Shown: positions 1-64,000 of the stretch, piece by piece
Numbering within the stretch: position 1 is the stretch's first letter
Layout: each line of letters opens with the position of its first letter
NCBI GenBank assembly: GCA_027488215.1
Contig: JAIYCB010000011.1
Location: forward strand, 62,001 to 126,000
From: Comamonadaceae bacterium
Lineage (GTDB): Bacteria > Pseudomonadota > Gammaproteobacteria > Burkholderiales > Burkholderiaceae_C
Direction: 5' to 3'
DNA: 64,000 nt
Position numbers and translations under genes: made by a program
The notes under the pieces: generated by a model
Database searches by the model: none
The model's input: only the letters and a program-made list of their open reading frames with translations
Told to the model about the DNA's origin: nothing

Positions 1-49
1 ACACTGCGGGCCGCATGATTTGGGCAGACCCGTTCAACCCACGCCCTTC

Positions 50-1711
50 ATGACCACAGCTTCATCACCATCTGCCGCCCAGTCTCCCATCTGCAGCACC
101 ATGATGCAGATGCCCCTGTCGCTGAACCACTTGCTCGAACGCGCAGGCACTTTGTTTGCCAGCAACGAGATCGTCTCGCGCCTGCCCGACAAGTCGCTGC
201 GCAGGCACAGCTATGGCGCGTTTTACCAACGCACGCGCCAACTGGCACAAGCTCTGCAAAACATGGGTTTGAAAAAAGGCGAACGCGTGGCCACGCTGTG
301 CTGGAACCACCACGCGCACCTGGAGTGCTATTTCGGCATCCCGGCCGCAGGCGGTGTGATGCACACGCTCAACCTGCGCCTGTCGCCCGACGAAATCGCC
401 TGGATCGCCAATGACGCGCAAGACAAGGTGCTGATCATCGACGACGTGTTGCTGCCGCTGTACCAGCAGTTTGCGCATCTGTACCGCTTTGAGCGCGTGA
501 TCGTCTTCCCCTTCTCCGGTGCCGCCGTGCCCGCGCCCTTCACCGATTACGAGCAGCTGCTGGCGGGCACCGATACACAGGGTTTTCAATACGCCCCGCA
601 CGCCGAAGACGATGCGGTGTCGATGTGCTACACCTCGGGCACCACGGGACGACCCAAGGGCGTGGTGTACTCGCACCGCTCGACCATCTTGCACACCTTG
701 GTGGGCTGTTTGGGCGACTTTTGGGGCCTCAAGGGCAGCGATGTGATCTTGCCCGTCACGCCCATGTTCCACGCCAACAGCTGGGGCATTCCTTACGGCG
801 CAGTAATGATGGGCGTCAAACTGGTGTTTCCCGGCCCGCACCTGCACCCGGAGGATTTGCTTGACCTCATGACGGCCGAGCCGCCCACTTTGTCACTGGG
901 CGTGCCCACCATCTGGATGGGGCTGATCCAGGCTTTCGAGGCCGCCCAAGCCACCCAGCCCAATCGCTGGAAACTGCCTGCTGGCATGCGCTCTTTGGTA
1001 GGCGGCGCGGCCGTGCCCGAAGCACTGATTCGCGCCTTTAACCGACACGGCATCTGGATTTTGCAAGGCTGGGGCATGACCGAAACCTCGCCTTTGTGCA
1101 CCGTGTCCTACCCCAAGTCGGAGCTGAAAAACGCTTCGCCAGATGAGCGTTACCGCCGAGCCGCCATGGCGGGCGTGCCCGTGCCATTGACCGAGTTGCG
1201 CATCCGGGGCGAAGACGGCCAAGACGCGCCTTGGGACGGCCAGCATGTGGGCGAAATCCAGGTGCGCGGCCCCTTCATCACCGGCAGCTACCACCAAGTG
1301 CCCATCAGCGAAGAAAAATTCAGCGCCGACGGCTGGCTACGCACCGGCGATGTGGCCAGCGTGGACGCCTTGGGCTTTGTGCGCATCACCGACCGTACCA
1401 AAGACCTGATCAAATCCGGCGGCGAATGGATCAGCTCGGTCGATCTGGAAAACGCCCTGATGGCCCACCCCGACGTGGCCGAAGCGGCCGTGATCGCCAT
1501 CCCCGACCCCAAATGGAGCGAGAGGCCGTTGGCCTGCATCGTGCTCAGGCCTGGCAAGCAGCCCCGGCCCGAAGAATTTGCGGTACACCTGCTGCAGCAT
1601 GGCTTTGCCAAGTGGCAGCTGCCCGACCGTTACGAGTTCATCGACGCCGTGCCCCGCACCTCGACAGGCAAGTTCTACAAGCTCAAACTGCGCGAGCGCT
1701 TTCCCGCCTGA
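50..1711 (+). CDS. Medium/long-chain fatty acyl-CoA ligase (AMP-forming)
   Basis: This 553-residue adenylate-forming enzyme would activate a fatty or other carboxylic acid to its CoA thioester, using ATP, in the cytoplasm. The P-loop-like motif YTSGTTGRPKG starts near residue 194. The A7-A8 region GWLRTGDV...GFVRITDRTKDLIKSGGEWIS follows, and RTSTGKFYK near the C-terminus carries the catalytic lysine. Length and motif layout match AlkK/FadD-type ligases of about 545 residues. The start is uncertain: ATG at 50 is used, but ATGs at 101, 104 or 110 lie nearer the conserved N-terminus (MPLSLNHLLERA), and none has a strong ribosome-binding site. The substrate cannot be read from the sequence, although the nearby acyl-CoA dehydrogenases and crotonase suggest an acyl-CoA pathway. 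Confidence 0.88.
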   Translation: MTTASSPSAAQSPICSTMMQMPLSLNHLLERAGTLFASNEIVSRLPDKSLRRHSYGAFYQRTRQLAQALQNMGLKKGERVATLCWNHHAHLECYFGIPAAGGVMHTLNLRLSPDEIAWIANDAQDKVLIIDDVLLPLYQQFAHLYRFERVIVFPFSGAAVPAPFTDYEQLLAGTDTQGFQYAPHAEDDAVSMCYTSGTTGRPKGVVYSHRSTILHTLVGCLGDFWGLKGSDVILPVTPMFHANSWGIPYGAVMMGVKLVFPGPHLHPEDLLDLMTAEPPTLSLGVPTIWMGLIQAFEAAQATQPNRWKLPAGMRSLVGGAAVPEALIRAFNRHGIWILQGWGMTETSPLCTVSYPKSELKNASPDERYRRAAMAGVPVPLTELRIRGEDGQDAPWDGQHVGEIQVRGPFITGSYHQVPISEEKFSADGWLRTGDVASVDALGFVRITDRTKDLIKSGGEWISSVDLENALMAHPDVAEAAVIAIPDPKWSERPLACIVLRPGKQPRPEEFAVHLLQHGFAKWQLPDRYEFIDAVPRTSTGKFYKLKLRERFPA

Positions 1712-1882
1712 ATCGCAGGACCTGCATGACGAACCAATGGGCCATCTGTCAACTCTGAGTCGTCCGTCCAGCCAGGTGCGCCGAAGCTCCAACCACCATT
1801 AGGCATTATGGGCATGGGGTTAACTGGCACGGCCCACAATCAAGTGTCGTGCTGTGGTGCCGATTTTTTCTGGAGGATGGGC

Positions 1883-2911
1883 ATGAACCACCGATTCTTG
1901 ACCGCTTTGTGTGCGTGCTTTTTGTCTTATACGCTGGCATGGGCGCAGCCTGTCAGCTCGCAGGCAACACCACCCAGTGTCCCCGTCACCTTGCCGCCTG
2001 AGCCGCTTCAACGGGTAATGCAATCGGTGGTCACGGTTCAGAGCCGCAGCGACGCTCAAGCCAGTACCAGCCGCACCTTGGGCCAGCGTCGCGAAGGCAC
2101 GGGCGTGGTCATTGGTCCTGACCTGGTACTGACCATTGGCTACCTCTTGCTCGAAGCCGAGAGCGTGGATCTGATCGACCACCAAGGCCGCCGAATCCCA
2201 GGGCAAGTGCGGGCGGTGGACAACCTCAGCGGACTGGGGCTGGTGCGCACCTTGATCCCCCTGCGCCTGGATGCCGTACCACTGGGCGATTCGGACGCCC
2301 TGCCCACACCCGGAAAACTCTGGACCCTGGGTCAAAAAGAGACTTCGCTGACAGCGCTTGAGGTGGTCTCAAGAAAAGCATTCGCAGGCAGTTGGGAATA
2401 CCTGCTGGAAGCGCCTCTGATGACGCTGCCCGCCGTGAACAACTGGAGTGGAGCGGGTTTGTTTGACGACAAAGGTCATTTGGTTGGCATCGGTTCCTTG
2501 CTGGTACAAGACGTGTACGGCGACCAGCTTGCGCTGCCAGGCAATTTGTTTGTCCCGGTCAACTTGCTCAAAGAACCCCTGCCCGACTTGCTGCGCAGCG
2601 GCAAACGTCCCGGTCCAGCCATACCTTGGCTGGGCATCACCAGCCAGCGCCTGCCCAGCGGCGGATTGGGCGTTTTGCGTGTGTCGCCCGACAGCCCCGC
2701 AGCGCTTGCAGGCATTGCCGTAGGTGACATTTTGCTGGCCCTGCAAGGCCAAACCCTGCAAGACCTGCCTGATTTTTACCGCCGCCTGCGGGCCTTGGGC
2801 CCTGCCGGCAGCCGCTTAACCCTGACCGTGCGCAGCGAGGGTCAAAGCCGCGAGGTCGAGCTGCTGAGCACCGACCGCACAACGGCCCTGAAACGGCCCA
2901 GCGGAATTTAA
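1883..2911 (+). CDS. Secreted trypsin-like/PDZ protein, probable pseudoprotease
   Basis: This is a 342-residue exported protein. The start at 1883 is chosen because GGAGG at 1872-1876 sits 6 bases upstream. An N-terminal signal peptide (about residues 1-22, ending SYTLAWA) is followed by a DegP-like trypsin fold and a C-terminal PDZ domain (PWLGITSQRL...GVLRVSPDSPAALAGIAVGD). Compared with DegP from memory, the catalytic His position (TNNHVV) reads TIGYLL and the catalytic Asp position (SDIAL) reads SGLGL. The Ser position is kept in NNWSGAGLF. The domain is therefore probably not an active protease, and the protein may be a periplasmic binding or scaffolding protein. It follows the ligase gene by about 170 bases on the same strand. 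Confidence 0.8.
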   Translation: MNHRFLTALCACFLSYTLAWAQPVSSQATPPSVPVTLPPEPLQRVMQSVVTVQSRSDAQASTSRTLGQRREGTGVVIGPDLVLTIGYLLLEAESVDLIDHQGRRIPGQVRAVDNLSGLGLVRTLIPLRLDAVPLGDSDALPTPGKLWTLGQKETSLTALEVVSRKAFAGSWEYLLEAPLMTLPAVNNWSGAGLFDDKGHLVGIGSLLVQDVYGDQLALPGNLFVPVNLLKEPLPDLLRSGKRPGPAIPWLGITSQRLPSGGLGVLRVSPDSPAALAGIAVGDILLALQGQTLQDLPDFYRRLRALGPAGSRLTLTVRSEGQSREVELLSTDRTTALKRPSGI

Positions 2912-2930
2912 TCCCGTCGATTGCAACACC

Positions 2931-3725
2931 TCAGGCCTGGAATTTCGGCGGGCGCTTCTCAATGAACGCGTTCACGGCCTCGTGGTGGTCTGTAGTCATG
3001 TGGGCAATGGCCTGGTAGCCCGCTGACAATTCCAGCAGCGATTCCAGCGAACTGCGCTCGCCCTCACGCAACAGGCGTTTGGTCATGCGCAACACGCCAC
3101 CTGGATTGACTGCGATCTTGCGCGCCAGCGCCAGCGCCTCGGGCAGCAATTGATCGGGGGCGACCACCCGCGAAACCAAACCGCAAGCCAGCGCTTGTTC
3201 TGCCGACAAGGCCTCACCGGTGAAGGCCATCTCAGCCGCTTTGGACGCACCCACTGCTCGTGGCAACAACCAAGCGCCGCCGTCGCCCGGCACAATGCCC
3301 ACTTTCACAAAACTCTCGGCAAAGGTGGCCTTGTCCGACGCAATACGGATGTCGCACATGCAGGTCAAGTCAAGCCCTGCGCCAATGGCTGGACCATTGA
3401 TGGCAGCAATCACGGGCACATCGAGGTTGTAGAGCGCCTTGGGCAAGCGCTGAATGCCGTTGCGGTATTCCTCGCGGATCACATCGGGCATGAGTTGCTG
3501 CGTCTGGTAGCGCAGCATGTCCTTGACGTTGCCGCCCGAGCTGAAGACCGGGCCTTCAGCGGTGAGGATCACTGCGCGGATGCTGGTGTCCTTGCCCATG
3601 TCGGCACAAGCCTGCACAAACTCTTCGACCGCCGTGTTGCCGGTCAAGGCGTTGCGGGTCTCGGGCTGGCTCATGGTGAGGATGGCGATGCTGCCCTCAC
3701 GGGTGATTTTGAGAAATGAACTCAT
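2931..3725 (-). CDS. Crotonase-family enzyme (enoyl-CoA hydratase/isomerase)
   Basis: This 264-residue cytoplasmic protein is the last gene of a minus-strand operon behind two acyl-CoA dehydrogenases (20-base gap). The crotonase fold is clear: oxyanion-hole segments FSSGGNVKDML and GPAIGAGLDLTCMCD, then VGIVPGDGGAWLLPRAVG. The two glutamates of the classical hydratase appear replaced: the first (GGGCEL in rat ECH) by Asp in GAGLDL, the second (FGQPE) by Phe in FAESF. An Asp in PGDGGAW recalls isomerase members of the family such as PaaG, though the register differs by one. It may be an isomerase or hydratase acting on an unusual enoyl-CoA, and the substrate is unknown. Confidence 0.85.
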   Translation of the reverse strand: MSSFLKITREGSIAILTMSQPETRNALTGNTAVEEFVQACADMGKDTSIRAVILTAEGPVFSSGGNVKDMLRYQTQQLMPDVIREEYRNGIQRLPKALYNLDVPVIAAINGPAIGAGLDLTCMCDIRIASDKATFAESFVKVGIVPGDGGAWLLPRAVGASKAAEMAFTGEALSAEQALACGLVSRVVAPDQLLPEALALARKIAVNPGGVLRMTKRLLREGERSSLESLLELSAGYQAIAHMTTDHHEAVNAFIEKRPPKFQA

Positions 3726-3745
3726 GGCAATTCCTGAAATGAAAG

Positions 3746-4747
3746 TCAGACAACAACGTCGGTGAGTGTGCGGATCAGATCCAGGCTCAAAGGCTCAGGG
3801 CTGTCCAGCAAAGCCTGGCCCATCACATCGTGCCAGTAAGACTCTGACCCGGCCGCTTGACGCCAGGCGTGCAGCCTGCGGGTGTACAGCTGCAAATCAA
3901 ACTCGCGCGTGAAGCCAATCGCCCCGTGGATGGCGTGGCTCAGCCCCGCGACTTCAAGCGCCGCCTCACTGGTGCGCGCCTTGGCCATGGCCACGCGCAG
4001 ACGGTCGGGCACCTGGCCCTCGGCGCACAGCCCCAACTGCGCGGCCATGCGGGCGGCAAATGCGTGCTCGGACATGACGCTCAGCTGGTGCTGGATCGCC
4101 TGGAACTTGCCAATCGGTTTGCCAAACTGCTGGCGGTCGTTGGCGTATTGCAGCGTGCGGCTGAACACGGCCATCAAGCCCCCAGCCAATTGGGCAGAGT
4201 ACAAGGCCGCTTGCAAGGTCACCAGGTCGTGCGCACCGGGCACCTGCTGCGCCTGGTCCCAAGCTGCTTGCGGCCAGCTCAGTTGCGCGTCCAGACAAAA
4301 CCCAGCCACCTGCATTTGCGCCGCCGCCACGGGCAGCAATCGGCAAACGCCGCCACACGACACCAGCACCCAGTCGGCTTGCTTGCCACAACGCACCTGA
4401 GCGCAGTGCAGTCGGGCATCAGGGGCCAGCTGGCCCGCGCCAAACACCACCGAACCCGATGGGACAGAAACGCCTGCGTGGGCCAACAGGCCACGCGCCA
4501 GCAAGGTCTCGCCCAAAGGCACCGGCACGGCAAAGGTGCCGCACAACTCCAGCACCGGGTAAACATCGGCCAAAGCCAGCCCAGCGCCGCCCGCAGATTC
4601 AGGCACCAGCGCATCGGCAAAGCCCGAGGCCTCCAAGGCTTGCCACAAGGCGGCGTGCGGCTGACCTGCTTCGATGGCACGCACCACAGCGGGGGTGCAC
4701 TGGTCCGTCAGCAGCGCCTTGAGGGCATCGGCAAAAAGATCGTCCAT
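3746..4747 (-). CDS. Acyl-CoA dehydrogenase family protein, small/divergent subunit
   Basis: This 333-residue flavoprotein-family member is shorter than the usual 380 residues and divergent in its middle domain. Recognisable parts are the N-terminal helical domain (LVPESAGGAGLALADVYPVLE) and the C-terminal helical domain with YANDRQQFGKPIGKFQAIQHQL and GAIGFTREFDLQLYTRRL. It lies 12 bases downstream of a full-length acyl-CoA dehydrogenase and 20 bases upstream of a crotonase gene, all co-directional. Such adjacent pairs often form heteromeric dehydrogenases, as in sterol side-chain (ChsE) or pimeloyl-CoA (PimCD) degradation. A heteromer here is inferred, and the substrate is unknown. Confidence 0.83.
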   Translation of the reverse strand: MDDLFADALKALLTDQCTPAVVRAIEAGQPHAALWQALEASGFADALVPESAGGAGLALADVYPVLELCGTFAVPVPLGETLLARGLLAHAGVSVPSGSVVFGAGQLAPDARLHCAQVRCGKQADWVLVSCGGVCRLLPVAAAQMQVAGFCLDAQLSWPQAAWDQAQQVPGAHDLVTLQAALYSAQLAGGLMAVFSRTLQYANDRQQFGKPIGKFQAIQHQLSVMSEHAFAARMAAQLGLCAEGQVPDRLRVAMAKARTSEAALEVAGLSHAIHGAIGFTREFDLQLYTRRLHAWRQAAGSESYWHDVMGQALLDSPEPLSLDLIRTLTDVVV

Positions 4748-4759
4748 GGTGTTTCCTTT

Positions 4760-5917
4760 TCAGCGCAAACCCAGGCCACGGGCGATCATGCCGCGCAGGA
4801 TGTCGCGCGTGCCGCCACGCAGCGAATAACTGGGGGCCACTTGCGTGATGTAGTTGAGCGTGTTGAGCAGCTCGGCGGGCACTTCAGCGTCGACGCGCGA
4901 AAACAAGTCGTCGGCAATCGCAGCCGGAATCAGCTGCTCCACGCCTGTGCCCAGGTCTTTGACGAGGGCCGCCTCGACCACCGGGCTTTCGCCAAGGGTG
5001 AGTTTTTCGGTGATGGCCACCGACATGGCCCGCAGCGGCGCCAGCTGGCACAGAATTTTGCCGGCCAGGCGTTGGGCCTGTGGGGTGCGGCCTTGCGGCG
5101 TGCGAACATAGGCCAGCCACTCGTCGAACAAGGCGATGCTGGAGAACAAACGCTCCGGCCCGCTGCGCTCAAAGGCCAGCTCGGCTGTGACCTGTTCCCA
5201 TCCACCGCCTTCATCGCCCACCAGGGCATCGTGCCCCAGCTGCACGTTCTCAAAGAAGACTTCGCAAAAATGGCTGTCACCCGATTGGTCGACGATGGGC
5301 CGCACCGTCACGCCAGGCAATGACAAGTCCACGATCACCTGAGACAAGCCCTTGTGGCGGTCGGTCGCCTCGCCGCTGGTGCGCACCAACGCGATCATGA
5401 AGTGGCAGTTGTGGGCATTGGTGGTCCAGATCTTCTGGCCATTCAACAACCAGCCCGATTCATTGGGCACCGCACGGGTGCGCACACTGGCCAGGTCCGA
5501 GCCCGAGCTGGGCTCGCTCATGCCGATGCAGTAAAAAGCCTCGCCCCGGCAAATGGCAGGCAGGTAGCGCTGCTTTTGCGCTTCGCTGCCGTACTTGAGC
5601 AGCAAGGGACCGCTTTGGCGGTCGGCAATCCAGTGCGAGCCCACGGGCGCACCAAAGTTCAGGAACTCTTCCACCAACACATAGCGCGCAAACGCGCTGC
5701 GGCCCGCGCCGCCATAGGCTGCAGGGAACGTGATGCCCAACCAACCCCGGCGGCCCAACTCGCGGCTGAACTCGGGGTCATAGCCCATCCACGAGCGTGC
5801 CCGTACATGCGCAGGCACGCCGCGCATGGCTTCGGTTAAAAATGCTCGCACTTGCTGGCGCAGCGCTTCGTCTTGTGCAGGAATGGCCGACGGGTTCAGC
5901 GAGTCAAGTTGGCTCAT
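4760..5917 (-). CDS. Acyl-CoA dehydrogenase, large subunit
   Basis: This 385-residue FAD enzyme would introduce an alpha-beta double bond into an acyl-CoA and pass electrons to ETF. The FAD/substrate motif IGMSEPSSGSDLASV and WTTNAHNC are typical, and the C-terminal helix bears RGGTRDILRGMIARGLGL. The MCAD-type catalytic Glu in that last motif (YEGT) is a Gly here. LAFERSG in the middle of the protein places a Glu-Arg pair where isovaleryl-CoA and long-chain dehydrogenases carry their base. It is the first gene of the three-gene minus-strand operon, and its start faces a 330-base divergent intergenic region. Confidence 0.9.
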   Translation of the reverse strand: MSQLDSLNPSAIPAQDEALRQQVRAFLTEAMRGVPAHVRARSWMGYDPEFSRELGRRGWLGITFPAAYGGAGRSAFARYVLVEEFLNFGAPVGSHWIADRQSGPLLLKYGSEAQKQRYLPAICRGEAFYCIGMSEPSSGSDLASVRTRAVPNESGWLLNGQKIWTTNAHNCHFMIALVRTSGEATDRHKGLSQVIVDLSLPGVTVRPIVDQSGDSHFCEVFFENVQLGHDALVGDEGGGWEQVTAELAFERSGPERLFSSIALFDEWLAYVRTPQGRTPQAQRLAGKILCQLAPLRAMSVAITEKLTLGESPVVEAALVKDLGTGVEQLIPAAIADDLFSRVDAEVPAELLNTLNYITQVAPSYSLRGGTRDILRGMIARGLGLR

Positions 5918-6247
5918 GCCAACACCTCATTGAAAAATAGAGTTTTCATGGTCTCTTTGTTCATGGCAAACCGATCATCCAAAACAAAATAGTGACTGTT
6001 TGCACTGCATTATTTCGACGCTTGAGGGTTTCGTCTAATGCTGGCATTGCTTTCTGTGACAGCAATGGGTTATCCAGATACCCATGGTCGCAGGCCCATT
6101 GCGCCACTCTGTGGGCTTTGGCGGCCAGACTCAGGAAAACCCTGATATCCACTGCGCGACAGCCTCCACCGAGCAACTGCATATAGTCCGCACAACGTTG
6201 GGCATGTACACCGCGTGCGACTTTCACAGCAGCAAGGTTTTGGACAG
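5918..6247. other. 330-bp divergent intergenic region with an unassigned 88-codon frame
   Basis: This gap separates the divergent acyl-CoA dehydrogenase operon and amidohydrolase gene, so it must hold promoters for both. I cannot point to convincing -35/-10 pairs. An 88-codon minus-strand frame (5961-6227, containing CADYMQLLGGG and SLAAKAHRVAQWACDHGYLD) reads like protein but matches no family I recognise and has no clear ribosome-binding site. It could be a small gene, a decayed fragment or chance. Confidence 0.35.
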
Positions 6248-7936
6248 ATGCATGATTTGACCATCCGCAATGCGCAGGTTTATGACGGCTTGGGCGGCCC
6301 GCCCCGAATGGCGGACATCGCCGTCTCTCAAGGACGTATCACGCACATCGGCCAGGTTGATGGCCCCGCCCGAGAGGACGTTGATGCGAAGGGTCTGGCC
6401 TTGATGCCCGGCATCGTCGATCTGCACACCCACTACGACGCGCAAGTGACCTGGGACCGCACCATGTCGCCGTCGCCAGCGTTGGGCGTGACCACCGCAG
6501 TGATTGGCAATTGCGGTTTTGGCATTGCACCCTGCCCTGCTCCCCTGCGCGAAACCATGCTGAAAAACTTGTCGGTGGTCGAAGGCATGAACTTGCAATC
6601 CTTGCTCACCGGCGTGGACTGGCAGTTTGAATCCTTTGGCCAATACATGGACCAATTGCGCCGCATCGGCCCTTACGTCAACACCGCCGTATTTGCCGGC
6701 CACTCGGTGATCCGTACTGCCGTGATGGGTGCAGACGGCTCTGCCCAAGCCGAGCCCACTGCCCAGCAAATGCAGACCATGCAAGCCCTGGTGCGCGACG
6801 CCATGGACCATGGCGCCATCGGTTTTGCGTCTTCGTTTTCTCCCAATCACAGTGGCTACGGCGGCATCCCGATGCCCTCCACCATCGCCTCTGAAAACGA
6901 GCTGCGTACTTTGGCCTCTGTGCTGGGCGAAAAAAACAAAGGCGTGTTCATGATGGCCACCGGTACCCGCGCCAGCCCCGATGTGATGGAGTCCATCGTG
7001 CAAGATACGGGCCGACCCGGCTACATCTCCACCGTGCTCACCATGTACAACGAGGCCAACCCTGACCTGGGCGCCACCTATTACGAGCGTTGCGCCCAAG
7101 CCCTGGCCCGCGGCAATGAGCTGTATGTGCTGACCAGCTGCCAACCGCTTTCTTTTGACTTCACATTGACCGACCCCTATGTGCTGCTGAGTCATGCAGC
7201 TTTCGACGCGGTCAAGACTTCCAGTGTCGAGGCCCTGCCCGACTTGTACCGCTCGGTCGAATTCCGTGAAGCCTTCCGTCAAAACTTGCGCCAACCCAAG
7301 GCAGGCATTTTGTTTTTGGGCAACTGGCGGCACATCGAGGTCGGACAAGCCGTTCTCCCGGAAAACCAGGCGCTCGAAGGCGTGAGCATCCAGGCCCTGG
7401 CCGACCAGCGCGGTTTGGACCCGGTGGACGTGTTCTTTGACCTGGCCTTGGACGAAAACCTGGGCACGCATTTTGTCGGCAAGTTTTTCAACAACAACGA
7501 CGACGGTGTGGCGCCATCACTCAAGCACCCCGCCAGTGTCATCACCCTGTCGGACGCTGGAGCACACCTGACCTACATGTGCGATGCGGGCTTTGGCTTG
7601 TATTTCCTGTCGCATTGGGTGCGTGACACAGGGCACTTCACCTTGGCCGAAGGCATTCGCCGTTTGACCAGCGAACCTGCCGACCGATTCCGCATTCCCG
7701 ATCGTGGACGTTTGCAAGTGGGTCTACCGGCAGACCTGTTGTTGTTCAATCCGGCCACGGTCGGCATCTCGAAACCATTGCCCCGACAGGACTTGCCTGG
7801 CGGCGGCACCCGCATGGTGCGCGAAGCCACCGGCGTGCATGGCGTGTGGGTCAATGGCGTCAAAGTGCACGATGGTCAGGACTACGTGGCCCATGCCCAT
7901 GGGCCAGGCCAAGTTTTGGATCACTTCAATTCCTGA
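6248..7936 (+). CDS. Amidohydrolase, N-acyl-D-amino-acid deacylase family
   Basis: This 562-residue metal-dependent hydrolase resembles D-aminoacylase and N-acyl-D-glutamate deacylase. The amidohydrolase metal-site signature PGIVDLHTHYDAQVTWD sits near residues 58-74. GNCGFGIAPC supplies the conserved Cys, and VITLSDAGAHLTYMCDAGF the late Asp/His region. The ATG at 6248 begins MHDLTIRNAQVYDG, the usual N-terminal beta-strand of the family. Its stop codon overlaps the ribosome-binding site of the next gene, a Bug-type binding protein, so the two are probably co-transcribed. The pair may import and cleave the same N-acylated compound, but the substrate is not predictable. Confidence 0.87.
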   Translation: MHDLTIRNAQVYDGLGGPPRMADIAVSQGRITHIGQVDGPAREDVDAKGLALMPGIVDLHTHYDAQVTWDRTMSPSPALGVTTAVIGNCGFGIAPCPAPLRETMLKNLSVVEGMNLQSLLTGVDWQFESFGQYMDQLRRIGPYVNTAVFAGHSVIRTAVMGADGSAQAEPTAQQMQTMQALVRDAMDHGAIGFASSFSPNHSGYGGIPMPSTIASENELRTLASVLGEKNKGVFMMATGTRASPDVMESIVQDTGRPGYISTVLTMYNEANPDLGATYYERCAQALARGNELYVLTSCQPLSFDFTLTDPYVLLSHAAFDAVKTSSVEALPDLYRSVEFREAFRQNLRQPKAGILFLGNWRHIEVGQAVLPENQALEGVSIQALADQRGLDPVDVFFDLALDENLGTHFVGKFFNNNDDGVAPSLKHPASVITLSDAGAHLTYMCDAGFGLYFLSHWVRDTGHFTLAEGIRRLTSEPADRFRIPDRGRLQVGLPADLLLFNPATVGISKPLPRQDLPGGGTRMVREATGVHGVWVNGVKVHDGQDYVAHAHGPGQVLDHFNS

Positions 7937-7947
7937 GGAGCATTGGT

Positions 7948-8913
7948 ATGAAAACTTATCTTCGATTTTTGACGGGTCTTTTTCTGGCACTCATGAGCTG
8001 CAGCATTTGGGCCCAAAGCTGGCCCAACAAGCCCGTGCGCATGATCATCGCTTTCCCGCCCGGCGGCCCCACCGATCTGGTGTCTCGGGTGCTGGCACAA
8101 CGACTGTCAGAGCAGCTGGGCCAGCAAGTCATCGTCGACAACAAACCCGGCGCAGGTGGCAATTTGGCCGCTGAACTTGCAGCCAGGGCCACACCCGATG
8201 GCTACACGATTTTTTACAACACATCGGCCATCGTGATTGGTCCGGCGCTCTACGGCAAGGTGAACTACGACACCCTGAAAGACTTTGCGCCCGTGGCCCT
8301 CACGGCCAGCGTGCCCATGGTGCTGGTGGTCAACCCGCAGCTGCCCGCACGCAGCGTCAAAGAGTTTCTGGACCTGGCCAAGTCGCGCCCCGGAGCGCTC
8401 AACTACAGCTCTTCGGGCACGGGCACCATCACGCATTTGGCCAGTGCCATGATGTCGACACAAACCGGCATTCAAACCCAGCACATTCCCTACAAGGGCA
8501 GCGCACCGGGCCTGGTGGATCTGGCCGCAGGCCAAACGCAGTTCATGATTGACACCATCAACACGGTCCTGCCCTATGTGCGCGACAACCGCTTGCGTGG
8601 ATTGGCTGTGACCAGCAGCAAGCGATCAACCCTGTTGCCGGACCTGCCCACGCTGGCCGAATCGGGCATGCCCGGCTTTGACGCTGCAGCCTGGCAAGGC
8701 ATTGTGGTGCCCACCGGCACGCCGGCCGACATCATCCAAAAACTCAACGCCGAAGTGAACAAAGCGCTGGCCCACCCCGATTTACGCGCGCGCCTGGCCG
8801 CACAAGGTGCTGAAATTCTGGGCGGCACACCCGCCGAATACGCCAACCACCTGCGCACCGAAATGCCGCGCTGGGCCAAAGCCGTGAAAGACTCGGGCGC
8901 CAAGGCCGAGTGA
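7948..8913 (+). CDS. Bug-family (TctC) periplasmic solute-binding protein
   Basis: This is a 321-residue exported binding protein of the tripartite tricarboxylate transporter/Bug family, which is greatly expanded in Burkholderiales. GAGGAG at 7935-7940 precedes the ATG at 7948. A Sec signal peptide (ending MSCSIWAQS) is followed by WPNKPVRMIIAFPPGGPTD, the hallmark N-terminus of the mature protein, and later KPGAGGNLAAE. No TctA or TctB membrane subunit is in the window, as is usual for orphan Bug proteins. It lies directly behind the amidohydrolase gene, suggesting capture of that enzyme's substrate or product. Confidence 0.93.
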   Translation: MKTYLRFLTGLFLALMSCSIWAQSWPNKPVRMIIAFPPGGPTDLVSRVLAQRLSEQLGQQVIVDNKPGAGGNLAAELAARATPDGYTIFYNTSAIVIGPALYGKVNYDTLKDFAPVALTASVPMVLVVNPQLPARSVKEFLDLAKSRPGALNYSSSGTGTITHLASAMMSTQTGIQTQHIPYKGSAPGLVDLAAGQTQFMIDTINTVLPYVRDNRLRGLAVTSSKRSTLLPDLPTLAESGMPGFDAAAWQGIVVPTGTPADIIQKLNAEVNKALAHPDLRARLAAQGAEILGGTPAEYANHLRTEMPRWAKAVKDSGAKAE

Positions 8914-8943
8914 CGCACAGCAGGACTGCCACAGGCACAAAAT

Positions 8944-10143
8944 TCAAAGCTGCGTGGCACCCAGCTTTTGCAATTTTTGAATCGTGTCCTGTGTCAGGCC
9001 CGCTTCGCGCAGCACCTCGGCGCTGTGTTGGCCCAAACGTGGAGCCGGTCTTTGAACCGGCAAACCCGGTGTGCCTGAAAAACTGACGGGCACACCGACT
9101 TCATGGACGCGCCCTTCTGTGGGGTGAACCACTTCCTGCAGCATGCCCACCGCATGCAAATGCGGGTCCTGCAGCAGGCTGTCAATATCGTGCATGGGCA
9201 TGCAGGGAATATCGGCCTCGTTCAACCGAGACATCCAGACCTCGGTGCTTTGTGAGGCCATGGCCTGCGCCACCAGGCGATACAAGTCGTTGATGTGCCG
9301 GGTCCGCGCGCCAATGCTGGCGAAACGAGGGTCTTGTTCAAACAGCTGCCCCTGGCCAATCAGCCCCAGAAACTTCTCCCAATGCCGATCGGTGTAAATC
9401 AGCACGCACAGATGGCCATCGCTGGTGGGGTATGGCCTGCGTTCTTGCACCAACAGGCGCGGGTAGCCGGTATCGCCCATGGGCGGCTCGAACGTGGCAC
9501 CGGCCATGTGCTCGCCCAAGACATATTGCGTCATCGTCTCGAACATGGGCACTTCCACCGCCTGACCCACGCCGGTCTGATGGCGCGCAATCACCGCCGC
9601 CAGGATGGCATTGGATGCCATCAATCCCACCGTGCGGTCGGCCAGGGTCAGAGGCACATATCGCGGCTCGCCGCCGCTGGCCCGACTCACCAAACTGGGC
9701 ACAGCCGCAGCGCCCTGAATCAAGTCGTCGTAGGCAGGTTTGCCCGCGTAAGGCCCCCTTTCGCTGTAACCATACAGACCAGCATAAATGATGCGCGAAT
9801 TGATGGCTTTGAGCCGTTCGTAATCAATGCCCAGGCGCTGCATGGCCTGGGGGCGGATGTTGTAGACCACCACATCGGCCGTCTCCACCAGTTTGAAAAA
9901 AGCATTCAGGCCCTCAGGCTTTTTCAGGTCCAGCACCAAACTGCGTTTGTTGCGGTTGACGTGCAAAAAAATCGAACCCATGCCCGAGTTCCGCATCGGC
10001 CCAATGCCGCGCACCGTATCCCCCGCAGGCGACTCGATTTTGACGACGTCCGCCCCCATATCGGCCATCAACTGCGTCGCAAAGGGGCCCATCAGGACAC
10101 TGGTCAAATCCAGTACACGCAATCCACTCAACGCACCAGCCAT
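8944..10143 (-). CDS. Class III CoA-transferase (CaiB/BaiF family)
   Basis: This 399-residue cytoplasmic enzyme would move CoA between carboxylic acids through an aspartyl-CoA thioester. The N-terminus GLRVLDLTSVLMGPFATQLMADMGADVVKIESP is diagnostic, NRNKRSLVLDLK follows, and PLTLADRTVGLMASNAILAA contains the probable catalytic Asp. It is single and monocistronic-looking, convergent with the Bug gene (30-base gap) and divergent from an acyltransferase gene. Donor and acceptor are unknown. Other CoA-dependent genes within 10 kb make a local catabolic role plausible. Confidence 0.92.
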   Translation of the reverse strand: MAGALSGLRVLDLTSVLMGPFATQLMADMGADVVKIESPAGDTVRGIGPMRNSGMGSIFLHVNRNKRSLVLDLKKPEGLNAFFKLVETADVVVYNIRPQAMQRLGIDYERLKAINSRIIYAGLYGYSERGPYAGKPAYDDLIQGAAAVPSLVSRASGGEPRYVPLTLADRTVGLMASNAILAAVIARHQTGVGQAVEVPMFETMTQYVLGEHMAGATFEPPMGDTGYPRLLVQERRPYPTSDGHLCVLIYTDRHWEKFLGLIGQGQLFEQDPRFASIGARTRHINDLYRLVAQAMASQSTEVWMSRLNEADIPCMPMHDIDSLLQDPHLHAVGMLQEVVHPTEGRVHEVGVPVSFSGTPGLPVQRPAPRLGQHSAEVLREAGLTQDTIQKLQKLGATQL

Positions 10144-10291
10144 GCTGTTCTCCCTCGGGTTTCAGGCGTGAATTATCGGCACGGCCGGCGCAGCCCTGTG
10201 TCACCCAGAGCGCCACATCACGCCACAAATATGACATCATCCATCTCACAAGCCACGCCAAATCCTGGTGCTTGCGCAATATTCTGAATTC

Positions 10292-10885
10292 ATGCACCGC
10301 ACCATCTTCACCACGCCCGTCGTCAACACCTTGCTGCGCTGGTTTTCCATTGGCTTTTTGCGGTCGACCGGTTGGCGAGTCGAAGGAGCCTTGCCTCCCG
10401 CCGGGCACAAAAGCGTGCTGATCGCGGCACCGCACACCAGCAACTGGGACCTGCCTTACACCCTGATGGTGGCCTTTGCCTTGCGCCTGACGCCTTATTG
10501 GATGGGCAAGCAAAGCATTTTCAAATTCCCTTTTGGCCCCCTGATGCGCTGGCTGGGCGGCATTGCTGTCAACCGCGAACAATCCACCAACCTGGTCGCC
10601 GCCTCTGCCCATGCACTGGCGCAAGCACAAGGCGCGGTGCAATTGATCGTGCCCCCCGAAGGCACACGCAGCAAAACACGCTACTGGAAAACAGGTTTTT
10701 ATTTCATCGCCCAGCAAGCCCAAGTGCCCATCGTGTTGGCCTACATGGACTACAGCACCCGCCGCAGCGGCCTGGGTCCGGTCTTCACACCCACAGGCGA
10801 TGTGGACGCTGACATGGCCGCCATCAAGAATTTTTACGCGCCCTTCAAAGGCAAAAACGCCGACCAATTCCAAACCACGGAGTGA
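10292..10885 (+). CDS. 1-acyl-glycerol-3-phosphate acyltransferase-like protein
   Basis: This 197-residue member of the PlsC/lysophospholipid acyltransferase superfamily would transfer an acyl chain to a lysophospholipid or related acceptor at the inner membrane. The catalytic HX4D motif is HTSNWD (residues 48-53). The phosphate-binding motif PEGTRS follows near residue 122, and GGIAVNRE lies between them. It is smaller than true PlsC (about 245 residues). The ATG at 10292 is chosen over the one at 10268 because the conserved part begins just after it. The next gene, a glycerophosphodiesterase, starts 7-14 bases beyond its stop, which implies co-transcription and a lipid-turnover theme. Confidence 0.82.
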   Translation: MHRTIFTTPVVNTLLRWFSIGFLRSTGWRVEGALPPAGHKSVLIAAPHTSNWDLPYTLMVAFALRLTPYWMGKQSIFKFPFGPLMRWLGGIAVNREQSTNLVAASAHALAQAQGAVQLIVPPEGTRSKTRYWKTGFYFIAQQAQVPIVLAYMDYSTRRSGLGPVFTPTGDVDADMAAIKNFYAPFKGKNADQFQTTE

Positions 10886-10898
10886 AACCACCGTGAGC

Positions 10899-11873
10899 AT
10901 GAAATGGACTTGCCTGAATGCGGTTTTTTTCGGGCTGCTGCTGGCCTTCAGCCTCCCCAGCCCAGCCCAAAAAACCATTGACCTGCAAGGCCACCGAGGC
11001 GCACGCGGCCTGATGGCCGAAAACACCCTGCCCTCATTGGCCTTGGCCTTGCAAATGGGCGTGACCACACTCGAGCTCGATGTGGTGGTCACGCAGGACG
11101 ATGTGCTGGTGATCAGCCACGACCCGGCTTTGAACCCCGACATCACGCGCGATACCCAAGGCCGTTTTTTGCCCAGCAAAGGCCCCGACATTCGGCAACT
11201 GACGTTTGAACAACTGCAAAACTACGATGTCGGACGCATCAACCCGACAACGCGCTACGCCCAGATTTTTTCAGCGCAAAAGGGCCAGGACGGCGTGCGC
11301 ATTCCCCGACTGAAAGACCTTTTTGAGCTCATCAAGGCCTCGGGCAACACACAAGTCCAATTGGCCATCGAAACCAAGATCACACCGCAGCGCCCCGACC
11401 AAACACCCGACCCCGAGCGCTTTGTGCAGCTGCTGCTGAAGGACATCAAGGACCACGGCATGAGCGAGCGGGTGCAGATTTTGTCCTTCGACTGGCGCAC
11501 CCTGCAAGCCGTGCAAAAAACCACCCCCGGCATGCCCACGGTTTACATCACAGCCCAACTGGCAGCGCTGGACAACCTGGGCATCAAGTCTGGACAGCCC
11601 TCGGCCTGGACCGCAGGGTTCCAACACGCGCAATACGGTTCAGTGCCCAAAATGATCAAGGCCGCTGGCGGCACGCATTGGTCATCGTTCTGGCGCGAAC
11701 TCGATGCACAAAAAGTGCGCGAGGCCCAAAGCCTGGGCCTCAAAGTGCTGGCCTGGACCGTGAACGACCGCGAAAGCATGGGCCAGATGCTCGACCTGGG
11801 GGTGGATGGCTTGGTGACGGACCGCCCTGACATCGCCATCGACTTGCTCAAGGAACGCGGCATCCGCTGGTGA
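10899..11873 (+). CDS. Secreted glycerophosphodiester phosphodiesterase
   Basis: This 324-residue periplasmic enzyme of the GlpQ/UgpQ family hydrolyses glycerophosphodiesters to glycerol-3-phosphate and an alcohol. The signal peptide is MKWTCLNAVFFGLLLAFSLPSPAQ. The catalytic segment GHRGARGLMAENTLPS and the metal ligands in TLELDVVVTQDDVLVISHDP are intact, and the late VLAWTVNDRESMGQMLDLGVDGLVTDRPD is typical. GTG at 10893 is an alternative start two codons upstream. It follows the acyltransferase gene closely. Confidence 0.92.
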   Translation: MKWTCLNAVFFGLLLAFSLPSPAQKTIDLQGHRGARGLMAENTLPSLALALQMGVTTLELDVVVTQDDVLVISHDPALNPDITRDTQGRFLPSKGPDIRQLTFEQLQNYDVGRINPTTRYAQIFSAQKGQDGVRIPRLKDLFELIKASGNTQVQLAIETKITPQRPDQTPDPERFVQLLLKDIKDHGMSERVQILSFDWRTLQAVQKTTPGMPTVYITAQLAALDNLGIKSGQPSAWTAGFQHAQYGSVPKMIKAAGGTHWSSFWRELDAQKVREAQSLGLKVLAWTVNDRESMGQMLDLGVDGLVTDRPDIAIDLLKERGIRW

Positions 11874-12024
11874 GGCCCGGGCAAGCAGGCTTGAAGCAAG
11901 AATAAGCTCCAAAAGACTTCAATGGACTGGAATCACAGGTGATAACCCCTAGTCTGCGCCCTCCCCGAAGCCTTGCGAGGAATCGTTGAAAGCGGTAAGG
12001 TCAAGATAACTTTTGGACCTCTTG

Positions 12025-12951
12025 ATGTACCTCGATCTACCGGGCCTGCACTTCAACCCGTTGAAGGCACATGCAAGCGCCTTGCTCACACTCATGTCGT
12101 CCCTCGGACAACAGTTCAGTGGCCGTCAGTCACAGAAGAATAAAACCGACAGACTCAGCGCTCAGGACGACTGCAAAAAATCCCTGACCGAGGTCATTGA
12201 GACCCAAATCATTCCGCGCCTGGTGCAAGCTCACCGAGTGTCGCTGACCGACGCCGACCTCGACACCCAGGGGCCCGGCGTCTCGCCCAAGCAGCTGGCC
12301 ACTTTTGTGGCGCTGAGCAAATCCAGTCATTCCAGCGAAACCACGCAATTCATCGACGAGCTCTTGCACCAGGGCATCACCACCGATCGGATTTTTCTGG
12401 AGCTGATCGCCCCGGCTGCGCGACAGCTGGGACAGATGTGGGAGCAAGACCTGTGCGACTTCACCGAGGTCACTTGTGGCCTGGTGCGCATGCACGAGAT
12501 CACACACCGCTTGGGCTTCGAATACCAAAACGGCCCCCAACTGGGCGGCGATGTGCAGCGCATCATGCTGGCCTCGGCCCCGGGCTCGCAGCATTTTTTG
12601 GGCATGACCATCGTGTCCGATTTTTTCCGCAAAGCCGGTTGGGACGTGGTCATCGAAATCTCGCTTTCTGAAACAGAACTCGTACACGCGGTCAGCAACG
12701 AATGGTTTGACGTCATCGGCATCTCTTGCGCCACAGAAGCACAACTCAAGACCCTGCCCAGCCTGATTCGTGCACTCAAGGCCGCATCCGGCAACCCCGA
12801 GCCCGGCGTGCTGCTGGGTGGCCCCATCTTCACCATACAAACCCATGACGCTCACAGCCTGGGCGCAGACGGCATTTGCGTGGACGTGAAAGAAGCTGTG
12901 GCCCTGGCAGCCTCGTTTCGCCCAGGCCCCAGCCGGCATGAAAAAAACTGA
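12025..12951 (+). CDS. AerR/PpaA-like cobalamin-binding-domain regulator
   Basis: This 308-residue protein lacks a DNA-binding helix-turn-helix. Residues about 55-75 (SLTEVIETQIIPRLVQAHR) resemble the start of AerR/PpaA photosynthesis antirepressors. A helical cap (LIAPAARQLGQMWEQDLCDFTEVTCGL) leads into a Rossmann-like B12-binding domain with ASAPGSQHFLGMTIVSDFF and GGPIF. His190 would be the lower cobalt ligand, though the usual DxHxxG reads SQHFLG. AerR uses B12 to sense light, and related SCHIC domains can bind haem. No photosynthesis gene or PpsR/CrtJ gene lies in this window, so the partner is elsewhere or the role has changed. The start may be ATG 12025 or a later one (12094). Confidence 0.78.
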   Translation: MYLDLPGLHFNPLKAHASALLTLMSSLGQQFSGRQSQKNKTDRLSAQDDCKKSLTEVIETQIIPRLVQAHRVSLTDADLDTQGPGVSPKQLATFVALSKSSHSSETTQFIDELLHQGITTDRIFLELIAPAARQLGQMWEQDLCDFTEVTCGLVRMHEITHRLGFEYQNGPQLGGDVQRIMLASAPGSQHFLGMTIVSDFFRKAGWDVVIEISLSETELVHAVSNEWFDVIGISCATEAQLKTLPSLIRALKAASGNPEPGVLLGGPIFTIQTHDAHSLGADGICVDVKEAVALAASFRPGPSRHEKN

Positions 12952-13294
12952 CCCACCCTTTGGGCCACCAGACAAACTCACGCCGGCCGATGTCTCAGCC
13001 ATCATCGCGATGGCCTGGCAGGATGACACCCCGTTTGAAGCCCTGGCATTGCAATTTGGTTTGCAAGAGGCCCAGGTCATTGCCTTGATGCGCGAGCACC
13101 TGAAAACCCGTTCATTCAGGGTCTGGCGCATGCGGGTGCGCGGCCGGGCCGCCAAACACCAGGCACTGCAGCAAACTCGCTCGCTCGCGGCGGATGCGTA
13201 CGCCAAGTTAGATTCAGAAATGCGGCCTTTTCAGGCCGAGTCAGAACCGTTGGACTTGCCCCTTTCAGGAGTCACAGCAGCCTCTTTGCGCTGA
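12938..13294 (+). CDS. DUF2805/TIGR03643 family protein
   Basis: This 118-residue small basic protein overlaps the preceding regulator gene by 14 bases, so the two are translationally linked. The family core is visible: LTPADVSAIIAMAWQDDTPFEALALQFGL then VIALMREHLKTRSFRVWRMRVRGRAAKH. The first half looks like a helix-turn-helix (EALALQFGLQEAQVIALMREHL), which suggests nucleic-acid binding, but the family has no established function. The C-terminal tail (about residues 75-118) is poorly conserved in character. Coupling with the B12-domain regulator makes a shared regulatory role possible. Confidence 0.8.
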   Translation: MKKTDPPFGPPDKLTPADVSAIIAMAWQDDTPFEALALQFGLQEAQVIALMREHLKTRSFRVWRMRVRGRAAKHQALQQTRSLAADAYAKLDSEMRPFQAESEPLDLPLSGVTAASLR

Positions 13295-13350
13295 CGCAGC
13301 GGCTAATGCACTTACTGACCCACGAGTCCAGGCTGCGCCCTAACAGACCG

Positions 13351-14301
13351 TCATACAGGGTGCAACTGCAACAGCCACAACAGCCCACTGAGCGTGAAAA
13401 ACGACAGCACCGTGGTCACGAGTAAGGCCGCAGCACTCACCGTGCCATGGCCGTGGCGCTGGTTCAAGATGGTGTAAGTGCCCAGCATGGGCATGGCGCC
13501 GGTCAGCAAAGCGGCCGCACGCAACGCCGGGTCCTCAATCGGCACCAACCAGACCAACACCGCCCACATGGCCAGCGGGTGCAGCACCAGCTTGCCCAGC
13601 GCAATGGGCAGCACGGTGGCCTGCAGCCCCCGCGCCTGCAAACCCACCAAAGAGCCGCCAATCACAAACAGCGCCAGCACCGCACTGGACTGCGCAAACA
13701 AATCGATGGTGCGCCCCACAGGCGCGGGCATCTGCAGGCCTGAGAGCGAAAAAGCAAAACCCGCTACAACACCCCAAATCATGGGATTTTTGAGCACATT
13801 TTTCAGCGTTTGAAAGAACACGCTTTTCCACTGCCCGGGTTGGCCTTGCGCATCAGCAATGGCCAAAAGCAAGGGCAGCAACAAAAAGTTTTCGACCACC
13901 ATGTTCAAAGCCAGTGCCACCCCGGCCACAGGCCCCAACGACAACAAAATGATGGGATAACCCACAAACCCACTGTTCGGGCACGACATGCCCATGGCCA
14001 TCATGCTGCTGTAACTCAGGTTCTGGCCCAGCACCTTGCGCGCCCACCACAGGCCCACACCCATCACCAGCAAAGAGCCCAAGGCATAGGCCAGCAAATA
14101 GTTCAGGTTCAGGATCTCCGCCACGCTGCGCTGCGACAGCGCGTTGAACAGCAAAGCAGGCAAAGCCAATTGCAGCGTGAAACGCCCAAACACCTGCATC
14201 TCGGCCTTGGCAAACAGCCCCATGCGCGTGCACGCATACCCCAGGGCAATGGTCAGATAAATCGGGACAGTGATGCCCAGAATGTTCAAGGTCGTGGTCA
14301 T
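13351..14301 (-). CDS. AEC-family permease (auxin efflux carrier/MdcF-like)
   Basis: This 316-residue inner-membrane protein has about ten hydrophobic segments in two five-helix halves. The conserved central motif is recognisable in MGMSCPNSGFVGYPIILLSLG, and the C-terminal half has VIGGSLVGL and LTGAMPMLGTYTILNQRHG. AEC proteins transport small organic acids such as malonate or auxin-like compounds. It lies 36 bases downstream of the polysaccharide operon on the same strand but is probably functionally separate. Confidence 0.9.
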   Translation of the reverse strand: MTTTLNILGITVPIYLTIALGYACTRMGLFAKAEMQVFGRFTLQLALPALLFNALSQRSVAEILNLNYLLAYALGSLLVMGVGLWWARKVLGQNLSYSSMMAMGMSCPNSGFVGYPIILLSLGPVAGVALALNMVVENFLLLPLLLAIADAQGQPGQWKSVFFQTLKNVLKNPMIWGVVAGFAFSLSGLQMPAPVGRTIDLFAQSSAVLALFVIGGSLVGLQARGLQATVLPIALGKLVLHPLAMWAVLVWLVPIEDPALRAAALLTGAMPMLGTYTILNQRHGHGTVSAAALLVTTVLSFFTLSGLLWLLQLHPV

Positions 14302-14337
14302 GGTTGGTGTTTTTCCAAATGTCTGTGCAGGTCGCTC

Positions 14338-15585
14338 TCAGCGCTTGACCACCCACAGCGTCAAACCCACCAAGCTCAGCAGCATGTAGGCCGACAGCCA
14401 GGCCATGTGTGTGCTGGCACTTAAGGTGCTGACCCCGGGCAGGACCACGCACAGGGCGATGAAGCCCGCGTTCATGGCCACGCACAGCCAGGAGTGCTTG
14501 GCGGCCAGGCCTTTTTGGAAAGGCAGGTGCGCGTGCGCGGCCACCAAGCAGGCAGCCATTTGCCACAGCACCAGAGGCCAGACATAGGCCGACAGGCCTT
14601 GCCAACGCGCGTCGAGCCAGTCCCCTGTGAGCGCCAGTTGGGCCAAGGCCCCCACACCCAGCACCAGCGCCGCTGCGGCCCAGGCCACTTGCAGCGGCCG
14701 CAGCCGCACGGGGGTATCGCTGCTGAGCAACACCTGCGCCCAGGCCGTGTGCACCAGCGCCGGGATGAAGCTCAGGATGCGCAGCAGCGCCAGCATCCAA
14801 CCCGCCTCTTGCACGCCGTAGTGCGCTGGCCAGCTCAGCGCCAAGGCCGTGGCGGCCAGGCCGTCGGTGAGGGTGTGCAGCATCTTGAGCTGGGCGCTGC
14901 GTGGGTCAGATGATGGACGGGCTTCGGCCACGGCACGGGGTAAATCGCTGCCTGATTCGGTGGCACTCGACGGGTCGGCTTCAGTAGCGGGTTGAAAAGC
15001 CAGTCGCATCCAAAACGCCCCGGCCAGATAGCCCAAGCAGGCCGACACCAAGAGCACGGGCAGCTCAAGGCCCTCGCCACGCTCCGGAAAAAGCACAGCC
15101 CCCAACACCGCCGCCGCTGCCGCCAGCACGGGCGGCACCATGCGCACCAGACCCATGGACCAGCGGCTGCCCACCCGCAAAGTCAGGCTTTGCGCCAGCA
15201 GCCAGCTCAGCTGCGTCAGGGCTAAGGCAGCGGCCCATGCCCACACCTGCGCTGCTTGCGCCAAACCCGACCACACCGCCCCCAGCGCGGCCACCGGCGC
15301 CAGCCAAAGCAAGCGCCAGGCGCTTTGCCGCCAAGCGCGGCGGGCGGCAGCGCGGGGCTCTTGGTGGCGCTCGGCCAGCAGGCTCAAGGGGCTTTGCGCC
15401 AGCGCCAAGCTGGCCCAAAAAAAGGCCAGTTGGCTGGTGGCTGAAAACAGCCCAACCTCCTCGGGGCTGAACAGGCGAAACAACAGCAGCGCCAAAAAGC
15501 CCTGCGCCGCCAGCGACACCAGACTGCCCAGAGCGGCAGGGGCCGTGGCACGGGGCAAGGACTGCAACAGCTTCCACCGCTTCAT
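14338..15585 (-). CDS. Polysaccharide flippase-like membrane protein
   Basis: This 415-residue polytopic protein with about 12 hydrophobic helices belongs in character to the Wzx/MOP flippase group. The N-terminal segment reads ALGSLVSLAAQGFLALLLFRLFSPEEVGLFSATSQ, as in PST-type flippases, which move undecaprenyl-linked oligosaccharides across the inner membrane. The ATG at 15585 is preferred over upstream starts because it overlaps the preceding stop (ATGA) and gives the family N-terminus. It is the fourth and last gene of the operon. No Wzy-like polymerase is in the window. Confidence 0.77.
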   Translation of the reverse strand: MKRWKLLQSLPRATAPAALGSLVSLAAQGFLALLLFRLFSPEEVGLFSATSQLAFFWASLALAQSPLSLLAERHQEPRAAARRAWRQSAWRLLWLAPVAALGAVWSGLAQAAQVWAWAAALALTQLSWLLAQSLTLRVGSRWSMGLVRMVPPVLAAAAAVLGAVLFPERGEGLELPVLLVSACLGYLAGAFWMRLAFQPATEADPSSATESGSDLPRAVAEARPSSDPRSAQLKMLHTLTDGLAATALALSWPAHYGVQEAGWMLALLRILSFIPALVHTAWAQVLLSSDTPVRLRPLQVAWAAAALVLGVGALAQLALTGDWLDARWQGLSAYVWPLVLWQMAACLVAAHAHLPFQKGLAAKHSWLCVAMNAGFIALCVVLPGVSTLSASTHMAWLSAYMLLSLVGLTLWVVKR

Positions 15586-16505
15586 TTGCCGGCCCCGAAC
15601 AAGGCATCCCAAACGGGCAAGGCTTGCAGCTGGTGTGACCAGCGCAAGGACTGCAGGTGTTGGCGATCGGTCTGGCGCATGGGCAGGCCCTGCACGGCGG
15701 CTTGCCATTGCGCGGCGCTGGCCTGTAAGCCCAACAACTGCACCCGCCCGGCATGGGCCTGCGCAGTGCGCTGCGCCCAGGCATAGGGGTTGCTGATGAC
15801 GGGCAAGCCCAGCGCCAGGTATTCCAGCAGCTTGGTGGACGTTTGCTCAGACAGCGGCAGCATATCGGGCATCAGGTTCAGGCCTGCGCGGGCCCGCAGC
15901 AATTGCGCAGGCACCTGGTCTTGCGGCACACGCCCGGTGCTTTGGATGTGGCCCAGAGCGGCCAGGCGCTCTTGCAAAGCTACAGGCACATCGCCCACCA
16001 GCAGCAGCGACAGACCCGCTTGCCCCAAGGTGTGCAGCAGGGGCACAAAGTTCAGCAGACGGCGCATCTCACCCAGATAGACCAAGTCAAACTCAGGTGG
16101 TAGCAGTGATTGCGCCGTCAAAAAAGCATCGGGCACGCCCATGTCGCGCAGGGCATAGGGAACAGCATCCCCTGCAAAGCCCATGCGCTGGCGCACCCAG
16201 TCACTTTGGAACACCCGAAAGTCGGGCACCGGGTGCTGCCACTGTTTGATGCGGTCCTTGAGCCAAGCCAGCGGGGCCACGCTGGCAGAGGCGTATTCGT
16301 GCACCTGCACCGCGCTTTGCAAGCGCCTTGCTTGGGCGGCGGGCACGCGGCCGCAAATCCACCACACAGCCTGCGCGTCATCGGGCACGGTGTGGGCTTG
16401 GGTGTGCATCTTCACCGCATGGCCCAGGTGCTCGATGTGGGCCTGGTAAGCGGTCAGCTCGGGCAAATAAGAAAGTGCACCATGCACAAAGTGAACGGTG
16501 ATCAC
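15582..16505 (-). CDS. Glycosyltransferase (GT-B fold)
   Basis: This is a 307-residue cytoplasmic glycosyltransferase. The C-terminal donor-binding half is recognisable: DLVYLGEMRRLLNFVPLLHTL, LLLVGDVP, then STKLLEYLALGLPVISNPYAWAQ, where the Glu and Gly-Leu-Pro pattern corresponds to the nucleotide-sugar site. The N-terminal acceptor half is reduced. It starts with GTG, overlapping the upstream stop as GTGA, and ends overlapping the flippase start. Linkage and sugar cannot be predicted. Confidence 0.85.
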   Translation of the reverse strand: MITVHFVHGALSYLPELTAYQAHIEHLGHAVKMHTQAHTVPDDAQAVWWICGRVPAAQARRLQSAVQVHEYASASVAPLAWLKDRIKQWQHPVPDFRVFQSDWVRQRMGFAGDAVPYALRDMGVPDAFLTAQSLLPPEFDLVYLGEMRRLLNFVPLLHTLGQAGLSLLLVGDVPVALQERLAALGHIQSTGRVPQDQVPAQLLRARAGLNLMPDMLPLSEQTSTKLLEYLALGLPVISNPYAWAQRTAQAHAGRVQLLGLQASAAQWQAAVQGLPMRQTDRQHLQSLRWSHQLQALPVWDALFGAGK

Positions 16506-17602
16506 GACTGGCCTCCATGAGGCCGCTCACCGCGAGAAGCATCCAGATTCATGGCTTGCTTTTCTGTGCCCTGCCCCCCCTGCAGCTGCCGCGTGAGCAG
16601 CTCGTCCCAAGCCTGCACAAAGGTCTCGAGGCGGTGCTGGCCCTGCAAGCTGTCGATGGCTGCACGCCGATCGGCCGGCGCTTGCGCCAGGCAGCGCTGC
16701 ACCGCCTCGGCCAACGCTGCGGGGCTTTCATCTTGCGCCAGCCAAAGCGGGGCTGGTGTGCCCAGCATTTCCTGCATCGCGGGGATGGGCGTGCTCACGC
16801 AGGGCACGCCGCAAGCCAGCGACTCCAGCGCCGTCATGGGGTAACCCTCGTAGCGCGAGCACAGCACCGTGGCCTGCCAGGCCCGGTAGGTCTGCGCCGT
16901 CACGGTTTGTTGGCCGTGCAGGTGCAAGCGACCTTGAGCCAGCAGGTCTTGTCCGTCGCTGCGCATCGCACCCATCAGCTCGCCATCGCCCACCACATGC
17001 AATTGGCAGGCGGGTGGCAACAGGCGCAGCATGGGCAGCAATTGCAAGGGCTGTTTTTCGGGCGACAAGCGGCCGACAAAGCCCAGCGCCACCCCCTCGG
17101 TGGCGGGCATGGCCGCGTCACTTTGGCCCGCACCGGGCAAGACCGCTGGGTTGCGGATCACGCTCACGTTTTGAGGGGCTGCACGCCGGGCTCCCGCCAT
17201 CACGCGCATCAAGCTGTCGCACGAGGTCTGAGATGCGCACACCAGATGGCTGGCCCAGCGGTAAACCGTGCGTAGCCAGGCGGTTTTGAAAGGCGAGGCA
17301 CTGGCTTGCTGCAACACCTCATGCACTGGGCCGTGCACCCAGACCACGCTGGGCCTGCGGGCCAACCAAGCCAAGGCTACCGAAACGTAGGCCGGCAGGA
17401 AGTTATTGGAGGCGACCAGCACCTGCGCCCGCCGCGCCGCCTGCCAGCAGGCCCACAGCGAGGGTCGGCCATGGCGCACCGGCAGCCGCGTGACTTGCCA
17501 ACCGCGCTCGGTCAGGCCCGATTCGAGCCAGTGCAGCGTGGTCTGCACGCCGCCCACGCCAGACTCTTCGGTCAACAACAGAACGTGGCGGGGTTTGTTC
17601 AA
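16502..17602 (-). CDS. Glycosyltransferase family 4
   Basis: This 366-residue GT-B enzyme probably adds one sugar to a lipid-linked surface-polysaccharide intermediate on the cytoplasmic face. SGVGGVQTTLHWLESGLTERGW is the acceptor-domain start, GFVGRLSPEKQPLQLLPML opens the donor domain, and CSRYEGYPMTALESLACGVPCVSTPI carries the EX7E motif. The start is a TTG at 17602 overlapping the upstream stop (TTGA), and translational coupling probably compensates for the weak codon. It is the second gene of the operon. Confidence 0.9.
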   Translation of the reverse strand: MNKPRHVLLLTEESGVGGVQTTLHWLESGLTERGWQVTRLPVRHGRPSLWACWQAARRAQVLVASNNFLPAYVSVALAWLARRPSVVWVHGPVHEVLQQASASPFKTAWLRTVYRWASHLVCASQTSCDSLMRVMAGARRAAPQNVSVIRNPAVLPGAGQSDAAMPATEGVALGFVGRLSPEKQPLQLLPMLRLLPPACQLHVVGDGELMGAMRSDGQDLLAQGRLHLHGQQTVTAQTYRAWQATVLCSRYEGYPMTALESLACGVPCVSTPIPAMQEMLGTPAPLWLAQDESPAALAEAVQRCLAQAPADRRAAIDSLQGQHRLETFVQAWDELLTRQLQGGQGTEKQAMNLDASRGERPHGGQS

Positions 17603-20079
17603 CGCGCCCCCCGCCCCGTGAGCACAGTCTGGATGGTTTTGAAGACGATCAGCAAGTCCATGGCCAAACTGTAGTGCGTGATGTAGTAGAGGTCGTAGCT
17701 GAGTTTGATGGCGGTTTCATCGGTGCTGGCCGCGTAGCCTTGTTGCACCTGGGCCCAGCCAGTCAGGCCGGGGCGCACCAGGTGGCGGTAGGGGTAGCTG
17801 GGCATTTGCTCGGCAAACTGCTGCACAAAACCATCTTGCTCAGGGCGCGGCCCGATCAGGCTCATGTGGCCCATGAGCACGTTAAACAACTGCGGGATTT
17901 CATCAAGCCGGGTGCGTCGAATCCAGTGCCCGAAGCGCGTGATGCGCGGGTCGTTGGCCTGGGCGAACTGCGGGTTAAGTTGCGCTTCGTGGCGCATGCT
18001 GCGGAACTTCCAGATCCGAAAACTTTGCCCGTGCATGCCAGTGCGCCGCTGGCTGAACAGGGCAGGCCCTGGCGAGTCGATCTTGACACCGCAGGCCACC
18101 AACAGCGCCAGCGGCAGCCAAAGTGGCAACAAGGCCAGCACCACGCTCACATCGATGAGGCGCTTGGCCAAGTCATACGCCGGGTTGCCATCGGTCTGCC
18201 AGAGCTCGTTTTGCAGGGTTTCGGTCGCCATGCGCCCGGTCAGGCTTTGGTGCAACGATTCTGGACTGTACAGGCGAATGTGCTGAAGCTTGAGCGCCGT
18301 CAAAAAGCGGTGGCGCTCGGGGTGGGTGGGCGCAGATGTGGCAGATGTGTCTGAGATGGCTGCTGCAGGCAAAACCACCGCGCCGTCACACGCCAGCGCC
18401 GTGACAGGCGGCATACCTTGCTCGGGCCAGGGTAGCAAACGGATGCGCGGCAGGCCCTGACCGCCGGGCTCGGGCAACCAGGGGGCCAACAAGGCGGGCA
18501 CACGCGGGTCCTGGTACACCAGCCGCCAAGGCCGATGCCGCAAAAACCACTGGTCGGCCAGCCAGAACCAAAAGGTGCACAGCGCATAGGTCAGCAGCAA
18601 AGCGCCGCGCGAATACGGCTGCTGCAGCAAGGCAAAGGCCAAGGGCGTGAGCCAAAACGGCAAGCCGGTGGTGACCAGCAGCAAGGGGCCGCGCTCGGCT
18701 GCAGGCATGTGCGCCCCCCGGTACAACAGGTGCGCCGCCAGCGCATAAGGCACCAGGCTGGCCAGCACGGTGCGGCCAAAGTCCACCGTGGCCAGTCCAC
18801 TGGCCATCAGGGCCTGACTGATGGCGTAAGCCAGGCCGATCATCGCCAAACCCAACAAGCTCCAGACCAGGTGGGCGCTTTGACGGTGCGCCTGCTGCGA
18901 GGCCAGTTGCTGCGTTGGGCGGCGCGGGCGCGTCATGGGCCAGCGTGCGGTGTGCATCAAGGGGGCCTGTTGGTAGATCGCCAGCACCGGCTCGGCCATG
19001 GCTTGGGGCTGAAACTGCGCCTCGTAGCGCTCGCGTGCAGCTTGCCCCAGCCGCAAGCGCAAGGGGGTATCGGTCAGCAGGGTCTGCAGCGCATCGGCCA
19101 CGGCCTGTGGGCTGTTGGGCACCAGCCATGCACTTTGCGCATGCGTGAGCATTTCTTCGATGCCGGGCAAGCGCGTGGCCACAATCGCCATGCCCGCGCG
19201 CATGGCCTCCAGGATGGAGATGGGCAGGCCCTCGTGGTCGGACAAGAGCACAAAGATCTGGTGCTGCGCCAGGCGCTGGGCCACGTCGCTCACGTCGCCC
19301 TCCAGCTGGATGTGCGGCATCGGGGCAGCGGCCTGTTGGTGACGGGCCAGGTCGGGCCCGCCTCCCAAAATTCGGGTCTCGGGCTGCAGGCCAAGATGTG
19401 CCAGCAGGGCCAGGGCCTCGATCAGGACATCGGGCCGCTTGGGCGCAGCCATGCGGGCCACCATGACCAGGCGGGTCGGCTGGGTCGCCATGTCGCTGCG
19501 CCAGGGCACATCGGCCAGCGCGTTGTGCACCACACTCACCCGCTCGGGCGGCATGGGCAAACGCGCGGCCAATTCTTTTTCATAGGCCGACACACACACC
19601 ATGCGCGTGGTCCAGGCCGCCAGCACAGCCTCGGCCAACCAGGCATTGGTGCGGATCAACCAAGGCGCTTGCGGCTTGAAGCCAAAGCCGTGCACGGTGT
19701 AGACCACCGGTATTTGCCGCAGCTTGCCCGCCAGCCGGGCGATCACCCCGGCCACCGCGCTGTGGGCGTGGATGACATCGGGCTGTAGCTCGCGCAGATG
19801 GGCCAGCAAGGCCCGCACCGAGGCCAGCACCTTGAGGGGGTTGAGCGAGTTTTGCAGACTGGGCAGCGCCAGCACCGCGATGCCCAAATGGGTCAGGGCC
19901 TGGCCCAACACGCTGTGCGCGTCGTCACCACCGATCGCCACCGTGAAGCGCACCCGGCCCTGCAAGGCGCGGCACAGCTCCAGCACATGCGTCTGCGCCC
20001 CACCGGCTTCGCCTTTGGTGATGACCAGCAGCACATGGGGCACTGGCGATGTAACATGGGTGTGAACAGGGGCAGACAT
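17599..20079 (-). CDS. Fusion of GT4 glycosyltransferase and polyprenyl-phosphate sugar transferase (WcaJ/PglC-type)
   Basis: This 826-residue protein has three parts. Residues about 13-370 form a complete GT4 glycosyltransferase (ITKGEAGGAQTHVLELCRAL, VMVARMAAPKRPDVLIEAL, LLSDHEGLPISILEAMRAG). Residues about 400-515 contain four to five hydrophobic helices, followed by a linker resembling a degenerate nucleotide-binding domain. Residues about 640-826 form a phosphoglycosyl transferase: YDLAKRLIDVS, DSPGPALFSQRRTG, RLDEIPQLFNVLMGHMSLIGPRPE and RPGLTGWAQVQQG. Such transferases load the first sugar-phosphate on undecaprenyl phosphate, and the fused GT4 would be well placed to add the second sugar. 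It is the first gene of a four-gene operon with 4-base overlaps. Confidence 0.88.
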   Translation of the reverse strand: MSAPVHTHVTSPVPHVLLVITKGEAGGAQTHVLELCRALQGRVRFTVAIGGDDAHSVLGQALTHLGIAVLALPSLQNSLNPLKVLASVRALLAHLRELQPDVIHAHSAVAGVIARLAGKLRQIPVVYTVHGFGFKPQAPWLIRTNAWLAEAVLAAWTTRMVCVSAYEKELAARLPMPPERVSVVHNALADVPWRSDMATQPTRLVMVARMAAPKRPDVLIEALALLAHLGLQPETRILGGGPDLARHQQAAAPMPHIQLEGDVSDVAQRLAQHQIFVLLSDHEGLPISILEAMRAGMAIVATRLPGIEEMLTHAQSAWLVPNSPQAVADALQTLLTDTPLRLRLGQAARERYEAQFQPQAMAEPVLAIYQQAPLMHTARWPMTRPRRPTQQLASQQAHRQSAHLVWSLLGLAMIGLAYAISQALMASGLATVDFGRTVLASLVPYALAAHLLYRGAHMPAAERGPLLLVTTGLPFWLTPLAFALLQQPYSRGALLLTYALCTFWFWLADQWFLRHRPWRLVYQDPRVPALLAPWLPEPGGQGLPRIRLLPWPEQGMPPVTALACDGAVVLPAAAISDTSATSAPTHPERHRFLTALKLQHIRLYSPESLHQSLTGRMATETLQNELWQTDGNPAYDLAKRLIDVSVVLALLPLWLPLALLVACGVKIDSPGPALFSQRRTGMHGQSFRIWKFRSMRHEAQLNPQFAQANDPRITRFGHWIRRTRLDEIPQLFNVLMGHMSLIGPRPEQDGFVQQFAEQMPSYPYRHLVRPGLTGWAQVQQGYAASTDETAIKLSYDLYYITHYSLAMDLLIVFKTIQTVLTGRGAR

Positions 20080-20172
20080 GCAGGGGCAAGGGATAGTGCC
20101 GGTATTGTCACCCTGAAAGGGCCGCGTCAGTAGTCGACCCCCCAGGCCTTCGACCTGGCTGTGCCGTTGGCG

Positions 20173-20676
20173 TTATTGGGCCAGGGCCGCCCGAGACCGG
20201 ATGGCCACCCACACACCCAAAAGGCCAAACAACACAAAGCAAACAAAAGACCAATTGGCGATCGAGCCACCCAAAAAGGTCCAGTCGATCTTGCTGCAGT
20301 CGCCGCTGCCTTTGAAGATCATGGGGATGGCACGATTGAGCGGGAAGTTTTCAACCATGCCGTAAAAATCGCGTCCGCAGTTCACCACTTCGGGCGGATA
20401 CCACTGCAGCCAGCTTTGACGGGCCGCTGTGAACGCACCGAAACCCGCGCTGAGTGTCAGAAGCAAGCTGGATGCGGCCAAGCCTATGCCGTGCAAACGC
20501 CATCCGATCAAGGCCAGCACCACCACCGCTATCAGGGCATAGCGCTGCACGATGCACATGGGACAAGGGTTCAGACCCACCACATGTTGCAAATACAAGC
20601 CGAACACCAGCATGCCGAAGCCTGAAAGGGCGATCAACAACATCCAGCGTTGGGGTGAGATGGCAGACAAATTCAT
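20173..20676 (-). CDS. dsbB: Disulfide bond formation protein B
   Basis: This 167-residue inner-membrane protein has four transmembrane helices. It reoxidises DsbA and passes electrons to quinone. The first redox pair is CPMC in GLNPCPMCIVQRYA. The second pair, in the periplasmic loop, is formed by VNCGRDFYG and SGDCSKIDW. The conserved Arg after the CxxC motif (QRY) is present. Length and layout match E. coli DsbB. No dsbA is in the window. Confidence 0.95.
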   Translation of the reverse strand: MNLSAISPQRWMLLIALSGFGMLVFGLYLQHVVGLNPCPMCIVQRYALIAVVVLALIGWRLHGIGLAASSLLLTLSAGFGAFTAARQSWLQWYPPEVVNCGRDFYGMVENFPLNRAIPMIFKGSGDCSKIDWTFLGGSIANWSFVCFVLFGLLGVWVAIRSRAALAQ

Positions 20677-20760
20677 GGAGACTCTTCAAAAACAAGTGGA
20701 GCATTGTGCTCCCGCATCGCATCAGGTGCAGGTGATCTGTTTCACATAGCCCTGCGGGCG

Positions 20761-21537
20761 TCAGGAATCCGCAAACGCCCGCTCAATCACGAAAGCCCCA
20801 GGTGTGCTGGTGTTGCCCTCTTCCAGGCCACGCGCCTCACAGATGCGCTTGAGGTCTTTCAGCATTTCTGGCGAACCGCAAATCATCACACGGTCGGTTT
20901 CAGGGTTGAGCGGCGCCAGACCCAAGTCGGCAAACAACTTGCCGTTTTCAATCAAGTCGGTGACGCGGCCCTGATTTCGGTAGGGCTCGCGGGTCACCGT
21001 AGGGTAGTACAGCAGCTGCTGGCTGACCATCTCGCCCAAGAACTCGTGGGCGGGCAGCTCTTGTGTGATGTAGTCGTGGTAAGCCAGCTCGTTCACTTGT
21101 CGAACGCCGTGCACCAAGATGACTTTTTCAAAGCGCTCGTAAGTTTCGGGATCACGGATGATGCTCATGAAAGGGGCCAGGCCTGTGCCAGTGCCCATGA
21201 GGTACAGGTTTTTGCCAGGCAACAAATAGTCGCACAACAAAGTGCCGGTGGGTTTGCGGCCCACGATGATGGTGTCGCCTACCTGAATGTGCTGGAGCTT
21301 GGAGGTCAAAGGGCCGTCGGGCACCTTGATGCTCAAGAACTCCAAATGCTCTTCGTAGTTGGCGCTGGCGATCGAGTAAGCACGCAGGAGCGGTTTGCCG
21401 TTGTCGCCGCGCAAGCCAATCATGGTGAAGTGGCCATTCGAAAAGCGCAGCGCCTGGTCTCGGGTGGTGGTGAAGCTGAACAGGCGGTCGGTCCAGTGGT
21501 GGACACTCAAAACGCGTTCTTCAAGAAAAGCACTCAT
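20761..21537 (-). CDS. fpr: Ferredoxin/flavodoxin-NADP(+) reductase
   Basis: This 258-residue FAD enzyme exchanges electrons between NADPH and ferredoxin or flavodoxin. FAD-binding RAYSIASANYEEHLEF, the pyrophosphate segment LLPGKNLYLMGTGTGLAPFMSIIRD and the C-terminal MICGSPEMLKDLKRICEARGLEEG are characteristic of the bacterial Fpr subclass, including an aromatic-free extended tail. The ATG at 21537 (MSAFLEERV) is preferred to an upstream in-frame ATG at 21639. It is divergent from yggX. A second, structurally different ferredoxin reductase lies at 34029. Confidence 0.93.
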   Translation of the reverse strand: MSAFLEERVLSVHHWTDRLFSFTTTRDQALRFSNGHFTMIGLRGDNGKPLLRAYSIASANYEEHLEFLSIKVPDGPLTSKLQHIQVGDTIIVGRKPTGTLLCDYLLPGKNLYLMGTGTGLAPFMSIIRDPETYERFEKVILVHGVRQVNELAYHDYITQELPAHEFLGEMVSQQLLYYPTVTREPYRNQGRVTDLIENGKLFADLGLAPLNPETDRVMICGSPEMLKDLKRICEARGLEEGNTSTPGAFVIERAFADS

Positions 21538-21739
21538 TTGCTGTTGGTGTGTGTTGAGAGGCAGGAGAGACCCAATGCCCTTGGGGGATGCTGAAAGCTT
21601 GCTACATTTACGGCCTGCAAGACCACACGAGAGTCGCAACAGTCCGCATTGTCGTGTGATCGGCTTTCAACTGGAAATACTGAAATTCTATATCTGTATA
21701 ACCAGCGCTTCTTAAGACAGATCAAGGCAAGACACCACC

Positions 21740-22015
21740 ATGGCACGCACCGTTCAATGCATCAAACTCGGCAAAGAAGCAGAAGGTCTGGATTTTCCGC
21801 CCTACCCCGGCGAGCTGGGCAAGCGCATCTGGGAGGGCGTGAGCAAACAAGCCTGGGCCGACTGGCTCAAGCACCAGACCATGTTGGTCAATGAAAACCG
21901 TCTGAACCTGGCCGACCTGCGTGCCCGACAGTACCTGGCACGCCAGATGGAAAACCATTTCTTTGGCGATGGCGCCGATACAGCCCAGGGCTATGTCCCT
22001 CCAGCAGCGGGCTGA
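21740..22015 (+). CDS. yggX: Probable Fe(2+)-trafficking protein YggX
   Basis: This 91-residue cytoplasmic protein protects Fe-S clusters from oxidative damage and may assist iron delivery. The family pattern is complete: [21 protein letters not shown] with the conserved Cys at residue 7, [36 protein letters not shown], and [15 protein letters not shown]. The length is exactly typical. About 200 bases of divergent intergenic sequence separate it from the ferredoxin reductase gene, a sensible pairing for oxidative stress, though no regulator site was recognised. Confidence 0.96.
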
Positions 22016-22051
22016 TGCTCAGCAGCGCTTGTCCCCCGCTTATTTGAATCC

Positions 22052-23206
22052 TTGAAATCGCAAGCCGACACGCGCCAGGCTCTGGTCATCGGGGCAGGCT
22101 TGTCAGGCTCTGCGGTGGCCTACAGCCTGGCTCGACGCGGCTGGAAGGTCTTGGTGCTCGACCAGGCTCAGTGCGTGGGTGCAGGGGCATCGGGCCTGCC
22201 TGCGGGTTTGGCAGCGCCCCATGTTTCGCCTGATGACAACGTGCTCTCGCGCATCACGCGAGCGGGCGTGCAGGCCACGCTGGAGCGCGCCCAAACGCTG
22301 TTGAAAAGCGGAACCGATTGGGCTCTGACTGGTGTTCTGGAACACAACCTCTTGGGCAAGCGCCGCCTGCCTGCAGACCCTCTCGATCCTCACAGTGCCT
22401 TGGCCAGCGCATCACAGATCGATGCTGCTGGCTTGCCGCCTAGATCGCCGGCACTGTGGCACGCGCAGGCGGGCTGGATCCGCCCTCGGCAACTGGTGGC
22501 CGCGCAGTTGCAAAACCCCAACATACAGGTTCTGTGGGAGCAAAAGGTCGATGCGATTGAACGGCACGATGAGACTTGGACCGTCACCGATGCACACGGC
22601 CATGTCCTGGGCCAAGCCCCCTGGTTGGTGGTGGCCAGCGCCTTTGAAAGCCTGGCTTTGCTACAGCACCTTCCCGGCTTTGCTGTGCCGCTGAACCCAT
22701 TGCGTGGACAAATCAGTTTTGGCCACATGGCCGACTTGACTGAGACCCAGCACCAACGGTTGCCGCCCTTTCCGGTCAACGGCCACGGCAGCTTCATCAG
22801 CGGCGTGCCCACGCCCGAGGGGCCGCTGGGCTGGTTCATCGGCTCCACCTTTGAGCGCAACTGCACGCAGACCCCCGTGAGGTTCGAGGACCATGCAGCC
22901 AACGAATTGCGCCTGTCATCGCTGCTGCCCGGTTTGGCTGAGGTCATGGCTGGACAATTCGCGCCAGATCGAGTCCAGGGCTGGGCCGGTTTGCGCTGCA
23001 CCCTGCCCAATCGACTGCCTGCAGTCGGGCCCATCGACCCCCAACGCCTGCCGGGTCTGTGCCTGAGCACGGGCATGGGCGCTCGCGGCATCAGCTTGTC
23101 CGTGTTGTGCGGTGAACTCACCGCCGCCTGGTTGAACAACGATCCCCTGCCTCTGCCTCCAGCCTTGGCCAAACACTTGGCCGCGCAGCGCTTTGCATCC
23201 ACTTGA
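22052..23206 (+). CDS. FAD-dependent oxidoreductase, MnmC C-terminal-domain type
   Basis: This 384-residue flavoprotein resembles the oxidase half of MnmC, which converts cmnm5(s2)U34 to nm5(s2)U34 in tRNA. ALVIGAGLSGSAVAYSLARRGW is the FAD Rossmann motif, QCVGAGASGLPAGLAAPHVSPDDN is the MnmC-like signature, and GLRCTLPNRLPAVGPI lies near the end. The N-terminal methyltransferase half of bifunctional MnmC is absent, and no separate copy is visible nearby. The start appears to be TTG at 22052, since no ATG or GTG lies in frame before the Rossmann strand. It follows yggX by 36 bases. Confidence 0.8.
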   Translation: MKSQADTRQALVIGAGLSGSAVAYSLARRGWKVLVLDQAQCVGAGASGLPAGLAAPHVSPDDNVLSRITRAGVQATLERAQTLLKSGTDWALTGVLEHNLLGKRRLPADPLDPHSALASASQIDAAGLPPRSPALWHAQAGWIRPRQLVAAQLQNPNIQVLWEQKVDAIERHDETWTVTDAHGHVLGQAPWLVVASAFESLALLQHLPGFAVPLNPLRGQISFGHMADLTETQHQRLPPFPVNGHGSFISGVPTPEGPLGWFIGSTFERNCTQTPVRFEDHAANELRLSSLLPGLAEVMAGQFAPDRVQGWAGLRCTLPNRLPAVGPIDPQRLPGLCLSTGMGARGISLSVLCGELTAAWLNNDPLPLPPALAKHLAAQRFAST

Positions 23207-23385
23207 GGGACGGGACTTCACGCCACTGCGGCTGGGATCAGATCGCACCGTGCAGCCACCGTCCAGACCCAAAATCAGTAGCAATACCCTGTACAAAGTC
23301 GGTCTCATCATTCAACATGAGCGTATCCCGCCTCAATTACAGGATCCAATCGTCCTGGCAAGCGGGTCACTTTCGTGGAGTACCC

Positions 23386-24993
23386 ATGGCACTTGCGTCT
23401 TTGTCCAGGTATTTGCCTTGGCTGGTGACGGCCCCCGCTGCGCTGGTGGCGCTGCCCTATTCGCTCTGGCTCAGCGGTGGTTTTGGACTATTGTTTGTGC
23501 TGGGCTGCATCGACTACACCCAAACCCGCCAGGCGGTGCGACGCAACTACCCACTCACGGGTCGCATCCGTTACGGTCTTGAGTACATCCGTCCAGAAAT
23601 CCGTCAATATTTTCTGGAGGACGACGAGGAAAAACTGCCTTTTTCGCGCAACCAGCGGGCCATGGTCTATGCCCGCTCCAAGGTGCAAAACGACAAGCGC
23701 GGCTTTGGCAGCATCAAGGACATGTACCACGCGCAATCCGAGTGGATTACCCACTCGATGCAACCGACTCAGCTGGACCCGGTCAGTTTCAGGGTAACGG
23801 TAGGCGCACACCAATGCGAGCAGCCTTACGCACTTTCGCTGCTCAACATTTCAGGCATGAGCTTCGGGGCCTTGTCGCCCAATGCCGTCAAGGCCCTGAA
23901 CAAGGGCGCGGCCATGGGGCAATTTGCGCACGACACCGGCGAAGGCAGCATCTCCAGGCACCACCGCGAGCCTGGTGGCGATCTGATCTGGCAGGTGGCC
24001 TCGGGTTATTTTGGTTGCCGCACGCCAGAAGGTGGATTTGACCCGGTGCGCTTTGCCGAGCAGGCCCGCTCGCCCCAGGTCAAGATGATCGAGCTGAAAC
24101 TGTCTCAAGGGGCCAAACCCGGCCATGGCGGTGTCTTGCCCAAAGCCAAAGTCAGTGCCGAGATTGCCGAAGCCCGCGGTGTCCCGATGGGACAAGACTG
24201 CGTGTCACCGGCAAGGCATTCGGCTTTCAGTACGCCCCTGGAGATGTTGGCATTCATCGCGCAACTGCGCGAACTCTCAGGCAGCAAGCCCGTTGGCATC
24301 AAGCTGTGCGTGGGTCATCCAGCCGAATGGTTTTCATTGGTCAAGGCCATGCTGGAAACCGGTCAAACACCTGACTTCATCGTGGTGGATGGCGCCGAAG
24401 GCGGAACGGGTGCAGCGCCCATCGAGTTTGCCGACCATGTGGGCATGCCGCTGCGCGATGGGCTGCGCCTTGTGCACAACAGTTTGGTGGGGGCGGGTCT
24501 GCGCGATCGGATCAGGATTGGTGCATCCGGCAAAGTGATTTCAGCTTTTGACATCGCGCGCTGCCTCGCGCTGGGGGCCGATTGGTGCAATTCGGCCAGG
24601 GGCTTCATGTTTGCCCTGGGCTGTATCCAGTCACGCAGCTGCCACACAGACCACTGCCCGACGGGTGTGGCAACGCAAGACCCGGTGCGCCAACGCGCCA
24701 TCGTGGTGACCGACAAGGCTGAGCGGGTGTATTACTACCATGCCAATACTTTGCACGCCCTGGCCGACCTGCTGGGCGCAGCGGGACTGCAGCAACCGGG
24801 CGACATCACAGCGCAGCACCTGATGGTGCGCAATGCTGAAGGCCAAGCCCGTACCCTGGCCTCCACCATCGACACGCTGGCACCGGGGCAGCTCTTATTT
24901 GAACAGCCTGGGCCGCACAGCTTGCCCAGCCCCTTTGCAGAATTTTGGCAACCCAGCCAAGCGGGACGTTGGGGCCTGCCCACAGGCGCTTAG
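23386..24993 (+). CDS. Stand-alone glutamate-synthase-like FMN-binding protein
   Basis: This is a 535-residue protein. TGGAG at 23376-23380 supports ATG 23386. One or two N-terminal hydrophobic helices (residues about 12-45) imply membrane anchoring. The rest is the GltB FMN/central domain: ISGMSFGALSPNAVKALNKGA, DTGEGSISRHHREPGGDLIWQ, KPGHGGVLPKAKV, and IVVDGAEGGTGAAPIEFADHVGMPL. A Cys cluster is seen in GCIQSRSCHTDHCPTGVATQDP, resembling the 3Fe-4S region of glutamate synthase. The amidotransferase domain is missing, so it is not a full glutamate synthase. The family's reaction is not firmly known. Confidence 0.85.
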   Translation: MALASLSRYLPWLVTAPAALVALPYSLWLSGGFGLLFVLGCIDYTQTRQAVRRNYPLTGRIRYGLEYIRPEIRQYFLEDDEEKLPFSRNQRAMVYARSKVQNDKRGFGSIKDMYHAQSEWITHSMQPTQLDPVSFRVTVGAHQCEQPYALSLLNISGMSFGALSPNAVKALNKGAAMGQFAHDTGEGSISRHHREPGGDLIWQVASGYFGCRTPEGGFDPVRFAEQARSPQVKMIELKLSQGAKPGHGGVLPKAKVSAEIAEARGVPMGQDCVSPARHSAFSTPLEMLAFIAQLRELSGSKPVGIKLCVGHPAEWFSLVKAMLETGQTPDFIVVDGAEGGTGAAPIEFADHVGMPLRDGLRLVHNSLVGAGLRDRIRIGASGKVISAFDIARCLALGADWCNSARGFMFALGCIQSRSCHTDHCPTGVATQDPVRQRAIVVTDKAERVYYYHANTLHALADLLGAAGLQQPGDITAQHLMVRNAEGQARTLASTIDTLAPGQLLFEQPGPHSLPSPFAEFWQPSQAGRWGLPTGA

Positions 24994-25122
24994 GAGCCCG
25001 CCTGAGTCGCATGCCGCAAACCTGGTGCGCGCCGTTTGGGGCGACAAGCCACGGCTTTGAGCACAAAGGTCTCGCTTGCTTGGTGTTTAATCGAGGCTCC
25101 ATTTCGCAACATTCAGTTTCCA

Positions 25123-26361
25123 ATGCAACCTCGGTCCGGCCCGTCACTTGCCACCCCTCATGTCAACTCCCGACCGCAAGAACCCGCGGATGCACTGGAG
25201 GGCCTTGGCCAGTTGGTTTTAAAGAGTGATCAAAACCTGATCATTTGGCGTCAGGACAGCGCAGACATGGCGCGTGAAGCCCAAGCCTTGCAAGACTTGT
25301 GGCGTGAATGGGCTCCTGAGGTTGCGGTCGAACACTTCACGGGCGACCAACGCTTTGCTTTGCTCAGCCACATCAACCAAGGCATTGCCCAGCTGGGGCT
25401 GGAGCAGGCGATGCAAAGCCCACCGCCCTCGTCCTTGCCGAGGCAAATTGGCATCATCACAAACGCCGAACATTTGCCCGCCTCTGATGTGCAGATGTTG
25501 CAGGAACTCAGCAGCCACCTGCCCGGCCTGAGTTGGCGCTGGGTTCTGCTTTGCCTCAACCCCCCAGATGGTCAAAACAGTGAGGCCGTTGCCAGCCTGT
25601 CCCCTTCCAATGTCCAAGCGCATGGGACGAACGAGCCTGCAGTTGCAAAACCTGATGCGCCTTCCATGCTTGCTGAGACTCCCATCTTGGCATCGCCCTC
25701 CCCCACTCCCCAGGCACCCTTGAGCACCGCATCCGGCCAGTCATCCAAGGGCATGGCATGGCTCGCAGTGGTGACCCTGCTGGGTTTGGGCGGGTGGGGA
25801 ACATGGTTTCACTTTTCAGGTCCAAACACAGACCCCTCCCAGGCGGATGAGCGACCTGTGGCAGCTGATCCTGCGCCTGTGATTCAAGCGCTGCCAATGC
25901 CCTCGGCGTCTGCCCCGCAGCTGACTGACTCATCAGCTCCCCCGCCGCAAAGCAAGGCTGAAGAAAGTGTTGCTTCCACCGAACAGGCTGAGCCTGCTTC
26001 CCTGCCACAAGCGGCTGCTCCCGCAGTCATCAGCGTCGAAGTCCCGGAAATCGCTCAGCGCGGCATGCGCTGGCTGGCCCAGCAATCGCCTGATTTCTTT
26101 GTCCTGGAACACGGGGCATTGGCGACGGTCGCACAAGCCCAAAGCCTGATCCGATCCAGAGACGATTTGGCCAATGCCCGCGTGCTCATGCGAAAGACCA
26201 ACTACCCGGGTGGCCGGTTTGTGGTGATCACTGGCCCCTTCAGGTCGCAAGACCGCGCAGAGAACTACAAGGTGCGGGAAAACCTACCGCCTCAGATTCA
26301 GGTGCGCAGAATTTCAGATGTACTGCAAGAAAGCGAGAGGGCTGCACCATCTCGCCCATGA
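25123..26361 (+). CDS. SPOR-domain membrane protein, DamX-like
   Basis: This is a protein of about 412 residues. The N-terminal 170 residues resemble a degenerate ATPase-like domain (LIIWRQDSADMAREAQALQDLW, RQIGIITNAEHLPASDVQMLQELSSHLPG). A single transmembrane helix follows (GMAWLAVVTLLGLGGWGTWFHF), then a Pro/Ala-rich periplasmic linker and a C-terminal SPOR fold (PDFFVLEHGALATVAQAQSLIRS to NYPGGRFVVITGPFRSQDRAENY). SPOR domains bind denuded septal peptidoglycan, and DamX has the same layout, so a role at the division site is likely. The start is uncertain: ATG 25123 is used, without a clear ribosome-binding site. Confidence 0.72.
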   Translation: MQPRSGPSLATPHVNSRPQEPADALEGLGQLVLKSDQNLIIWRQDSADMAREAQALQDLWREWAPEVAVEHFTGDQRFALLSHINQGIAQLGLEQAMQSPPPSSLPRQIGIITNAEHLPASDVQMLQELSSHLPGLSWRWVLLCLNPPDGQNSEAVASLSPSNVQAHGTNEPAVAKPDAPSMLAETPILASPSPTPQAPLSTASGQSSKGMAWLAVVTLLGLGGWGTWFHFSGPNTDPSQADERPVAADPAPVIQALPMPSASAPQLTDSSAPPPQSKAEESVASTEQAEPASLPQAAAPAVISVEVPEIAQRGMRWLAQQSPDFFVLEHGALATVAQAQSLIRSRDDLANARVLMRKTNYPGGRFVVITGPFRSQDRAENYKVRENLPPQIQVRRISDVLQESERAAPSRP

Positions 26362-26432
26362 AGGGTCAGCCCCCGGCTTGCAAGGCAACTGTCTGAGGAT
26401 CACCCCATTTCAGATGCCGCTGTCAAGCCGCC

Positions 26433-27629
26433 TCATTTCATCGCTTGGGCGGGTCGCCGCGCTTTGACATAAGCGTCGGTGGGCAAATAATTTTTGCCAT
26501 CGGCATAACGCCACTGCACCATGGTCCCCTTGCCGCCGCGCTGATCGAGTTTGCCCACATAAGCACCCATGGTGGATTGCTGGTCAATCGCGCGAAACTC
26601 TGCGGGCCCGAATGGCGTACTGAATTTCAGGCCTCGCATGGCGACGACCAGCTTTTCATTGTCCACGCTGCCCGCTTTTTGAATGCCGGCAAAAATCGAC
26701 TGCATGGTGGCGTAGCCCACCACCGAGCCGAGTTTGGGGTTTTCGCTGAACCGCTTGTAGTAATTGGCTGCGAAACTCGCGTGCTCTTTGGTGTCAATTT
26801 GGTCCCAGGGGTAACCGGTCACGATCCAGCCTCTGGGAGTCTCATCCTTGAGCACCTCCAGATACTCGGGCTCGCCCGACAGCATGGACACCACCGGAGT
26901 CTTGGGGAAAATGTTGCGCTGGTTGCCTTCGCGCACCATTTTGGCCAGATCCGCGCCAAAGGTCACATTGAACACCGCATCAGGCTTGGCGGCCATGGTG
27001 GCTGTGAGGGTGCTGCCCGCGTCGATCTTGCCCAAGGCAGGCCATTGCTCACTCACAAACTCGACGTCCGGGCGCTTGGCCTTGAGCAACTCCTTGAAGC
27101 TGGCCACCGAACTTTGGCCGTATTCGTAGTTGGGCGCGATCGTGGCCCAGCGCTTGGCGGGCATTTTGGCGGCTTCTTCCACCAACATCGCCGCCTGCAT
27201 GTAGGTGCTGGCGCGCAGGCGGAACGTGTAACGGTTGCCTTTTTCCCAGACGATGGCGTCGGTCAGCGGCTCGCTGGCGATGAACAAGCGTTTGTTCTTG
27301 GCTGCGTGATCGGCCAGCGCCAGGCCCACATTCGACAAAAAGCCCCCGGCCAGAATGTCGACCTTTTCCTTGGACGTCAGCTCGATCGCGTGGCGCAGCG
27401 CCTCGTCGGGCTTGCCCGCATCGTCGCGCGCAATCACCTCGACCTTACGGCCCAGCAAGCCGCCTTTGGCGTTGATCTCTTCCACCGCCAGTTGCCAGCC
27501 TTGCTTGTAAGGCTGGGTGAACTGCGGGATGGCGGAATAACTGTTGATTTCACCGATCTTGATCGGGGTTTGGGCCAAAACAGTGGTAGCGGCTGCGCTC
27601 AACAAGCCGGTGGCAATCAGGCGTTTCAT
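26433..27629 (-). CDS. ABC transporter substrate-binding protein, branched-chain amino acid type
   Basis: This 398-residue periplasmic protein of the Leu/Ile/Val-binding (Peripl_BP_6) family begins with a signal peptide (MKRLIATGLLSAAATTVLAQ). PIKIGEINSYSAIPQFTQPYKQGWQLAVEEINAKGGLLGRKVEVIARDDAGKPDEA is the canonical mature N-terminus. In such systems the ligand may be an amino acid, an aromatic acid, urea or an amide. No permease or ATPase gene adjoins it, so it is an orphan. It is divergent from cysI. Confidence 0.93.
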   Translation of the reverse strand: MKRLIATGLLSAAATTVLAQTPIKIGEINSYSAIPQFTQPYKQGWQLAVEEINAKGGLLGRKVEVIARDDAGKPDEALRHAIELTSKEKVDILAGGFLSNVGLALADHAAKNKRLFIASEPLTDAIVWEKGNRYTFRLRASTYMQAAMLVEEAAKMPAKRWATIAPNYEYGQSSVASFKELLKAKRPDVEFVSEQWPALGKIDAGSTLTATMAAKPDAVFNVTFGADLAKMVREGNQRNIFPKTPVVSMLSGEPEYLEVLKDETPRGWIVTGYPWDQIDTKEHASFAANYYKRFSENPKLGSVVGYATMQSIFAGIQKAGSVDNEKLVVAMRGLKFSTPFGPAEFRAIDQQSTMGAYVGKLDQRGGKGTMVQWRYADGKNYLPTDAYVKARRPAQAMK

Positions 27630-27901
27630 CGTCGGATCCTAGAGTCAAAAGCCAAAAATAGGACTTTAGCAGCCACCGACCAACTTGTCGCTTGCGAGAC
27701 ACTAAAGCCCCTAAGTTTTGGACACCAAGGGCCGCGTGACCGGGTCTCGGGCAAATTGGCCCTCAACCCAACCCTTATAAGCCTACGGCATATATACCCA
27801 ACTTAAAAATTGTTTGTTTTGGCATAAAGCCACCTTACAGTCGCCACCGAGTGTCCGGCATCGACGTCACTCGTCTCATTTTGATCTGAAGAAGTTCACT
27901 C
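27630..27901. promoter_or_regulatory. Divergent promoter region before cysI
   Basis: This 272-base gap lies between the orphan binding-protein gene and cysI. Its cysI-proximal half (about 27770-27840) is clearly AT-rich, with TTATAAGCC, GGCATATATACC and ACTTAAAAATTG, unlike the GC-rich surroundings. Cys operons are usually activated by a LysR regulator (CysB), and this AT-rich stretch is where its site and the core promoter would lie, but I could not define either with confidence. Confidence 0.3.
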
Positions 27902-29713
27902 ATGTACCAATACACTGAATTCGACAAAGCCTTCGTGCGCGCCCGTGCTGCGGAATTCCGCGACCAGCTGGGTCGCTGGCAAACGGGTCAACTGTCAGAA
28001 GATCAGTTTCGCCCCCTGCGCCTGCAAAACGGCTGGTATGTGCAGCGCTACGCGCCGATGCTCCGAGTGGCCGTGCCTTATGGTGAAATCAATGCCGCCC
28101 AGCTCAAAGTGCTGGCCACGATCGCCCGCGAATACGACACGCCCGACGCCGCCTTGCTGGCCGAAGCCCAAGCCACCCAAGACAAAATCGCCGGTCTAGC
28201 CCCTAAGCTGACCACCAACTATGGCCACTTCACCACGCGCCAGAACGTGCAGTTCAACTGGATTCCGCTGGACAAATCAGCCGACGTGATGGAGCTGCTG
28301 GCCACCGTGAACATGCACGGCATCCAGACCAGCGGCAACTGCATCCGCAACACCACCACCGACGAACTGGCCGGTGTGGCTGTGGACGAGGTGGTGGACC
28401 CTCGGCCGTATGCCGAATTGATCCGCCAGTGGAGCACGCTGCACCCCGAGTTTGCGCACTTGCCGCGCAAGTTCAAGATCGCCATCACAGGTGCCACCGA
28501 AGATCGCGCTGCCATTGGCTGGCACGACGTGGGCTTGCGGGTCACCCGAAACACTGCGGGCGAAGTGGGCTTCAAGGTGTTGGTGGGTGGTGGCATGGGC
28601 CGCACCCCGGTCAACGGCGTGGTCATCCGCGAGTTCCTGCCTTGGCAGGACATCATGAGCTATCTTGAAGCCGTAGTGCGTGTGTACAACCGCTGGGGGC
28701 GCCGCGACAACAAATACAAAGCGCGCATCAAGATTTTGGTCAAAGCCGAAGGCCAGCGCTACTTTGACGAAGTCGAAACCGAGTTCCGCCAGATTCTGGA
28801 ACACGATGGTGCGCCGCACACCCTGCCGCAAGCCGAACTCGACCGTGTGAAAGCCGGTTTTTTGGACCCAAACCTCAACTTGCCCGAAAACACTGACGAA
28901 TGGTTGGCCCAGGCGGAAGCAGCGCTCAGCATCGAAGCGGCCAAGACACCCGCCTTTGCCCGCTGGCTGGCGCGCAATGTGCGCCCGCACCGCAACCCGC
29001 AACTGCGCGCCGTGTCGCTGTCCTTCAAGCGACCGGGCTATGCCCCTGGCGATGCCACGGCCGACCAGCTCGACGCTGCTGCTGTTTTGGCCGAAAAATT
29101 CTCAGCAGGCGAAGCCCGCGTTTCGCACACCCAAAACCTGCTGCTGCCCTGGGTGCGCCTGGACCAGTTGCACGCCCTTTGGCTTGAAGCCAAGGCGCTG
29201 GGCGTGGCCCAGCCCAACATCGGCCTGCTGACTGACATGATTGCCTGCCCCGGCGGTGACTATTGCGCGCTTGCCAATGCCCGCTCCATCCCCACGGCCA
29301 GCGCCATCACCGAGCGTTACCAGGACCTAGACGAGCTGGACGACCTGGGCCACATCGACTTTCACATCAGCGGCTGCATCAACTCTTGCGGTCACCACCA
29401 CTCGGGCCACATCGGCATCCTGGGCGTCGACAAAGACGGCAAGGAGTGGTACCAGGTCACGTTGGGCGGCTCAGACGGCAAGGACCTGTCTGGCGCAGCC
29501 ACGCCCGGCAAAGTGGTTGGCCCTTCATTCTCTTCATTCGAAGTGCCCGACGTGATCGAAGCCATCCTGGACACCTACAAGCAGCTGCGCGTATCGACCG
29601 GCAACGGCAAACAGGAAGCTTTCATCGAGACGCTGCGCCGTGTTGGCCAAGACCCGTTCAAGGCGGCTGCCAATGCGGCACGTCATACGCAAGAGGAGCG
29701 CTCTGAATCCTGA
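27902..29713 (+). CDS. cysI: Assimilatory sulfite (nitrite/sulfite) reductase hemoprotein
   Basis: This 603-residue cytoplasmic enzyme reduces sulfite to sulfide with six electrons at a coupled sirohaem-4Fe-4S centre. The cluster ligands are visible as CPGGDYC (Cys-x5-Cys) and GCINSCGHHHSGHIG (Cys-x3-Cys). Conserved NYGHFTTRQNVQFNWI and TSGNCIRN in the first half hold the substrate and sirohaem arginines. It is the first gene of the cys cluster, with DUF934, cysH, cysD and cysN following. No cysJ flavoprotein gene is present here, so electrons may come from ferredoxin or an unlinked reductase. Confidence 0.93.
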   Translation: MYQYTEFDKAFVRARAAEFRDQLGRWQTGQLSEDQFRPLRLQNGWYVQRYAPMLRVAVPYGEINAAQLKVLATIAREYDTPDAALLAEAQATQDKIAGLAPKLTTNYGHFTTRQNVQFNWIPLDKSADVMELLATVNMHGIQTSGNCIRNTTTDELAGVAVDEVVDPRPYAELIRQWSTLHPEFAHLPRKFKIAITGATEDRAAIGWHDVGLRVTRNTAGEVGFKVLVGGGMGRTPVNGVVIREFLPWQDIMSYLEAVVRVYNRWGRRDNKYKARIKILVKAEGQRYFDEVETEFRQILEHDGAPHTLPQAELDRVKAGFLDPNLNLPENTDEWLAQAEAALSIEAAKTPAFARWLARNVRPHRNPQLRAVSLSFKRPGYAPGDATADQLDAAAVLAEKFSAGEARVSHTQNLLLPWVRLDQLHALWLEAKALGVAQPNIGLLTDMIACPGGDYCALANARSIPTASAITERYQDLDELDDLGHIDFHISGCINSCGHHHSGHIGILGVDKDGKEWYQVTLGGSDGKDLSGAATPGKVVGPSFSSFEVPDVIEAILDTYKQLRVSTGNGKQEAFIETLRRVGQDPFKAAANAARHTQEERSES

Positions 29714-29715
29714 AG

Positions 29716-29779
29716 TGTCACTGCGAGCGAAGCGCGGCAGTCCTATTTTTTAGATCTCCACGCTGCGCTCGCAATGACA
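29716..29779. repeat. Palindromic repeat element (diverged single copy)
   Basis: Imperfect inverted arms at 29716-29734 (TGTCACTGCGAGCGAAGCG) and 29761-29779 (reverse complement TGTCATTGCGAGCGCAGCG) differ at two positions and flank a 26-base AT-richer centre. The arm matches the element repeated at 30215 and 32027. It fills the cysI-DUF934 gap and would form a strong hairpin in the transcript. Confidence 0.85.
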
Positions 29780-29823
29780 GCAAGTCAGTCTGACGGATGT
29801 GCCAAAGAACGAAACAACCGACC

Positions 29824-30201
29824 ATGAACATCATCACCGCACAAGAACACCAGGCTGCCAGCAAGAGTGGTGTCCTTGAACTCGCCAACGACGTGGACCC
29901 GCGCACGCTCGACTTGTCAGGCGTGACCCGCATCGACTTGCAATTCCCGGCCTTCACCGATGGCCGCGCCTACAGCCAAGCCTTTTTACTGCGCCGCCGT
30001 TTAGCCTTTGAAGGCGAATTGCGCGCCACAGGCGACGTGTTGATCGACCAGCTGGTGCAGATGAAGCGCACTGGCATTGATGTGGCCGTGCTCAAAGATG
30101 GCGTTGATGCCAGCGCCGCTCAGCGCCAGCTGGACCGCTATGCCGGTTTCTACCAAGGCTCTGCGGTCGAGACAAAACCGATCTTTGCCAAGTCTGCCTG
30201 A
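29824..30201 (+). CDS. DUF934 family protein, sulfite-reductase associated
   Basis: This 125-residue protein of the DUF934 family is regularly encoded beside cysI in proteobacteria. Visible family features are DVDPRTLDLSGVTRIDLQFPAFTDGRAYSQAFLLRRRLAFEGELRATGDVLIDQL. No cofactor motif is obvious. Co-occurrence suggests a role in assembly or activity of sulfite reductase, but no biochemical function is established. The ATG at 29824 starts MNIITAQEH. Confidence 0.88.
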   Translation: MNIITAQEHQAASKSGVLELANDVDPRTLDLSGVTRIDLQFPAFTDGRAYSQAFLLRRRLAFEGELRATGDVLIDQLVQMKRTGIDVAVLKDGVDASAAQRQLDRYAGFYQGSAVETKPIFAKSA

Positions 30202-30214
30202 CGATTACTCAGCT

Positions 30215-30275
30215 TGTCATTGCGAGTGAAACGTGGCAATCCTTGTATCGCCGCGGCTTTCAGCCTCACGATGAC
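30215..30275. repeat. Palindromic repeat element (degenerate copy) before cysH
   Basis: It begins TGTCATTGCGAGTGAAACG and ends CCTCACGATGAC, a degenerate relative of the 57-base unit at 32027. Its terminal ATGAC supplies an in-frame ATG (30271) seven codons upstream of the assigned cysH start. The centre is GC-rich (GCCGCGGC). Confidence 0.72.
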
Positions 30276-30291
30276 CCGTCGCACGAAAACC

Positions 30292-31062
30292 ATGAATTCC
30301 TCCTTGATTTCTTCCCGCCAGGTCCCGGCCAAGGCCACCGCTCAGAAAGCGACCGAACTGCACGCCAAGGCCAGCCCCGACTTTACTGCCAAGCTGGCCG
30401 AGACCGAGGCATTGCTGCAACGTGCGGCAGCCGAGTTCAAACCGGTCACGCAAGCCTCCAGCCTGGGCGCCGAGGACGTGGTCATCACCCACATCGTCAA
30501 CCGCCTGCGCCTGGATATCCCGGTGTTCGTGCTCGACACCGGCGCCCTGCACACCGAAACCCTGGCTCTGCTCGAGCGCACCCAGGCCCATTCGCGCGCC
30601 CCGGTGCAGGTGTACCGCCCCGAGCAGGAATCGGTGATCTGGTTCATCCGCAACGAGGGCCAGGACGCGATGTACAAAAGCATCCAGCTGCGCAAAGCCT
30701 GCTGCAACATCCGCAAGATGGAACCGCTGGCGCGTGCCCTGAACGGCAAGAAGGCCTGGGTGACCGGCCTGCGCAAGGAGCAGTCGAACGCCCGCGCCGA
30801 AGTACCGCTGCAGGACAACAGCGAAGTGGCCAGCAAGGGGCTGCACAAATTCAACCCGCTGGCTAACTGGACCTGGGGCGATGTATGGCACTACATCGCA
30901 GAGCACCAGGTGGACTACAACCCGCTGCACGACCAGTTCTTCCCAAGCATCGGCTGCGCGCCGTGCACAAGGGCCATCAGTCTGGGCGAAGAATTTCGCG
31001 CCGGCCGCTGGTGGTGGGAGGACGAAGCGGCCAAAGAGTGCGGCTTGCACGTCAAGTCTTGA
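30292..31062 (+). CDS. cysH: APS reductase (assimilatory, 4Fe-4S type)
   Basis: This 256-residue enzyme reduces adenylyl sulfate to sulfite with thioredoxin or glutathione as donor. The 4Fe-4S ligand Cys pairs are present: Cys137-Cys138 in RKACCNIRK and Cys222/Cys225 in IGCAPCTRA. Their presence marks the APS rather than the PAPS subclass. The catalytic Cys250 is in AKECGLHVKS near the C-terminus. The PP-loop segment (SSLGAEDVVITHIV) is intact. This matches the absence of an APS kinase gene here. The start could be ATG 30292 or 30271 (within the upstream repeat), and neither has a strong ribosome-binding site. Confidence 0.93.
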   Translation: MNSSLISSRQVPAKATAQKATELHAKASPDFTAKLAETEALLQRAAAEFKPVTQASSLGAEDVVITHIVNRLRLDIPVFVLDTGALHTETLALLERTQAHSRAPVQVYRPEQESVIWFIRNEGQDAMYKSIQLRKACCNIRKMEPLARALNGKKAWVTGLRKEQSNARAEVPLQDNSEVASKGLHKFNPLANWTWGDVWHYIAEHQVDYNPLHDQFFPSIGCAPCTRAISLGEEFRAGRWWWEDEAAKECGLHVKS

Positions 31063-31087
31063 CCGAATTGAGAAACGAAAGAAACGC

Positions 31088-32014
31088 ATGAACGCCATGA
31101 CCGAACCGCTGCACTTGCTCAGCAATAGCCACCTCGATGCGCTGGAAGAGGAAACGATCTTCATCCTGCGCGAAGTCGCCGCCGCTTTCGAGCGGCCTGC
31201 CCTGCTCTTCTCGGGCGGCAAGGACTCGCTGGTCATGCTCAAGTGCGCCGAAAAAGCCTTTGGCGCGGGCCGCATCCCCTACCCGCTGCTGATGATCGAC
31301 ACCGGGCACAACTTCCCCGAGGTGACCGACTTCCGCGACTTCCGTGCCAGGGAGCTGGATGCTGAACTGATCGTGCGCAGCGTGGAAGACTCGATGAAGC
31401 GCGGCACCGTGCGCCTGGCCCACCCCGGCGAGAGTCGCAATGTGCACCAGTCGGTCACGCTGCTCGAAGCGATCGAGGAGTTTCGCTTTGACGCCTTGAT
31501 TGGCGGCGCCCGCCGCGACGAGGAAAAGGCCCGCGCCAAGGAGCGCATCTTTTCGCACCGCGACAGCTTTGGCCAGTGGCAGCCCAAGGCCCAGCGCCCC
31601 GAGTTGTGGACGCTGTTCAACACCCGCATCCACCCCGGTGAGCACTTTCGGGTGTTCCCGATCTCCAACTGGACCGAACTGGACGTGTGGCAGTACATCG
31701 CCCGCGAACACATCGCCCTGCCCTCGATCTACTACACGCACAAGCGCGAGGTGGTCGACCGCCGTGGCCTGCTGGTGCCGGTGACCGAACTCACCCCCCC
31801 GAAGGACGGCGAGCAGGTCGTGGTGCGCGACGTGCGTTTCCGCACCGTCGGCGACATCACCTGCACCTGCCCGGTCGAGAGCAATGCGGCCACGGCCGAG
31901 CAGATCGTGATCGAGACACTGGCGGCCGAAGTCAGCGAGCGCGGTGCCACACGGATGGACGACAAGACGTCCGAGGCTTCGATGGAGAAGCGCAAGAAGG
32001 ATGGCTATTTTTGA
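31088..32014 (+). CDS. cysD: Sulfate adenylyltransferase subunit 2
   Basis: This 308-residue subunit catalyses ATP + sulfate to APS + PPi, powered by GTP hydrolysis in CysN. The PP-loop ATPase motif LLFSGGKDSLVMLKCAEKAF is near the N-terminus. LMIDTGHNFPEVTDFRD, IGGARRDEEKARAKERIFSHRDSFGQWQPK and NTRIHPGEHFRVFPISNWTELDVWQYI are all conserved. The C-terminus MEKRKKDGYF is typical. It follows cysH by 25 bases. Confidence 0.96.
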   Translation: MNAMTEPLHLLSNSHLDALEEETIFILREVAAAFERPALLFSGGKDSLVMLKCAEKAFGAGRIPYPLLMIDTGHNFPEVTDFRDFRARELDAELIVRSVEDSMKRGTVRLAHPGESRNVHQSVTLLEAIEEFRFDALIGGARRDEEKARAKERIFSHRDSFGQWQPKAQRPELWTLFNTRIHPGEHFRVFPISNWTELDVWQYIAREHIALPSIYYTHKREVVDRRGLLVPVTELTPPKDGEQVVVRDVRFRTVGDITCTCPVESNAATAEQIVIETLAAEVSERGATRMDDKTSEASMEKRKKDGYF

Positions 32015-32026
32015 CAAACAGCTGTT

Positions 32027-32215
32027 CGTCATTGCGAGCGCAGCGCGGCAATTCTTGGATCGCTTCTTTCCTCGCGATGACGGATCCACTCCCGTCATTG
32101 CGAGCGCAGCGCGGCAATCCATGGATTGCTTCTTACATCGCGATGACGGATCCACTCCCGTCATTGCGAGCGCAGCGCGGCAATCCATGGATTGCTTCTT
32201 ACATCGCGATGACGG
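32027..32215. repeat. Three tandem palindromic repeats with exact 66-bp period
   Basis: 57-base units lie at 32027-32083, 32093-32149 and 32159-32215, separated by the same 9-base spacer (ATCCACTCC). Units two and three are identical, and unit one differs at several central positions. Each unit starts CGTCATTGCGAGCGCAGCG and ends CGCGATGACG, so the ends pair. The centre GCAATCCATGGATTGC of units two and three is itself a perfect 16-base palindrome. The array fills almost the whole cysD-cysN gap and would fold into three long hairpins in the mRNA. Confidence 0.95.
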
Positions 32216-32238
32216 ACATACCGAACAAAGACTGAAAC

Positions 32239-33507
32239 ATGCACAACAAACACCATTTCTCAGCCCTCAAGTTCATCACCTGCGGCTCGGTCGATGACGG
32301 CAAGAGCACACTGATCGGTCGCCTGCTGGTGGACACCAAGGCCGTGCTGCAGGACCACCTGGCAGGTGTGCAGCGCTCGGGTGAAACCGACCTGGCCCTG
32401 CTCACCGACGGCCTGAGCGCCGAGCGCGAGCAAGGCATCACCATCGACGTGGCTTACCGTTACTTCAACACCGAAGCGCGCAAATTCATCATCGGCGACG
32501 CGCCTGGCCACGAGCAATACACCCGCAACATGGTCACCGCCGCGTCCAGCGCCGACGCCGCTGTGGTGCTCGTCGATGCCATCAAGCTCGACTGGGCCAA
32601 CCCCGACTTGCAACTGCTGCCGCAAACCCGCCGCCACTCTCTGCTGGTGAACCTGCTGCGCGTGCCATCCATCGTGTTCGCGATCAACAAGCTCGACGCC
32701 GTGGCCGATGCGGCTGTGGCTTATAAAAACATCGCAGGTGCTCTGGAAAAGTTTGCCAAGGAAGCCGGCATCACGGTAACGGCCATGGTGCCCGTGTCGG
32801 CCCTCAAGGGCTGGAACGTGGTTGAGTCACAGCCTGACTGGTGCGGCTACACCGGCCCCAGCCTTTTGAGCATCCTCGAAGACCTGCCTGTGACGCCTGC
32901 TGAGACCGATGTGGCCTTCAGCTTTCCGGTGCAGTGGGTCGAAAAGTTCCACGACTCCGGCGTGACCACCCAGGGCCGCCGTGTCTTCTGGGGCCGAGTG
33001 GCCACGGGCAGCATCGAGCCGGGCCAGACCGTCAAGGTCTTCCCCAGTGGTCAGACTGCTGTGGTCTCGCAAGTGTTCTCGGCCACCCGCCAGCCGCAAA
33101 ACAAAGCCGCTGGCCACAGTGCGGGCATCGTTCTGGACCGCGAGGTGGATGTGTCGCGTGGCGACTGGATTTTGGCTGCCGAAGGCTCGCCCGAAGGCCA
33201 GCGCCAGCTCCACGCCACCATCGCCTGGATGGACGACGAGCCGCTGGTCGCAGGCCGGGTCTACTGGGCATTGCACGGCCACCGCTGGGTCAAGGCCCGG
33301 GTGCAGCGTGTGGTGCACCGGCTGAACGTCAACACCCTGGCCGAAGAAGAAGCCTCCGCGCTGCCCCCCAACGCCATCGGCCATGTGACCTTGGCCTTGC
33401 AAGAGCCTCTGGCCACCCTGCCCTTTGCGCAGTCGCGCATCTTGGGTGCGCTGGTGCTGGTGGATACCGCCAGCCACAAGACCTCAGGAGCCGTGCTTTT
33501 GGACTGA
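32239..33507 (+). CDS. cysN: Sulfate adenylyltransferase subunit 1 (GTPase)
   Basis: This 422-residue GTPase subunit of ATP sulfurylase has G1 GSVDDGKSTLIGRLL, G3 DAPGHEQYTRNM and G4 NKLD. EF-Tu-like beta-barrel domains follow (FHDSGVTTQGRRVFWGRVATGSIEPGQ). The protein ends after the GTPase/barrel part and lacks the fused APS kinase (CysC) domain, consistent with direct APS reduction by the upstream CysH. It lies 23 bases beyond the repeat array. Confidence 0.96.
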   Translation: MHNKHHFSALKFITCGSVDDGKSTLIGRLLVDTKAVLQDHLAGVQRSGETDLALLTDGLSAEREQGITIDVAYRYFNTEARKFIIGDAPGHEQYTRNMVTAASSADAAVVLVDAIKLDWANPDLQLLPQTRRHSLLVNLLRVPSIVFAINKLDAVADAAVAYKNIAGALEKFAKEAGITVTAMVPVSALKGWNVVESQPDWCGYTGPSLLSILEDLPVTPAETDVAFSFPVQWVEKFHDSGVTTQGRRVFWGRVATGSIEPGQTVKVFPSGQTAVVSQVFSATRQPQNKAAGHSAGIVLDREVDVSRGDWILAAEGSPEGQRQLHATIAWMDDEPLVAGRVYWALHGHRWVKARVQRVVHRLNVNTLAEEEASALPPNAIGHVTLALQEPLATLPFAQSRILGALVLVDTASHKTSGAVLLD

Positions 33508-33649
33508 AAGGCCACCTTATCTTCAGCTTTTAAAGCCCTGTTGGCCTCATAGACACCGCCTAACTGGCAGCCGGTTGCACCTCAATCCCCATTAAAATGC
33601 GGGCACTGCGTTGTTTGGCGGCGCAAAACTCCTTCACTACAAGTCCATC

Positions 33650-33979
33650 ATGACCCACGTTGTTTCCGAATCCTGTATCCAATGCAAATACACCGACTGT
33701 GTGGACGTTTGCCCTGTGGATTGCTTTCGCGAAGGCCCCAACTTCCTGACCATCGACCCCGATGAGTGCATCGACTGCGCCGTTTGCATTCCAGAATGCC
33801 CCGTGAATGCCATCTTTGCAGAAGAAGACTTGCCCGCCGACCAGCAGCACATGACGAAGCTGAACGCCGAGCTGGCCTCGCTGCCCGGCTGGAAAAGCAT
33901 CACCAAACGCAAAACACCATTGGCCAGCGCCGATGAGTGGAAAGACAAAACCGGCAAGCTGGCTGAGTTGATCCGCTGA
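33650..33979 (+). CDS. fdxA: Seven-iron ferredoxin
   Basis: This 109-residue soluble electron carrier holds one 3Fe-4S and one 4Fe-4S cluster. The ligands are in [19 protein letters not shown] and [15 protein letters not shown]. Together with the C-terminal extension ([17 protein letters not shown]) this is the FdxA/FdI pattern. A 140-base gap after cysN suggests its own promoter, and a strong terminator follows. It sits between cysN and a ferredoxin reductase gene. Confidence 0.95.
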
Positions 33980-33990
33980 AACTCCTGAAT

Positions 33991-34013
33991 GGCCGAAATT
34001 TTCGGCCTTTTTC
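33991..34013 (+). terminator. Rho-independent terminator after fdxA
   Basis: The inverted repeat GGCCGAAA/TTTCGGCC (33991-34007) is followed by TTTTTC (34007-34013). It begins 12 bases after the fdxA stop and ends fdxA transcription before the next gene. Confidence 0.88.
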
Positions 34014-34028
34014 TCGCAAGCAGCCCCT

Positions 34029-35066
34029 ATGACCGCACCCATTGACACCGAAGCGCTGGTCATTGGTGCAGGCCCCGTGGGCCTGTTTCAGGTCTTCCAG
34101 CTGGGTCTGCAAGGCGTGCACTGCCATGTGGTTGACGCCCTGCCCTATGTGGGCGGCCAATGCGCCGAGCTCTATGGCCAAAAACCCATTTATGACATCC
34201 CGGGGATTCCGTATTGCACTGGCCTCGAACTGGTCGAGCGCCTGCAGCAACAAATGGCGCCCTTCAAACCCACCCTGCACCTGGGCCAGCAAGTCGACAG
34301 CGTCGAGCGCCTTCCCGACCAGCGCCTGCAGGTGATCACCAGCGCAGGCCTGACCTTTCACACCCCCACCCTGTTCATCGCAGCGGGCGTGGGCGCTTTT
34401 GTTCCTCGCCGCATGGCGCTCGATGGCTTGGCGGCATTTGAAGGCACGCAAGTCTTTGCTGAGCATCCCACGCCCGAGCGCTGGGCAAGCCAACACCTGG
34501 TGGTGGCGGGCGACGGCGAAGCCGCTTTACAAACCTGTCTGGATGCGGGCCAAGGGCCACAAGCGGCGGCCAGTGTCACGCTAATGCACCGACGCGACCA
34601 ATTCAGCGCCGCACCCGAGCTGATCGCCCTGATACGCCAAGCCTGCGCCGAAGGCCGCATGCGCTTTGTGGCGGGTCAGCCCACCGGCTTGCGCACCGAT
34701 GCTGGCCGCTTGCAAGCGCTGGAACTGCTCAACCCTCAAGGCGAAAGCGAATGGCTGAACCTGGACGTGCTGCAAACCTGCCTGGGCCTGTCGCCAAAAT
34801 TGGGCCCTGTGGCGCAATGGGGCCTGGCGATGGAACGCAAGCAATTGGTGGTCAACACCGAAAACTTCGCCACCTCCGAGCCCGGCATCTTTGCGGTGGG
34901 TGATATCAACACCTACCCCGGCAAAAAGAAGCTCATCCTCTGCGGCTTCCACGAAGCCACGCTGGCCGCCTTCGGAGCGGTGGCCTTGCTGCGGCCGGAT
35001 GAAAAGTCCCTGCTGCAGTACACGACAACCTCTACCCTGCTGCACCAGCGGCTGGGCATCGCATAA
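34029..35066 (+). CDS. Ferredoxin-NADP(+) reductase, thioredoxin-reductase-like type
   Basis: This 345-residue FAD/NAD(P)-binding protein transfers electrons between NADPH and ferredoxin. ALVIGAGPVGLFQVFQLGLQGV is the FAD motif, PYVGGQCAELYGQKPIYDIPGIP follows as in this subclass, and PGIFAVGDINTYPGKKKLILCGFHEATLAA closes the FAD site. The CxxC redox pair of thioredoxin reductase is absent, as expected. It follows fdxA, so the two may form an NADPH-to-ferredoxin chain that could supply CysI, though a terminator separates them. Confidence 0.92.
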   Translation: MTAPIDTEALVIGAGPVGLFQVFQLGLQGVHCHVVDALPYVGGQCAELYGQKPIYDIPGIPYCTGLELVERLQQQMAPFKPTLHLGQQVDSVERLPDQRLQVITSAGLTFHTPTLFIAAGVGAFVPRRMALDGLAAFEGTQVFAEHPTPERWASQHLVVAGDGEAALQTCLDAGQGPQAAASVTLMHRRDQFSAAPELIALIRQACAEGRMRFVAGQPTGLRTDAGRLQALELLNPQGESEWLNLDVLQTCLGLSPKLGPVAQWGLAMERKQLVVNTENFATSEPGIFAVGDINTYPGKKKLILCGFHEATLAAFGAVALLRPDEKSLLQYTTTSTLLHQRLGIA

Positions 35067-35075
35067 AATCCAAAA

Positions 35076-35097
35076 TGCGCCGCAGCAAAGCGGCGCA
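35076..35097. terminator. GC-rich hairpin between the reductase gene and the riboswitch
   Basis: A perfect 8-bp stem TGCGCCGC/GCGGCGCA with a 6-base loop starts 10 bases after the reductase stop. No T-run follows on the plus strand; four A residues precede it, giving a short T-run on the minus strand. It may end reductase transcription or insulate the riboswitch. Confidence 0.45.
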
Positions 35098-35098
35098 T

Positions 35099-35184
35099 TC
35101 GCTAGGGGTGTTGATGGCTGCAAAGCCATCGACTGAGAAAGTCCCTTTGAACCTGATTGAGGTAATCCTCGCGCAGGGAAGCTT
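35099..35184 (+). promoter_or_regulatory. TPP riboswitch (THI element)
   Basis: The conserved blocks are in order: AGGGGTG (35104-35110), the P3 hairpin GATGGCTGCAAAGCCATC, ACTGAGAAAGTCCCTTTGAACC (positions about 35132-35153), then CTGATTGAGGTAATCCTCGCG and CAGGGAAGC. This is the full two-domain fold that binds thiamine pyrophosphate. It lies 75 bases upstream of thiM and should repress the thiM-thiE-thiD-transporter operon when TPP is abundant. I could not assign whether the switch acts on transcription or translation. Confidence 0.97.
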
Positions 35185-35258
35185 GTCAAAAGAACGGCCT
35201 CCAAGTCTGGATGCGCCCTGTTCCCAGCCAGCCGACCTGCCATCACGAAAGAAACGTC

Positions 35259-36098
35259 ATGGCACTCTCCAATGAATCTCGCCTTTCCCCGGACGATCTG
35301 TGGTCCGACATCATGGCCGTTCGCAACGGCAGCCCCCTGGTGCACAGCATCACCAACCTGGTGGTTATGAACCTGAACGCCAATGTACTGCTGGCTGCCG
35401 GCGCATCGCCCGTTATGGCCCATGCCCATGAAGAGGTCCAGGACATGGTCCAAATCGCCCAATCCCTGGTGCTGAACATTGGCACGCTCGAACCCTACTG
35501 GGTGAAAAGCATGACCTTGGCGATGGTCGCCGCCAAAGCCCGCGGCATTCCTGTCGTACTCGATCCGGTGGGCGCAGGCGCCACCCCTTATCGCAACCAA
35601 ACTTTGGAAGCCTTGCTGGCGGCAGGTCACCCCACCGTGATCCGTGGCAATGGCTCTGAAATCATGAGCACCGCCAATGCGGCCATCAAAACCCGGGGGG
35701 TGGACAGCAGCGCCAGCGCCAACGACGCCTTGGATGCCGCCCAAGCCCTGGCCAAGCGCACACAAGGCACGGTGAGCGTCAGCGGTGAAACCGACCACAT
35801 TTTGGACGCCCACGGGCGCATGGCACGACTGAACAATGGCCACGTCTGGATGACCCGCATCACCGGCGTGGGTTGCTCGCTGACCGCGCTGATCGGCGCT
35901 TTCTGCGCGGTCCAGCCCGATGCATGGCGTGCCACCACGGCCGCGATGGCACTGATGAGCATCGCTGGCGAGCGGGCCGCTGAACAAGCCCAGGCCCAGG
36001 GCCTTGGCGTGGGAACCATGGCCGCGCTCTTGCTCGATAACCTGCAAGGCCTGCCCGAGTCGCAGTTCATGTCACGCCTGAAACTGGACTTGGGTTGA
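35259..36098 (+). CDS. thiM: Hydroxyethylthiazole kinase
   Basis: This 279-residue kinase phosphorylates salvaged 4-methyl-5-(2-hydroxyethyl)thiazole. [35 protein letters not shown] is the family N-terminus, [15 protein letters not shown] and VIRGNGSEI are the substrate region, and [16 protein letters not shown] is the anion-hole motif with the catalytic Cys. It is the first gene behind the TPP riboswitch. ATG 35259 (MALSNESR) is used, and the ribosome-binding site is weak (GAAAG). Confidence 0.96.
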
Positions 36099-36105
36099 AA
36101 GCCCG

Positions 36106-36774
36106 ATGGACCCGCTTGTACGCATCAGGCGCGAACAATTGCGCCTTTATCTGGTCACAGACTCTGCGCTGTGCCGAGGGCGCTCGCTGACCGATGTCGT
36201 CGCCGATGCAGTGCGTGGCGGCGTCACCTGCGTGCAACTGAGGGAGAAAGAGCTCGGCACGCGAGAGTTTTTGGCACGTGCACAGGCGCTCAAGTCATTG
36301 TTGCTGCCTTTGCAAATCCCTCTGGTGATCAACGACCGCATTGACGTGGCCCTGGCCTGCCAGGCCGATGGCGTGCACTTGGGACAAAGCGACATGCCGG
36401 TCGATCTGGTACGCAAAATATTGCCGCCGCATGTGTTCATCGGCTTGTCGGTCGAAAACGACCAAGACGTTGCACAGGCCATCGACCTGCCTGTGGACTA
36501 CCTGGGCATCAGTCCCGTATTTGCCACACCGACCAAAACGGACACCCAAAACCCGTGGGGCCTGGCGGGGCTGCAACGTGCTCGCGCTATGACCGCCTTG
36601 CCTCTGGTGGCCATCGGCGGCATCAACCGCGCCAATGCAGCCCAAGTGAGCCATTGCGGCGCAGATGGTCTGGCCATCGTCAGCGCCATCTGCGCAGCGG
36701 ATGATCCAACCTCGGCTGCAGCCGAGCTGCTCGCGTTGGCGCAAGCCCCTTTCCCCAAGGAACACCGTTCATGA
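36106..36774 (+). CDS. thiE: Thiamine-phosphate synthase
   Basis: This 222-residue TIM-barrel enzyme joins HMP-PP and thiazole phosphate to give thiamine phosphate. LRLYLVTDSALCRG, VTCVQLREKELGTREFL, LVINDRIDVALACQADGVHLGQSDMP, ISPVFATPTKTDT and PLVAIGGINRANA are the conserved strands with phosphate-binding residues. It starts 7 bases after thiM and overlaps thiD by four bases (ATGA). Confidence 0.96.
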   Translation: MDPLVRIRREQLRLYLVTDSALCRGRSLTDVVADAVRGGVTCVQLREKELGTREFLARAQALKSLLLPLQIPLVINDRIDVALACQADGVHLGQSDMPVDLVRKILPPHVFIGLSVENDQDVAQAIDLPVDYLGISPVFATPTKTDTQNPWGLAGLQRARAMTALPLVAIGGINRANAAQVSHCGADGLAIVSAICAADDPTSAAAELLALAQAPFPKEHRS

Positions 36775-37610
36775 ATCCAAGGATTTCACGCTACCCACGG
36801 CTGCTGACCATTGCAGGCTCAGACAGCGGCGGCGGCGCTGGCATACAGGCCGACCTCAAGACCTTCAGTGCCTTGGGTTGCTACGGCATGAGCGCCATCA
36901 CGGCCTTGACTGCACAAAACACCACTGGCGTGCGCGCCATCCACGCCGTCCCCCCACAAATGCTGTGCGATCAAATCGATGCAGTCATCGAAGACATTGG
37001 TGTGGATGCCGTCAAGATAGGGATGCTGCATGCTCCCGAGATCGTGCAAGTGGTGGCCAACGCCATCGAGAGACACCAACTGCGTCAGGTGGTTCTGGAC
37101 CCCGTCATGATCGCCACCAGTGGTGCTGAATTGATCGAAAACGAAGCCGTACAGGCCTTGGTTCAGCAGCTCTTCCCTCTTGTCCAGCTCATCACACCCA
37201 ACCTTGACGAAGCGGGTTTCCTGGTCGGCCATACCCTGAAAAATGAAGCCGATATGGAAGCCGCGGCAGACCAACTGCTGGGCTTGGGTGCTCGCGCCGT
37301 CCTCATCAAAGGTGGGCACCTCAGCGGCGACACGGTGGCTGACCTGTTTGTCGACTGTGATGCCCAGAAATGGTGGCTGCGCGCTCCCCGCATCCACAGC
37401 CCCAACACACATGGCACGGGATGCACCCTGTCCTCTGCCATTGCCGCCCACCTCGCGCTGGGAGACCCGATTCCAGTGGCCATTGAAAAAAGCCATGCCT
37501 ACATTCGCCAAGCCCTAAAAGCTGGTGCAGATGTGCGCACCGGGGCCGGAAGCGGGCCCCTCAACCACCATTCAGCGCCTGTGCCCATGCACATCATGCA
37601 CACCCAATAA
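36771..37610 (+). CDS. thiD: Hydroxymethylpyrimidine/phosphomethylpyrimidine kinase
   Basis: This 279-residue ribokinase-fold enzyme phosphorylates HMP twice to HMP-PP. LLTIAGSDSGGGAGIQADLKTFSALGCYGMSAITALTAQNT is diagnostic, VLDPVMIATSGAELIE follows, and NTHGTGCTLSSAIAAHLALG is the anion hole. With ThiM and ThiE it makes a salvage route from free thiazole and pyrimidine. No thiC, thiG or thiS lies in the window. Confidence 0.96.
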   Translation: MNPRISRYPRLLTIAGSDSGGGAGIQADLKTFSALGCYGMSAITALTAQNTTGVRAIHAVPPQMLCDQIDAVIEDIGVDAVKIGMLHAPEIVQVVANAIERHQLRQVVLDPVMIATSGAELIENEAVQALVQQLFPLVQLITPNLDEAGFLVGHTLKNEADMEAAADQLLGLGARAVLIKGGHLSGDTVADLFVDCDAQKWWLRAPRIHSPNTHGTGCTLSSAIAAHLALGDPIPVAIEKSHAYIRQALKAGADVRTGAGSGPLNHHSAPVPMHIMHTQ

Positions 37611-37646
37611 GGGCGACCGCACGCCCTGAAGCGAAAGAATTTCACC

Positions 37647-39038
37647 ATGGACTTGACGCTCGCGGCCTTGCTGGCCTGCACCCTTGCAACCTTTGTCTGG
37701 ATCGGGATCAGAGCCGGTGCCGACCAAGGAAGCTTGGATGACTACATCACCGCACGCAACTCACAGTCGGCCCTCACACTGACCTTGTCCTTTGTGGCAT
37801 CCGGCCTGGGTGCATGGATTTTGTTTGTGCCACCAGAAATTGGCGCGTTCGTTGGACCCGTTGGCTTGGCAGGTTACGCCGTGGCGGCGGCCCTGCCGTT
37901 TCTGATCCTGGTTTGGTTTGGTCCAGCCATCCGTCAGCGTATGCCCCAAGGCCGCAGCCTGGCAGAGTTCGCCGAAGAACGCTTTGGACCTCTGATGCGC
38001 TATTGGCTCACCGGCTTGTCTCTCTTGTACATGCTGTGTTTCATCACCGCAGAACTCACGGCCCTGTCCGCCATTGCCGGTTTGACGGGCAAGTTGCCGG
38101 GACACTGGGTCATGGGCGCTGTGACCCTCACCACTCTCGCCTACACCAGTTGGGGCGGACTGCGTGCCAGCATGGCCACCGACCGACTACAGGGCTGGCT
38201 GATCTTGGGCCTGATCGTGGCCGTCTGCGTCAGCATCGCCTGGACCACCCAAGACCTGCAAACCCCGCTCGCAGCCCCGCCCTCCATCCCGCTTGCGCCC
38301 GGCTTGGGTGTTGCTATCACCCTGATCATCGCCGTGACAGCGGCCAATCTTTTTCATCAGGGCTACTGGCAACGCATTTGGTCAGCCCGAGACGACAGCG
38401 CCCTGAAAACCGGCTCACTTTGGGCTGCCATCATCACCGTGATCATCATTGCCGTGATTGGCGGTTTGGGCATGCTCAGCGTGATGCTCGGCAAAGACCC
38501 CGGACAACCACCGGCACCGTTTTTTGTGCTGATCGGCAACAACAGCCTTTTGTTGACAGCGATCGTCATGGTCTTGGCCACCGCACTGGTGGCTTCTTCT
38601 GTGGACTCCCTGCAAAATGCGCTCGCATCGCTCTTGCTCACATTCCGGAGTCAAACCGGCGGCACCACCATTCGCCAAGCCAGATGGCTTACTGTCCTGC
38701 TGATGATCCCCGTCTTCTTGGTTGCACTGGAGGGCATCTCGGTCTTGCGCATTTTTTTGGTGGCTGATTTGCTGTGTGCAACCGCGGTCGTCCCGGTCCT
38801 TTTGGGCTTCTGGAAAAAAATGACACCCTTGAGCGCCATCGCAGGATGCATCGCCGGACTCTTCGGCGCCGTGGTGCCCGGCTGGATCGAGACTGGCAAC
38901 TGGATGAATGGACTGCTGCTCGCCAGCTTTCCAAACAACACCCCAACCCTTGGCCCCTTTGTCGGAGCCCTGCTGGCCTCCTCTTTGACAACATTGCTGG
39001 TGGCATACGGGTCCAGCGCTGCAAAACGCGCGGCATGA
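37647..39038 (+). CDS. Sodium/solute symporter, ThiV-like putative thiamine-precursor transporter
   Basis: This 463-residue inner-membrane protein has about 12-13 transmembrane helices of the SSS family. SFVASGLGAWILFVPPEIGAFVG and SLAEFAEERFGPLMRY are typical of the PanF/PutP group, and LATALVASSVDSLQNALASLLL lies late. It starts 36 bases after thiD and is thus under the TPP riboswitch. Comparative genomics has named SSS transporters in thiamine regulons ThiV and linked them to uptake of pyrimidine precursors (HMP) in SAR11 and others. Assignment as HMP or thiazole importer here is inferred from context. Confidence 0.75.
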   Translation: MDLTLAALLACTLATFVWIGIRAGADQGSLDDYITARNSQSALTLTLSFVASGLGAWILFVPPEIGAFVGPVGLAGYAVAAALPFLILVWFGPAIRQRMPQGRSLAEFAEERFGPLMRYWLTGLSLLYMLCFITAELTALSAIAGLTGKLPGHWVMGAVTLTTLAYTSWGGLRASMATDRLQGWLILGLIVAVCVSIAWTTQDLQTPLAAPPSIPLAPGLGVAITLIIAVTAANLFHQGYWQRIWSARDDSALKTGSLWAAIITVIIIAVIGGLGMLSVMLGKDPGQPPAPFFVLIGNNSLLLTAIVMVLATALVASSVDSLQNALASLLLTFRSQTGGTTIRQARWLTVLLMIPVFLVALEGISVLRIFLVADLLCATAVVPVLLGFWKKMTPLSAIAGCIAGLFGAVVPGWIETGNWMNGLLLASFPNNTPTLGPFVGALLASSLTTLLVAYGSSAAKRAA

Positions 39039-39137
39039 TTGCCACACACAATCACCCGAGCTGCCACACCACGAAAACAGAGCGCAAGAATTTTCAAAAA
39101 ACTTGCGCCTCCTCTCAAAACAGCCCCAAAAGCACTC

Positions 39138-39143
39138 TATAAT
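39138..39143 (+). promoter_or_regulatory. -10 box of the tRNA-Asn promoter
   Basis: A perfect TATAAT lies 10 bases before the mature tRNA 5' end. No good TTGACA-like -35 is seen at 16-18 bases upstream. Confidence 0.6.
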
Positions 39144-39153
39144 CGAAATCTGT

Positions 39154-39229
39154 TCCTCAATAGCTCAGTCGGTAGAGCACCGGACTGTTAATCCGTAGGT
39201 CCCTGGTTCGAGCCCAGGTTGAGGAGCCA
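39154..39229 (+). tRNA. tRNA-Asn (anticodon GTT)
   Basis: This is a 76-base cloverleaf with the 3' CCA encoded. The acceptor stem TCCTCAA (39154-39160) pairs with TTGAGGA (39219-39225), with discriminator G then CCA. The D arm has AGCTCAGTCGGTAGAGC, the anticodon GTT is at 39187-39189, and the T arm has GGTTCGAGCC. Confidence 0.98.
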
Positions 39230-39245
39230 AATTCAAGACCAAATC

Positions 39246-39268
39246 AGCCCGCACAAGCGGGCTTTTTT
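39246..39268 (+). terminator. Rho-independent terminator after tRNA-Asn
   Basis: The stem AGCCCGC/GCGGGCT with loop ACAA is followed by a run of T (39262-39268). It begins 17 bases after the tRNA CCA end. Confidence 0.93.
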
Positions 39269-39495
39269 GTTGCTGGCATCGGTGCGTCAGACCATTGGGA
39301 GGATCGAACAATGAACGATACCTTGCCCATCTGCTCTGATCTTGGATCTGAAGGACACCCGTCCACAAAGGTCCTGAGCAACAGGCCGACCCGTGTCACC
39401 TGAGCAGCAGCTCTGAGCCTGCAAAGACTGCTTAAATGCAGGTACTTCGGTCCCATTTGGCCGAGGAAACTCAAGCACTTGAACAGGAGCCCTCC

Positions 39496-40263
39496 ATGAC
39501 CCCATCCCTCAAAGGCCAAATCGCCTGGATCACCGGAGGGGGCAGCGGCATCGGTCTGGCCGGGGCGATAGAGCTGGCCAAGGCTGGGGCCCATGTGGTG
39601 ATTTCGGGCCGCAACGCTGCCACCAACGTCACCGCGCTTGCGAGCTTGCAGGCTCTGGGCAGTGCCGAAGCGCTCTTGTTAGACGTAGCCGACAAAGATG
39701 CGGTCAAAGCGGCGGCCCAGCACATCCTGGATCGCCACGGCCGCATCGACATTCTGGTGACCAGCGCGGGCACCAATGCCACACAGCGCAACTTCAACGT
39801 GGTCTCGCCCGAGGCTTGGGACGATGTGGTGGCCATCAACCTGTCGGGACTGTTTTATTGCGTGCATGCGGTCCTGCCCGCCATGCGACAGCAACAAAGC
39901 GGCTTGATCATCAACGTCTCGTCATGGGCGGGGCTTTATGCATCCAAACTCACAGGCCCGGCTTACAACGCAACCAAACGTGCTGTGCTGGCCCTGACCG
40001 AGTCCATCAACATGGAAGAATGCACGAATGGCATCCGCGCCACATCACTTTTGCCCGGTGAAGTGGCCACGCCGATTCTGGACAAACGGCCCGTGCCGCC
40101 CTCTGTCGAGCAGCGCGAGCGCATGGTGCAAGCTGAAGACATGGGCCAGGCCATCCTGTTTGTGGCGCAGATGCCTGCCCGCACCTGCATCAACGAACTG
40201 ATCATCTCGCCCACCTTCAACCGCTTCTACACAGGTGGGTTGGAGACGCCGCCCAAGCGCTGA
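39496..40263 (+). CDS. Short-chain dehydrogenase/reductase
   Basis: This is a 255-residue NAD(P)-dependent Rossmann-fold oxidoreductase. TGGGSGIGLAGA is the cofactor motif, and LVTSAGTN corresponds to NAG. The catalytic Ser is in INVSSWAGLY, and Tyr/Lys in GPAYNATKRAVLAL (YxxxK). CAGGAGC at 39484-39490 supports ATG 39496. The substrate is unknown. The DMT transporter gene starts 10 bases downstream, so the two are probably co-transcribed. Confidence 0.93.
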   Translation: MTPSLKGQIAWITGGGSGIGLAGAIELAKAGAHVVISGRNAATNVTALASLQALGSAEALLLDVADKDAVKAAAQHILDRHGRIDILVTSAGTNATQRNFNVVSPEAWDDVVAINLSGLFYCVHAVLPAMRQQQSGLIINVSSWAGLYASKLTGPAYNATKRAVLALTESINMEECTNGIRATSLLPGEVATPILDKRPVPPSVEQRERMVQAEDMGQAILFVAQMPARTCINELIISPTFNRFYTGGLETPPKR

Positions 40264-40273
40264 ACCCGGCCTA

Positions 40274-41164
40274 ATGAGCCAACTTTTCAGTGACAGCGCG
40301 CGGAACCGGCGCATTGGCATTGCGCTGGTGACGGTGACCACCTTGATGTTTGCCACACTGGATGCATCTGCCAAGTGGTTGGTCATGAGCCTGCCCGTGA
40401 TGCAGGTGGTCTGGATGCGCTTTCTGACGCATTCGCTGTTTTCCATCGCGGTGTTTGCGCCCTCGGTCAAAGGCGACTTACTCCGTTGGCGGCATCCGCG
40501 CTTGCAACTGCTGCGGGGCTTGATGTTGGCATCCATGACTGGCTTGAATTTCTGGGCTCTGCAGTATTTGCAGCTGGCCGAAACCGGGGCCATGCAGTTC
40601 TCTGTACCGATTTTGATTGCCCTGCTCTCGGCCTGGTGGTTGGGTGAGCGGCTGGATGCCAAACGATGGCTGGCGATTGCGGTGGGCTTTGCAGGCGTAC
40701 TGGTCATCATTCGCCCCGGTAGCCAGGGCTTTCACCCGGCCATCTTGTTGTCGGCGCTCAATGCCATTTTGTATGCCCTGTTCAATATGATGACCCGCTA
40801 CCTGGCCAGCAGCGAAAACCCGGCCACCACGCAACTGACCTCGGCGGTGGTGGCCACTTTGGTGTTGACGCCCGTAGCGCTGTGGCAATGGCAAAACCCG
40901 GCAACGTTGCTCGAGTGGTTCGTGATGGCACTGGCCGGTTTGTGCGGCGGCATTGGCCACTACTTTGTGGCCGTGGCCCACCGCTATGCTTCAGCGGCGG
41001 TGCTGGGGCCGTTTTTGTACCAGCAAATCATTTACATGACCCTGATGGGTTGGCTGGTGTTTGACCAGGTACCTGACTTGGCAGTGGTACTGGGGGCATT
41101 CATCGTGGTGGCCAGCGGCCTGTATTTGTTGTGGCGGGAATTTCAAGGTCCAGGGGAGAAGTGA
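40274..41164 (+). CDS. DMT/EamA-family membrane transporter
   Basis: This 296-residue protein has ten predicted helices in two EamA repeats. The first repeat starts ALVTVTTLMFATLDASAKWLV with VVWMRFLTHSLFS; the second starts GFHPAILLSALNAILYALFNMMTRYLA. C-terminal PFLYQQIIYMTLMGWLVFDQVPDLAVVLGAFIVVASGLYLL is characteristic. Members export metabolites or amino acids, or import nucleotide-sugar-like compounds; the direction is not predictable. Confidence 0.92.
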   Translation: MSQLFSDSARNRRIGIALVTVTTLMFATLDASAKWLVMSLPVMQVVWMRFLTHSLFSIAVFAPSVKGDLLRWRHPRLQLLRGLMLASMTGLNFWALQYLQLAETGAMQFSVPILIALLSAWWLGERLDAKRWLAIAVGFAGVLVIIRPGSQGFHPAILLSALNAILYALFNMMTRYLASSENPATTQLTSAVVATLVLTPVALWQWQNPATLLEWFVMALAGLCGGIGHYFVAVAHRYASAAVLGPFLYQQIIYMTLMGWLVFDQVPDLAVVLGAFIVVASGLYLLWREFQGPGEK

Positions 41165-41293
41165 GGACAAAGTCTTGCGCCTCGAGGTGTTACTAGCGGC
41201 TCACAGTCAGGTCGGTGACACAAAGCCTGCTACGCAACGCTCAAGATGAGGCACATGCTCAGGGCGTTTGCGCTGTCACCTCAGGAGTTATGC

Positions 41294-42355
41294 ATGTCTT
41301 CATCCCCACGCTGGAAACACCGCCCACCGGGCTCGAATTGGGGCGACTTCGGGCCTGACGACCAATACGGTCGCATGAACCTCTTGACGCCCGACAAAGT
41401 GCTGCTAGGCATGGCCGAGGTGCGAACAGGGCAGACTTTCAACCTGAGCCTGCCACTGGATTTTCCGGGGGGCAACGTGCTCAACCCCAGGCGTCAGCCG
41501 CCCGTGCTGCGCCCGACGGTGCGCGAGGGCAAAGCCAACATGAACTACCAGCTTTGGTGCGACGACCCGGCTTGTACCGATGTGGTGTGCGACGACCTGG
41601 TGATCATGCACTTGCAGTACAGCACCCAGTGGGACAGCCTGGCGCACGTGGGCTCGATGTTTGATGCCAACGGCGATGGTGTGCCAGAGCCGGTTTATTA
41701 CAACGGTTTTCGCGCCGGGATCGATGTGGTCGGCCCAAGTGGCAGTGGGGGAGCTGGCGTTTTTGGTTTTCCAGAGATCGCCCGGGAATCCACATCAGCA
41801 GCCAAGGCGCTGGGCATCGAAAGAATGTCCGAGCGCTGCGTGCAGGGCCGCGCCGTGATGATCGACCTGCACGCCCATTTAGGGCGAGAGCGTGTTCGGG
41901 TGGGCTACGACCTGCTCATGGACATCATGCGCAAGGACGGCGTGGTGGTGGAGCCTGGCGACATGGTCTGCCTGCACACGGGGTTTGCCCAGATGCTGCT
42001 GGAAATGAACAAGCAGCCTGACCCTCACGCAGTGGAAAATTCATGTGCCGTGCTGGAGGGGCGCGACGAGCGGCTACTGCAGTGGATCACTGATTCAGGC
42101 ATGGTGGCCCTGATCGCTGACAACTACGCGGTCGAAGGCCTGCCTGCCTCCCCCCGGCCCGGCAGCTGCGCGGCTTTGCCCTTGCACGAGCATTGCCTGT
42201 TCAAGCTGGGGGTGCACCTGGGCGAGATCTGGCACTTGACCCCTTTGGCCAACTGGCTACGCGAACACGGCCGTCACCGCTTTTTGCTCACCGCCCCACC
42301 CTTGCGCCTGCCCGGGGCCATTGGCTCGCCAGCCACGCCCATCGCCACGGTGTGA
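41294..42355 (+). CDS. Cyclase-family (kynurenine formamidase-like) hydrolase
   Basis: This 353-residue protein of the metal-dependent cyclase superfamily has CAGGAG at 41282-41287 as ribosome-binding site. The metal motif usually written HxGTHxDxxxH appears as LQYSTQWDSLAHVGS, that is with the first His replaced by Tyr/Gln-type residues but Asp and the last His kept, a variant I associate with longer cyclases of this group. GRAVMIDLHAH and GDMVCLHTGF follow, and EHCLFKLGVHLGEIWHL closes the fold. The substrate is unknown. Confidence 0.85.
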   Translation: MSSSPRWKHRPPGSNWGDFGPDDQYGRMNLLTPDKVLLGMAEVRTGQTFNLSLPLDFPGGNVLNPRRQPPVLRPTVREGKANMNYQLWCDDPACTDVVCDDLVIMHLQYSTQWDSLAHVGSMFDANGDGVPEPVYYNGFRAGIDVVGPSGSGGAGVFGFPEIARESTSAAKALGIERMSERCVQGRAVMIDLHAHLGRERVRVGYDLLMDIMRKDGVVVEPGDMVCLHTGFAQMLLEMNKQPDPHAVENSCAVLEGRDERLLQWITDSGMVALIADNYAVEGLPASPRPGSCAALPLHEHCLFKLGVHLGEIWHLTPLANWLREHGRHRFLLTAPPLRLPGAIGSPATPIATV

Positions 42356-42431
42356 GCCATTGGCCAGATTGCACTTTGTGGCAGCGACAATCGGACAACC
42401 GGAAAGAGAATTGCCGGTAAGGAATTGGCCG

Positions 42432-42809
42432 ATGGATTTGCTAATGCTGGACTTTGACTGCAGTGAAGACACTGAAGGGGTGGTGTGCTGGGACGCGCTG
42501 GCGCAACCGCATCCGCGCCACAACGGCGCCTTGCTGCACGAGGTGGCGCAGGTGCTGGCCTGGGCCCATGGTTTTGATGCGCAAGGCCCCGGCCCGCTGG
42601 AGGATGGCGCGAACTGGGACTTTGACCTGCAAGCCACGCTGCACCCCAGCGGCCCAAACCCACAAGTTACCCGCTTGGTTTTCGAAGCGGACAAAGGCCA
42701 CTGCGCCATGCAAGCTGCCGATCTGGCACTACCCCTGGCGCTGAGTTTGAGCCTGAGCGGCAAGCCCGGCTTTGCGCAGGCCTTTCGCGAACGCTGGGGT
42801 GCGCCATGA
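42432..42809 (+). CDS. Small conserved-looking protein coupled to chrA
   Basis: This 125-residue acidic cytoplasmic protein has no signal peptide and no domain I recognise. It is rich in Leu, Ala and His, with VVCWDALAQPHPRHNGALLHEVAQVLAWAHGF in the first half and a C-terminal ALSLSLSGKPGFAQAFRERWG. Its stop overlaps the chrA start (ATGA), which strongly suggests co-translation. A role in chromate or anion handling is only a guess from position. Confidence 0.65.
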   Translation: MDLLMLDFDCSEDTEGVVCWDALAQPHPRHNGALLHEVAQVLAWAHGFDAQGPGPLEDGANWDFDLQATLHPSGPNPQVTRLVFEADKGHCAMQAADLALPLALSLSLSGKPGFAQAFRERWGAP

Positions 42810-44119
42810 GCGGTGCCGCGTATCCCAAAACGGACTTCAGCCAAGAAGCCCCACCCACAAATGTGAGCTGGCGTGAAGCCCTGAAGTTCTGGTTCTGGCT
42901 GGGGTGCATGAGTTTTGGTGGCCCAGCTGGACAAATCGCGCTGATGCACGAAGAGCTGGTGGTGCGCCGCCGCTGGATTTCGGAAAAGCGCTACCTCCAT
43001 GCGCTGAACTACTGCATGCTGCTGCCTGGTCCTGAGGCGCAGCAACTGGCCACCTACATGGGCTGGCTGATGCACGGCACACGCGGTGGCATTGCCGCAG
43101 GCGCTTTGTTTGTGCTGCCGTCTTTGCTGCTGCTGATCGCCCTGAGCTGGGCCTACACCGCCTGGGGGCAACACCCCTGGGGGCAAGCATTGCTGTGGGG
43201 CCTCAAGCCCGCTGTCACTGCTCTCGTGCTGCATGCGGCGCACCGCCTGGCCCAGCGTACCTTGAAAGCCCGCTGGTTGTGGGTGCTCGCGGTGTTTTCA
43301 CTGCTGGGCATGCTCTGGGGCCTGCCTTTTGCATTGATCATTGCGGGCGCAGCGGCCGTGGGCTTTTACATGTCGCGGCAGTCCTTCGTTGGCATTCAAG
43401 CTGAACTGGAAGACGACTCCCCCGCCCCCAGGCACACCCAATTCAGCCCTAAACGCCTGCTGCGCGCCTTGGCCTTGGGCGTGGGATTGTGGGCAACGGG
43501 TCTGGGCTTGATCGCACTGGTGTTCGGGTCAAACCATACCCTCACCGTCATGGCAGGATTCTTCACGCAAGCGGCCTTGCTGACCTTTGGTGGTGCCTAC
43601 GCGGTGCTGCCGTTTGTAACGCAAGCGGCCGTAGGTCAGTATGGCTGGCTGACGGCGGCGCAAATGATGGATGGCCTGGCCCTGGGGGAGACCACGCCGG
43701 GACCGTTGATCATGGTGGTGGCGTTTGTGGGCTTTTTGGGTGGACACAGTCAGGCCTTGTTGGGCCACCCTGTGCTCGGCGGCATCGTGGCGGCCTGCGT
43801 GGTGACCTGGTTCACCTTCCTGCCCTCCTTTGTGTTCATTTTGGCGGGCGGCCCCTGGGTGGAATCCACACGCCGCATGCCCTCACTGGAGGGACCGATG
43901 CAGGGCATCATGGCCGCTGTGATCGGTGTGATCGTGTACTTGGCAGGTGTATTTGCACGCCAGACCTGGCTGCCCGGAGGCTGGCACATGCTGCCCGATC
44001 TGGGCGCATTGGCGCTCACGCTGCTGGCCACCTGGCTGCTGATTCGCCAGCAGCTGAGTGTGTTCAAACTGCTGGGTCTGTGCACGGCGCTGGGGCTGGT
44101 GTGGCAGCTGCTGGTTTGA
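42806..44119 (+). CDS. chrA: Chromate transporter ChrA (full-length, two-domain)
   Basis: This 437-residue inner-membrane protein with about 12 helices consists of two homologous CHR domains and expels chromate. Domain 1 carries FWFWLGCMSFGGPAGQIALMHEELV and LPGPEAQQLATYMGW; domain 2 carries FFTQAALLTFGGAYAVLPFVTQAAVGQYGWL and GETTPGPLIMVVAFVGFLGG. The order and lengths match long-chain CHR proteins. No chrB regulator is adjacent. Confidence 0.95.
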   Translation: MSGAAYPKTDFSQEAPPTNVSWREALKFWFWLGCMSFGGPAGQIALMHEELVVRRRWISEKRYLHALNYCMLLPGPEAQQLATYMGWLMHGTRGGIAAGALFVLPSLLLLIALSWAYTAWGQHPWGQALLWGLKPAVTALVLHAAHRLAQRTLKARWLWVLAVFSLLGMLWGLPFALIIAGAAAVGFYMSRQSFVGIQAELEDDSPAPRHTQFSPKRLLRALALGVGLWATGLGLIALVFGSNHTLTVMAGFFTQAALLTFGGAYAVLPFVTQAAVGQYGWLTAAQMMDGLALGETTPGPLIMVVAFVGFLGGHSQALLGHPVLGGIVAACVVTWFTFLPSFVFILAGGPWVESTRRMPSLEGPMQGIMAAVIGVIVYLAGVFARQTWLPGGWHMLPDLGALALTLLATWLLIRQQLSVFKLLGLCTALGLVWQLLV

Positions 44120-44151
44120 AAACTTGGCTGCCACAACGCCCACGCTGCGCC

Positions 44152-44628
44152 TCACTTTTTGGGATAGAGGTCCGGGTACAGATCCTTGAGCAGGCAGCCG
44201 CTTTCATCAGGGGCGGGCATGTTTCCGGTCCGTATGGCCTCGGCCAGTTCGGCGCGCACCTGCTCCCGTGTTTTGCAAGGCACAACAGGTTTGGGGGGGT
44301 ACGCCGAAGGGTTGATTTCGTTGAGCATGCAACCACTGTCGTCATAGGCTGGCATGTTCCCGGTGCGCTTGGCTTCCTCGAGCTCTGCTCGGACCTGCTC
44401 ACGTGTTTTGCAGGGCACAACTGGTTTGGGAGGGTACGCCGAGGGATTGACCTCATTGAGCATGCGCCCGGAGTCGTCACCGGCGGGCATGTTGCCCAAG
44501 CGAATCGCCTCCATCAACTCGGCACGCACCTGTTCACGTGTTTTGGGTCCGCCCGGGTCTTGCGCCAAGGCATGGCCTGCAGACAGTACCAGCACAGCAA
44601 GGGTCAGGGCCGACAAGGTATTTCGCAT
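44152..44628 (-). CDS. Secreted DUF4148-like protein with three 45-residue repeats
   Basis: This is a 158-residue exported protein. The signal peptide ends AGHALAQ. The mature part is three tandem copies, residues about 29-73, 74-118 and 119-158, each beginning KTREQVRAEL and containing GNMPA, (D/E)SG and an LNExNPSAYPPK-like tail. TREQVRAEL near a signal peptide is the DUF4148 signature common in Burkholderiales, where a single copy is usual. A conserved Cys ends units one and two (PVVPC), and another lies inside units two and three (SGC). Function is unknown. It is convergent with chrA. Confidence 0.82.
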   Translation of the reverse strand: MRNTLSALTLAVLVLSAGHALAQDPGGPKTREQVRAELMEAIRLGNMPAGDDSGRMLNEVNPSAYPPKPVVPCKTREQVRAELEEAKRTGNMPAYDDSGCMLNEINPSAYPPKPVVPCKTREQVRAELAEAIRTGNMPAPDESGCLLKDLYPDLYPKK

Positions 44629-44776
44629 AGGGATTCCTTTCAAAGTGGGTCAAAGCGCCAGTCCTGGCTCCGTCAAACGCGACAGATTCACCATTCAACC
44701 AGCGTCGCCACCAATTTAAAAAAACCACGCAACCGCGTCTGTGCGTTAATTCACACCCACAACGCCTACCCACACC

Positions 44777-45115
44777 ATGACCGAAGAATTCCAGATCCAC
44801 ATCCCCATCTCCTTCATGGCGATCTACACACCACCCGGAAAAATCAAGCCCACTCTGGGCATGCGCGACCTGGCTGCGCGCTACGAGTTGTGCGAAGACC
44901 TGGCCAACCTGCTGACAGAAAAAGCTGCCAACATGCAGTTCACCTTGGGCATTACTGAAGAGCTGGTGCTGGCGCAATGCGAAGCCGGTTTGCTGGCCGA
45001 ACCGGTCGTAGTCAGCCCCCAGGAAGCGCGTTGGGTGGTGTGCCGCCTCGCCGAGCTGCTGCAGTGGCCCATGAACCAACTCTTGCAAGCGCCCGCGCCA
45101 AGCCAGCCGAATTGA
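44777..45115 (+). CDS. Uncharacterised small cytoplasmic protein
   Basis: This 112-residue protein has no signal peptide or membrane helix. Predicted helical content is high (MRDLAARYELCEDLANLLTEKAANMQFTLGITEELVLAQCEAGL, PQEARWVVCRLAELLQWPM). Similar short proteins in Comamonadaceae are, as I recall, sometimes labelled ATPase with chaperone activity, but no ATP-binding motif is visible here. It precedes the MATE transporter by 7 bases, so the two are probably co-transcribed. Confidence 0.68.
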   Translation: MTEEFQIHIPISFMAIYTPPGKIKPTLGMRDLAARYELCEDLANLLTEKAANMQFTLGITEELVLAQCEAGLLAEPVVVSPQEARWVVCRLAELLQWPMNQLLQAPAPSQPN

Positions 45116-45122
45116 TCCTCCC

Positions 45123-46484
45123 ATGAGCACATCCGATTTGCACAGGCTACTGACAGCCCCCATCTTGCCCACCTTGCTGCGTCTGGCTGCTCCCAATGTG
45201 CTGGCCATGGTGATGACGGTGCTGGTGGGTATTGCCGAGACCTATTACGTGGGCCGCTTGGGCACCACGCCCCTGGCAGCCATGGCGCTGGTATTTCCGT
45301 TTGCCATGCTCACCCAAATGATGTCGGCCGGGGCCATGGGTGGGGGGGTGTCTGCGGCCATCAGCCGGGCCTTGGGCGCATCGGACCTGGTGCGTGCGCA
45401 CAGCTTGGTGCAACACGCCTTGCTGATTGGCCTGGGCGCAGGCCTGCTCTACAGTGCTCTTTTTTTGGTATGGGGCCCTGACTTTTACGCACTGCTGGGC
45501 GGACGCGGAGCGGTGCAGGAACAGGCGGTGCAATACGGACAGGTGCTGTTTGCAGGGGCCGTGCTGGTCTGGTTGCTCAACACGCTGGCCTCCATTGTTC
45601 GGGGCACAGGCAATATGCGTGCGCCCTCGTTGGCGCTGGTGGTCACAGCGCTCTTGCAAATCGTGATGGGCGGTGTGCTTTCGATGGGTGCAGGACCGGT
45701 TCCGAGCATGGGCATGGTGGGGGTGGCACTGGGTCACATCCTGGCCACGGCGGCGGGCGTGATGTATTTCTTGTGGTACTTGATTCGCAGCCGAGGGCGC
45801 TTGACACTGCACCTGCAAGGCTTTGCATTGCAGCGCACATTGTTTGCAGACATCTTGCGGGTCGGCGCCGTGGCCTGCTTGTCCCCTGTGCAATCGGTGC
45901 TGGCGATCTTGGTTTTTACTGGCTTGCTGGCTCAACTGGGCACTGAGGCGCTGGCCGGATATGGCATTGGACAGCGGCTGGAGTTTTTGCTGATCCCCAT
46001 CGCCTTTGGCGTGGGCATGGCCGCCGTGCCCATGGTGGGCATGGCCATGGGGGCGAAACAGGTGGCGCGTGCGCGGCACGTGGCTTGGGTAGCCGCTGGT
46101 GTGTCGGCGATCAACCTGGGGTTGATCGGCGCGGTGGTGACCGTGGCGCCCGATGTGTGGGCACGACTGTTCACCCAAGAAGAGGCCGTGCTGGCCTATG
46201 CACGGCAATACCTGGTGACGGCAGGCCCAGCCTTTCCCTTCTTTGGCCTGGGCCTCACCTTGTACTTCGCATCGCAAGGTGCCGGACAGGTCATTGGCCC
46301 GGTACTGGCGGGTACGGTACGGCTGGTGCTGGTGGCGGGCGCAGGCTGGTGGTTGGCGCAACACCAGGGAACGGCGGACGACTTTTATGTGCTGGTGGCG
46401 TGGGCCATGGTGCTGTATGGCTTGGTCACAGCTGCGGCTGTGGCCTTCACGCCTTGGAAGGCTTCGGTGAGGCGCACTCAGTGA
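45123..46484 (+). CDS. MATE-family multidrug/metabolite efflux transporter
   Basis: This 453-residue inner-membrane antiporter has 12 helices in two halves. VLVGIAETYYVGRLGTTPLAAMALVFPFAMLTQMMSAGAMGGGVSAAISRALGA is the family N-terminus, and the second half has GIGQRLEFLLIPIAFGVGMAAVPMVGMAMGAKQ. Na+ or H+ coupled export of cationic drugs is typical, but the substrate is not predictable. It is convergent with flgN, 45 bases away. Confidence 0.94.
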   Translation: MSTSDLHRLLTAPILPTLLRLAAPNVLAMVMTVLVGIAETYYVGRLGTTPLAAMALVFPFAMLTQMMSAGAMGGGVSAAISRALGASDLVRAHSLVQHALLIGLGAGLLYSALFLVWGPDFYALLGGRGAVQEQAVQYGQVLFAGAVLVWLLNTLASIVRGTGNMRAPSLALVVTALLQIVMGGVLSMGAGPVPSMGMVGVALGHILATAAGVMYFLWYLIRSRGRLTLHLQGFALQRTLFADILRVGAVACLSPVQSVLAILVFTGLLAQLGTEALAGYGIGQRLEFLLIPIAFGVGMAAVPMVGMAMGAKQVARARHVAWVAAGVSAINLGLIGAVVTVAPDVWARLFTQEEAVLAYARQYLVTAGPAFPFFGLGLTLYFASQGAGQVIGPVLAGTVRLVLVAGAGWWLAQHQGTADDFYVLVAWAMVLYGLVTAAAVAFTPWKASVRRTQ

Positions 46485-46529
46485 TTCATGAATGGACGCC
46501 TCAGCAAGTCAACCCACAAGGGGGAAAAC

Positions 46530-46967
46530 TCAGGCATCCAAAAAGGGGCTGACACTGCGGCGTCGGGAAACTTGACCGAGCCGGTCATAAAGGTCAACGG
46601 TGGCCGTCGATTCGCCTTGAAGGGCTTGCAGTGCCCCCTTGACGGCTTGCAGCTGCCGTTGGAGCAGCTGAATATTGCGCAAATGGTCCTGTTTGCACTG
46701 CTGCAGGTCAGCCTGCAAGTTTTGCCACAACACTGGAACCGTGTCTTGACCTGCAACCCATTGGGCAACTTGCGACAGTCGCTGCAAAACTGCGATTCTT
46801 TCTTCCTGCAATGCCTCAAAGCCCGCCATGTCGCGAGCTTTCAATACCTCGAATTCCAGCATCAGCAAATGCGCAAGACGTGCCGTGTCGGTCGGCGCGT
46901 GGGCGAGCAGCGCTTCTAACGTGCCGTTCGGTTGGGACGGCTCAGGCGTCGGAGAGTTGGGACTCAT
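46530..46967 (-). CDS. flgN: Flagellar export chaperone FlgN
   Basis: This 145-residue, highly helical cytoplasmic chaperone delivers the hook-filament junction proteins FlgK and FlgL to the flagellar export gate. The coiled-coil segment HLLMLEFEVLKARDMAGFEALQEERIAVLQRLSQVAQW and C-terminal NIQLLQRQLQAVKGALQALQ fit the family. It follows flgM by 7 bases and shares its sigma-28 promoter. Both clients (FlgK, FlgL) are encoded at 57.6-61 kb. Confidence 0.85.
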   Translation of the reverse strand: MSPNSPTPEPSQPNGTLEALLAHAPTDTARLAHLLMLEFEVLKARDMAGFEALQEERIAVLQRLSQVAQWVAGQDTVPVLWQNLQADLQQCKQDHLRNIQLLQRQLQAVKGALQALQGESTATVDLYDRLGQVSRRRSVSPFLDA

Positions 46968-46974
46968 GCCCGAA

Positions 46975-47277
46975 TCAGCCCTTGATCATTTTTTCAATGG
47001 CCACGAAGTTTTCGGCGATGCGGCGCGAATCCAAGGGGTATTGACCCTGTTGGATGGCCACTTTGATGGCCTCCACCTTGGCACGGTCGAATTCAGGCTC
47101 TTGCATGGCTTTTTGCGCAACTGCGCTCAGTTTGACTTCGTCGGCTTGGGGCGACTGCACCTTGGTCAGGCCTTCCGGCCCAGCATCAGAGGCGCGCTCC
47201 TGGGCCTTCGAGGACACTTGGCGGCTGGCCGAGTCCATTTGGGCCACCCGGCGAAAACTAGAGATGGGATCGGTCAT
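46975..47277 (-). CDS. flgM: Negative regulator of flagellin synthesis (anti-sigma-28)
   Basis: This 100-residue intrinsically disordered protein binds sigma-28 (FliA) until exported through the finished hook. The C-terminal binding region is recognisable: DEVKLSAVAQKAMQEPEFDRAKVEAIKVAIQQGQYPLDSRRIAENFVAIEKMI. The N-terminus is polar, as needed for export. It lies between flgA and flgN on the minus strand, with its own sigma-28 promoter. Confidence 0.93.
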   Translation of the reverse strand: MTDPISSFRRVAQMDSASRQVSSKAQERASDAGPEGLTKVQSPQADEVKLSAVAQKAMQEPEFDRAKVEAIKVAIQQGQYPLDSRRIAENFVAIEKMIKG

Positions 47278-47331
47278 GAAGGTTCTCTTTTCTGGTTTCT
47301 TTTTATGGAGCTGAAACCTCGCTCGTAATCA

Positions 47332-47358
47332 GAATCGACCTCAGATTCTAGAACTTGA
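47332..47358 (-). promoter_or_regulatory. Sigma-28 promoter of flgM-flgN
   Basis: On the minus strand TCAAGTTC, then 11 bases, then GTCGATTC, against the enterobacterial consensus TAAAGTTT-N11-GCCGATAA. The -10 octamer is identical to that of fliC here. It lies about 55 bases upstream of flgM. Confidence 0.8.
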
Positions 47359-47400
47359 GCCCCATGCGTGTTTTTTTATTGAATTTCAATATGTGAAATT

Positions 47401-48174
47401 TCAAAGGCCTTGAACCTGATTGGGCCCTTTGACAAGTCCCGTCAGCATACGCCCGGAATCGCGGTTTTTGAGCTTGATTTGCTCACCATAGCGACCGTCT
47501 TGCTGAGCTTCAACACGGGCTGAAATCTGAAAACCCTGGGCTTGGCCGATCGACATCAGCACCATCTGACCCCTTTTGACCAGCAAAGTGGGCCGAATGT
47601 CCTGACTGCGCAGCGGGGTATCGGGGCGCACGTCTCGCACCACCTCACTGTGCAAAATTTGTGAAACCTGCTCCAGCACATTGACGGGCATACCGGGTGT
47701 ATCGACCTCGGCCAGCCGAACATGAGCCTCCGTCAAGATCATGCCGCGCTGCAGGGGAACAGCCGCAACCAGCACCTGTCGCTTTTCAACCTCAGCCGTT
47801 TCGACCTTGGCTTGGGCAGAGCTTGCCGCCACGCGCCCTGTGACTGAGACCCGCACAAACAGCTGCCAGGTCGGTTGGGCGCATCGGACACGGATGGTCT
47901 CGGTGCTGGCAAAGGGCAGATCCATGGCCAGAGGACTGGAGCAAGCCTTGACCTGCAGGCGCGGGTCCAAAGGAGCGAGTACCACCGACTCGGCCGGGAC
48001 CGATTGGGTTTGCACCACCCAATCCACCACCGACTTTTGCAGCGTTGCACTGGGTGAAGCTGGCACCACAGCCCAGGCTGACCCACTGCACAAAAAGAAA
48101 ACCGCCCCGAACCAAAGGCCACGAACCGTGACTGGATCCAGAAGTCGGCACAGCATTTGCATGGAAGGTTTCAT
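47401..48174 (-). CDS. flgA: Flagellar P-ring assembly chaperone FlgA
   Basis: This 257-residue periplasmic protein assists FlgI polymerisation into the P ring. The Sec signal (LWFGAVFFLCSGSAWA) begins after about 20 residues. The SAF domain follows VAAVPLQRGMILTEAHVRLAEVDTPGMPVNV, with later LVKRGQMVLMSIGQAQGFQISARVEAQQDGRYGEQIKLKN, the conserved FlgA C-terminus. ATG 48174 is used in place of an upstream in-frame ATG. It is divergent from the transglycosylase-like gene. Confidence 0.93.
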   Translation of the reverse strand: MKPSMQMLCRLLDPVTVRGLWFGAVFFLCSGSAWAVVPASPSATLQKSVVDWVVQTQSVPAESVVLAPLDPRLQVKACSSPLAMDLPFASTETIRVRCAQPTWQLFVRVSVTGRVAASSAQAKVETAEVEKRQVLVAAVPLQRGMILTEAHVRLAEVDTPGMPVNVLEQVSQILHSEVVRDVRPDTPLRSQDIRPTLLVKRGQMVLMSIGQAQGFQISARVEAQQDGRYGEQIKLKNRDSGRMLTGLVKGPNQVQGL

Positions 48175-48216
48175 AAGTGTGGAAGTTTTGACAGTGATCA
48201 ACATTTCCAACGATTA

Positions 48217-48233
48217 AGCAAAAACGAGACCAG
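48217..48233 (-). promoter_or_regulatory. Possible sigma-54 promoter of flgA
   Basis: The minus strand reads CTGGTCTCGTTTTTGCT: the invariant GG and GC are present with the correct 10-base spacing and TTGC is exact, but the CACG part is lost. It lies about 45 bases before flgA. This is a weak match compared with the flgB promoter. Confidence 0.4.
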
Positions 48234-48257
48234 CCTTCAGACATCCATGCAACCGAC

Positions 48258-49385
48258 ATGAGCAACCTGTTGCCCCCTTTGCCCAGCTTGCCTGCGCTGA
48301 GCCCCCCTGCCCCAACGGGTGGTGGTGCACTGCTGCCCGCGCCGGATCGCTCAGGAGCCTTCGGGCAGGTGCTGGCCGATGTGTCACACCGCGGGGGCAT
48401 GGTCCAAGCGCAGGACGGTGACACCTTGATTGGTCTGGTCAAGGCACATTACCGGCAAAACCATCAACCGATTACCGAGCAGCAGGCCATGCGCCTGGCC
48501 CACCAAGTGGCTGCCCGCAACCAGATTGACAATCCGGACCTGATCCTGACGGGTCAAAAAATCGATTTCTCCAGTTTGCGCATGCCCGCTCTGGCCCGGG
48601 GTGAAGCCCCCGGCCCTCTGGATCTGCATCCGCGCAGCGCGCAATTGGTAGCGAAACTGGCAAACGCCACAGCTTTGACCACCAATGCTTTGGCCAGCCG
48701 CCCGACCGCATGGGCCAGCAGCACTGGCGCCTCCGGGCAACATCCAATCCTGGACAAAACATTGGAGCGCGCCATCCAAAAGGGTTTTGTGCACGCCTCA
48801 GAAGCCCCTGCGGTCAAGGACAAGATCCTGGCCCTGGCCGATCGCTACAACTTCCAACCCGACGACTTTGCCCGCCTGAGTCTGATGGAAAGCGGCGGCA
48901 TGAACCCCCAAGCCAGCAATGGCAACTGCCACGGGATCATTCAGTTTTGCGATGGACCCAACCGGGGCGCCGCCTCTGTGGGCTTCAAAGACAACCCTCG
49001 GGCTATTTTGGGCATGGGTTTGCTGCAGCAATTGGACCTGGTGGACCGTTATTTCTCGCAAGCCGGTCTGCGCGTCAAAGGTCCCCCCATCGGACTGGAT
49101 GATTTGTACCTGACGGTGCTGACCCCTGCTGCAAGGCAAGAAACACGGCCAGACGCGCCACTGCCCATTGCCGGGCCGCAAGCTCGATACCTGCATGTGG
49201 GACAGGACACCCGCGCACCCATCACACGCAACTCCATCCTCGCTGGCTTGCACACCTTGACCAACGCCATATTGCCCCAGACCGTTCGTGCTGCTGCTGC
49301 GCCTGTGATTGGCGCCCTGGGCAAAGGCGGTGTCACCCGCCTGTATGACGAAGTGGCCGGCACACTGCCTGCGACCTTGCGCTGA
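48258..49385 (+). CDS. LysM plus lytic-transglycosylase-like protein, candidate flagellar peptidoglycan hydrolase
   Basis: This 375-residue protein lies between flgA and flgB. Residues about 48-105 are LysM-like (VQAQDGDTLIGLVKAHY...RNQIDNPDLILTGQKIDF). After an Ala-rich linker, residues about 175-340 resemble an SLT transglycosylase: ILALADRYNFQPDDFARLSLMESGGMNPQASNG gives Glu-Ser-Gly with the catalytic Glu, followed by GIIQFC. There is no Sec signal (MSNLLPPLPSLPALSPPAP), so export through the flagellar type III system is plausible, as for FlgJ. FlgJ at 57141 lacks a muramidase domain, making this the likely enzyme that opens the cell wall for the rod. The role is inferred. Confidence 0.72.
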   Translation: MSNLLPPLPSLPALSPPAPTGGGALLPAPDRSGAFGQVLADVSHRGGMVQAQDGDTLIGLVKAHYRQNHQPITEQQAMRLAHQVAARNQIDNPDLILTGQKIDFSSLRMPALARGEAPGPLDLHPRSAQLVAKLANATALTTNALASRPTAWASSTGASGQHPILDKTLERAIQKGFVHASEAPAVKDKILALADRYNFQPDDFARLSLMESGGMNPQASNGNCHGIIQFCDGPNRGAASVGFKDNPRAILGMGLLQQLDLVDRYFSQAGLRVKGPPIGLDDLYLTVLTPAARQETRPDAPLPIAGPQARYLHVGQDTRAPITRNSILAGLHTLTNAILPQTVRAAAAPVIGALGKGGVTRLYDEVAGTLPATLR

Positions 49386-49389
49386 GCAG

Positions 49390-49448
49390 CGGCAATTCTT
49401 GGCCGCAGGGCTTTGCCGCTGACGGCAAATTGCCGCTCGCGGCGGCAA
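49390..49448. promoter_or_regulatory. Array of five alternating CGGCAA/TTGCCG half-sites (putative activator enhancer)
   Basis: Half-sites lie at 49390 (CGGCAA), 49413 (TTGCCG), 49423 (CGGCAA), 49430 (TTGCCG) and 49443 (CGGCAA), each 6 bases with alternating orientation. The array ends 38 bases upstream of a perfect sigma-54 promoter, where an NtrC-type activator (FlrC/FleR/FlbD class) would bind. The pair at 49413-49428 could also form a hairpin after the preceding stop codon. Confidence 0.65.
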
Positions 49449-49485
49449 GGGGTCATCGGTCTAGTCCCAAAGACAACAAATCCCC

Positions 49486-49502
49486 TTGGCACGGCTTTTG
49501 CA
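49486..49502 (+). promoter_or_regulatory. Sigma-54 promoter of the flgB operon
   Basis: TTGGCACGGCTTTTGCA matches the consensus YTGGCACGRNNNTTGCW at every defined position. The -24 GG is at 49488-49489 and the -12 GC at 49500-49501, so the start of transcription should be near 49513, leaving an 80-base leader before flgB. Confidence 0.92.
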
Positions 49503-49593
49503 GATATCGACCACAAGCTGCTCAACTTGAGCGCCCCCCTCGTCAAAAAATTGACGAACCCTGTCCATCGAACCCACGACCCCAGGAGTCCAG

Positions 49594-49983
49594 ATGAATT
49601 TGTTGAACCAAGCACTCGGTGTGCACGAACAAGCTTTGCAAGTCAAAAGCCGCCGCCTTGAAGTGTTGGCACAAAACATCGCCAACGCTGATACGCCCAA
49701 CTACAAAGCGCGGGACATCGACTTCAAGACCGTGATGAAAGAGACCCAATTCAAGGACAACGCCATGCAGGCTACGAACCATGGCCACTTTGCCGAGGGC
49801 CAGGGGCTCGATGCCGATGGCATGCGTTACCGCGTCCCTTTCAACACCGCCTTTGACGGCAACACCGTTGAAATGAGTGTGGAACAAGCCCAGTACGGTA
49901 AAGCCGCCGCGGACTACCAGGCCACGCTGAACTTTCTGGAAAGCCGCGTGAGCAGCGTGCGCAAAGCGCTCCGAGGAGATTGA
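49594..49983 (+). CDS. flgB: Flagellar basal-body rod protein FlgB
   Basis: This 129-residue proximal-rod protein is exported by the flagellar type III system. NLLNQALGVHEQALQVKSRRLEVLAQNIANADTPNYKARDIDFKTVM contains the rod-family ANxxTPxYK signature, and the C-terminus VEMSVEQAQYGKAAADYQATLNFL is characteristic. It is the first gene behind the sigma-54 promoter. Confidence 0.96.
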   Translation: MNLLNQALGVHEQALQVKSRRLEVLAQNIANADTPNYKARDIDFKTVMKETQFKDNAMQATNHGHFAEGQGLDADGMRYRVPFNTAFDGNTVEMSVEQAQYGKAAADYQATLNFLESRVSSVRKALRGD

Positions 49984-49985
49984 TC

Positions 49986-50411
49986 ATGGCAATGGACAAT
50001 ATTTTCGGTATTGCCGGCTCGGCGCTCAACGCCCAACTGACCCGCATGAACGCCACCGCATCTAACCTGGCCAACGCAGGCACAGTCTCCACCTCGGAAC
50101 AAGACGCTTTTCGTGCCAAGCGCCCGGTGTTCAAAGCCTTGATGGACTCGCAGATGACGCACAACGGCGCCCCCTATGTGGGTGGAGTGAAGGTCGACCG
50201 CATGGCCGATGACGCCGCACCGCCACGCCGTGTGTCCGACCCCAACAACCCCCTGGCCGACAAGGATGGTTACGTCTACCAAACCAACGTGAGTGAGGTC
50301 ACCGAGATGGTCGAGATGATGGCCGCTGCGCGTTCCTACCAAAACAACGTCGAAGTGATCAATACGGCGCGTCAACTGATGATGCGCACGCTGGACATCT
50401 CCAAGGCGTGA
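49986..50411 (+). CDS. flgC: Flagellar basal-body rod protein FlgC
   Basis: This is a 141-residue proximal-rod subunit. MDNIFGIAGSALNAQLTRMNATASNLANAGTVSTSEQDAFRAKRPVF is the FlgC N-terminus, and GYVYQTNVSEVTEMVEMMAAARSYQNNVEVINTARQLMMRTL the C-terminus. It begins 2 bases after flgB. Confidence 0.96.
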   Translation: MAMDNIFGIAGSALNAQLTRMNATASNLANAGTVSTSEQDAFRAKRPVFKALMDSQMTHNGAPYVGGVKVDRMADDAAPPRRVSDPNNPLADKDGYVYQTNVSEVTEMVEMMAAARSYQNNVEVINTARQLMMRTLDISKA

Positions 50412-50425
50412 CTGGAAAGCACATC

Positions 50426-51115
50426 ATGACCACCCCTAACGTGACATCGTCTAGCCTGCTCAAAAACGTCTCGCGCTACGAAGACGTCAGAGACGCCGCC
50501 AAGAAAACCAAAGAAGAGATGGGCAAGCAGGAATTCCTGACCTTGTTCACTGCCCAGCTGCAAAACCAGAACCCTTTGGAGCCAGTCAAAAACGAAGCTT
50601 TTGTGGCACAGCTTGCCCAGTTTTCGCAACTCGAAGCCCTGACCAACATGCAGACCTCGCTGGACAGCTTTGTCAAATCCATGTCGGGCGAACGCATGTT
50701 GGGCAGCGCAGCGCTGATCGGCAAAAAAGTGTCTGTCACCGATACCCCCACCCAACTGACTTCAGGCGGCTCGATCGATGGCAGCATCGACCTGCCCACA
50801 GGTGCAAGCAGTGTTCGACTCAGCGTACACGACAGCCAGGGTCGCCTGGTGCAAGAGCTGAACGCTGGACCGCAATTGCCGGGCACAGCACCCATTTCAT
50901 GGAACGGCAAGGATGCCGCAGACAAACCCGCACCCAGTGGCATGTACCTCTTGAGCGCCACCGCCATGGTCAATGGCAAGAGTGTTCAGGTGCCCGTTAG
51001 CACCCTGTCCACTGTGCGTGCCATCTCCAGCAACCCAACCGATGGCAGCGTCAGCGTCGAAGTCGACGGTGGCAAGACCCTGCTGCTGACCGACGTCAAG
51101 CGCGTGGGCATCTGA
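50426..51115 (+). CDS. flgD: Flagellar hook capping/assembly protein FlgD
   Basis: This 229-residue scaffold caps the growing hook and is discarded when FlgE reaches full length. EEMGKQEFLTLFTAQLQNQNPLEPVKNEAFVAQLAQFSQLEALTNMQ is the conserved N-terminal cap region. The C-terminal part is a FlgD Ig/tudor-like domain (LSVHDSQGRLVQELNAGPQLPGTAPISWNGKDAADKPAPSGMYLLSA). Confidence 0.95.
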   Translation: MTTPNVTSSSLLKNVSRYEDVRDAAKKTKEEMGKQEFLTLFTAQLQNQNPLEPVKNEAFVAQLAQFSQLEALTNMQTSLDSFVKSMSGERMLGSAALIGKKVSVTDTPTQLTSGGSIDGSIDLPTGASSVRLSVHDSQGRLVQELNAGPQLPGTAPISWNGKDAADKPAPSGMYLLSATAMVNGKSVQVPVSTLSTVRAISSNPTDGSVSVEVDGGKTLLLTDVKRVGI

Positions 51116-51170
51116 GCCCGCAAGTCGCCCCCAATCATTCACACCAAACGCCACACAGGAGCCCTCCAGC

Positions 51171-53588
51171 ATGTCGTTCTATACCTCGCTCACCGGACTG
51201 AACTCGGCCACGGCCCAGTTGGCCGTCACCTCCAACAACATCGCCAACGTGGGCACCTCGGGCTTCAAGCGCTCGAGGGCCGACTTTGGCGATATTTTCT
51301 CAACCTCTCCGCTGCAAAAATCTTCCAGCAACATTGGCCAGGGCGTTTCGCTCAAGCAAGTGAGCCAGGAATTCAGCCAGGGCAACATCTCCACCTCGGG
51401 CAACTCGCTGGACCTGGCCATCACGGGTGACGGCTTTTTCCCGCTCAAAACGCCTGACGGCCTGCAGGACATTTACACCCGCAACGGCTCCTTCACCCTG
51501 AACGACCAGAACAACGTGGTCAACTCCACCGGACAACGCCTGATGGCCGCATCGGTCGACTCGTCCGGCAAGGCCGATTTGACCGACCTCAACGCCCTGA
51601 CCATACCACCCAAAACATCCGGCGAAGCGGTCGAAACCACCCAGATCCAGCTGGGCCTGAACCTGCCAGCCGACTCGGCCGTGATCACGGCCGACTTTGA
51701 CCGCAGCAACCCCAGCACCTACAACAAAAGCACCGCCTTGACGGTGTACGACAGCGGCGGTAACGGTTACTTGGCCACGGTGTACTACGCCAAAACCCAA
51801 AACGCCAGCCAGGACCAAACGCCGCCCAGCTCCAAGTGGCAGACCTACTTCTTTGTGGGTGACACCCAGGTCAAACCGGCTCTCCAGCAAGCCACCGACA
51901 AGGTGGGTGGTGCCTTGTTTGTCAACAAATATGGCGATGTGCTGCCCAAGAGCGATCCCCGCGTGGTCCCCAGCTCCGGCACCACCGAGATGTTCTCGCT
52001 GGACCAACTCACGGATGTTCGCCGATCCTCCCCGGCCTCCGCCATCGGCGCTGCACTGAACACCACAACCACTTTTGTCAACGGCATTTTGGCCAGCAGC
52101 ATCACTCCGGCATCCGGGACTACACCGGCAACGCCCGTACCGCTTGCCGTCGGAACGGTATTGAATTTCAACATCAAAGTGGATGGTGCTCCAGCCACCG
52201 CGCAAGCCATCACTTACACCACCAAAGCCGGCGACCAAGATCCCGAAGTGTTGGCCCGCAACGTGGAAATCGCCATCAACAACGTTCTCGGCTCTCTGGC
52301 CGACACCCCAGCAACGTCAGGGTCGGCACCCGGCGTGACACCCGTCGTCGCAGCCGTGCCAGCCATCAAAAATGCCCGCTTCGGCATCACCGTCGCTTTT
52401 GACCCCGATACCGCCAGGTTCTCCATCGCCTCGGGCACCACAGGCGACAGTTCCAGCATTGAGGTGGCCACCACCGATGCCAACGCCATCCGGTTTATGG
52501 GATTGAGTGGAACGGGCCTCAAGGTCGATGCATCGGCCAATGAAGCATTGCGAGGCAAGATCAGCGATCCCGCTGTGCTGCGCGGCGAGACCATGACCAT
52601 CAACACCACCAAGAGCATCAGCACCTCATCGGCCAACAAGGACTTTTTTGTTTCGGTCGATGGCTTTGCTTTCAAAGTGGAACTGCCCTTCCCCACCACC
52701 TACACCAACATTGACAGCTTTGCCAAGGCACTGCAAGACAGCATCAACGCCAAAACAGACCCCGCCACTGGCCGCAAAGTCTCTGGTGTTACGGTTAGTT
52801 TCGACCCCAAGGCCAAACAGTTTGTCTTCACCACCGGCACCGCCGGTGAGAACTCTGCCATCCAAGTCACTGGCTCTGCCGACTGGGGATTGGCCAACAC
52901 CGAAATGCAATTTGGCTCTACCAGCGAGTGGAAAAAACTGACCCAGTTCACCGAAAACGGCGCATTGCAGTTTGTCAAAAATGGCGTTCAAACCGAAGAT
53001 GCTTCTGGTCTCTCCACCCAAACTGAATGGTGGCCTGTTTATCTGGACCGCGGCGAGTTGAGTTTCGATCTGACCGGCAAACCCATCTCGCCCCTGACCG
53101 GCATGCCCTTCGAAACCGCTTTCTTGGCTGGTGGTAAGGGTGCCCTGACCATGTCCATCGACTTCACCAAGTCCACCCAATACTCCAGCGCATTTGCCGT
53201 GTTGTCGCAGTCACAAGACGGTGCTCCTGAGGGCGAGTTGATGGGTCTGAACATCGGTGTCGACGGCTTGGTCAACGCCACCTACTCCAACGGCTCCCAG
53301 GTTTCATTGGGCAAGATCGTGCTGGCCAACTTCTCCAGTCCTTCCGGCCTGCGCCAGGTGGGTGATGCCAGCTACTTGGCCTCTGCCACATCGGGAGTGG
53401 CCAAAATCGGTGAAGCCGGTTCTGCCGGCTTCGGTTCAATCCGCGCCGGTGCCACCGAACGCGCCAACGTGGACTTGACCCAAGAACTGGTGGACCTGAT
53501 CACCGCACAGCGAAACTTCCAGGCCAACGCCAAGGCCATTGAAACCAGCTCCACCATGACCAGCGCCATCATCAACATCCGTTCTTGA
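51171..53588 (+). CDS. flgE: Flagellar hook protein FlgE, enlarged with duplicated module
   Basis: This 805-residue hook subunit is about twice the usual 400. The conserved ends are intact: TGLNSATAQLAVTSNNIANVGTSGFKRSRADFGDIF at the N-terminus and DLTQELVDLITAQRNFQANAKAIETSSTMTSAIINIRS at the C-terminus. The added length lies in the surface-exposed middle, where two similar modules occur at about residues 333-446 (VDGAPATAQAITYTT...ITVAFDPDTARFSIASGTTGDSSSIEV) and 492-585 (VDGFAFKVEL...VTVSFDPKAKQFVFTTGTAGENSAIQV). They resemble the flagellin_IN type of repeat. CAGGAG precedes the ATG. Confidence 0.96.
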   Translation: MSFYTSLTGLNSATAQLAVTSNNIANVGTSGFKRSRADFGDIFSTSPLQKSSSNIGQGVSLKQVSQEFSQGNISTSGNSLDLAITGDGFFPLKTPDGLQDIYTRNGSFTLNDQNNVVNSTGQRLMAASVDSSGKADLTDLNALTIPPKTSGEAVETTQIQLGLNLPADSAVITADFDRSNPSTYNKSTALTVYDSGGNGYLATVYYAKTQNASQDQTPPSSKWQTYFFVGDTQVKPALQQATDKVGGALFVNKYGDVLPKSDPRVVPSSGTTEMFSLDQLTDVRRSSPASAIGAALNTTTTFVNGILASSITPASGTTPATPVPLAVGTVLNFNIKVDGAPATAQAITYTTKAGDQDPEVLARNVEIAINNVLGSLADTPATSGSAPGVTPVVAAVPAIKNARFGITVAFDPDTARFSIASGTTGDSSSIEVATTDANAIRFMGLSGTGLKVDASANEALRGKISDPAVLRGETMTINTTKSISTSSANKDFFVSVDGFAFKVELPFPTTYTNIDSFAKALQDSINAKTDPATGRKVSGVTVSFDPKAKQFVFTTGTAGENSAIQVTGSADWGLANTEMQFGSTSEWKKLTQFTENGALQFVKNGVQTEDASGLSTQTEWWPVYLDRGELSFDLTGKPISPLTGMPFETAFLAGGKGALTMSIDFTKSTQYSSAFAVLSQSQDGAPEGELMGLNIGVDGLVNATYSNGSQVSLGKIVLANFSSPSGLRQVGDASYLASATSGVAKIGEAGSAGFGSIRAGATERANVDLTQELVDLITAQRNFQANAKAIETSSTMTSAIINIRS

Positions 53589-53629
53589 TGCGCTGAAACA
53601 CACCCGATTGAACCGCAAAGTACAGCACC

Positions 53630-54391
53630 ATGGACCGCCTTGTCTTCACCTCGAACGCCACCATCAAAGAGCAGGCCACGGCACGCCAGGTGCTGGTCAA
53701 CGACCTGGCCAACCTGTCCACCGTGGGCTTCAAAAGCAGTTACGACGCGGCCTTGCAATCGGTCAAAGTCGAGGGTCCGGGTTTTGACACCCGATTCCAG
53801 GCTCAAACCATTGCACGCGACCTGATCCGCATGGAACCCGGTCCGGTCATGGCCACTGGCCGCCCCATGGACGTGGCCTTGGCAGGCAATGCTGTGCTCA
53901 CGGTTCAGGCGCCCAATGGAGACCTGGCTTTCACGCGCCGGGGTGATCTGAAACTGAACATTCAGGGGCAGCTGGAAAACGGTTCTGGCCATTTGGTGCT
54001 GGGCGAAGGTGGGCCCATCACCATCCCACCGGGCTTGATGGTCAACATCAACCCGGACGGCAGCATTTATGCACGCGATCCGGCCCAGGTCGGACCCGCT
54101 GCCGATGTGTTGATCGACCGCTTGCGCTTGCGCGATGTGTCCAACGTGAGTCTGGGTCGGCGCGGCGATGGTCTGTTCAAAGTGTCGGAAAAACCTGATG
54201 GCACAGACATTGCATTGGGTGATCGACTGCCCGAAGTGATTCCGCAAGCCCTCGAAGGGAGCAACGTCAGCGCCATTGAAGCCATGACACGCTTGATCGA
54301 TCAATCCCGAAGTTTTGAAACCCAAATTCGCATCATCAAGGAAATGAAAGGGCTCGACGAGTCCGGCTCTTCCATGATGAAAGCCGTTTAA
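53630..54391 (+). CDS. flgF: Flagellar basal-body rod protein FlgF
   Basis: This 253-residue proximal-rod protein has the N-terminal rod domain ATIKEQATARQVLVNDLANLSTVGFKSSYDAALQSVKVEG, the central FlgE/F/G domain (VALAGNAVLTVQAPNGDLAFTRRGDLKL), and C-terminal GSNVSAIEAMTRLIDQSRSFETQIRIIKEMKGLDESGSSMMKAV. It lies 41 bases after flgE and 19 before flgG. Confidence 0.95.
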   Translation: MDRLVFTSNATIKEQATARQVLVNDLANLSTVGFKSSYDAALQSVKVEGPGFDTRFQAQTIARDLIRMEPGPVMATGRPMDVALAGNAVLTVQAPNGDLAFTRRGDLKLNIQGQLENGSGHLVLGEGGPITIPPGLMVNINPDGSIYARDPAQVGPAADVLIDRLRLRDVSNVSLGRRGDGLFKVSEKPDGTDIALGDRLPEVIPQALEGSNVSAIEAMTRLIDQSRSFETQIRIIKEMKGLDESGSSMMKAV

Positions 54392-54410
54392 CACCTGACA
54401 GGAGAGCCCC

Positions 54411-55196
54411 ATGGATGCCTCAATGTGGATTGCCAAGACCGGCCTGGATGCGCAGCAAACGCGCATGTCGGTCATCTCGAACAACCTGGCCAACGTCAAC
54501 ACGACCGGCTTCAAACGCGACCGCGCCAGCTTCGAGGACATGCTCTACCAGAACCTGCGCCAACCTGGCGCACAGGTGAATGCGGACGCACAAGCCCCCA
54601 CGGGCTTGATGCTGGGCACAGGCGTACGCATCGTGGCCACCGAAAAAACCCACACACAAGGCAGTTTGGTCACCACCAAGAACGCGCTGGACATGGCCGT
54701 GCAAGGCGATGGTTTTTTCCAGATCGCCCAGCCTGACGGCACGATTGCTTACTCGCGCGACGGCAGCTTCAAGCTCTCGGCCACCGGTCAGTTGGTCACC
54801 GCCAACGGCGCGCCATTGCAGCCTGCCATCACCATCCCACCGAACGTGGCCAGCATCTCAATTGGCCAGGATGGCACGGTGTCTGTGGAAGCTGCTGCCG
54901 GGGGGGGCGCACAGGTCCTGGGCCAGATCCAAATTGCCCGCTTTCCCAACCCTGCAGGGCTGCAAGCGATTGGCCAGAACATGCTCAAGGAGACGACCGC
55001 CAGTGGCGCGCCCATCGTCTCGCAGCCTGGCCAAGCCGGCGCAGGCCAGCTCATGCAAGGCGCACTGGAAGCCTCCAACGTGAACGTGGTCGAGGAAATG
55101 GTCAACATGATCGAGACCCAACGCGCTTATGAAATCAACTCCAAAGCCATCTCTGCCGTGGACGGCATGTTGCGCTTCCTGAACAACAACATGTGA
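54411..55196 (+). CDS. flgG: Flagellar distal-rod protein FlgG
   Basis: This 261-residue distal-rod subunit begins MDASMWIAKTGLDAQQTRMSVISNNLANVNTTGFKRDRASFEDMLYQNLRQPG, with QGDGFFQIAQPDGTIAYSRDGSFKLSATGQLVTANGAPLQP in the middle and ASNVNVVEEMVNMIETQRAYEINSKAISAVDGMLRFLNNNM at the end. All are textbook for FlgG, including the N-terminal FlgG-specific insertion region that keeps the rod straight. Confidence 0.97.
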   Translation: MDASMWIAKTGLDAQQTRMSVISNNLANVNTTGFKRDRASFEDMLYQNLRQPGAQVNADAQAPTGLMLGTGVRIVATEKTHTQGSLVTTKNALDMAVQGDGFFQIAQPDGTIAYSRDGSFKLSATGQLVTANGAPLQPAITIPPNVASISIGQDGTVSVEAAAGGGAQVLGQIQIARFPNPAGLQAIGQNMLKETTASGAPIVSQPGQAGAGQLMQGALEASNVNVVEEMVNMIETQRAYEINSKAISAVDGMLRFLNNNM

Positions 55197-55203
55197 GACT
55201 GCC

Positions 55204-55932
55204 ATGACTGCCCGCTTCGATTTCATCACACGCGCCTCATGTCTGTGCTTACTGGCTTTGGGCCTGAGCGGTTGTGCAACAGCCCCCGCGCCTTTGGCCC
55301 ATTCACCCGAATTTGCCCCCGTCATGCCGGTGGTCATCGAAAAACCCCGCGTGGCCACAGGCGCCATTTACAACGGTCGGCACAGCGACAACTTCTTTGG
55401 CCGTAGCCGCAATTACCGGGTGGGCGACTTGATCACGGTGGTGCTGGACGAATCGACCCGAGCAGGGCGCGAGCAAAAAGGAAGCGTCACGCGAGATGCC
55501 GAGAACAATGTCATCCCGAATGGTTTGGTTTCGAAAATCCAAAACTTGGCACTGCCCACCAAAATTTTGGGTACCAAACTCGACGGTGTCATGAATGGCG
55601 TCAATCTGAACGAATCAAGCATCAAGAGCAGCGGCGTGGGCAAAGCGGATCAAAGCGCCAGCCTGACGGGCGCGGTGTCTGTAACTGTGGTTGAAGTGCT
55701 GGCCAACGGCAATCTGATGGTGCGCGGTGAAAAACAACTGGCCCTGACCGAAGGTGCCGAGGTCATCCAGGTCAGCGGCATCATCCGACCCGACGATGTG
55801 TCGCCCAACAACATGGTGCAGTCGCGCCGCTTGGCCAATGCCCAAATTACCTACCGTGGCACAGGCGACATGGCGGCTGTCGCCAAGACGGGCTGGGGCA
55901 CCCGCGCCCTGCTGAGCCTCTGGCCCTTCTAA
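55204..55932 (+). CDS. flgH: Flagellar L-ring lipoprotein FlgH
   Basis: This 242-residue outer-membrane lipoprotein forms the L-ring bushing. The lipobox is LSGC, with Cys24 as the predicted lipidated residue. NYRVGDLITVVLDESTRAGREQKGSVTRD, VEVLANGNLMVRGEKQLALTEGAEVIQVSGIIRPDDVSPNNMVQSRRLANAQITYRGTG and the C-terminal LLSLWPF are all conserved. Confidence 0.97.
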   Translation: MTARFDFITRASCLCLLALGLSGCATAPAPLAHSPEFAPVMPVVIEKPRVATGAIYNGRHSDNFFGRSRNYRVGDLITVVLDESTRAGREQKGSVTRDAENNVIPNGLVSKIQNLALPTKILGTKLDGVMNGVNLNESSIKSSGVGKADQSASLTGAVSVTVVEVLANGNLMVRGEKQLALTEGAEVIQVSGIIRPDDVSPNNMVQSRRLANAQITYRGTGDMAAVAKTGWGTRALLSLWPF

Positions 55933-55982
55933 CGCGCTGACCCAGTCCACCCTCCACTCACAGATAACTCAACGGATCGGCC

Positions 55983-57107
55983 ATGAAAATCACCCTCGTT
56001 GCCCTTGTCTTGCTGCTCGGTCTGAATGCCAGCGCCTGGGCTGACCGCATCAAGGACCTGGCCAGCGTAGCAGCGGGCCGCACCAACCAACTCATTGGCT
56101 ACGGCCTGGTGGTGGGCTTGCAAGGCACGGGTGACGGGGCCGATGTGTCCTTCACTGCGCAGAGCATGAAATCCATGCTCAGCCGCATGGGCGTGAGTTT
56201 GGACGGCCCATTATCAGACTTCGACAAAGCTGGCGGCGAAGGCAAGATCGACATCAAAAACGTGGCTGCCGTGATGGTGACCGCAGAACTGCCTCCGTTT
56301 GCCAAACCAGGGCAAAGAATTGACATCAACGTCTCGGCTATTGGCAAGGCCTCTAACCTGCGCGGCGGCAATTTGCTGTTGACCAGCCTGCGCGGCGTGG
56401 ACGGCGAGATCTATGGTATTGCCCAAGGGGCACTCACAGCCACGGGCATTGATGCCAACGCGGCAGGCTCGAAAGTCAACATCGGTGTCCCCACCTCGGC
56501 ACGCGTGCCCAACGGAGCCACGGTGGAACGGATGGTCGATACCCCTTTTGAGAGCTCGGACCATGTGGTTCTGAATGTGCGTGAATCAGACTTCACCACC
56601 ACCACGGCCATCGTGAACGCCGTCAACAAGAATTTTGGCGAAGGAACCGCCCGCGCCATCGACGGCATGTCCCTGGCCATCAAAGCGCCCTCCGACTTGT
56701 CTCAGCGCGTGGCCTTCATGAGCATGGTGGAAAACCTGGACGTGGTGCCCGGTGAACCGCCTGCCCGCGTCGTGATCAACTCCCGCACCGGCACTGTGGT
56801 GATCAGCCGCAATGTGCGCGTGACTGCAGCGGCCGTGGCGCACGGCACCATCTCGGTGGCCATTGCCGCCACCAACGAAGTCTCGCAACCCAACCCCTTA
56901 ACCCAGGGCCAGACGGCACCGGTACAAAACGCCGAAATCGCCGTGACCGAGCCGAAGAACCCGATGTTCCTGTTCCAGCCAGGCGTGGACCTGCGCCAGA
57001 TCGTAGACGCAGTCAACCAAGTGGGCGCCACACCTTCGGCCCTGATCGCCATCCTCGAAGCCCTCAAAACCACCGGCAGCCTGCGGGCTGAGCTGATCAT
57101 CATCTGA
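55983..57107 (+). CDS. flgI: Flagellar P-ring protein FlgI
   Basis: This 374-residue periplasmic ring subunit has the Sec signal MKITLVALVLLLGLNASAWA, then DRIKDLASVAAGRTNQLIGYGLVVGLQGTGDG, the family hallmark. ISRNVRVTAAAVAHGTISVAI and LFQPGVDLRQIVDAVNQVGATPSALIAILEALKTTGSLRAELIII complete it. The partner chaperone FlgA is encoded at 47401. Confidence 0.97.
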   Translation: MKITLVALVLLLGLNASAWADRIKDLASVAAGRTNQLIGYGLVVGLQGTGDGADVSFTAQSMKSMLSRMGVSLDGPLSDFDKAGGEGKIDIKNVAAVMVTAELPPFAKPGQRIDINVSAIGKASNLRGGNLLLTSLRGVDGEIYGIAQGALTATGIDANAAGSKVNIGVPTSARVPNGATVERMVDTPFESSDHVVLNVRESDFTTTTAIVNAVNKNFGEGTARAIDGMSLAIKAPSDLSQRVAFMSMVENLDVVPGEPPARVVINSRTGTVVISRNVRVTAAAVAHGTISVAIAATNEVSQPNPLTQGQTAPVQNAEIAVTEPKNPMFLFQPGVDLRQIVDAVNQVGATPSALIAILEALKTTGSLRAELIII

Positions 57108-57140
57108 GCGGCTTGAAGACTTCTACAACCTGAACCCGCC

Positions 57141-57611
57141 ATGAGCGACATCGCCCACACCTCTTCCAGCTCTTATCTGGACTTCAACGCGCTGACGCAG
57201 TTGAAGGGCGATGCCGCACGCGACCCGAGCAAAGCCGTACGCAAAACCGCCGAACAATTTGAGGCTTACTTCATCCAGCAAATGATGAAGTCCATGCGCG
57301 ACACGGTTGAAAAAAGCGACCTCGTCGAGGGCGGGAACATGGAGATGTACCAAGACCTGATGGACAAGGAAGTGTCATTGAGCATGGCCAAGCGCGGTGG
57401 TCTGGGCTTGGCCGACATGATGGAACGCCAGATGAACAAGGCCCAGGCCATGAGCACGCAAGACGCGCTGCGCCAGCGCCAACCCATGAGCCTTGACGCA
57501 CCCGCCCTGCCGCTGAATCCGGTTCGCGAACCCATGGTCATCAAGCCAGCAGCGGTTGAGGCTTATCGTCTGGAGCGCACCAGTGGCTTCAAGCTCGGAG
57601 ATAAGCCATGA
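57141..57611 (+). CDS. flgJ: Rod-capping protein FlgJ, single-domain form without muramidase
   Basis: This 156-residue protein contains only the N-terminal rod-binding domain: KTAEQFEAYFIQQMMKSMRDTVEKSDLVEGGNMEMYQDLMDKEVSLSMAKRGGLGLADMMERQM. Enterobacterial FlgJ is about 310 residues with a C-terminal glucosaminidase-type hydrolase, which is absent here. The short form needs a hydrolase in trans, for which the gene at 48258 is a candidate. Its stop overlaps the flgK start (ATGA). Confidence 0.95.
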   Translation: MSDIAHTSSSSYLDFNALTQLKGDAARDPSKAVRKTAEQFEAYFIQQMMKSMRDTVEKSDLVEGGNMEMYQDLMDKEVSLSMAKRGGLGLADMMERQMNKAQAMSTQDALRQRQPMSLDAPALPLNPVREPMVIKPAAVEAYRLERTSGFKLGDKP

Positions 57612-60124
57612 GTGACTTGCTCAGCATCGGCAGCTCGGGCGTCACCGCTTACCAGCGTGCCCTGGCCACGGTGTCCAACAACATCGCCAACGTCAACACC
57701 GACGGCTACACACGCCAAGACGTTTCCCTTACCGCCAACCAGCCACGACAGATCGGCAACAGCTATCTGGGCACCGGCACTCGCTTTGATTCAGTGCAAC
57801 GTCAATACGACGCCTTTGTGGAGTCCAACCTGCGCAACAGCAACAGCGACCTCGAAAGCCAAAAGCCTCTGCTGTCTTACGTGAACCGCCTGATCGACGT
57901 GATGGGTGACGAGAGCATCGGCCTGACCACGGCAATGAACCTGTTTTTTGAATCGGCACGCGACTTGGCCACCGACCCGGCTTCTGTGGTCTCGCGCAGC
58001 ATCTTTTTACGCGATGCCGATGGTCTGGCGGCACGGTTTCGGCAGCTGGCAAGTCAATTTGAACTGCTCAACAACGAAACCCGTCAATCGGTCGAAACCA
58101 ATGTCGGCCAAGTCAACGCCCTGACCGCTCAGCTGGCACAAATGAACAAACAATTGGCCAAACACAGCTCGGAGGCTAACCAGCCCTCCGAGTTGTTAGA
58201 CCAGCGCGACTTGTTGATGCGGGAGTTGTCCAGCCTGGTCGCCATCAAAACACGCTTTGAGCCCAACGGCTCCGTGATCGTCAGTGTGGGTGACACCCTG
58301 GACCAGGGCATCCTGGTCAACCAAACCACATCGCGCGCCATCAGCGTCCAACAATCGAACATCGAAACCGGCAAGCTCGAATTTGTCATCGATGCCTACG
58401 GCAAGCCCGAAACCATGCCCGGCATCACCAGCGGCAAGATTGGCGGCGTGATGAGCTTTCGTGAGCAGGTGCTGAACCCCGCAAGCGACTCGCTGGACAA
58501 CCTGGCTGCCGCCATGGTGCGCGAAGTCAATCAGGTTCACCGCGATGGCGTCGATGCTGAGGGGCTGCTGGGCGGTGACCTGTTTGGCTTTCCGACAGAC
58601 AAAACAGGCAAGGCTTCGGGCATGAGCCTCTTGGTTCAAGATGCCAACCGGGTCGCCGCGGCGGGCCAGTTCAGGGTGATTGACAACCCGCTCAACAGCG
58701 GCACAGCACAAGCCCGTGTGGCTTACATAGCACCACAATTTCAGGGCCCCACACAGCTGCGCGGCGACCTCGCGCTGGCCAAAGCCCCGCAAATTGCCAG
58801 CCTGAACAACCTGACCATTGAAGCCAGCCAAGGCTTCACCAGTATGGGGCTGATCCCGATCGGCACGCAAAACCTGACGCTGACCCTGCAAGCACCCGGG
58901 ACAGGTCAAACCCTGCAGGTACTGACCCGGGATGGCCGCCATCTGATCGGCAGCACCCTGAACGACACGCAGCAGGGCCTGATGCTCAAAACCGGCAATG
59001 GCATGGAGGTCGGTGCCACTTACAGCGCCCAAACCCTCAACCGCACAGCGCCGGCCAGCTATCTGGGCATGGACATCTTCATGGGTGCCAAAGCCAGCGT
59101 CAGCCAGATGCAGCAGTTCAACGCCACCACGGGCGAGGCCCAGGCTCCGTTGGCTGTGGCCGCCAAATTGACGGGGAACACCTTCGTCGGATCCGCTGCC
59201 CCGATCGCCGCCGACACCTTTCAGTTGAATGGGCAAAACTTGCCTGGACTGAGCGGACCACTGCCACTGACTTTGGCTTCGGTTGTCAGCTGGCTCAACA
59301 CCGCCACCGCGAATGACCCGGTGGCCAGCAGAATCACTGCATCGGCCCAAGATGACAAGCTGGTGCTCAGCCGTCCATCTGGCAACACCACGCAAGACAT
59401 CCGTTTGGGCTTGGGCGCCAACGGTACCCCGGCTGACTTGAAGCGTTTGGGCTTTGACGCCACCCTCAGCATCGAAGGCGCGACACCCGACGATCTGCTG
59501 ATTTTTGTCACCGACACTGCTATCCCTGCCAACGCCACCAGCAGCAGCGTCAATGTGCAGGCCCAGTTCACCGACATTGCGGGCGACATCAAGCAAGCCC
59601 TGCGGGCCTCTCAGCTCAAGGTGAACTTCATCAGCAACACCCAGTACCGCATCATCGACACCCGCACCCAGTCGGTTTTGGCCGAGCGCACACTGGTGCC
59701 CGACCCCCTCTCGCCCACGCCCAGCCTGAGCTACCGGGGCCTGAAGCTGGAGTTTTCCACCGCGCCCAAACAAGGTGACGAATTCACCATCGACGGCAAC
59801 CGCGATGGCATTGGCAACAACGAAACCATGTTGGCCCTGGTGGGACTGGAAAGCGAACGCCTGATGCCTGGCGGCCTGACCATCACCGAGGCCTACATCG
59901 AGCGGGTCAACCAGGTCGGCAACGTGGCCAGGCAAGCTGCCATTGCCGAGCAGGCACTGAGCGTGGTCTACCAACAAGCCCAAGAGGCTCGAGACGGAAT
60001 CTCAGGCGTTAGTCTGGATGAAGAGGCGTCCTCTTTGGTTCGGTTTCAACAAGCCTACCAAGCCAATGCGAAAGTCATGCAAACGGCAATGACTTTGTTC
60101 GACGCGATCTTACAAGTTCGCTAA
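57608..60124 (+). CDS. flgK: Hook-filament junction protein FlgK (HAP1), enlarged
   Basis: This 838-residue HAP1 is well above the common 550-650. Conserved ends are SIGSSGVTAYQRALATVSNNIANVNTDGYTRQDVSL and GISGVSLDEEASSLVRFQQAYQANAKVMQTAMTLFDAILQVR. A flagellin_IN-like module lies at about residues 536-620 (FQLNGQNLPGLSGPLPLTLASVVSWLNT...ITASAQDDKLVLSRPSG). Export is assisted by FlgN (46530). The extra length lies in the outer middle region, exposed at the junction surface. Confidence 0.96.
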   Translation: MSDLLSIGSSGVTAYQRALATVSNNIANVNTDGYTRQDVSLTANQPRQIGNSYLGTGTRFDSVQRQYDAFVESNLRNSNSDLESQKPLLSYVNRLIDVMGDESIGLTTAMNLFFESARDLATDPASVVSRSIFLRDADGLAARFRQLASQFELLNNETRQSVETNVGQVNALTAQLAQMNKQLAKHSSEANQPSELLDQRDLLMRELSSLVAIKTRFEPNGSVIVSVGDTLDQGILVNQTTSRAISVQQSNIETGKLEFVIDAYGKPETMPGITSGKIGGVMSFREQVLNPASDSLDNLAAAMVREVNQVHRDGVDAEGLLGGDLFGFPTDKTGKASGMSLLVQDANRVAAAGQFRVIDNPLNSGTAQARVAYIAPQFQGPTQLRGDLALAKAPQIASLNNLTIEASQGFTSMGLIPIGTQNLTLTLQAPGTGQTLQVLTRDGRHLIGSTLNDTQQGLMLKTGNGMEVGATYSAQTLNRTAPASYLGMDIFMGAKASVSQMQQFNATTGEAQAPLAVAAKLTGNTFVGSAAPIAADTFQLNGQNLPGLSGPLPLTLASVVSWLNTATANDPVASRITASAQDDKLVLSRPSGNTTQDIRLGLGANGTPADLKRLGFDATLSIEGATPDDLLIFVTDTAIPANATSSSVNVQAQFTDIAGDIKQALRASQLKVNFISNTQYRIIDTRTQSVLAERTLVPDPLSPTPSLSYRGLKLEFSTAPKQGDEFTIDGNRDGIGNNETMLALVGLESERLMPGGLTITEAYIERVNQVGNVARQAAIAEQALSVVYQQAQEARDGISGVSLDEEASSLVRFQQAYQANAKVMQTAMTLFDAILQVR

Positions 60125-60135
60125 AGGAAATTAAC

Positions 60136-61062
60136 GTGAAAATCTCCACATCTTTCCTTTTCGATCGTGCTACCGAGCGCATGAGCACCATCCAAAACAA
60201 ACTGGCCACAACGCAAGCTCAGTTGGCCGTAGGCAAGCAGATTCTTTCGCCCAGCGACGCACCCGACCAAGCCGCAGCCATTCAGCGTCTCAAGGGAGAG
60301 GTTCAGCGTCAGGATAGTCATATGCGTACCCTTCAAATTGCCATTCGGCGCTATACCGCCGAAGAGACGGCCTTGTCTTCATCCAACGACATTCTGATTC
60401 GAATGAAAGAACTGGGTATACAAGCCGCCAACGACACTCTGGCCCCTGATGATCGAAAGGCCATCGGGATGGAAATGAAAGCTCTTCGTGATCAACTGTT
60501 GAGCTTGGGCAATACGCGAGATGACAGTGGAAATTATTTGTTTTCTGGCACTCGGGTGAACACTCCAGCCTTTGCCGAAGAGGCGAGTGGCAAAGTCATT
60601 TACCAGGGTGACCAAACACAAACCCGCATACCTGCCGGGGTTGAGCGCACCGTACAGTTCACCCGCGCGGGCACCGACGTCTTCAGCCGCGTGGTCCGCG
60701 ATAACCCAGACAAAACCAAAACAAGCGTCGGTTTTTTTGACGCTCTGGACCAAATGATCCAAAGCATTAACAACAGCCAGACCCCAAAAATTCAACAAGG
60801 TTTAGCTGACATTACCCAAATGCATGACAACTTGACACTCGCACAAGCCCAAAACGGATCCGACCAATCGGTTGTTCAAGCGCAACTTGACGTGCTGGAT
60901 GAAACCACTTTGCGCATCAAATCCACACTCTCGGAGATTGAAGATTTGGACTATGCCGAGGCTGTAACACGCATGAACAAGGAGATGATGTCATTGGAAG
61001 CGGCTATGGGCAGCTTTCAAAAAATCTCCAGCATGACGCTCTTTGATTACATCCGGGGTTGA
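60136..61062 (+). CDS. flgL: Hook-filament junction protein FlgL (HAP3)
   Basis: This 308-residue HAP3 starts with GTG at 60136, supported by AAAGGA at 60123-60128. MKISTSFLFDRATERMSTIQNKLATTQAQLAVGKQILSPSDAPDQAAAIQRL is the N-terminal coiled coil, and the C-terminus has LSEIEDLDYAEAVTRMNKEMMSLEAAMGSFQKISSMTLFDYI. Base composition becomes noticeably more AT-rich from here to the window end. Confidence 0.95.
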   Translation: MKISTSFLFDRATERMSTIQNKLATTQAQLAVGKQILSPSDAPDQAAAIQRLKGEVQRQDSHMRTLQIAIRRYTAEETALSSSNDILIRMKELGIQAANDTLAPDDRKAIGMEMKALRDQLLSLGNTRDDSGNYLFSGTRVNTPAFAEEASGKVIYQGDQTQTRIPAGVERTVQFTRAGTDVFSRVVRDNPDKTKTSVGFFDALDQMIQSINNSQTPKIQQGLADITQMHDNLTLAQAQNGSDQSVVQAQLDVLDETTLRIKSTLSEIEDLDYAEAVTRMNKEMMSLEAAMGSFQKISSMTLFDYIRG

Positions 61063-61092
61063 ATTTTTCATTAAAGAAAAACAAAACTGACC

Positions 61093-62505
61093 ATGTCATC
61101 AACCAACCTTATCTCAGCTTTAGGTGCCGGTTCTGGCGTTGATGTGAAAGCGCTGGCCGAAAGCCTTGTTGAGGCAGAGCGAGCACCCAGAAAAGAGCGC
61201 ATTGACGCCAAAATCACTCAAACAGAAGCCAAAATATCAGGCTACGGCGCACTCAAATCTGCGTTATTCGATTTACAAACTGCGTTCAGAACTATCAATG
61301 ACGCCAAAGATTTTTCCACTCTGAAGGCCACCAACAGTCAGTCCAGTGCGATTGGAATCACTACCAGTTCAAGTGCAACAGCAGGAACATACGACGTCGT
61401 AGTGACTCAATTGGCCCAAGCCACAAGGCGGGCAAGCAACTCCATCGCCTTGGATAAAACGTTTACTCCAGGTCTACAGTTAACTTTTTCAGTGGGCACC
61501 ACCTCCACAGATATTCAGGTCACTACCAACACGCCTGCAGGCATCGTCAGTGCCGTCAATGCCCAAACAGCCACGACGGGTATCAGCGCGCAACTGATCA
61601 ACACAGGAAATGCTTACACAGTGGTTTTCAATGGTACTGTAGGTGAAGACAATGATTTCACGGTCAGCAGTAACTCCAATGAGCTGACATTTCAAACTGC
61701 TGTTTTACAAAGCGCCCAAGATGCCGAGTTGAACATCAACGGCATCGACATCACATCTTCCAGCAACACCATCCGTCAAGCCCTAGATGGCGTCACACTC
61801 AATCTTTACACCACAACAACTGGCAGCGCCCGCGTCAGCCTCACGCCGGAAGTGAGCAGCATCAAGTCCAATATCCAAGGTTTGGTAACGGCTTACAACA
61901 CTTTTTCAGAAAGCGTAAACGTACTCAACGACCGAGGCAGCGAAGTCGAGCTTTTTGGTGGTGCTCTGGCTGGCGACAGCCTGCTGCAAAGCATCAAATC
62001 GCAGGTCAGAAGCATGATCACGGGAGACTTCACACTTTACGAAGACAATGTCAACCTGACCGACCCTCAAAACGCCAACATCAACGCCGCCTGGCAAGTG
62101 GGTTTGAGTTTTGACCGCACTGGAAAGCTTCAGCTGGACGAGGACAAACTGGAGAGTGCCTTCAGCCAATACCCGACCGAGGTTGTGACACTTTTCACAG
62201 CCAACGCCAACGACTTGAGTGTCTTCAGCACCGATTCTGCAGGCCTGGCCGGTACAGCGGTGCGTGAGATTGACAAAATGCTTCGATCTACCAGCCTCTT
62301 GACGGAACAAACAACCAATGCCTCTAAAAAAATCGACCTGTACAAGGCCGACTTGGAGAAGCTGGAAGAAAGAATGAAAGCGCTGCTGGAACGCTACATG
62401 AAACAGTTCGCCCTGATGGACAGCATCGTGGGCAGCAGCAACAGCATGCGTGAAAGCATGAAAAGCAGCTTCGAAGGCATGATGGCCTCCTATACGAATA
62501 AATAA
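61093..62505 (+). CDS. fliD: Flagellar filament cap protein FliD (HAP2)
   Basis: This is a 470-residue filament-cap subunit. LISALGAGSGVDVKALAESLVEAERAPRKERIDAKITQTEAKISGYGALKSALFDLQTAF is the FliD N-terminus. A flagellin_IN module lies at about residues 125-205. The C-terminal coiled coil KIDLYKADLEKLEERMKALLERYMKQFALMDSIVGSSNSMRESMKSSFEGMMASY is typical. It follows flgL by 30 bases without a recognisable promoter, so it is probably expressed from the flg transcript. No fliS follows. Confidence 0.96.
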   Translation: MSSTNLISALGAGSGVDVKALAESLVEAERAPRKERIDAKITQTEAKISGYGALKSALFDLQTAFRTINDAKDFSTLKATNSQSSAIGITTSSSATAGTYDVVVTQLAQATRRASNSIALDKTFTPGLQLTFSVGTTSTDIQVTTNTPAGIVSAVNAQTATTGISAQLINTGNAYTVVFNGTVGEDNDFTVSSNSNELTFQTAVLQSAQDAELNINGIDITSSSNTIRQALDGVTLNLYTTTTGSARVSLTPEVSSIKSNIQGLVTAYNTFSESVNVLNDRGSEVELFGGALAGDSLLQSIKSQVRSMITGDFTLYEDNVNLTDPQNANINAAWQVGLSFDRTGKLQLDEDKLESAFSQYPTEVVTLFTANANDLSVFSTDSAGLAGTAVREIDKMLRSTSLLTEQTTNASKKIDLYKADLEKLEERMKALLERYMKQFALMDSIVGSSNSMRESMKSSFEGMMASYTNK

Positions 62506-62521
62506 GTAATACTAATTTTTT

Positions 62522-62545
62522 TTATTTTTATTAAAAATAATTTTT
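62522..62545 (+). terminator. AT-only inverted repeat after fliD, possible weak terminator
   Basis: TTATTTTTA and TAAAAATAA (62522-62530, 62532-62540) form a near-perfect inverted repeat followed by TTTTT. Being A/T only with a one-base centre, it would be a weak hairpin, and termination is uncertain. Confidence 0.35.
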
Positions 62546-62567
62546 AACACTCGCTTAAAAAATTTTC

Positions 62568-62594
62568 TCAAGTTTACGTCGAGCGATCCGATAC
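62568..62594 (+). promoter_or_regulatory. Sigma-28 promoter of flaG
   Basis: TCAAGTTT, 11 bases, then TCCGATAC, matching TAAAGTTT-N11-GCCGATAA at 7 of 8 and 6 of 8 positions with exact spacing. Transcription would start about 75-80 bases before flaG. Confidence 0.72.
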
Positions 62595-62629
62595 CTTTTT
62601 CGTCCTCATCCGCTTTTTCAGCGATGGGG

Positions 62630-62651
62630 GTCATGCGTTTTTATGCATGAC
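62630..62651 (+). other. Hairpin in the flaG leader
   Basis: GTCATGC (62630-62636) and GCATGAC (62645-62651) form a 7-bp stem around GTTTTTAT, 28 bases before the flaG ATG and downstream of the predicted start of transcription. It could affect translation or mRNA stability. Confidence 0.4.
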
Positions 62652-62679
62652 ATAAAGATCCGAAATAAAGGAACTCGCC

Positions 62680-63081
62680 ATGAGCACCGACATCAACTTG
62701 AGCGCCGCCACACTGTCGAACAGACCTGCTCTTGCTTCCACCCAAGAGGCACAACAAGCTTCATTAGTTGCGAATGCAAAACCGGCAGCGGTCTCCAGGC
62801 CTGAAATCAAGTTGGCTTTGCCTGAAAAATCAGATCTCCAGCTTGACCCCAAAGAAATGCAGAGAAATCTGCAAGAAGCCATTGACCGCCTGAACGAGCA
62901 AATGAAAAACAATGGCCGTCAACTGAATTTTTCTGTTGATAAAACGATCAACCGAACAGTCGTGCAGGTCAAAAATTCAGAAACCGGAGAAGTGATTCGT
63001 CAAATTCCTGATGAAACACTGCTGCGGGTGGCCCACAGCATCGAGCAAGTCAAAGGCATGTTGCTGGATGAAAAGTCATAA
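62680..63081 (+). CDS. flaG: FlaG family protein
   Basis: This 133-residue cytoplasmic protein is linked in other species to control of filament length. The FlaG core is KEMQRNLQEAIDRLNEQMKNNGRQLNFSVDKTINRTVVQVKNSETGEVIRQIPDETLLRVAHSIEQVKGMLLDEKS. The N-terminal 50 residues are low-complexity. It has its own sigma-28 promoter and lies between fliD and fliC. Confidence 0.94.
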   Translation: MSTDINLSAATLSNRPALASTQEAQQASLVANAKPAAVSRPEIKLALPEKSDLQLDPKEMQRNLQEAIDRLNEQMKNNGRQLNFSVDKTINRTVVQVKNSETGEVIRQIPDETLLRVAHSIEQVKGMLLDEKS

Positions 63082-63101
63082 ACAACAAATTATTTGTTGT
63101 T
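63081..63101 (+). terminator. Palindrome at the flaG stop codon
   Basis: AACAACAAAT (63081-63090) and ATTTGTTGTT (63092-63101) are perfect inverted arms beginning in the last base of the flaG stop. No T-run follows, so it may be a weak terminator or a regulatory hairpin. It ends six bases before the fliC promoter. Confidence 0.4.
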
Positions 63102-63106
63102 CTGCT

Positions 63107-63133
63107 TAAAGTTTTGAATTGACTGGTCGATTC
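63107..63133 (+). promoter_or_regulatory. Sigma-28 promoter of fliC
   Basis: TAAAGTTT is a perfect -35 octamer, followed by exactly 11 bases (TGAATTGACTG) and GTCGATTC as -10. The leader to the fliC ATG is about 70 bases. Confidence 0.9.
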
Positions 63134-63211
63134 ACCAACCATGCAAGTGAAATTGTTCAACTTGCCTTGAAATTTCCTTCTTAAACATTTTGTGTCATCA
63201 GGAGTTCAACC

Positions 63212-64000
63212 ATGACCGCCATCAACACCAACGTCAAATCGCTCATTGCACAGCAGGCATTGACCGTGAACAACCGTGGCCTGACTAAGACCATGGAGCA
63301 ACTGTCCACTGGCAAGCGCATTAACAGCGCCGCCGATGACGCTGCGGGCCTATCGATCAGCAACAAGATGACGGCACAAATTCGTGGTTTGAACCAGGCC
63401 GTGCGTAACGCCAACGATGCCATTTCGATGGTACAAACAGCTGAAGGTGCCTTGAAAGAAGTCACCAATATGTTGCAACGCATGCGTGAACTGGCCGTGC
63501 AATCTGTCAACGGAACCAACAGCTCGACAGATCGGACATCCTTGGACGCAGAGCACGATCAACTTGCTTTAGAGATAAAACGTATTTCAGATAAAACAAC
63601 ATGGAATGGCATGGAAATCATGGGTTCCGGTGCGGCGGCTTTCAATTATCAGGCGGGCCCTGCAGCATCCGACACAGTTACTGTAACCTTTGCAGACATT
63701 GATGTGACTGGTAGTACGATTACCTCGGCCGCTGCCATTGGAGTGGATACAGTGGACAAAGCAACCAGTGCGATCACCCACTTGGACAACGCTATCTCAA
63801 CCGTTGATGCTTACCGCTCCACCTTGGGGGCAGTTGTCAACCGACTGAACTACGCCGCAGACAACTTGACCAACGTGGCCACCAACACTGCTGCGTCTCG
63901 CAGTCGCATTCTGGACACCGACTACGCGGCAGCAACCACCGAGTTGGCTCGAACTCAAATTATTCAACAGGCCGCCACAGCGATGTTGGCGCAGGCCAAC
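63212..64000 (+). CDS. fliC: Flagellin (3' end beyond window)
   Basis: 263 codons are visible, open at the window edge. AGGAG at 63200-63204 supports ATG 63212. The N-terminal D0/D1 region INTNVKSLIAQQALTVNNRGLTKTMEQLSTGKRINSAADDAAGLSISNKMTAQIRGL and the C-terminal NLTNVATNTAASRSRILDTDYAAATTELARTQIIQQAATAMLAQAN are canonical. Because the last motif lies about 10-15 residues from the usual flagellin end, the full protein should be about 275 residues, with only some 50-60 residues of central variable region (no large D2/D3). The nearest promoter is a strong sigma-28 site. Confidence 0.96.
   Translation, partial: MTAINTNVKSLIAQQALTVNNRGLTKTMEQLSTGKRINSAADDAAGLSISNKMTAQIRGLNQAVRNANDAISMVQTAEGALKEVTNMLQRMRELAVQSVNGTNSSTDRTSLDAEHDQLALEIKRISDKTTWNGMEIMGSGAAAFNYQAGPAASDTVTVTFADIDVTGSTITSAAAIGVDTVDKATSAITHLDNAISTVDAYRSTLGAVVNRLNYAADNLTNVATNTAASRSRILDTDYAAATTELARTQIIQQAATAMLAQAN

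Follow-up and report, generated by a model that had tools for sequence, protein, structure and literature searches.

The protein encoded between flgA and flgB in the flagellar cluster of a Comamonadaceae bacterium, here called X, is judging from its sequence almost certainly a peptidoglycan-cutting enzyme, and it is very probably dedicated to the flagellum. It lies in a stretch of 64,000 nucleotides (the window) together with a FlgJ that consists of the rod-binding domain only. The reading favored here, which we hold to be probable, is that X is the peptidoglycan-cutting partner of this one-domain FlgJ and is delivered through the flagellum. Sequence comparison establishes a lytic transglycosylase (LT) domain with its fold model, the gene order, the pairing with one-domain FlgJ, the replacement of X by a GH73 enzyme in relatives, and its absence from near-complete genomes of the genus that lack FlgJ. 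The genes concerned are:

47401..48210, minus strand: flgA, divergent neighbor of X (ChapFlgA, E 4e-26)
48258..49385, plus strand: X, a LysM-like plus lytic transglycosylase protein of 375 residues, between flgA and flgB
49594..49983, plus strand: flgB, downstream neighbor of X (flagellar Pfam match)
57141..57611, plus strand: one-domain FlgJ, rod-binding domain only (156 residues; PF10135, E 4.6e-16)

An earlier note on this DNA had described an open reading frame with a Glu-Ser-Gly segment between flgA and flgB, which is borne out by the coordinates, by the segment LMESGGMNPQ at Glu211 and by flagellar Pfam family matches from flgB to flgL (cluster flgBCDEFGHIJKL of the window); its statement that FlgJ lacks a C-terminal hydrolase also holds, PF10135 being the only domain in the 156 residues. 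New relative to that note are an export-type motif, a sigma-54-type site and two further forms (GH73 and SGNH), all treated below. The X frame begins at the first start after a stop, and median dN/dS values over 10 pairs (0.089 for the LT part, 0.139 for the LysM part) indicate that it is a real gene. Beyond this cluster the same contig goes on to encode flagellins (one tested), FliF, FliG and the export ATPase FliI. Labels on the ten loci that share 81-87% identity with X read Limnohabitans (7), uncultured Burkholderiales (2) and Comamonadaceae (1); the host, a freshwater bacterium, is Limnohabitans or very close to it, with a genome of 3.07 Mb that is 90.46% complete. X is also present in the freshwater Limnohabitans strain WS1 (L011). 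At 51171-53588 of the window, FlgE has 805 residues with a middle region unmatched in most relatives outside the genus, and thus appears to be a hook protein with a large variable insert.

The enzymatic domain of X is recognized through profiles and fold. A Pfam search returned no family at E<=10, and the curated cut-off of PF01464 (SLT/GH23) is not reached; the LT domain matches phrog_4928 (6.9e-9) and PDB entry 9udh (1.9e-4), the latter also by fold. With a lysozyme-like fold and a catalytic Glu accompanied by a GxxQ motif, X belongs to the GH23-like lytic transglycosylases in the wide sense. The earlier note had named a lack of likeness to lysozyme-fold enzymes as a refutation; its SLT-like segment does have the lysozyme fold. 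A first structure prediction, of full-length X with 15 close sequences, gave a pLDDT of 51.7 and was left unused.

48738..49280, plus strand: lysozyme-fold lytic transglycosylase domain of X, residues 161-341 (profile, PDB and fold-model matches)
48888..48890, plus strand: Glu211 of X, the predicted catalytic acid, unchanged across 22 homologues and the aligned phage relatives
48927..48950, plus strand: Cys224 and Cys231 of X, invariant in 22 homologues, possibly joined as a disulfide

The phage transglycosylase 9udh and phage proteins P0002 and P0003 have the same fold as X at 18-34% identity and share with it a core of Glu, GxIQF, QL, Y, LxxxY and LxP; P0002 retains both cysteines. Unlike X, the aligned phage proteins are without LysM or an export-type N-terminus. 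Searches of viral contigs with the X family, then with the Microcoleus phage domain, gave no relatives, as did a search of plasmids. Two proteins from outside the order, L124 (G873:C15) and one on G873:C34, match in the LT part only (E 9e-7 and 5e-5).

Between the N-terminus and this domain lies a second module, which the earlier note had called LysM-like:

48399..48578, plus strand: LysM-like module of X, residues about 48-107 (weak profile matches)

In X itself the likeness is weak (TIGR02899 at 0.017; SafA, 7r1l, at 0.0037 with a 15-row family profile; none in Pfam). Among relatives with a homologous module, L145 is the one that passes the Pfam LysM cut-off (25.3 against 20.9 bits); L148, L146, L159 and L160 stay below it at 16.6-18.8 bits, and L143 has no Pfam LysM match at 0.01.

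X was also said to be without a Sec signal, and no Sec-like segment was found in 29 homologues scored from every possible start: the best 12-residue hydrophobicity within residues 1-40 is 0.31-1.86, compared with 2.10-3.18 in 21 FlgI and 1.94-2.79 in 22 FlgH proteins, while FlgA (1.36-3.16, n=29) overlaps the range of the X homologues. Twelve GH73 or SGNH relatives likewise have no such segment. The N-terminus of X, MSNLLPPL, is followed by a candidate export motif:

48360..48374, plus strand: F35-G-Q-V-L39 of X, candidate FlhB gate-recognition motif (FxxxPhi) of an early flagellar type III substrate

The FxxxPhi motif is defined in PMC10965912 and PMC8983047, whose excerpts give Salmonella FlgD, with 2SIAV5 and 36FLTLL40, as an instance. 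X has the sequence traits of a rod/hook-type substrate, namely FxxxPhi at least about 30 residues in, an apolar N-terminus and no Sec signal. Counting from called starts, 30 of the 34 proteins that represent the three forms described below (close relatives and two partial proteins included) have the motif Phe within residues 29-46. The motif is absent at the called starts of G599, G393 and G488, and in G545 it comes into range only from a later start, at which a sigma-54-type site at +2 of the called start also hints. Placed 12-40 residues before the LysM GDTL, FxxxPhi occurs in 14 of 18 representatives versus 2.99 +- 1.49 in shuffles (maximum 9 in 5000 shuffles); the background rate at residue 29-46 is 11 of 84 other open reading frames of the region. 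In the window, FlgB, FlgC, FlgD, FlgE, FlgG and FlgJ carry it at residues 38-49 and FlgF only at 52, and FlgK, FlgL and FlgM have none. The Sec-type proteins FlgA (residue 34) and FlgH (37) match by chance, so that FxxxPhi alone is unspecific and counts as support rather than proof. Taken together, these features make it likely that X is exported by the flagellar type III system; the earlier suggestion of that route gains support from the motif, short of proof.

Two sites resemble sigma-54 promoters:

48146..48161, plus strand: sigma-54-type promoter site CGGCACAGCATTTGCA, reading towards X
49487..49502, plus strand: exact sigma-54-type site TGGCACGGCTTTTGCA upstream of flgB

The sequence CGGCACAGCATTTGC stands 112 bases upstream of X and is identical in 18 loci. 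Of 30 X loci, 25 have a similar site, which precedes the gene in 24 and falls at +2 of the called start in one; mononucleotide shuffling of related loci would lead one to expect 0.03. The pattern alone occurs 10 times across the window versus 7.59 by chance, which is not above chance, so only its conservation counts. Both sites would fit sigma-54 control of X and flgB alike. Sigma-54 and sigma-28 have known consensus patterns, and no sigma-28 site by its consensus was found before X.

Matches to X were found in 9 of 250 genomes of the family (8 with the LT domain, the ninth, G189, a related LysM protein), in 15 of 399 of the order (8 with the LT domain, 7 in the N-terminal part only) and in 33 of 369 of the class. 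Those of the class are full length in the host's own genome only; among the remainder listed, G873 matches in the LT part and the others are short, at 18-25 bits, in the LysM or linker part. Three sets, of 23, 7 and 6 loci, make up 36 X loci. The gene flgB follows X in 36/36, and a divergent flgA precedes it in 30/36, the contig ending there in the other 6. All 22 FlgJ proteins read to the stop in X loci have about 151-200 residues, and those of G124, G599, G517, G545 and G393 are one-domain too, so that the pairing expected for Comamonadaceae holds beyond the genus, in three families (f1, f13, f18). FlgJ itself is present in 188 of the same 250 family genomes.

Much of this co-occurrence is shared descent. 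FlgI in X loci is 69-94% identical to that of the window in 25 of 26 matches, the last (L018, 31%) being a stray match on a short contig. Among the best-scoring 29 other FlgJ loci, identity is 70-78% in four, each with a one-domain FlgJ (G161, G087, G092, G242), and 42-47% in the remaining 25, of which 19 gave a FlgJ length (283-327 residues) and 6 gave none. X thus marks one flagellar-cluster lineage across at least three families of the order. The family scan also gave short FlgJ frames unaccompanied by X. Those of G027, G148 and G186 lie where contigs end; FlgJ-type hydrolase sequence is recognizable by eye in G027 and G186, and no FlgJ could be read in G148. G003 has a 225-residue frame in which GH73 is not readable, perhaps through a frame break; G242 has one-domain FlgJ in an X-type cluster with X unseen, on a short contig of a genome 76% complete. 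One-domain FlgJ without X also occurs in other families of the order, for example f43, so X is not the sole solution. The f43 loci (L111, L112, L113, L119, L120) have a FlgI about 46% like the window's, and another hydrolase is to be expected there.

Two findings elsewhere in the genome would have told against a dedicated partner, a two-domain FlgJ and an SltF orthologue. Of the former there is none in the host genome at 90.46% completeness, PF10135 giving one match and PF01832 none. As to the latter, a listing of PF01464 proteins gave seven SLT proteins, none within the flagellar cluster seen on contig C39, which leaves some room for an SltF orthologue. Six of them have an N-terminal hydrophobic stretch of 1.5-2.9 on the scale used for X; the seventh, L031, scores 1.19 near the N-terminus and has a hydrophobic stretch further in, by eye. 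With the fold, the lack of a two-domain FlgJ and the pairing in three families, the earlier note's idea of a dedicated flagellar hydrolase paired with a single-domain FlgJ is supported.

Searches with three queries (X family, Rod-binding domain, GH73) covered all 90 genomes of the genus. Rod-binding matches in 62 divide into 46 with X, 9 with a GH73 form and 7 with neither; the 28 others divide into 9 with X, all from genomes 62-90% complete, and 19 with neither. FlgJ frames of the 46 have 120-212 residues, except G1054 (288), and three of the 46 (G1063, G1075 and G1087, <95% complete) are counted by a weaker match in a 125-residue frame only. Such weaker Rod-binding matches, in frames of 124-125 residues, are seen in G1018, G1039, G1051, G1053, G1063, G1075 and G1087, four of which have the usual FlgJ match as well. 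In the 44 genomes at least 95% complete, FlgJ is present in 36 (26 with X, 7 with the GH73 form, 3 with neither), and the 8 without FlgJ have neither X nor the GH73 form, G189 among them having a broken third form. X and the GH73 form never share a genome among the 90. Fisher values for this tally were set aside because they ignore the relatedness of the genomes.

The GH73 form, read in all nine FlgJ genomes concerned and recovered in each by the GH73 search, joins the N-terminus and LysM module of X to a FlgJ-type GH73 domain and is encoded away from the flg cluster. In L148 it matches PF01832 at 3.5e-35 and has 36% similarity to X over 99 residues (E 3e-12). Six of these genomes with a flg cluster examined (G1005, G1021, G1012, G1057, G1013, G1024) have flgA and flgB adjacent, no X, and one-domain FlgJ. 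A tree built on six flagellar proteins of 29 clusters, with six of the nine GH73-form genomes represented, nests the GH73 clade, to which G1036 belongs, within X-carrying lineages (support 0.998). This suggests one exchange of X for the GH73 form and, in G1036, either a later loss or a gene that escaped the search. G1036 (100% complete; L161, G1036:C3:268000-287000) has one-domain FlgJ and no X, GH73 form or GH73 domain, and is a true exception to the pairing. Of others tallied with neither, G1003 and G1007 carry a 298-residue frame that combines Rod-binding and GH73 (G1003 also read and profiled), and in G1066 a fragment of GH73 lies at the edge of a contig. PF01832 matches occur in 27/90 genomes, with weaker ones as well, and some are other proteins in short frames (163-226 residues); the presence of these proteins in X genomes (G087, G1043, G1056, G1064) and FlgJ-less ones (G1002, G1016, G1022, G189), besides G1060, argues against a simple rule of one GH73 or one X.

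In a third form, found in four genomes (by Pfam in three), the same kind of N-terminus and LysM is joined to an SGNH/GDSL hydrolase; in the fourth, G189 (L049), without FlgJ, the frame is broken. The SGNH form (L145 7062-8132, L159, L160, L049) stands beside MBOAT, DHHW and SGNH genes, the neighbors having been profiled in L145. The GH73 form (L143, L146, L148, L150, L152, L154, L155, L157, L158) is without a Sec signal and adjoins GDSL-lipase and acyltransferase genes; these neighbors are of the O-acetylation type, their domains having been profiled in L148. Acetylated peptidoglycan as the reason for exchanging a transglycosylase for a glucosaminidase is speculation.

SltF of Rhodobacter (Cereibacter) sphaeroides resembles X as a separate transglycosylase of the flagellar cluster with a one-domain FlgJ as partner, and differs in its Sec signal, SecA-pathway export and place in the flgG operon (PMC7277832), X lying before flgB without such a signal. 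The excerpts of that paper do not mention LysM; X has the LysM-like module and no Pfam SLT match. In Borrelia burgdorferi, BB0259 (LTase-Bb) is needed for flagella alongside a one-domain FlgJ; its 717 residues include a Pfam SLT domain and a signal sequence with lipobox needed for function (PMC8517470), all missing from X. Thus X shares with both the tie of a transglycosylase gene to a flagellar cluster with one-domain FlgJ and lacks their Sec signal or lipobox; Sec export is described for SltF, in line with the earlier note, and also for BB0259. In two-domain FlgJ of the Salmonella type the cutting domain is also delivered by the flagellar export apparatus (PMC8781033, PMC10936197), as one polypeptide with GH73; in the window, cap and enzyme are separate proteins, FlgJ having no GH73 behind its 156-residue rod-binding domain and PF01832 no match in the genome. 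The GH73 form of relatives amounts to the FlgJ-type domain on an X-type N-terminal module. CwlQ of Bacillus subtilis is a transglycosylase and muramidase of the SLT family under sigma-D (PMC10653849), required, by the title of another paper, for swarming and not for flagellar assembly. A search of titles and abstract openings, mostly outside subscription journals, found no paper on a LysM transglycosylase between flgA and flgB, nor on a free-standing one exported by the flagellar system.

From these comparisons we infer the export route, enzyme activity, binding partner and essentiality of X. It would be made together with early basal-body genes from its own sigma-54-type promoter and dock at FlhB through F35-GQV-L39, the small apolar N-terminus acting as the gate-opening signal. 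It would then cross the export channel unfolded and refold in the periplasm, where the LysM-like module may keep it on the wall while Glu211 opens glycan strands where the rod must pass. In function X most likely corresponds to the C-terminal part of a two-domain FlgJ, travelling alone, and to SltF minus Sec.

It is less likely, though not negligibly so, that X is a flagellar hydrolase which reaches the periplasm by a non-classical or unrecognized signal, FxxxPhi serving instead to bind FlgJ or a rod protein. The motif is missing at called starts in some homologues and arises by chance in Sec-type FlgA and FlgH, and the separate enzymes SltF and BB0259 use Sec (PMC7277832, PMC8517470); yet neither the 29 homologues at any start nor the 12 GH73/SGNH relatives have a Sec-like segment, and in three types of enzyme the motif stands as far from the N-terminus as published. 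An accessory role for X as a flagellum-regulated wall enzyme (P-ring, stator or turnover), with another of the seven SLT enzymes opening the wall for the rod, is improbable: seven PF01464 proteins are available, G1036 has neither form, and X adjoins flgA, the P-ring chaperone gene, but none of the seven lies in the flagellar cluster seen on C39, and genus genomes with FlgJ have X or the GH73 form, never both.

That the link of X to one-domain FlgJ is only joint inheritance of one flagellar cluster, as the FlgI split (69-94% in 25/26 X loci versus 42-47% in 25 other FlgJ loci) might suggest, is rather more doubtful still and already weakened, because members of the genus replaced X by a GH73 form on the same N-terminal module and kept a one-domain FlgJ, and both X and the GH73 form are missing from the 8 near-complete FlgJ-less genomes. 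The closeness of the LT domain to phage enzymes could recall an export cargo with another target, such as a lysin released to the medium; this is very improbable given the conserved place at the head of the rod genes, the link to one-domain FlgJ, and a LysM module that would bind X to its own cell's wall.

Beyond the partnership of X with FlgJ, we suggest tentatively, at somewhat less than even confidence, that an apolar N-terminus, FxxxPhi and LysM-like anchor form a reusable delivery module that carries an exchangeable transglycosylase, GH73 glucosaminidase or SGNH hydrolase out through the flagellar export channel, the growing rod bringing its own wall cutter. If true, a free-standing hydrolase would travel through the flagellum independently of the FlgJ cap, and evolution would have swapped its catalytic half. 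How bacteria restrict the opening of the wall to the spot where a flagellum grows is not settled: an enzyme exported by Sec can move about the entire periplasm, and one delivered by the channel would be confined both spatially and temporally. With a transglycosylase naturally replaced by GH73 on a single N-terminal module, the module's role and the importance of the type of cut lend themselves to direct testing.

Two side observations concern other genomes. G161 (L048, L105) has two flagellar clusters, one of the X type with one-domain FlgJ and the other with two-domain FlgJ (PF10135 and PF01832). The L014 contig, labeled Akkermansia muciniphila (a MAG), carries a Limnohabitans-type flagellar cluster, and its label is probably wrong.
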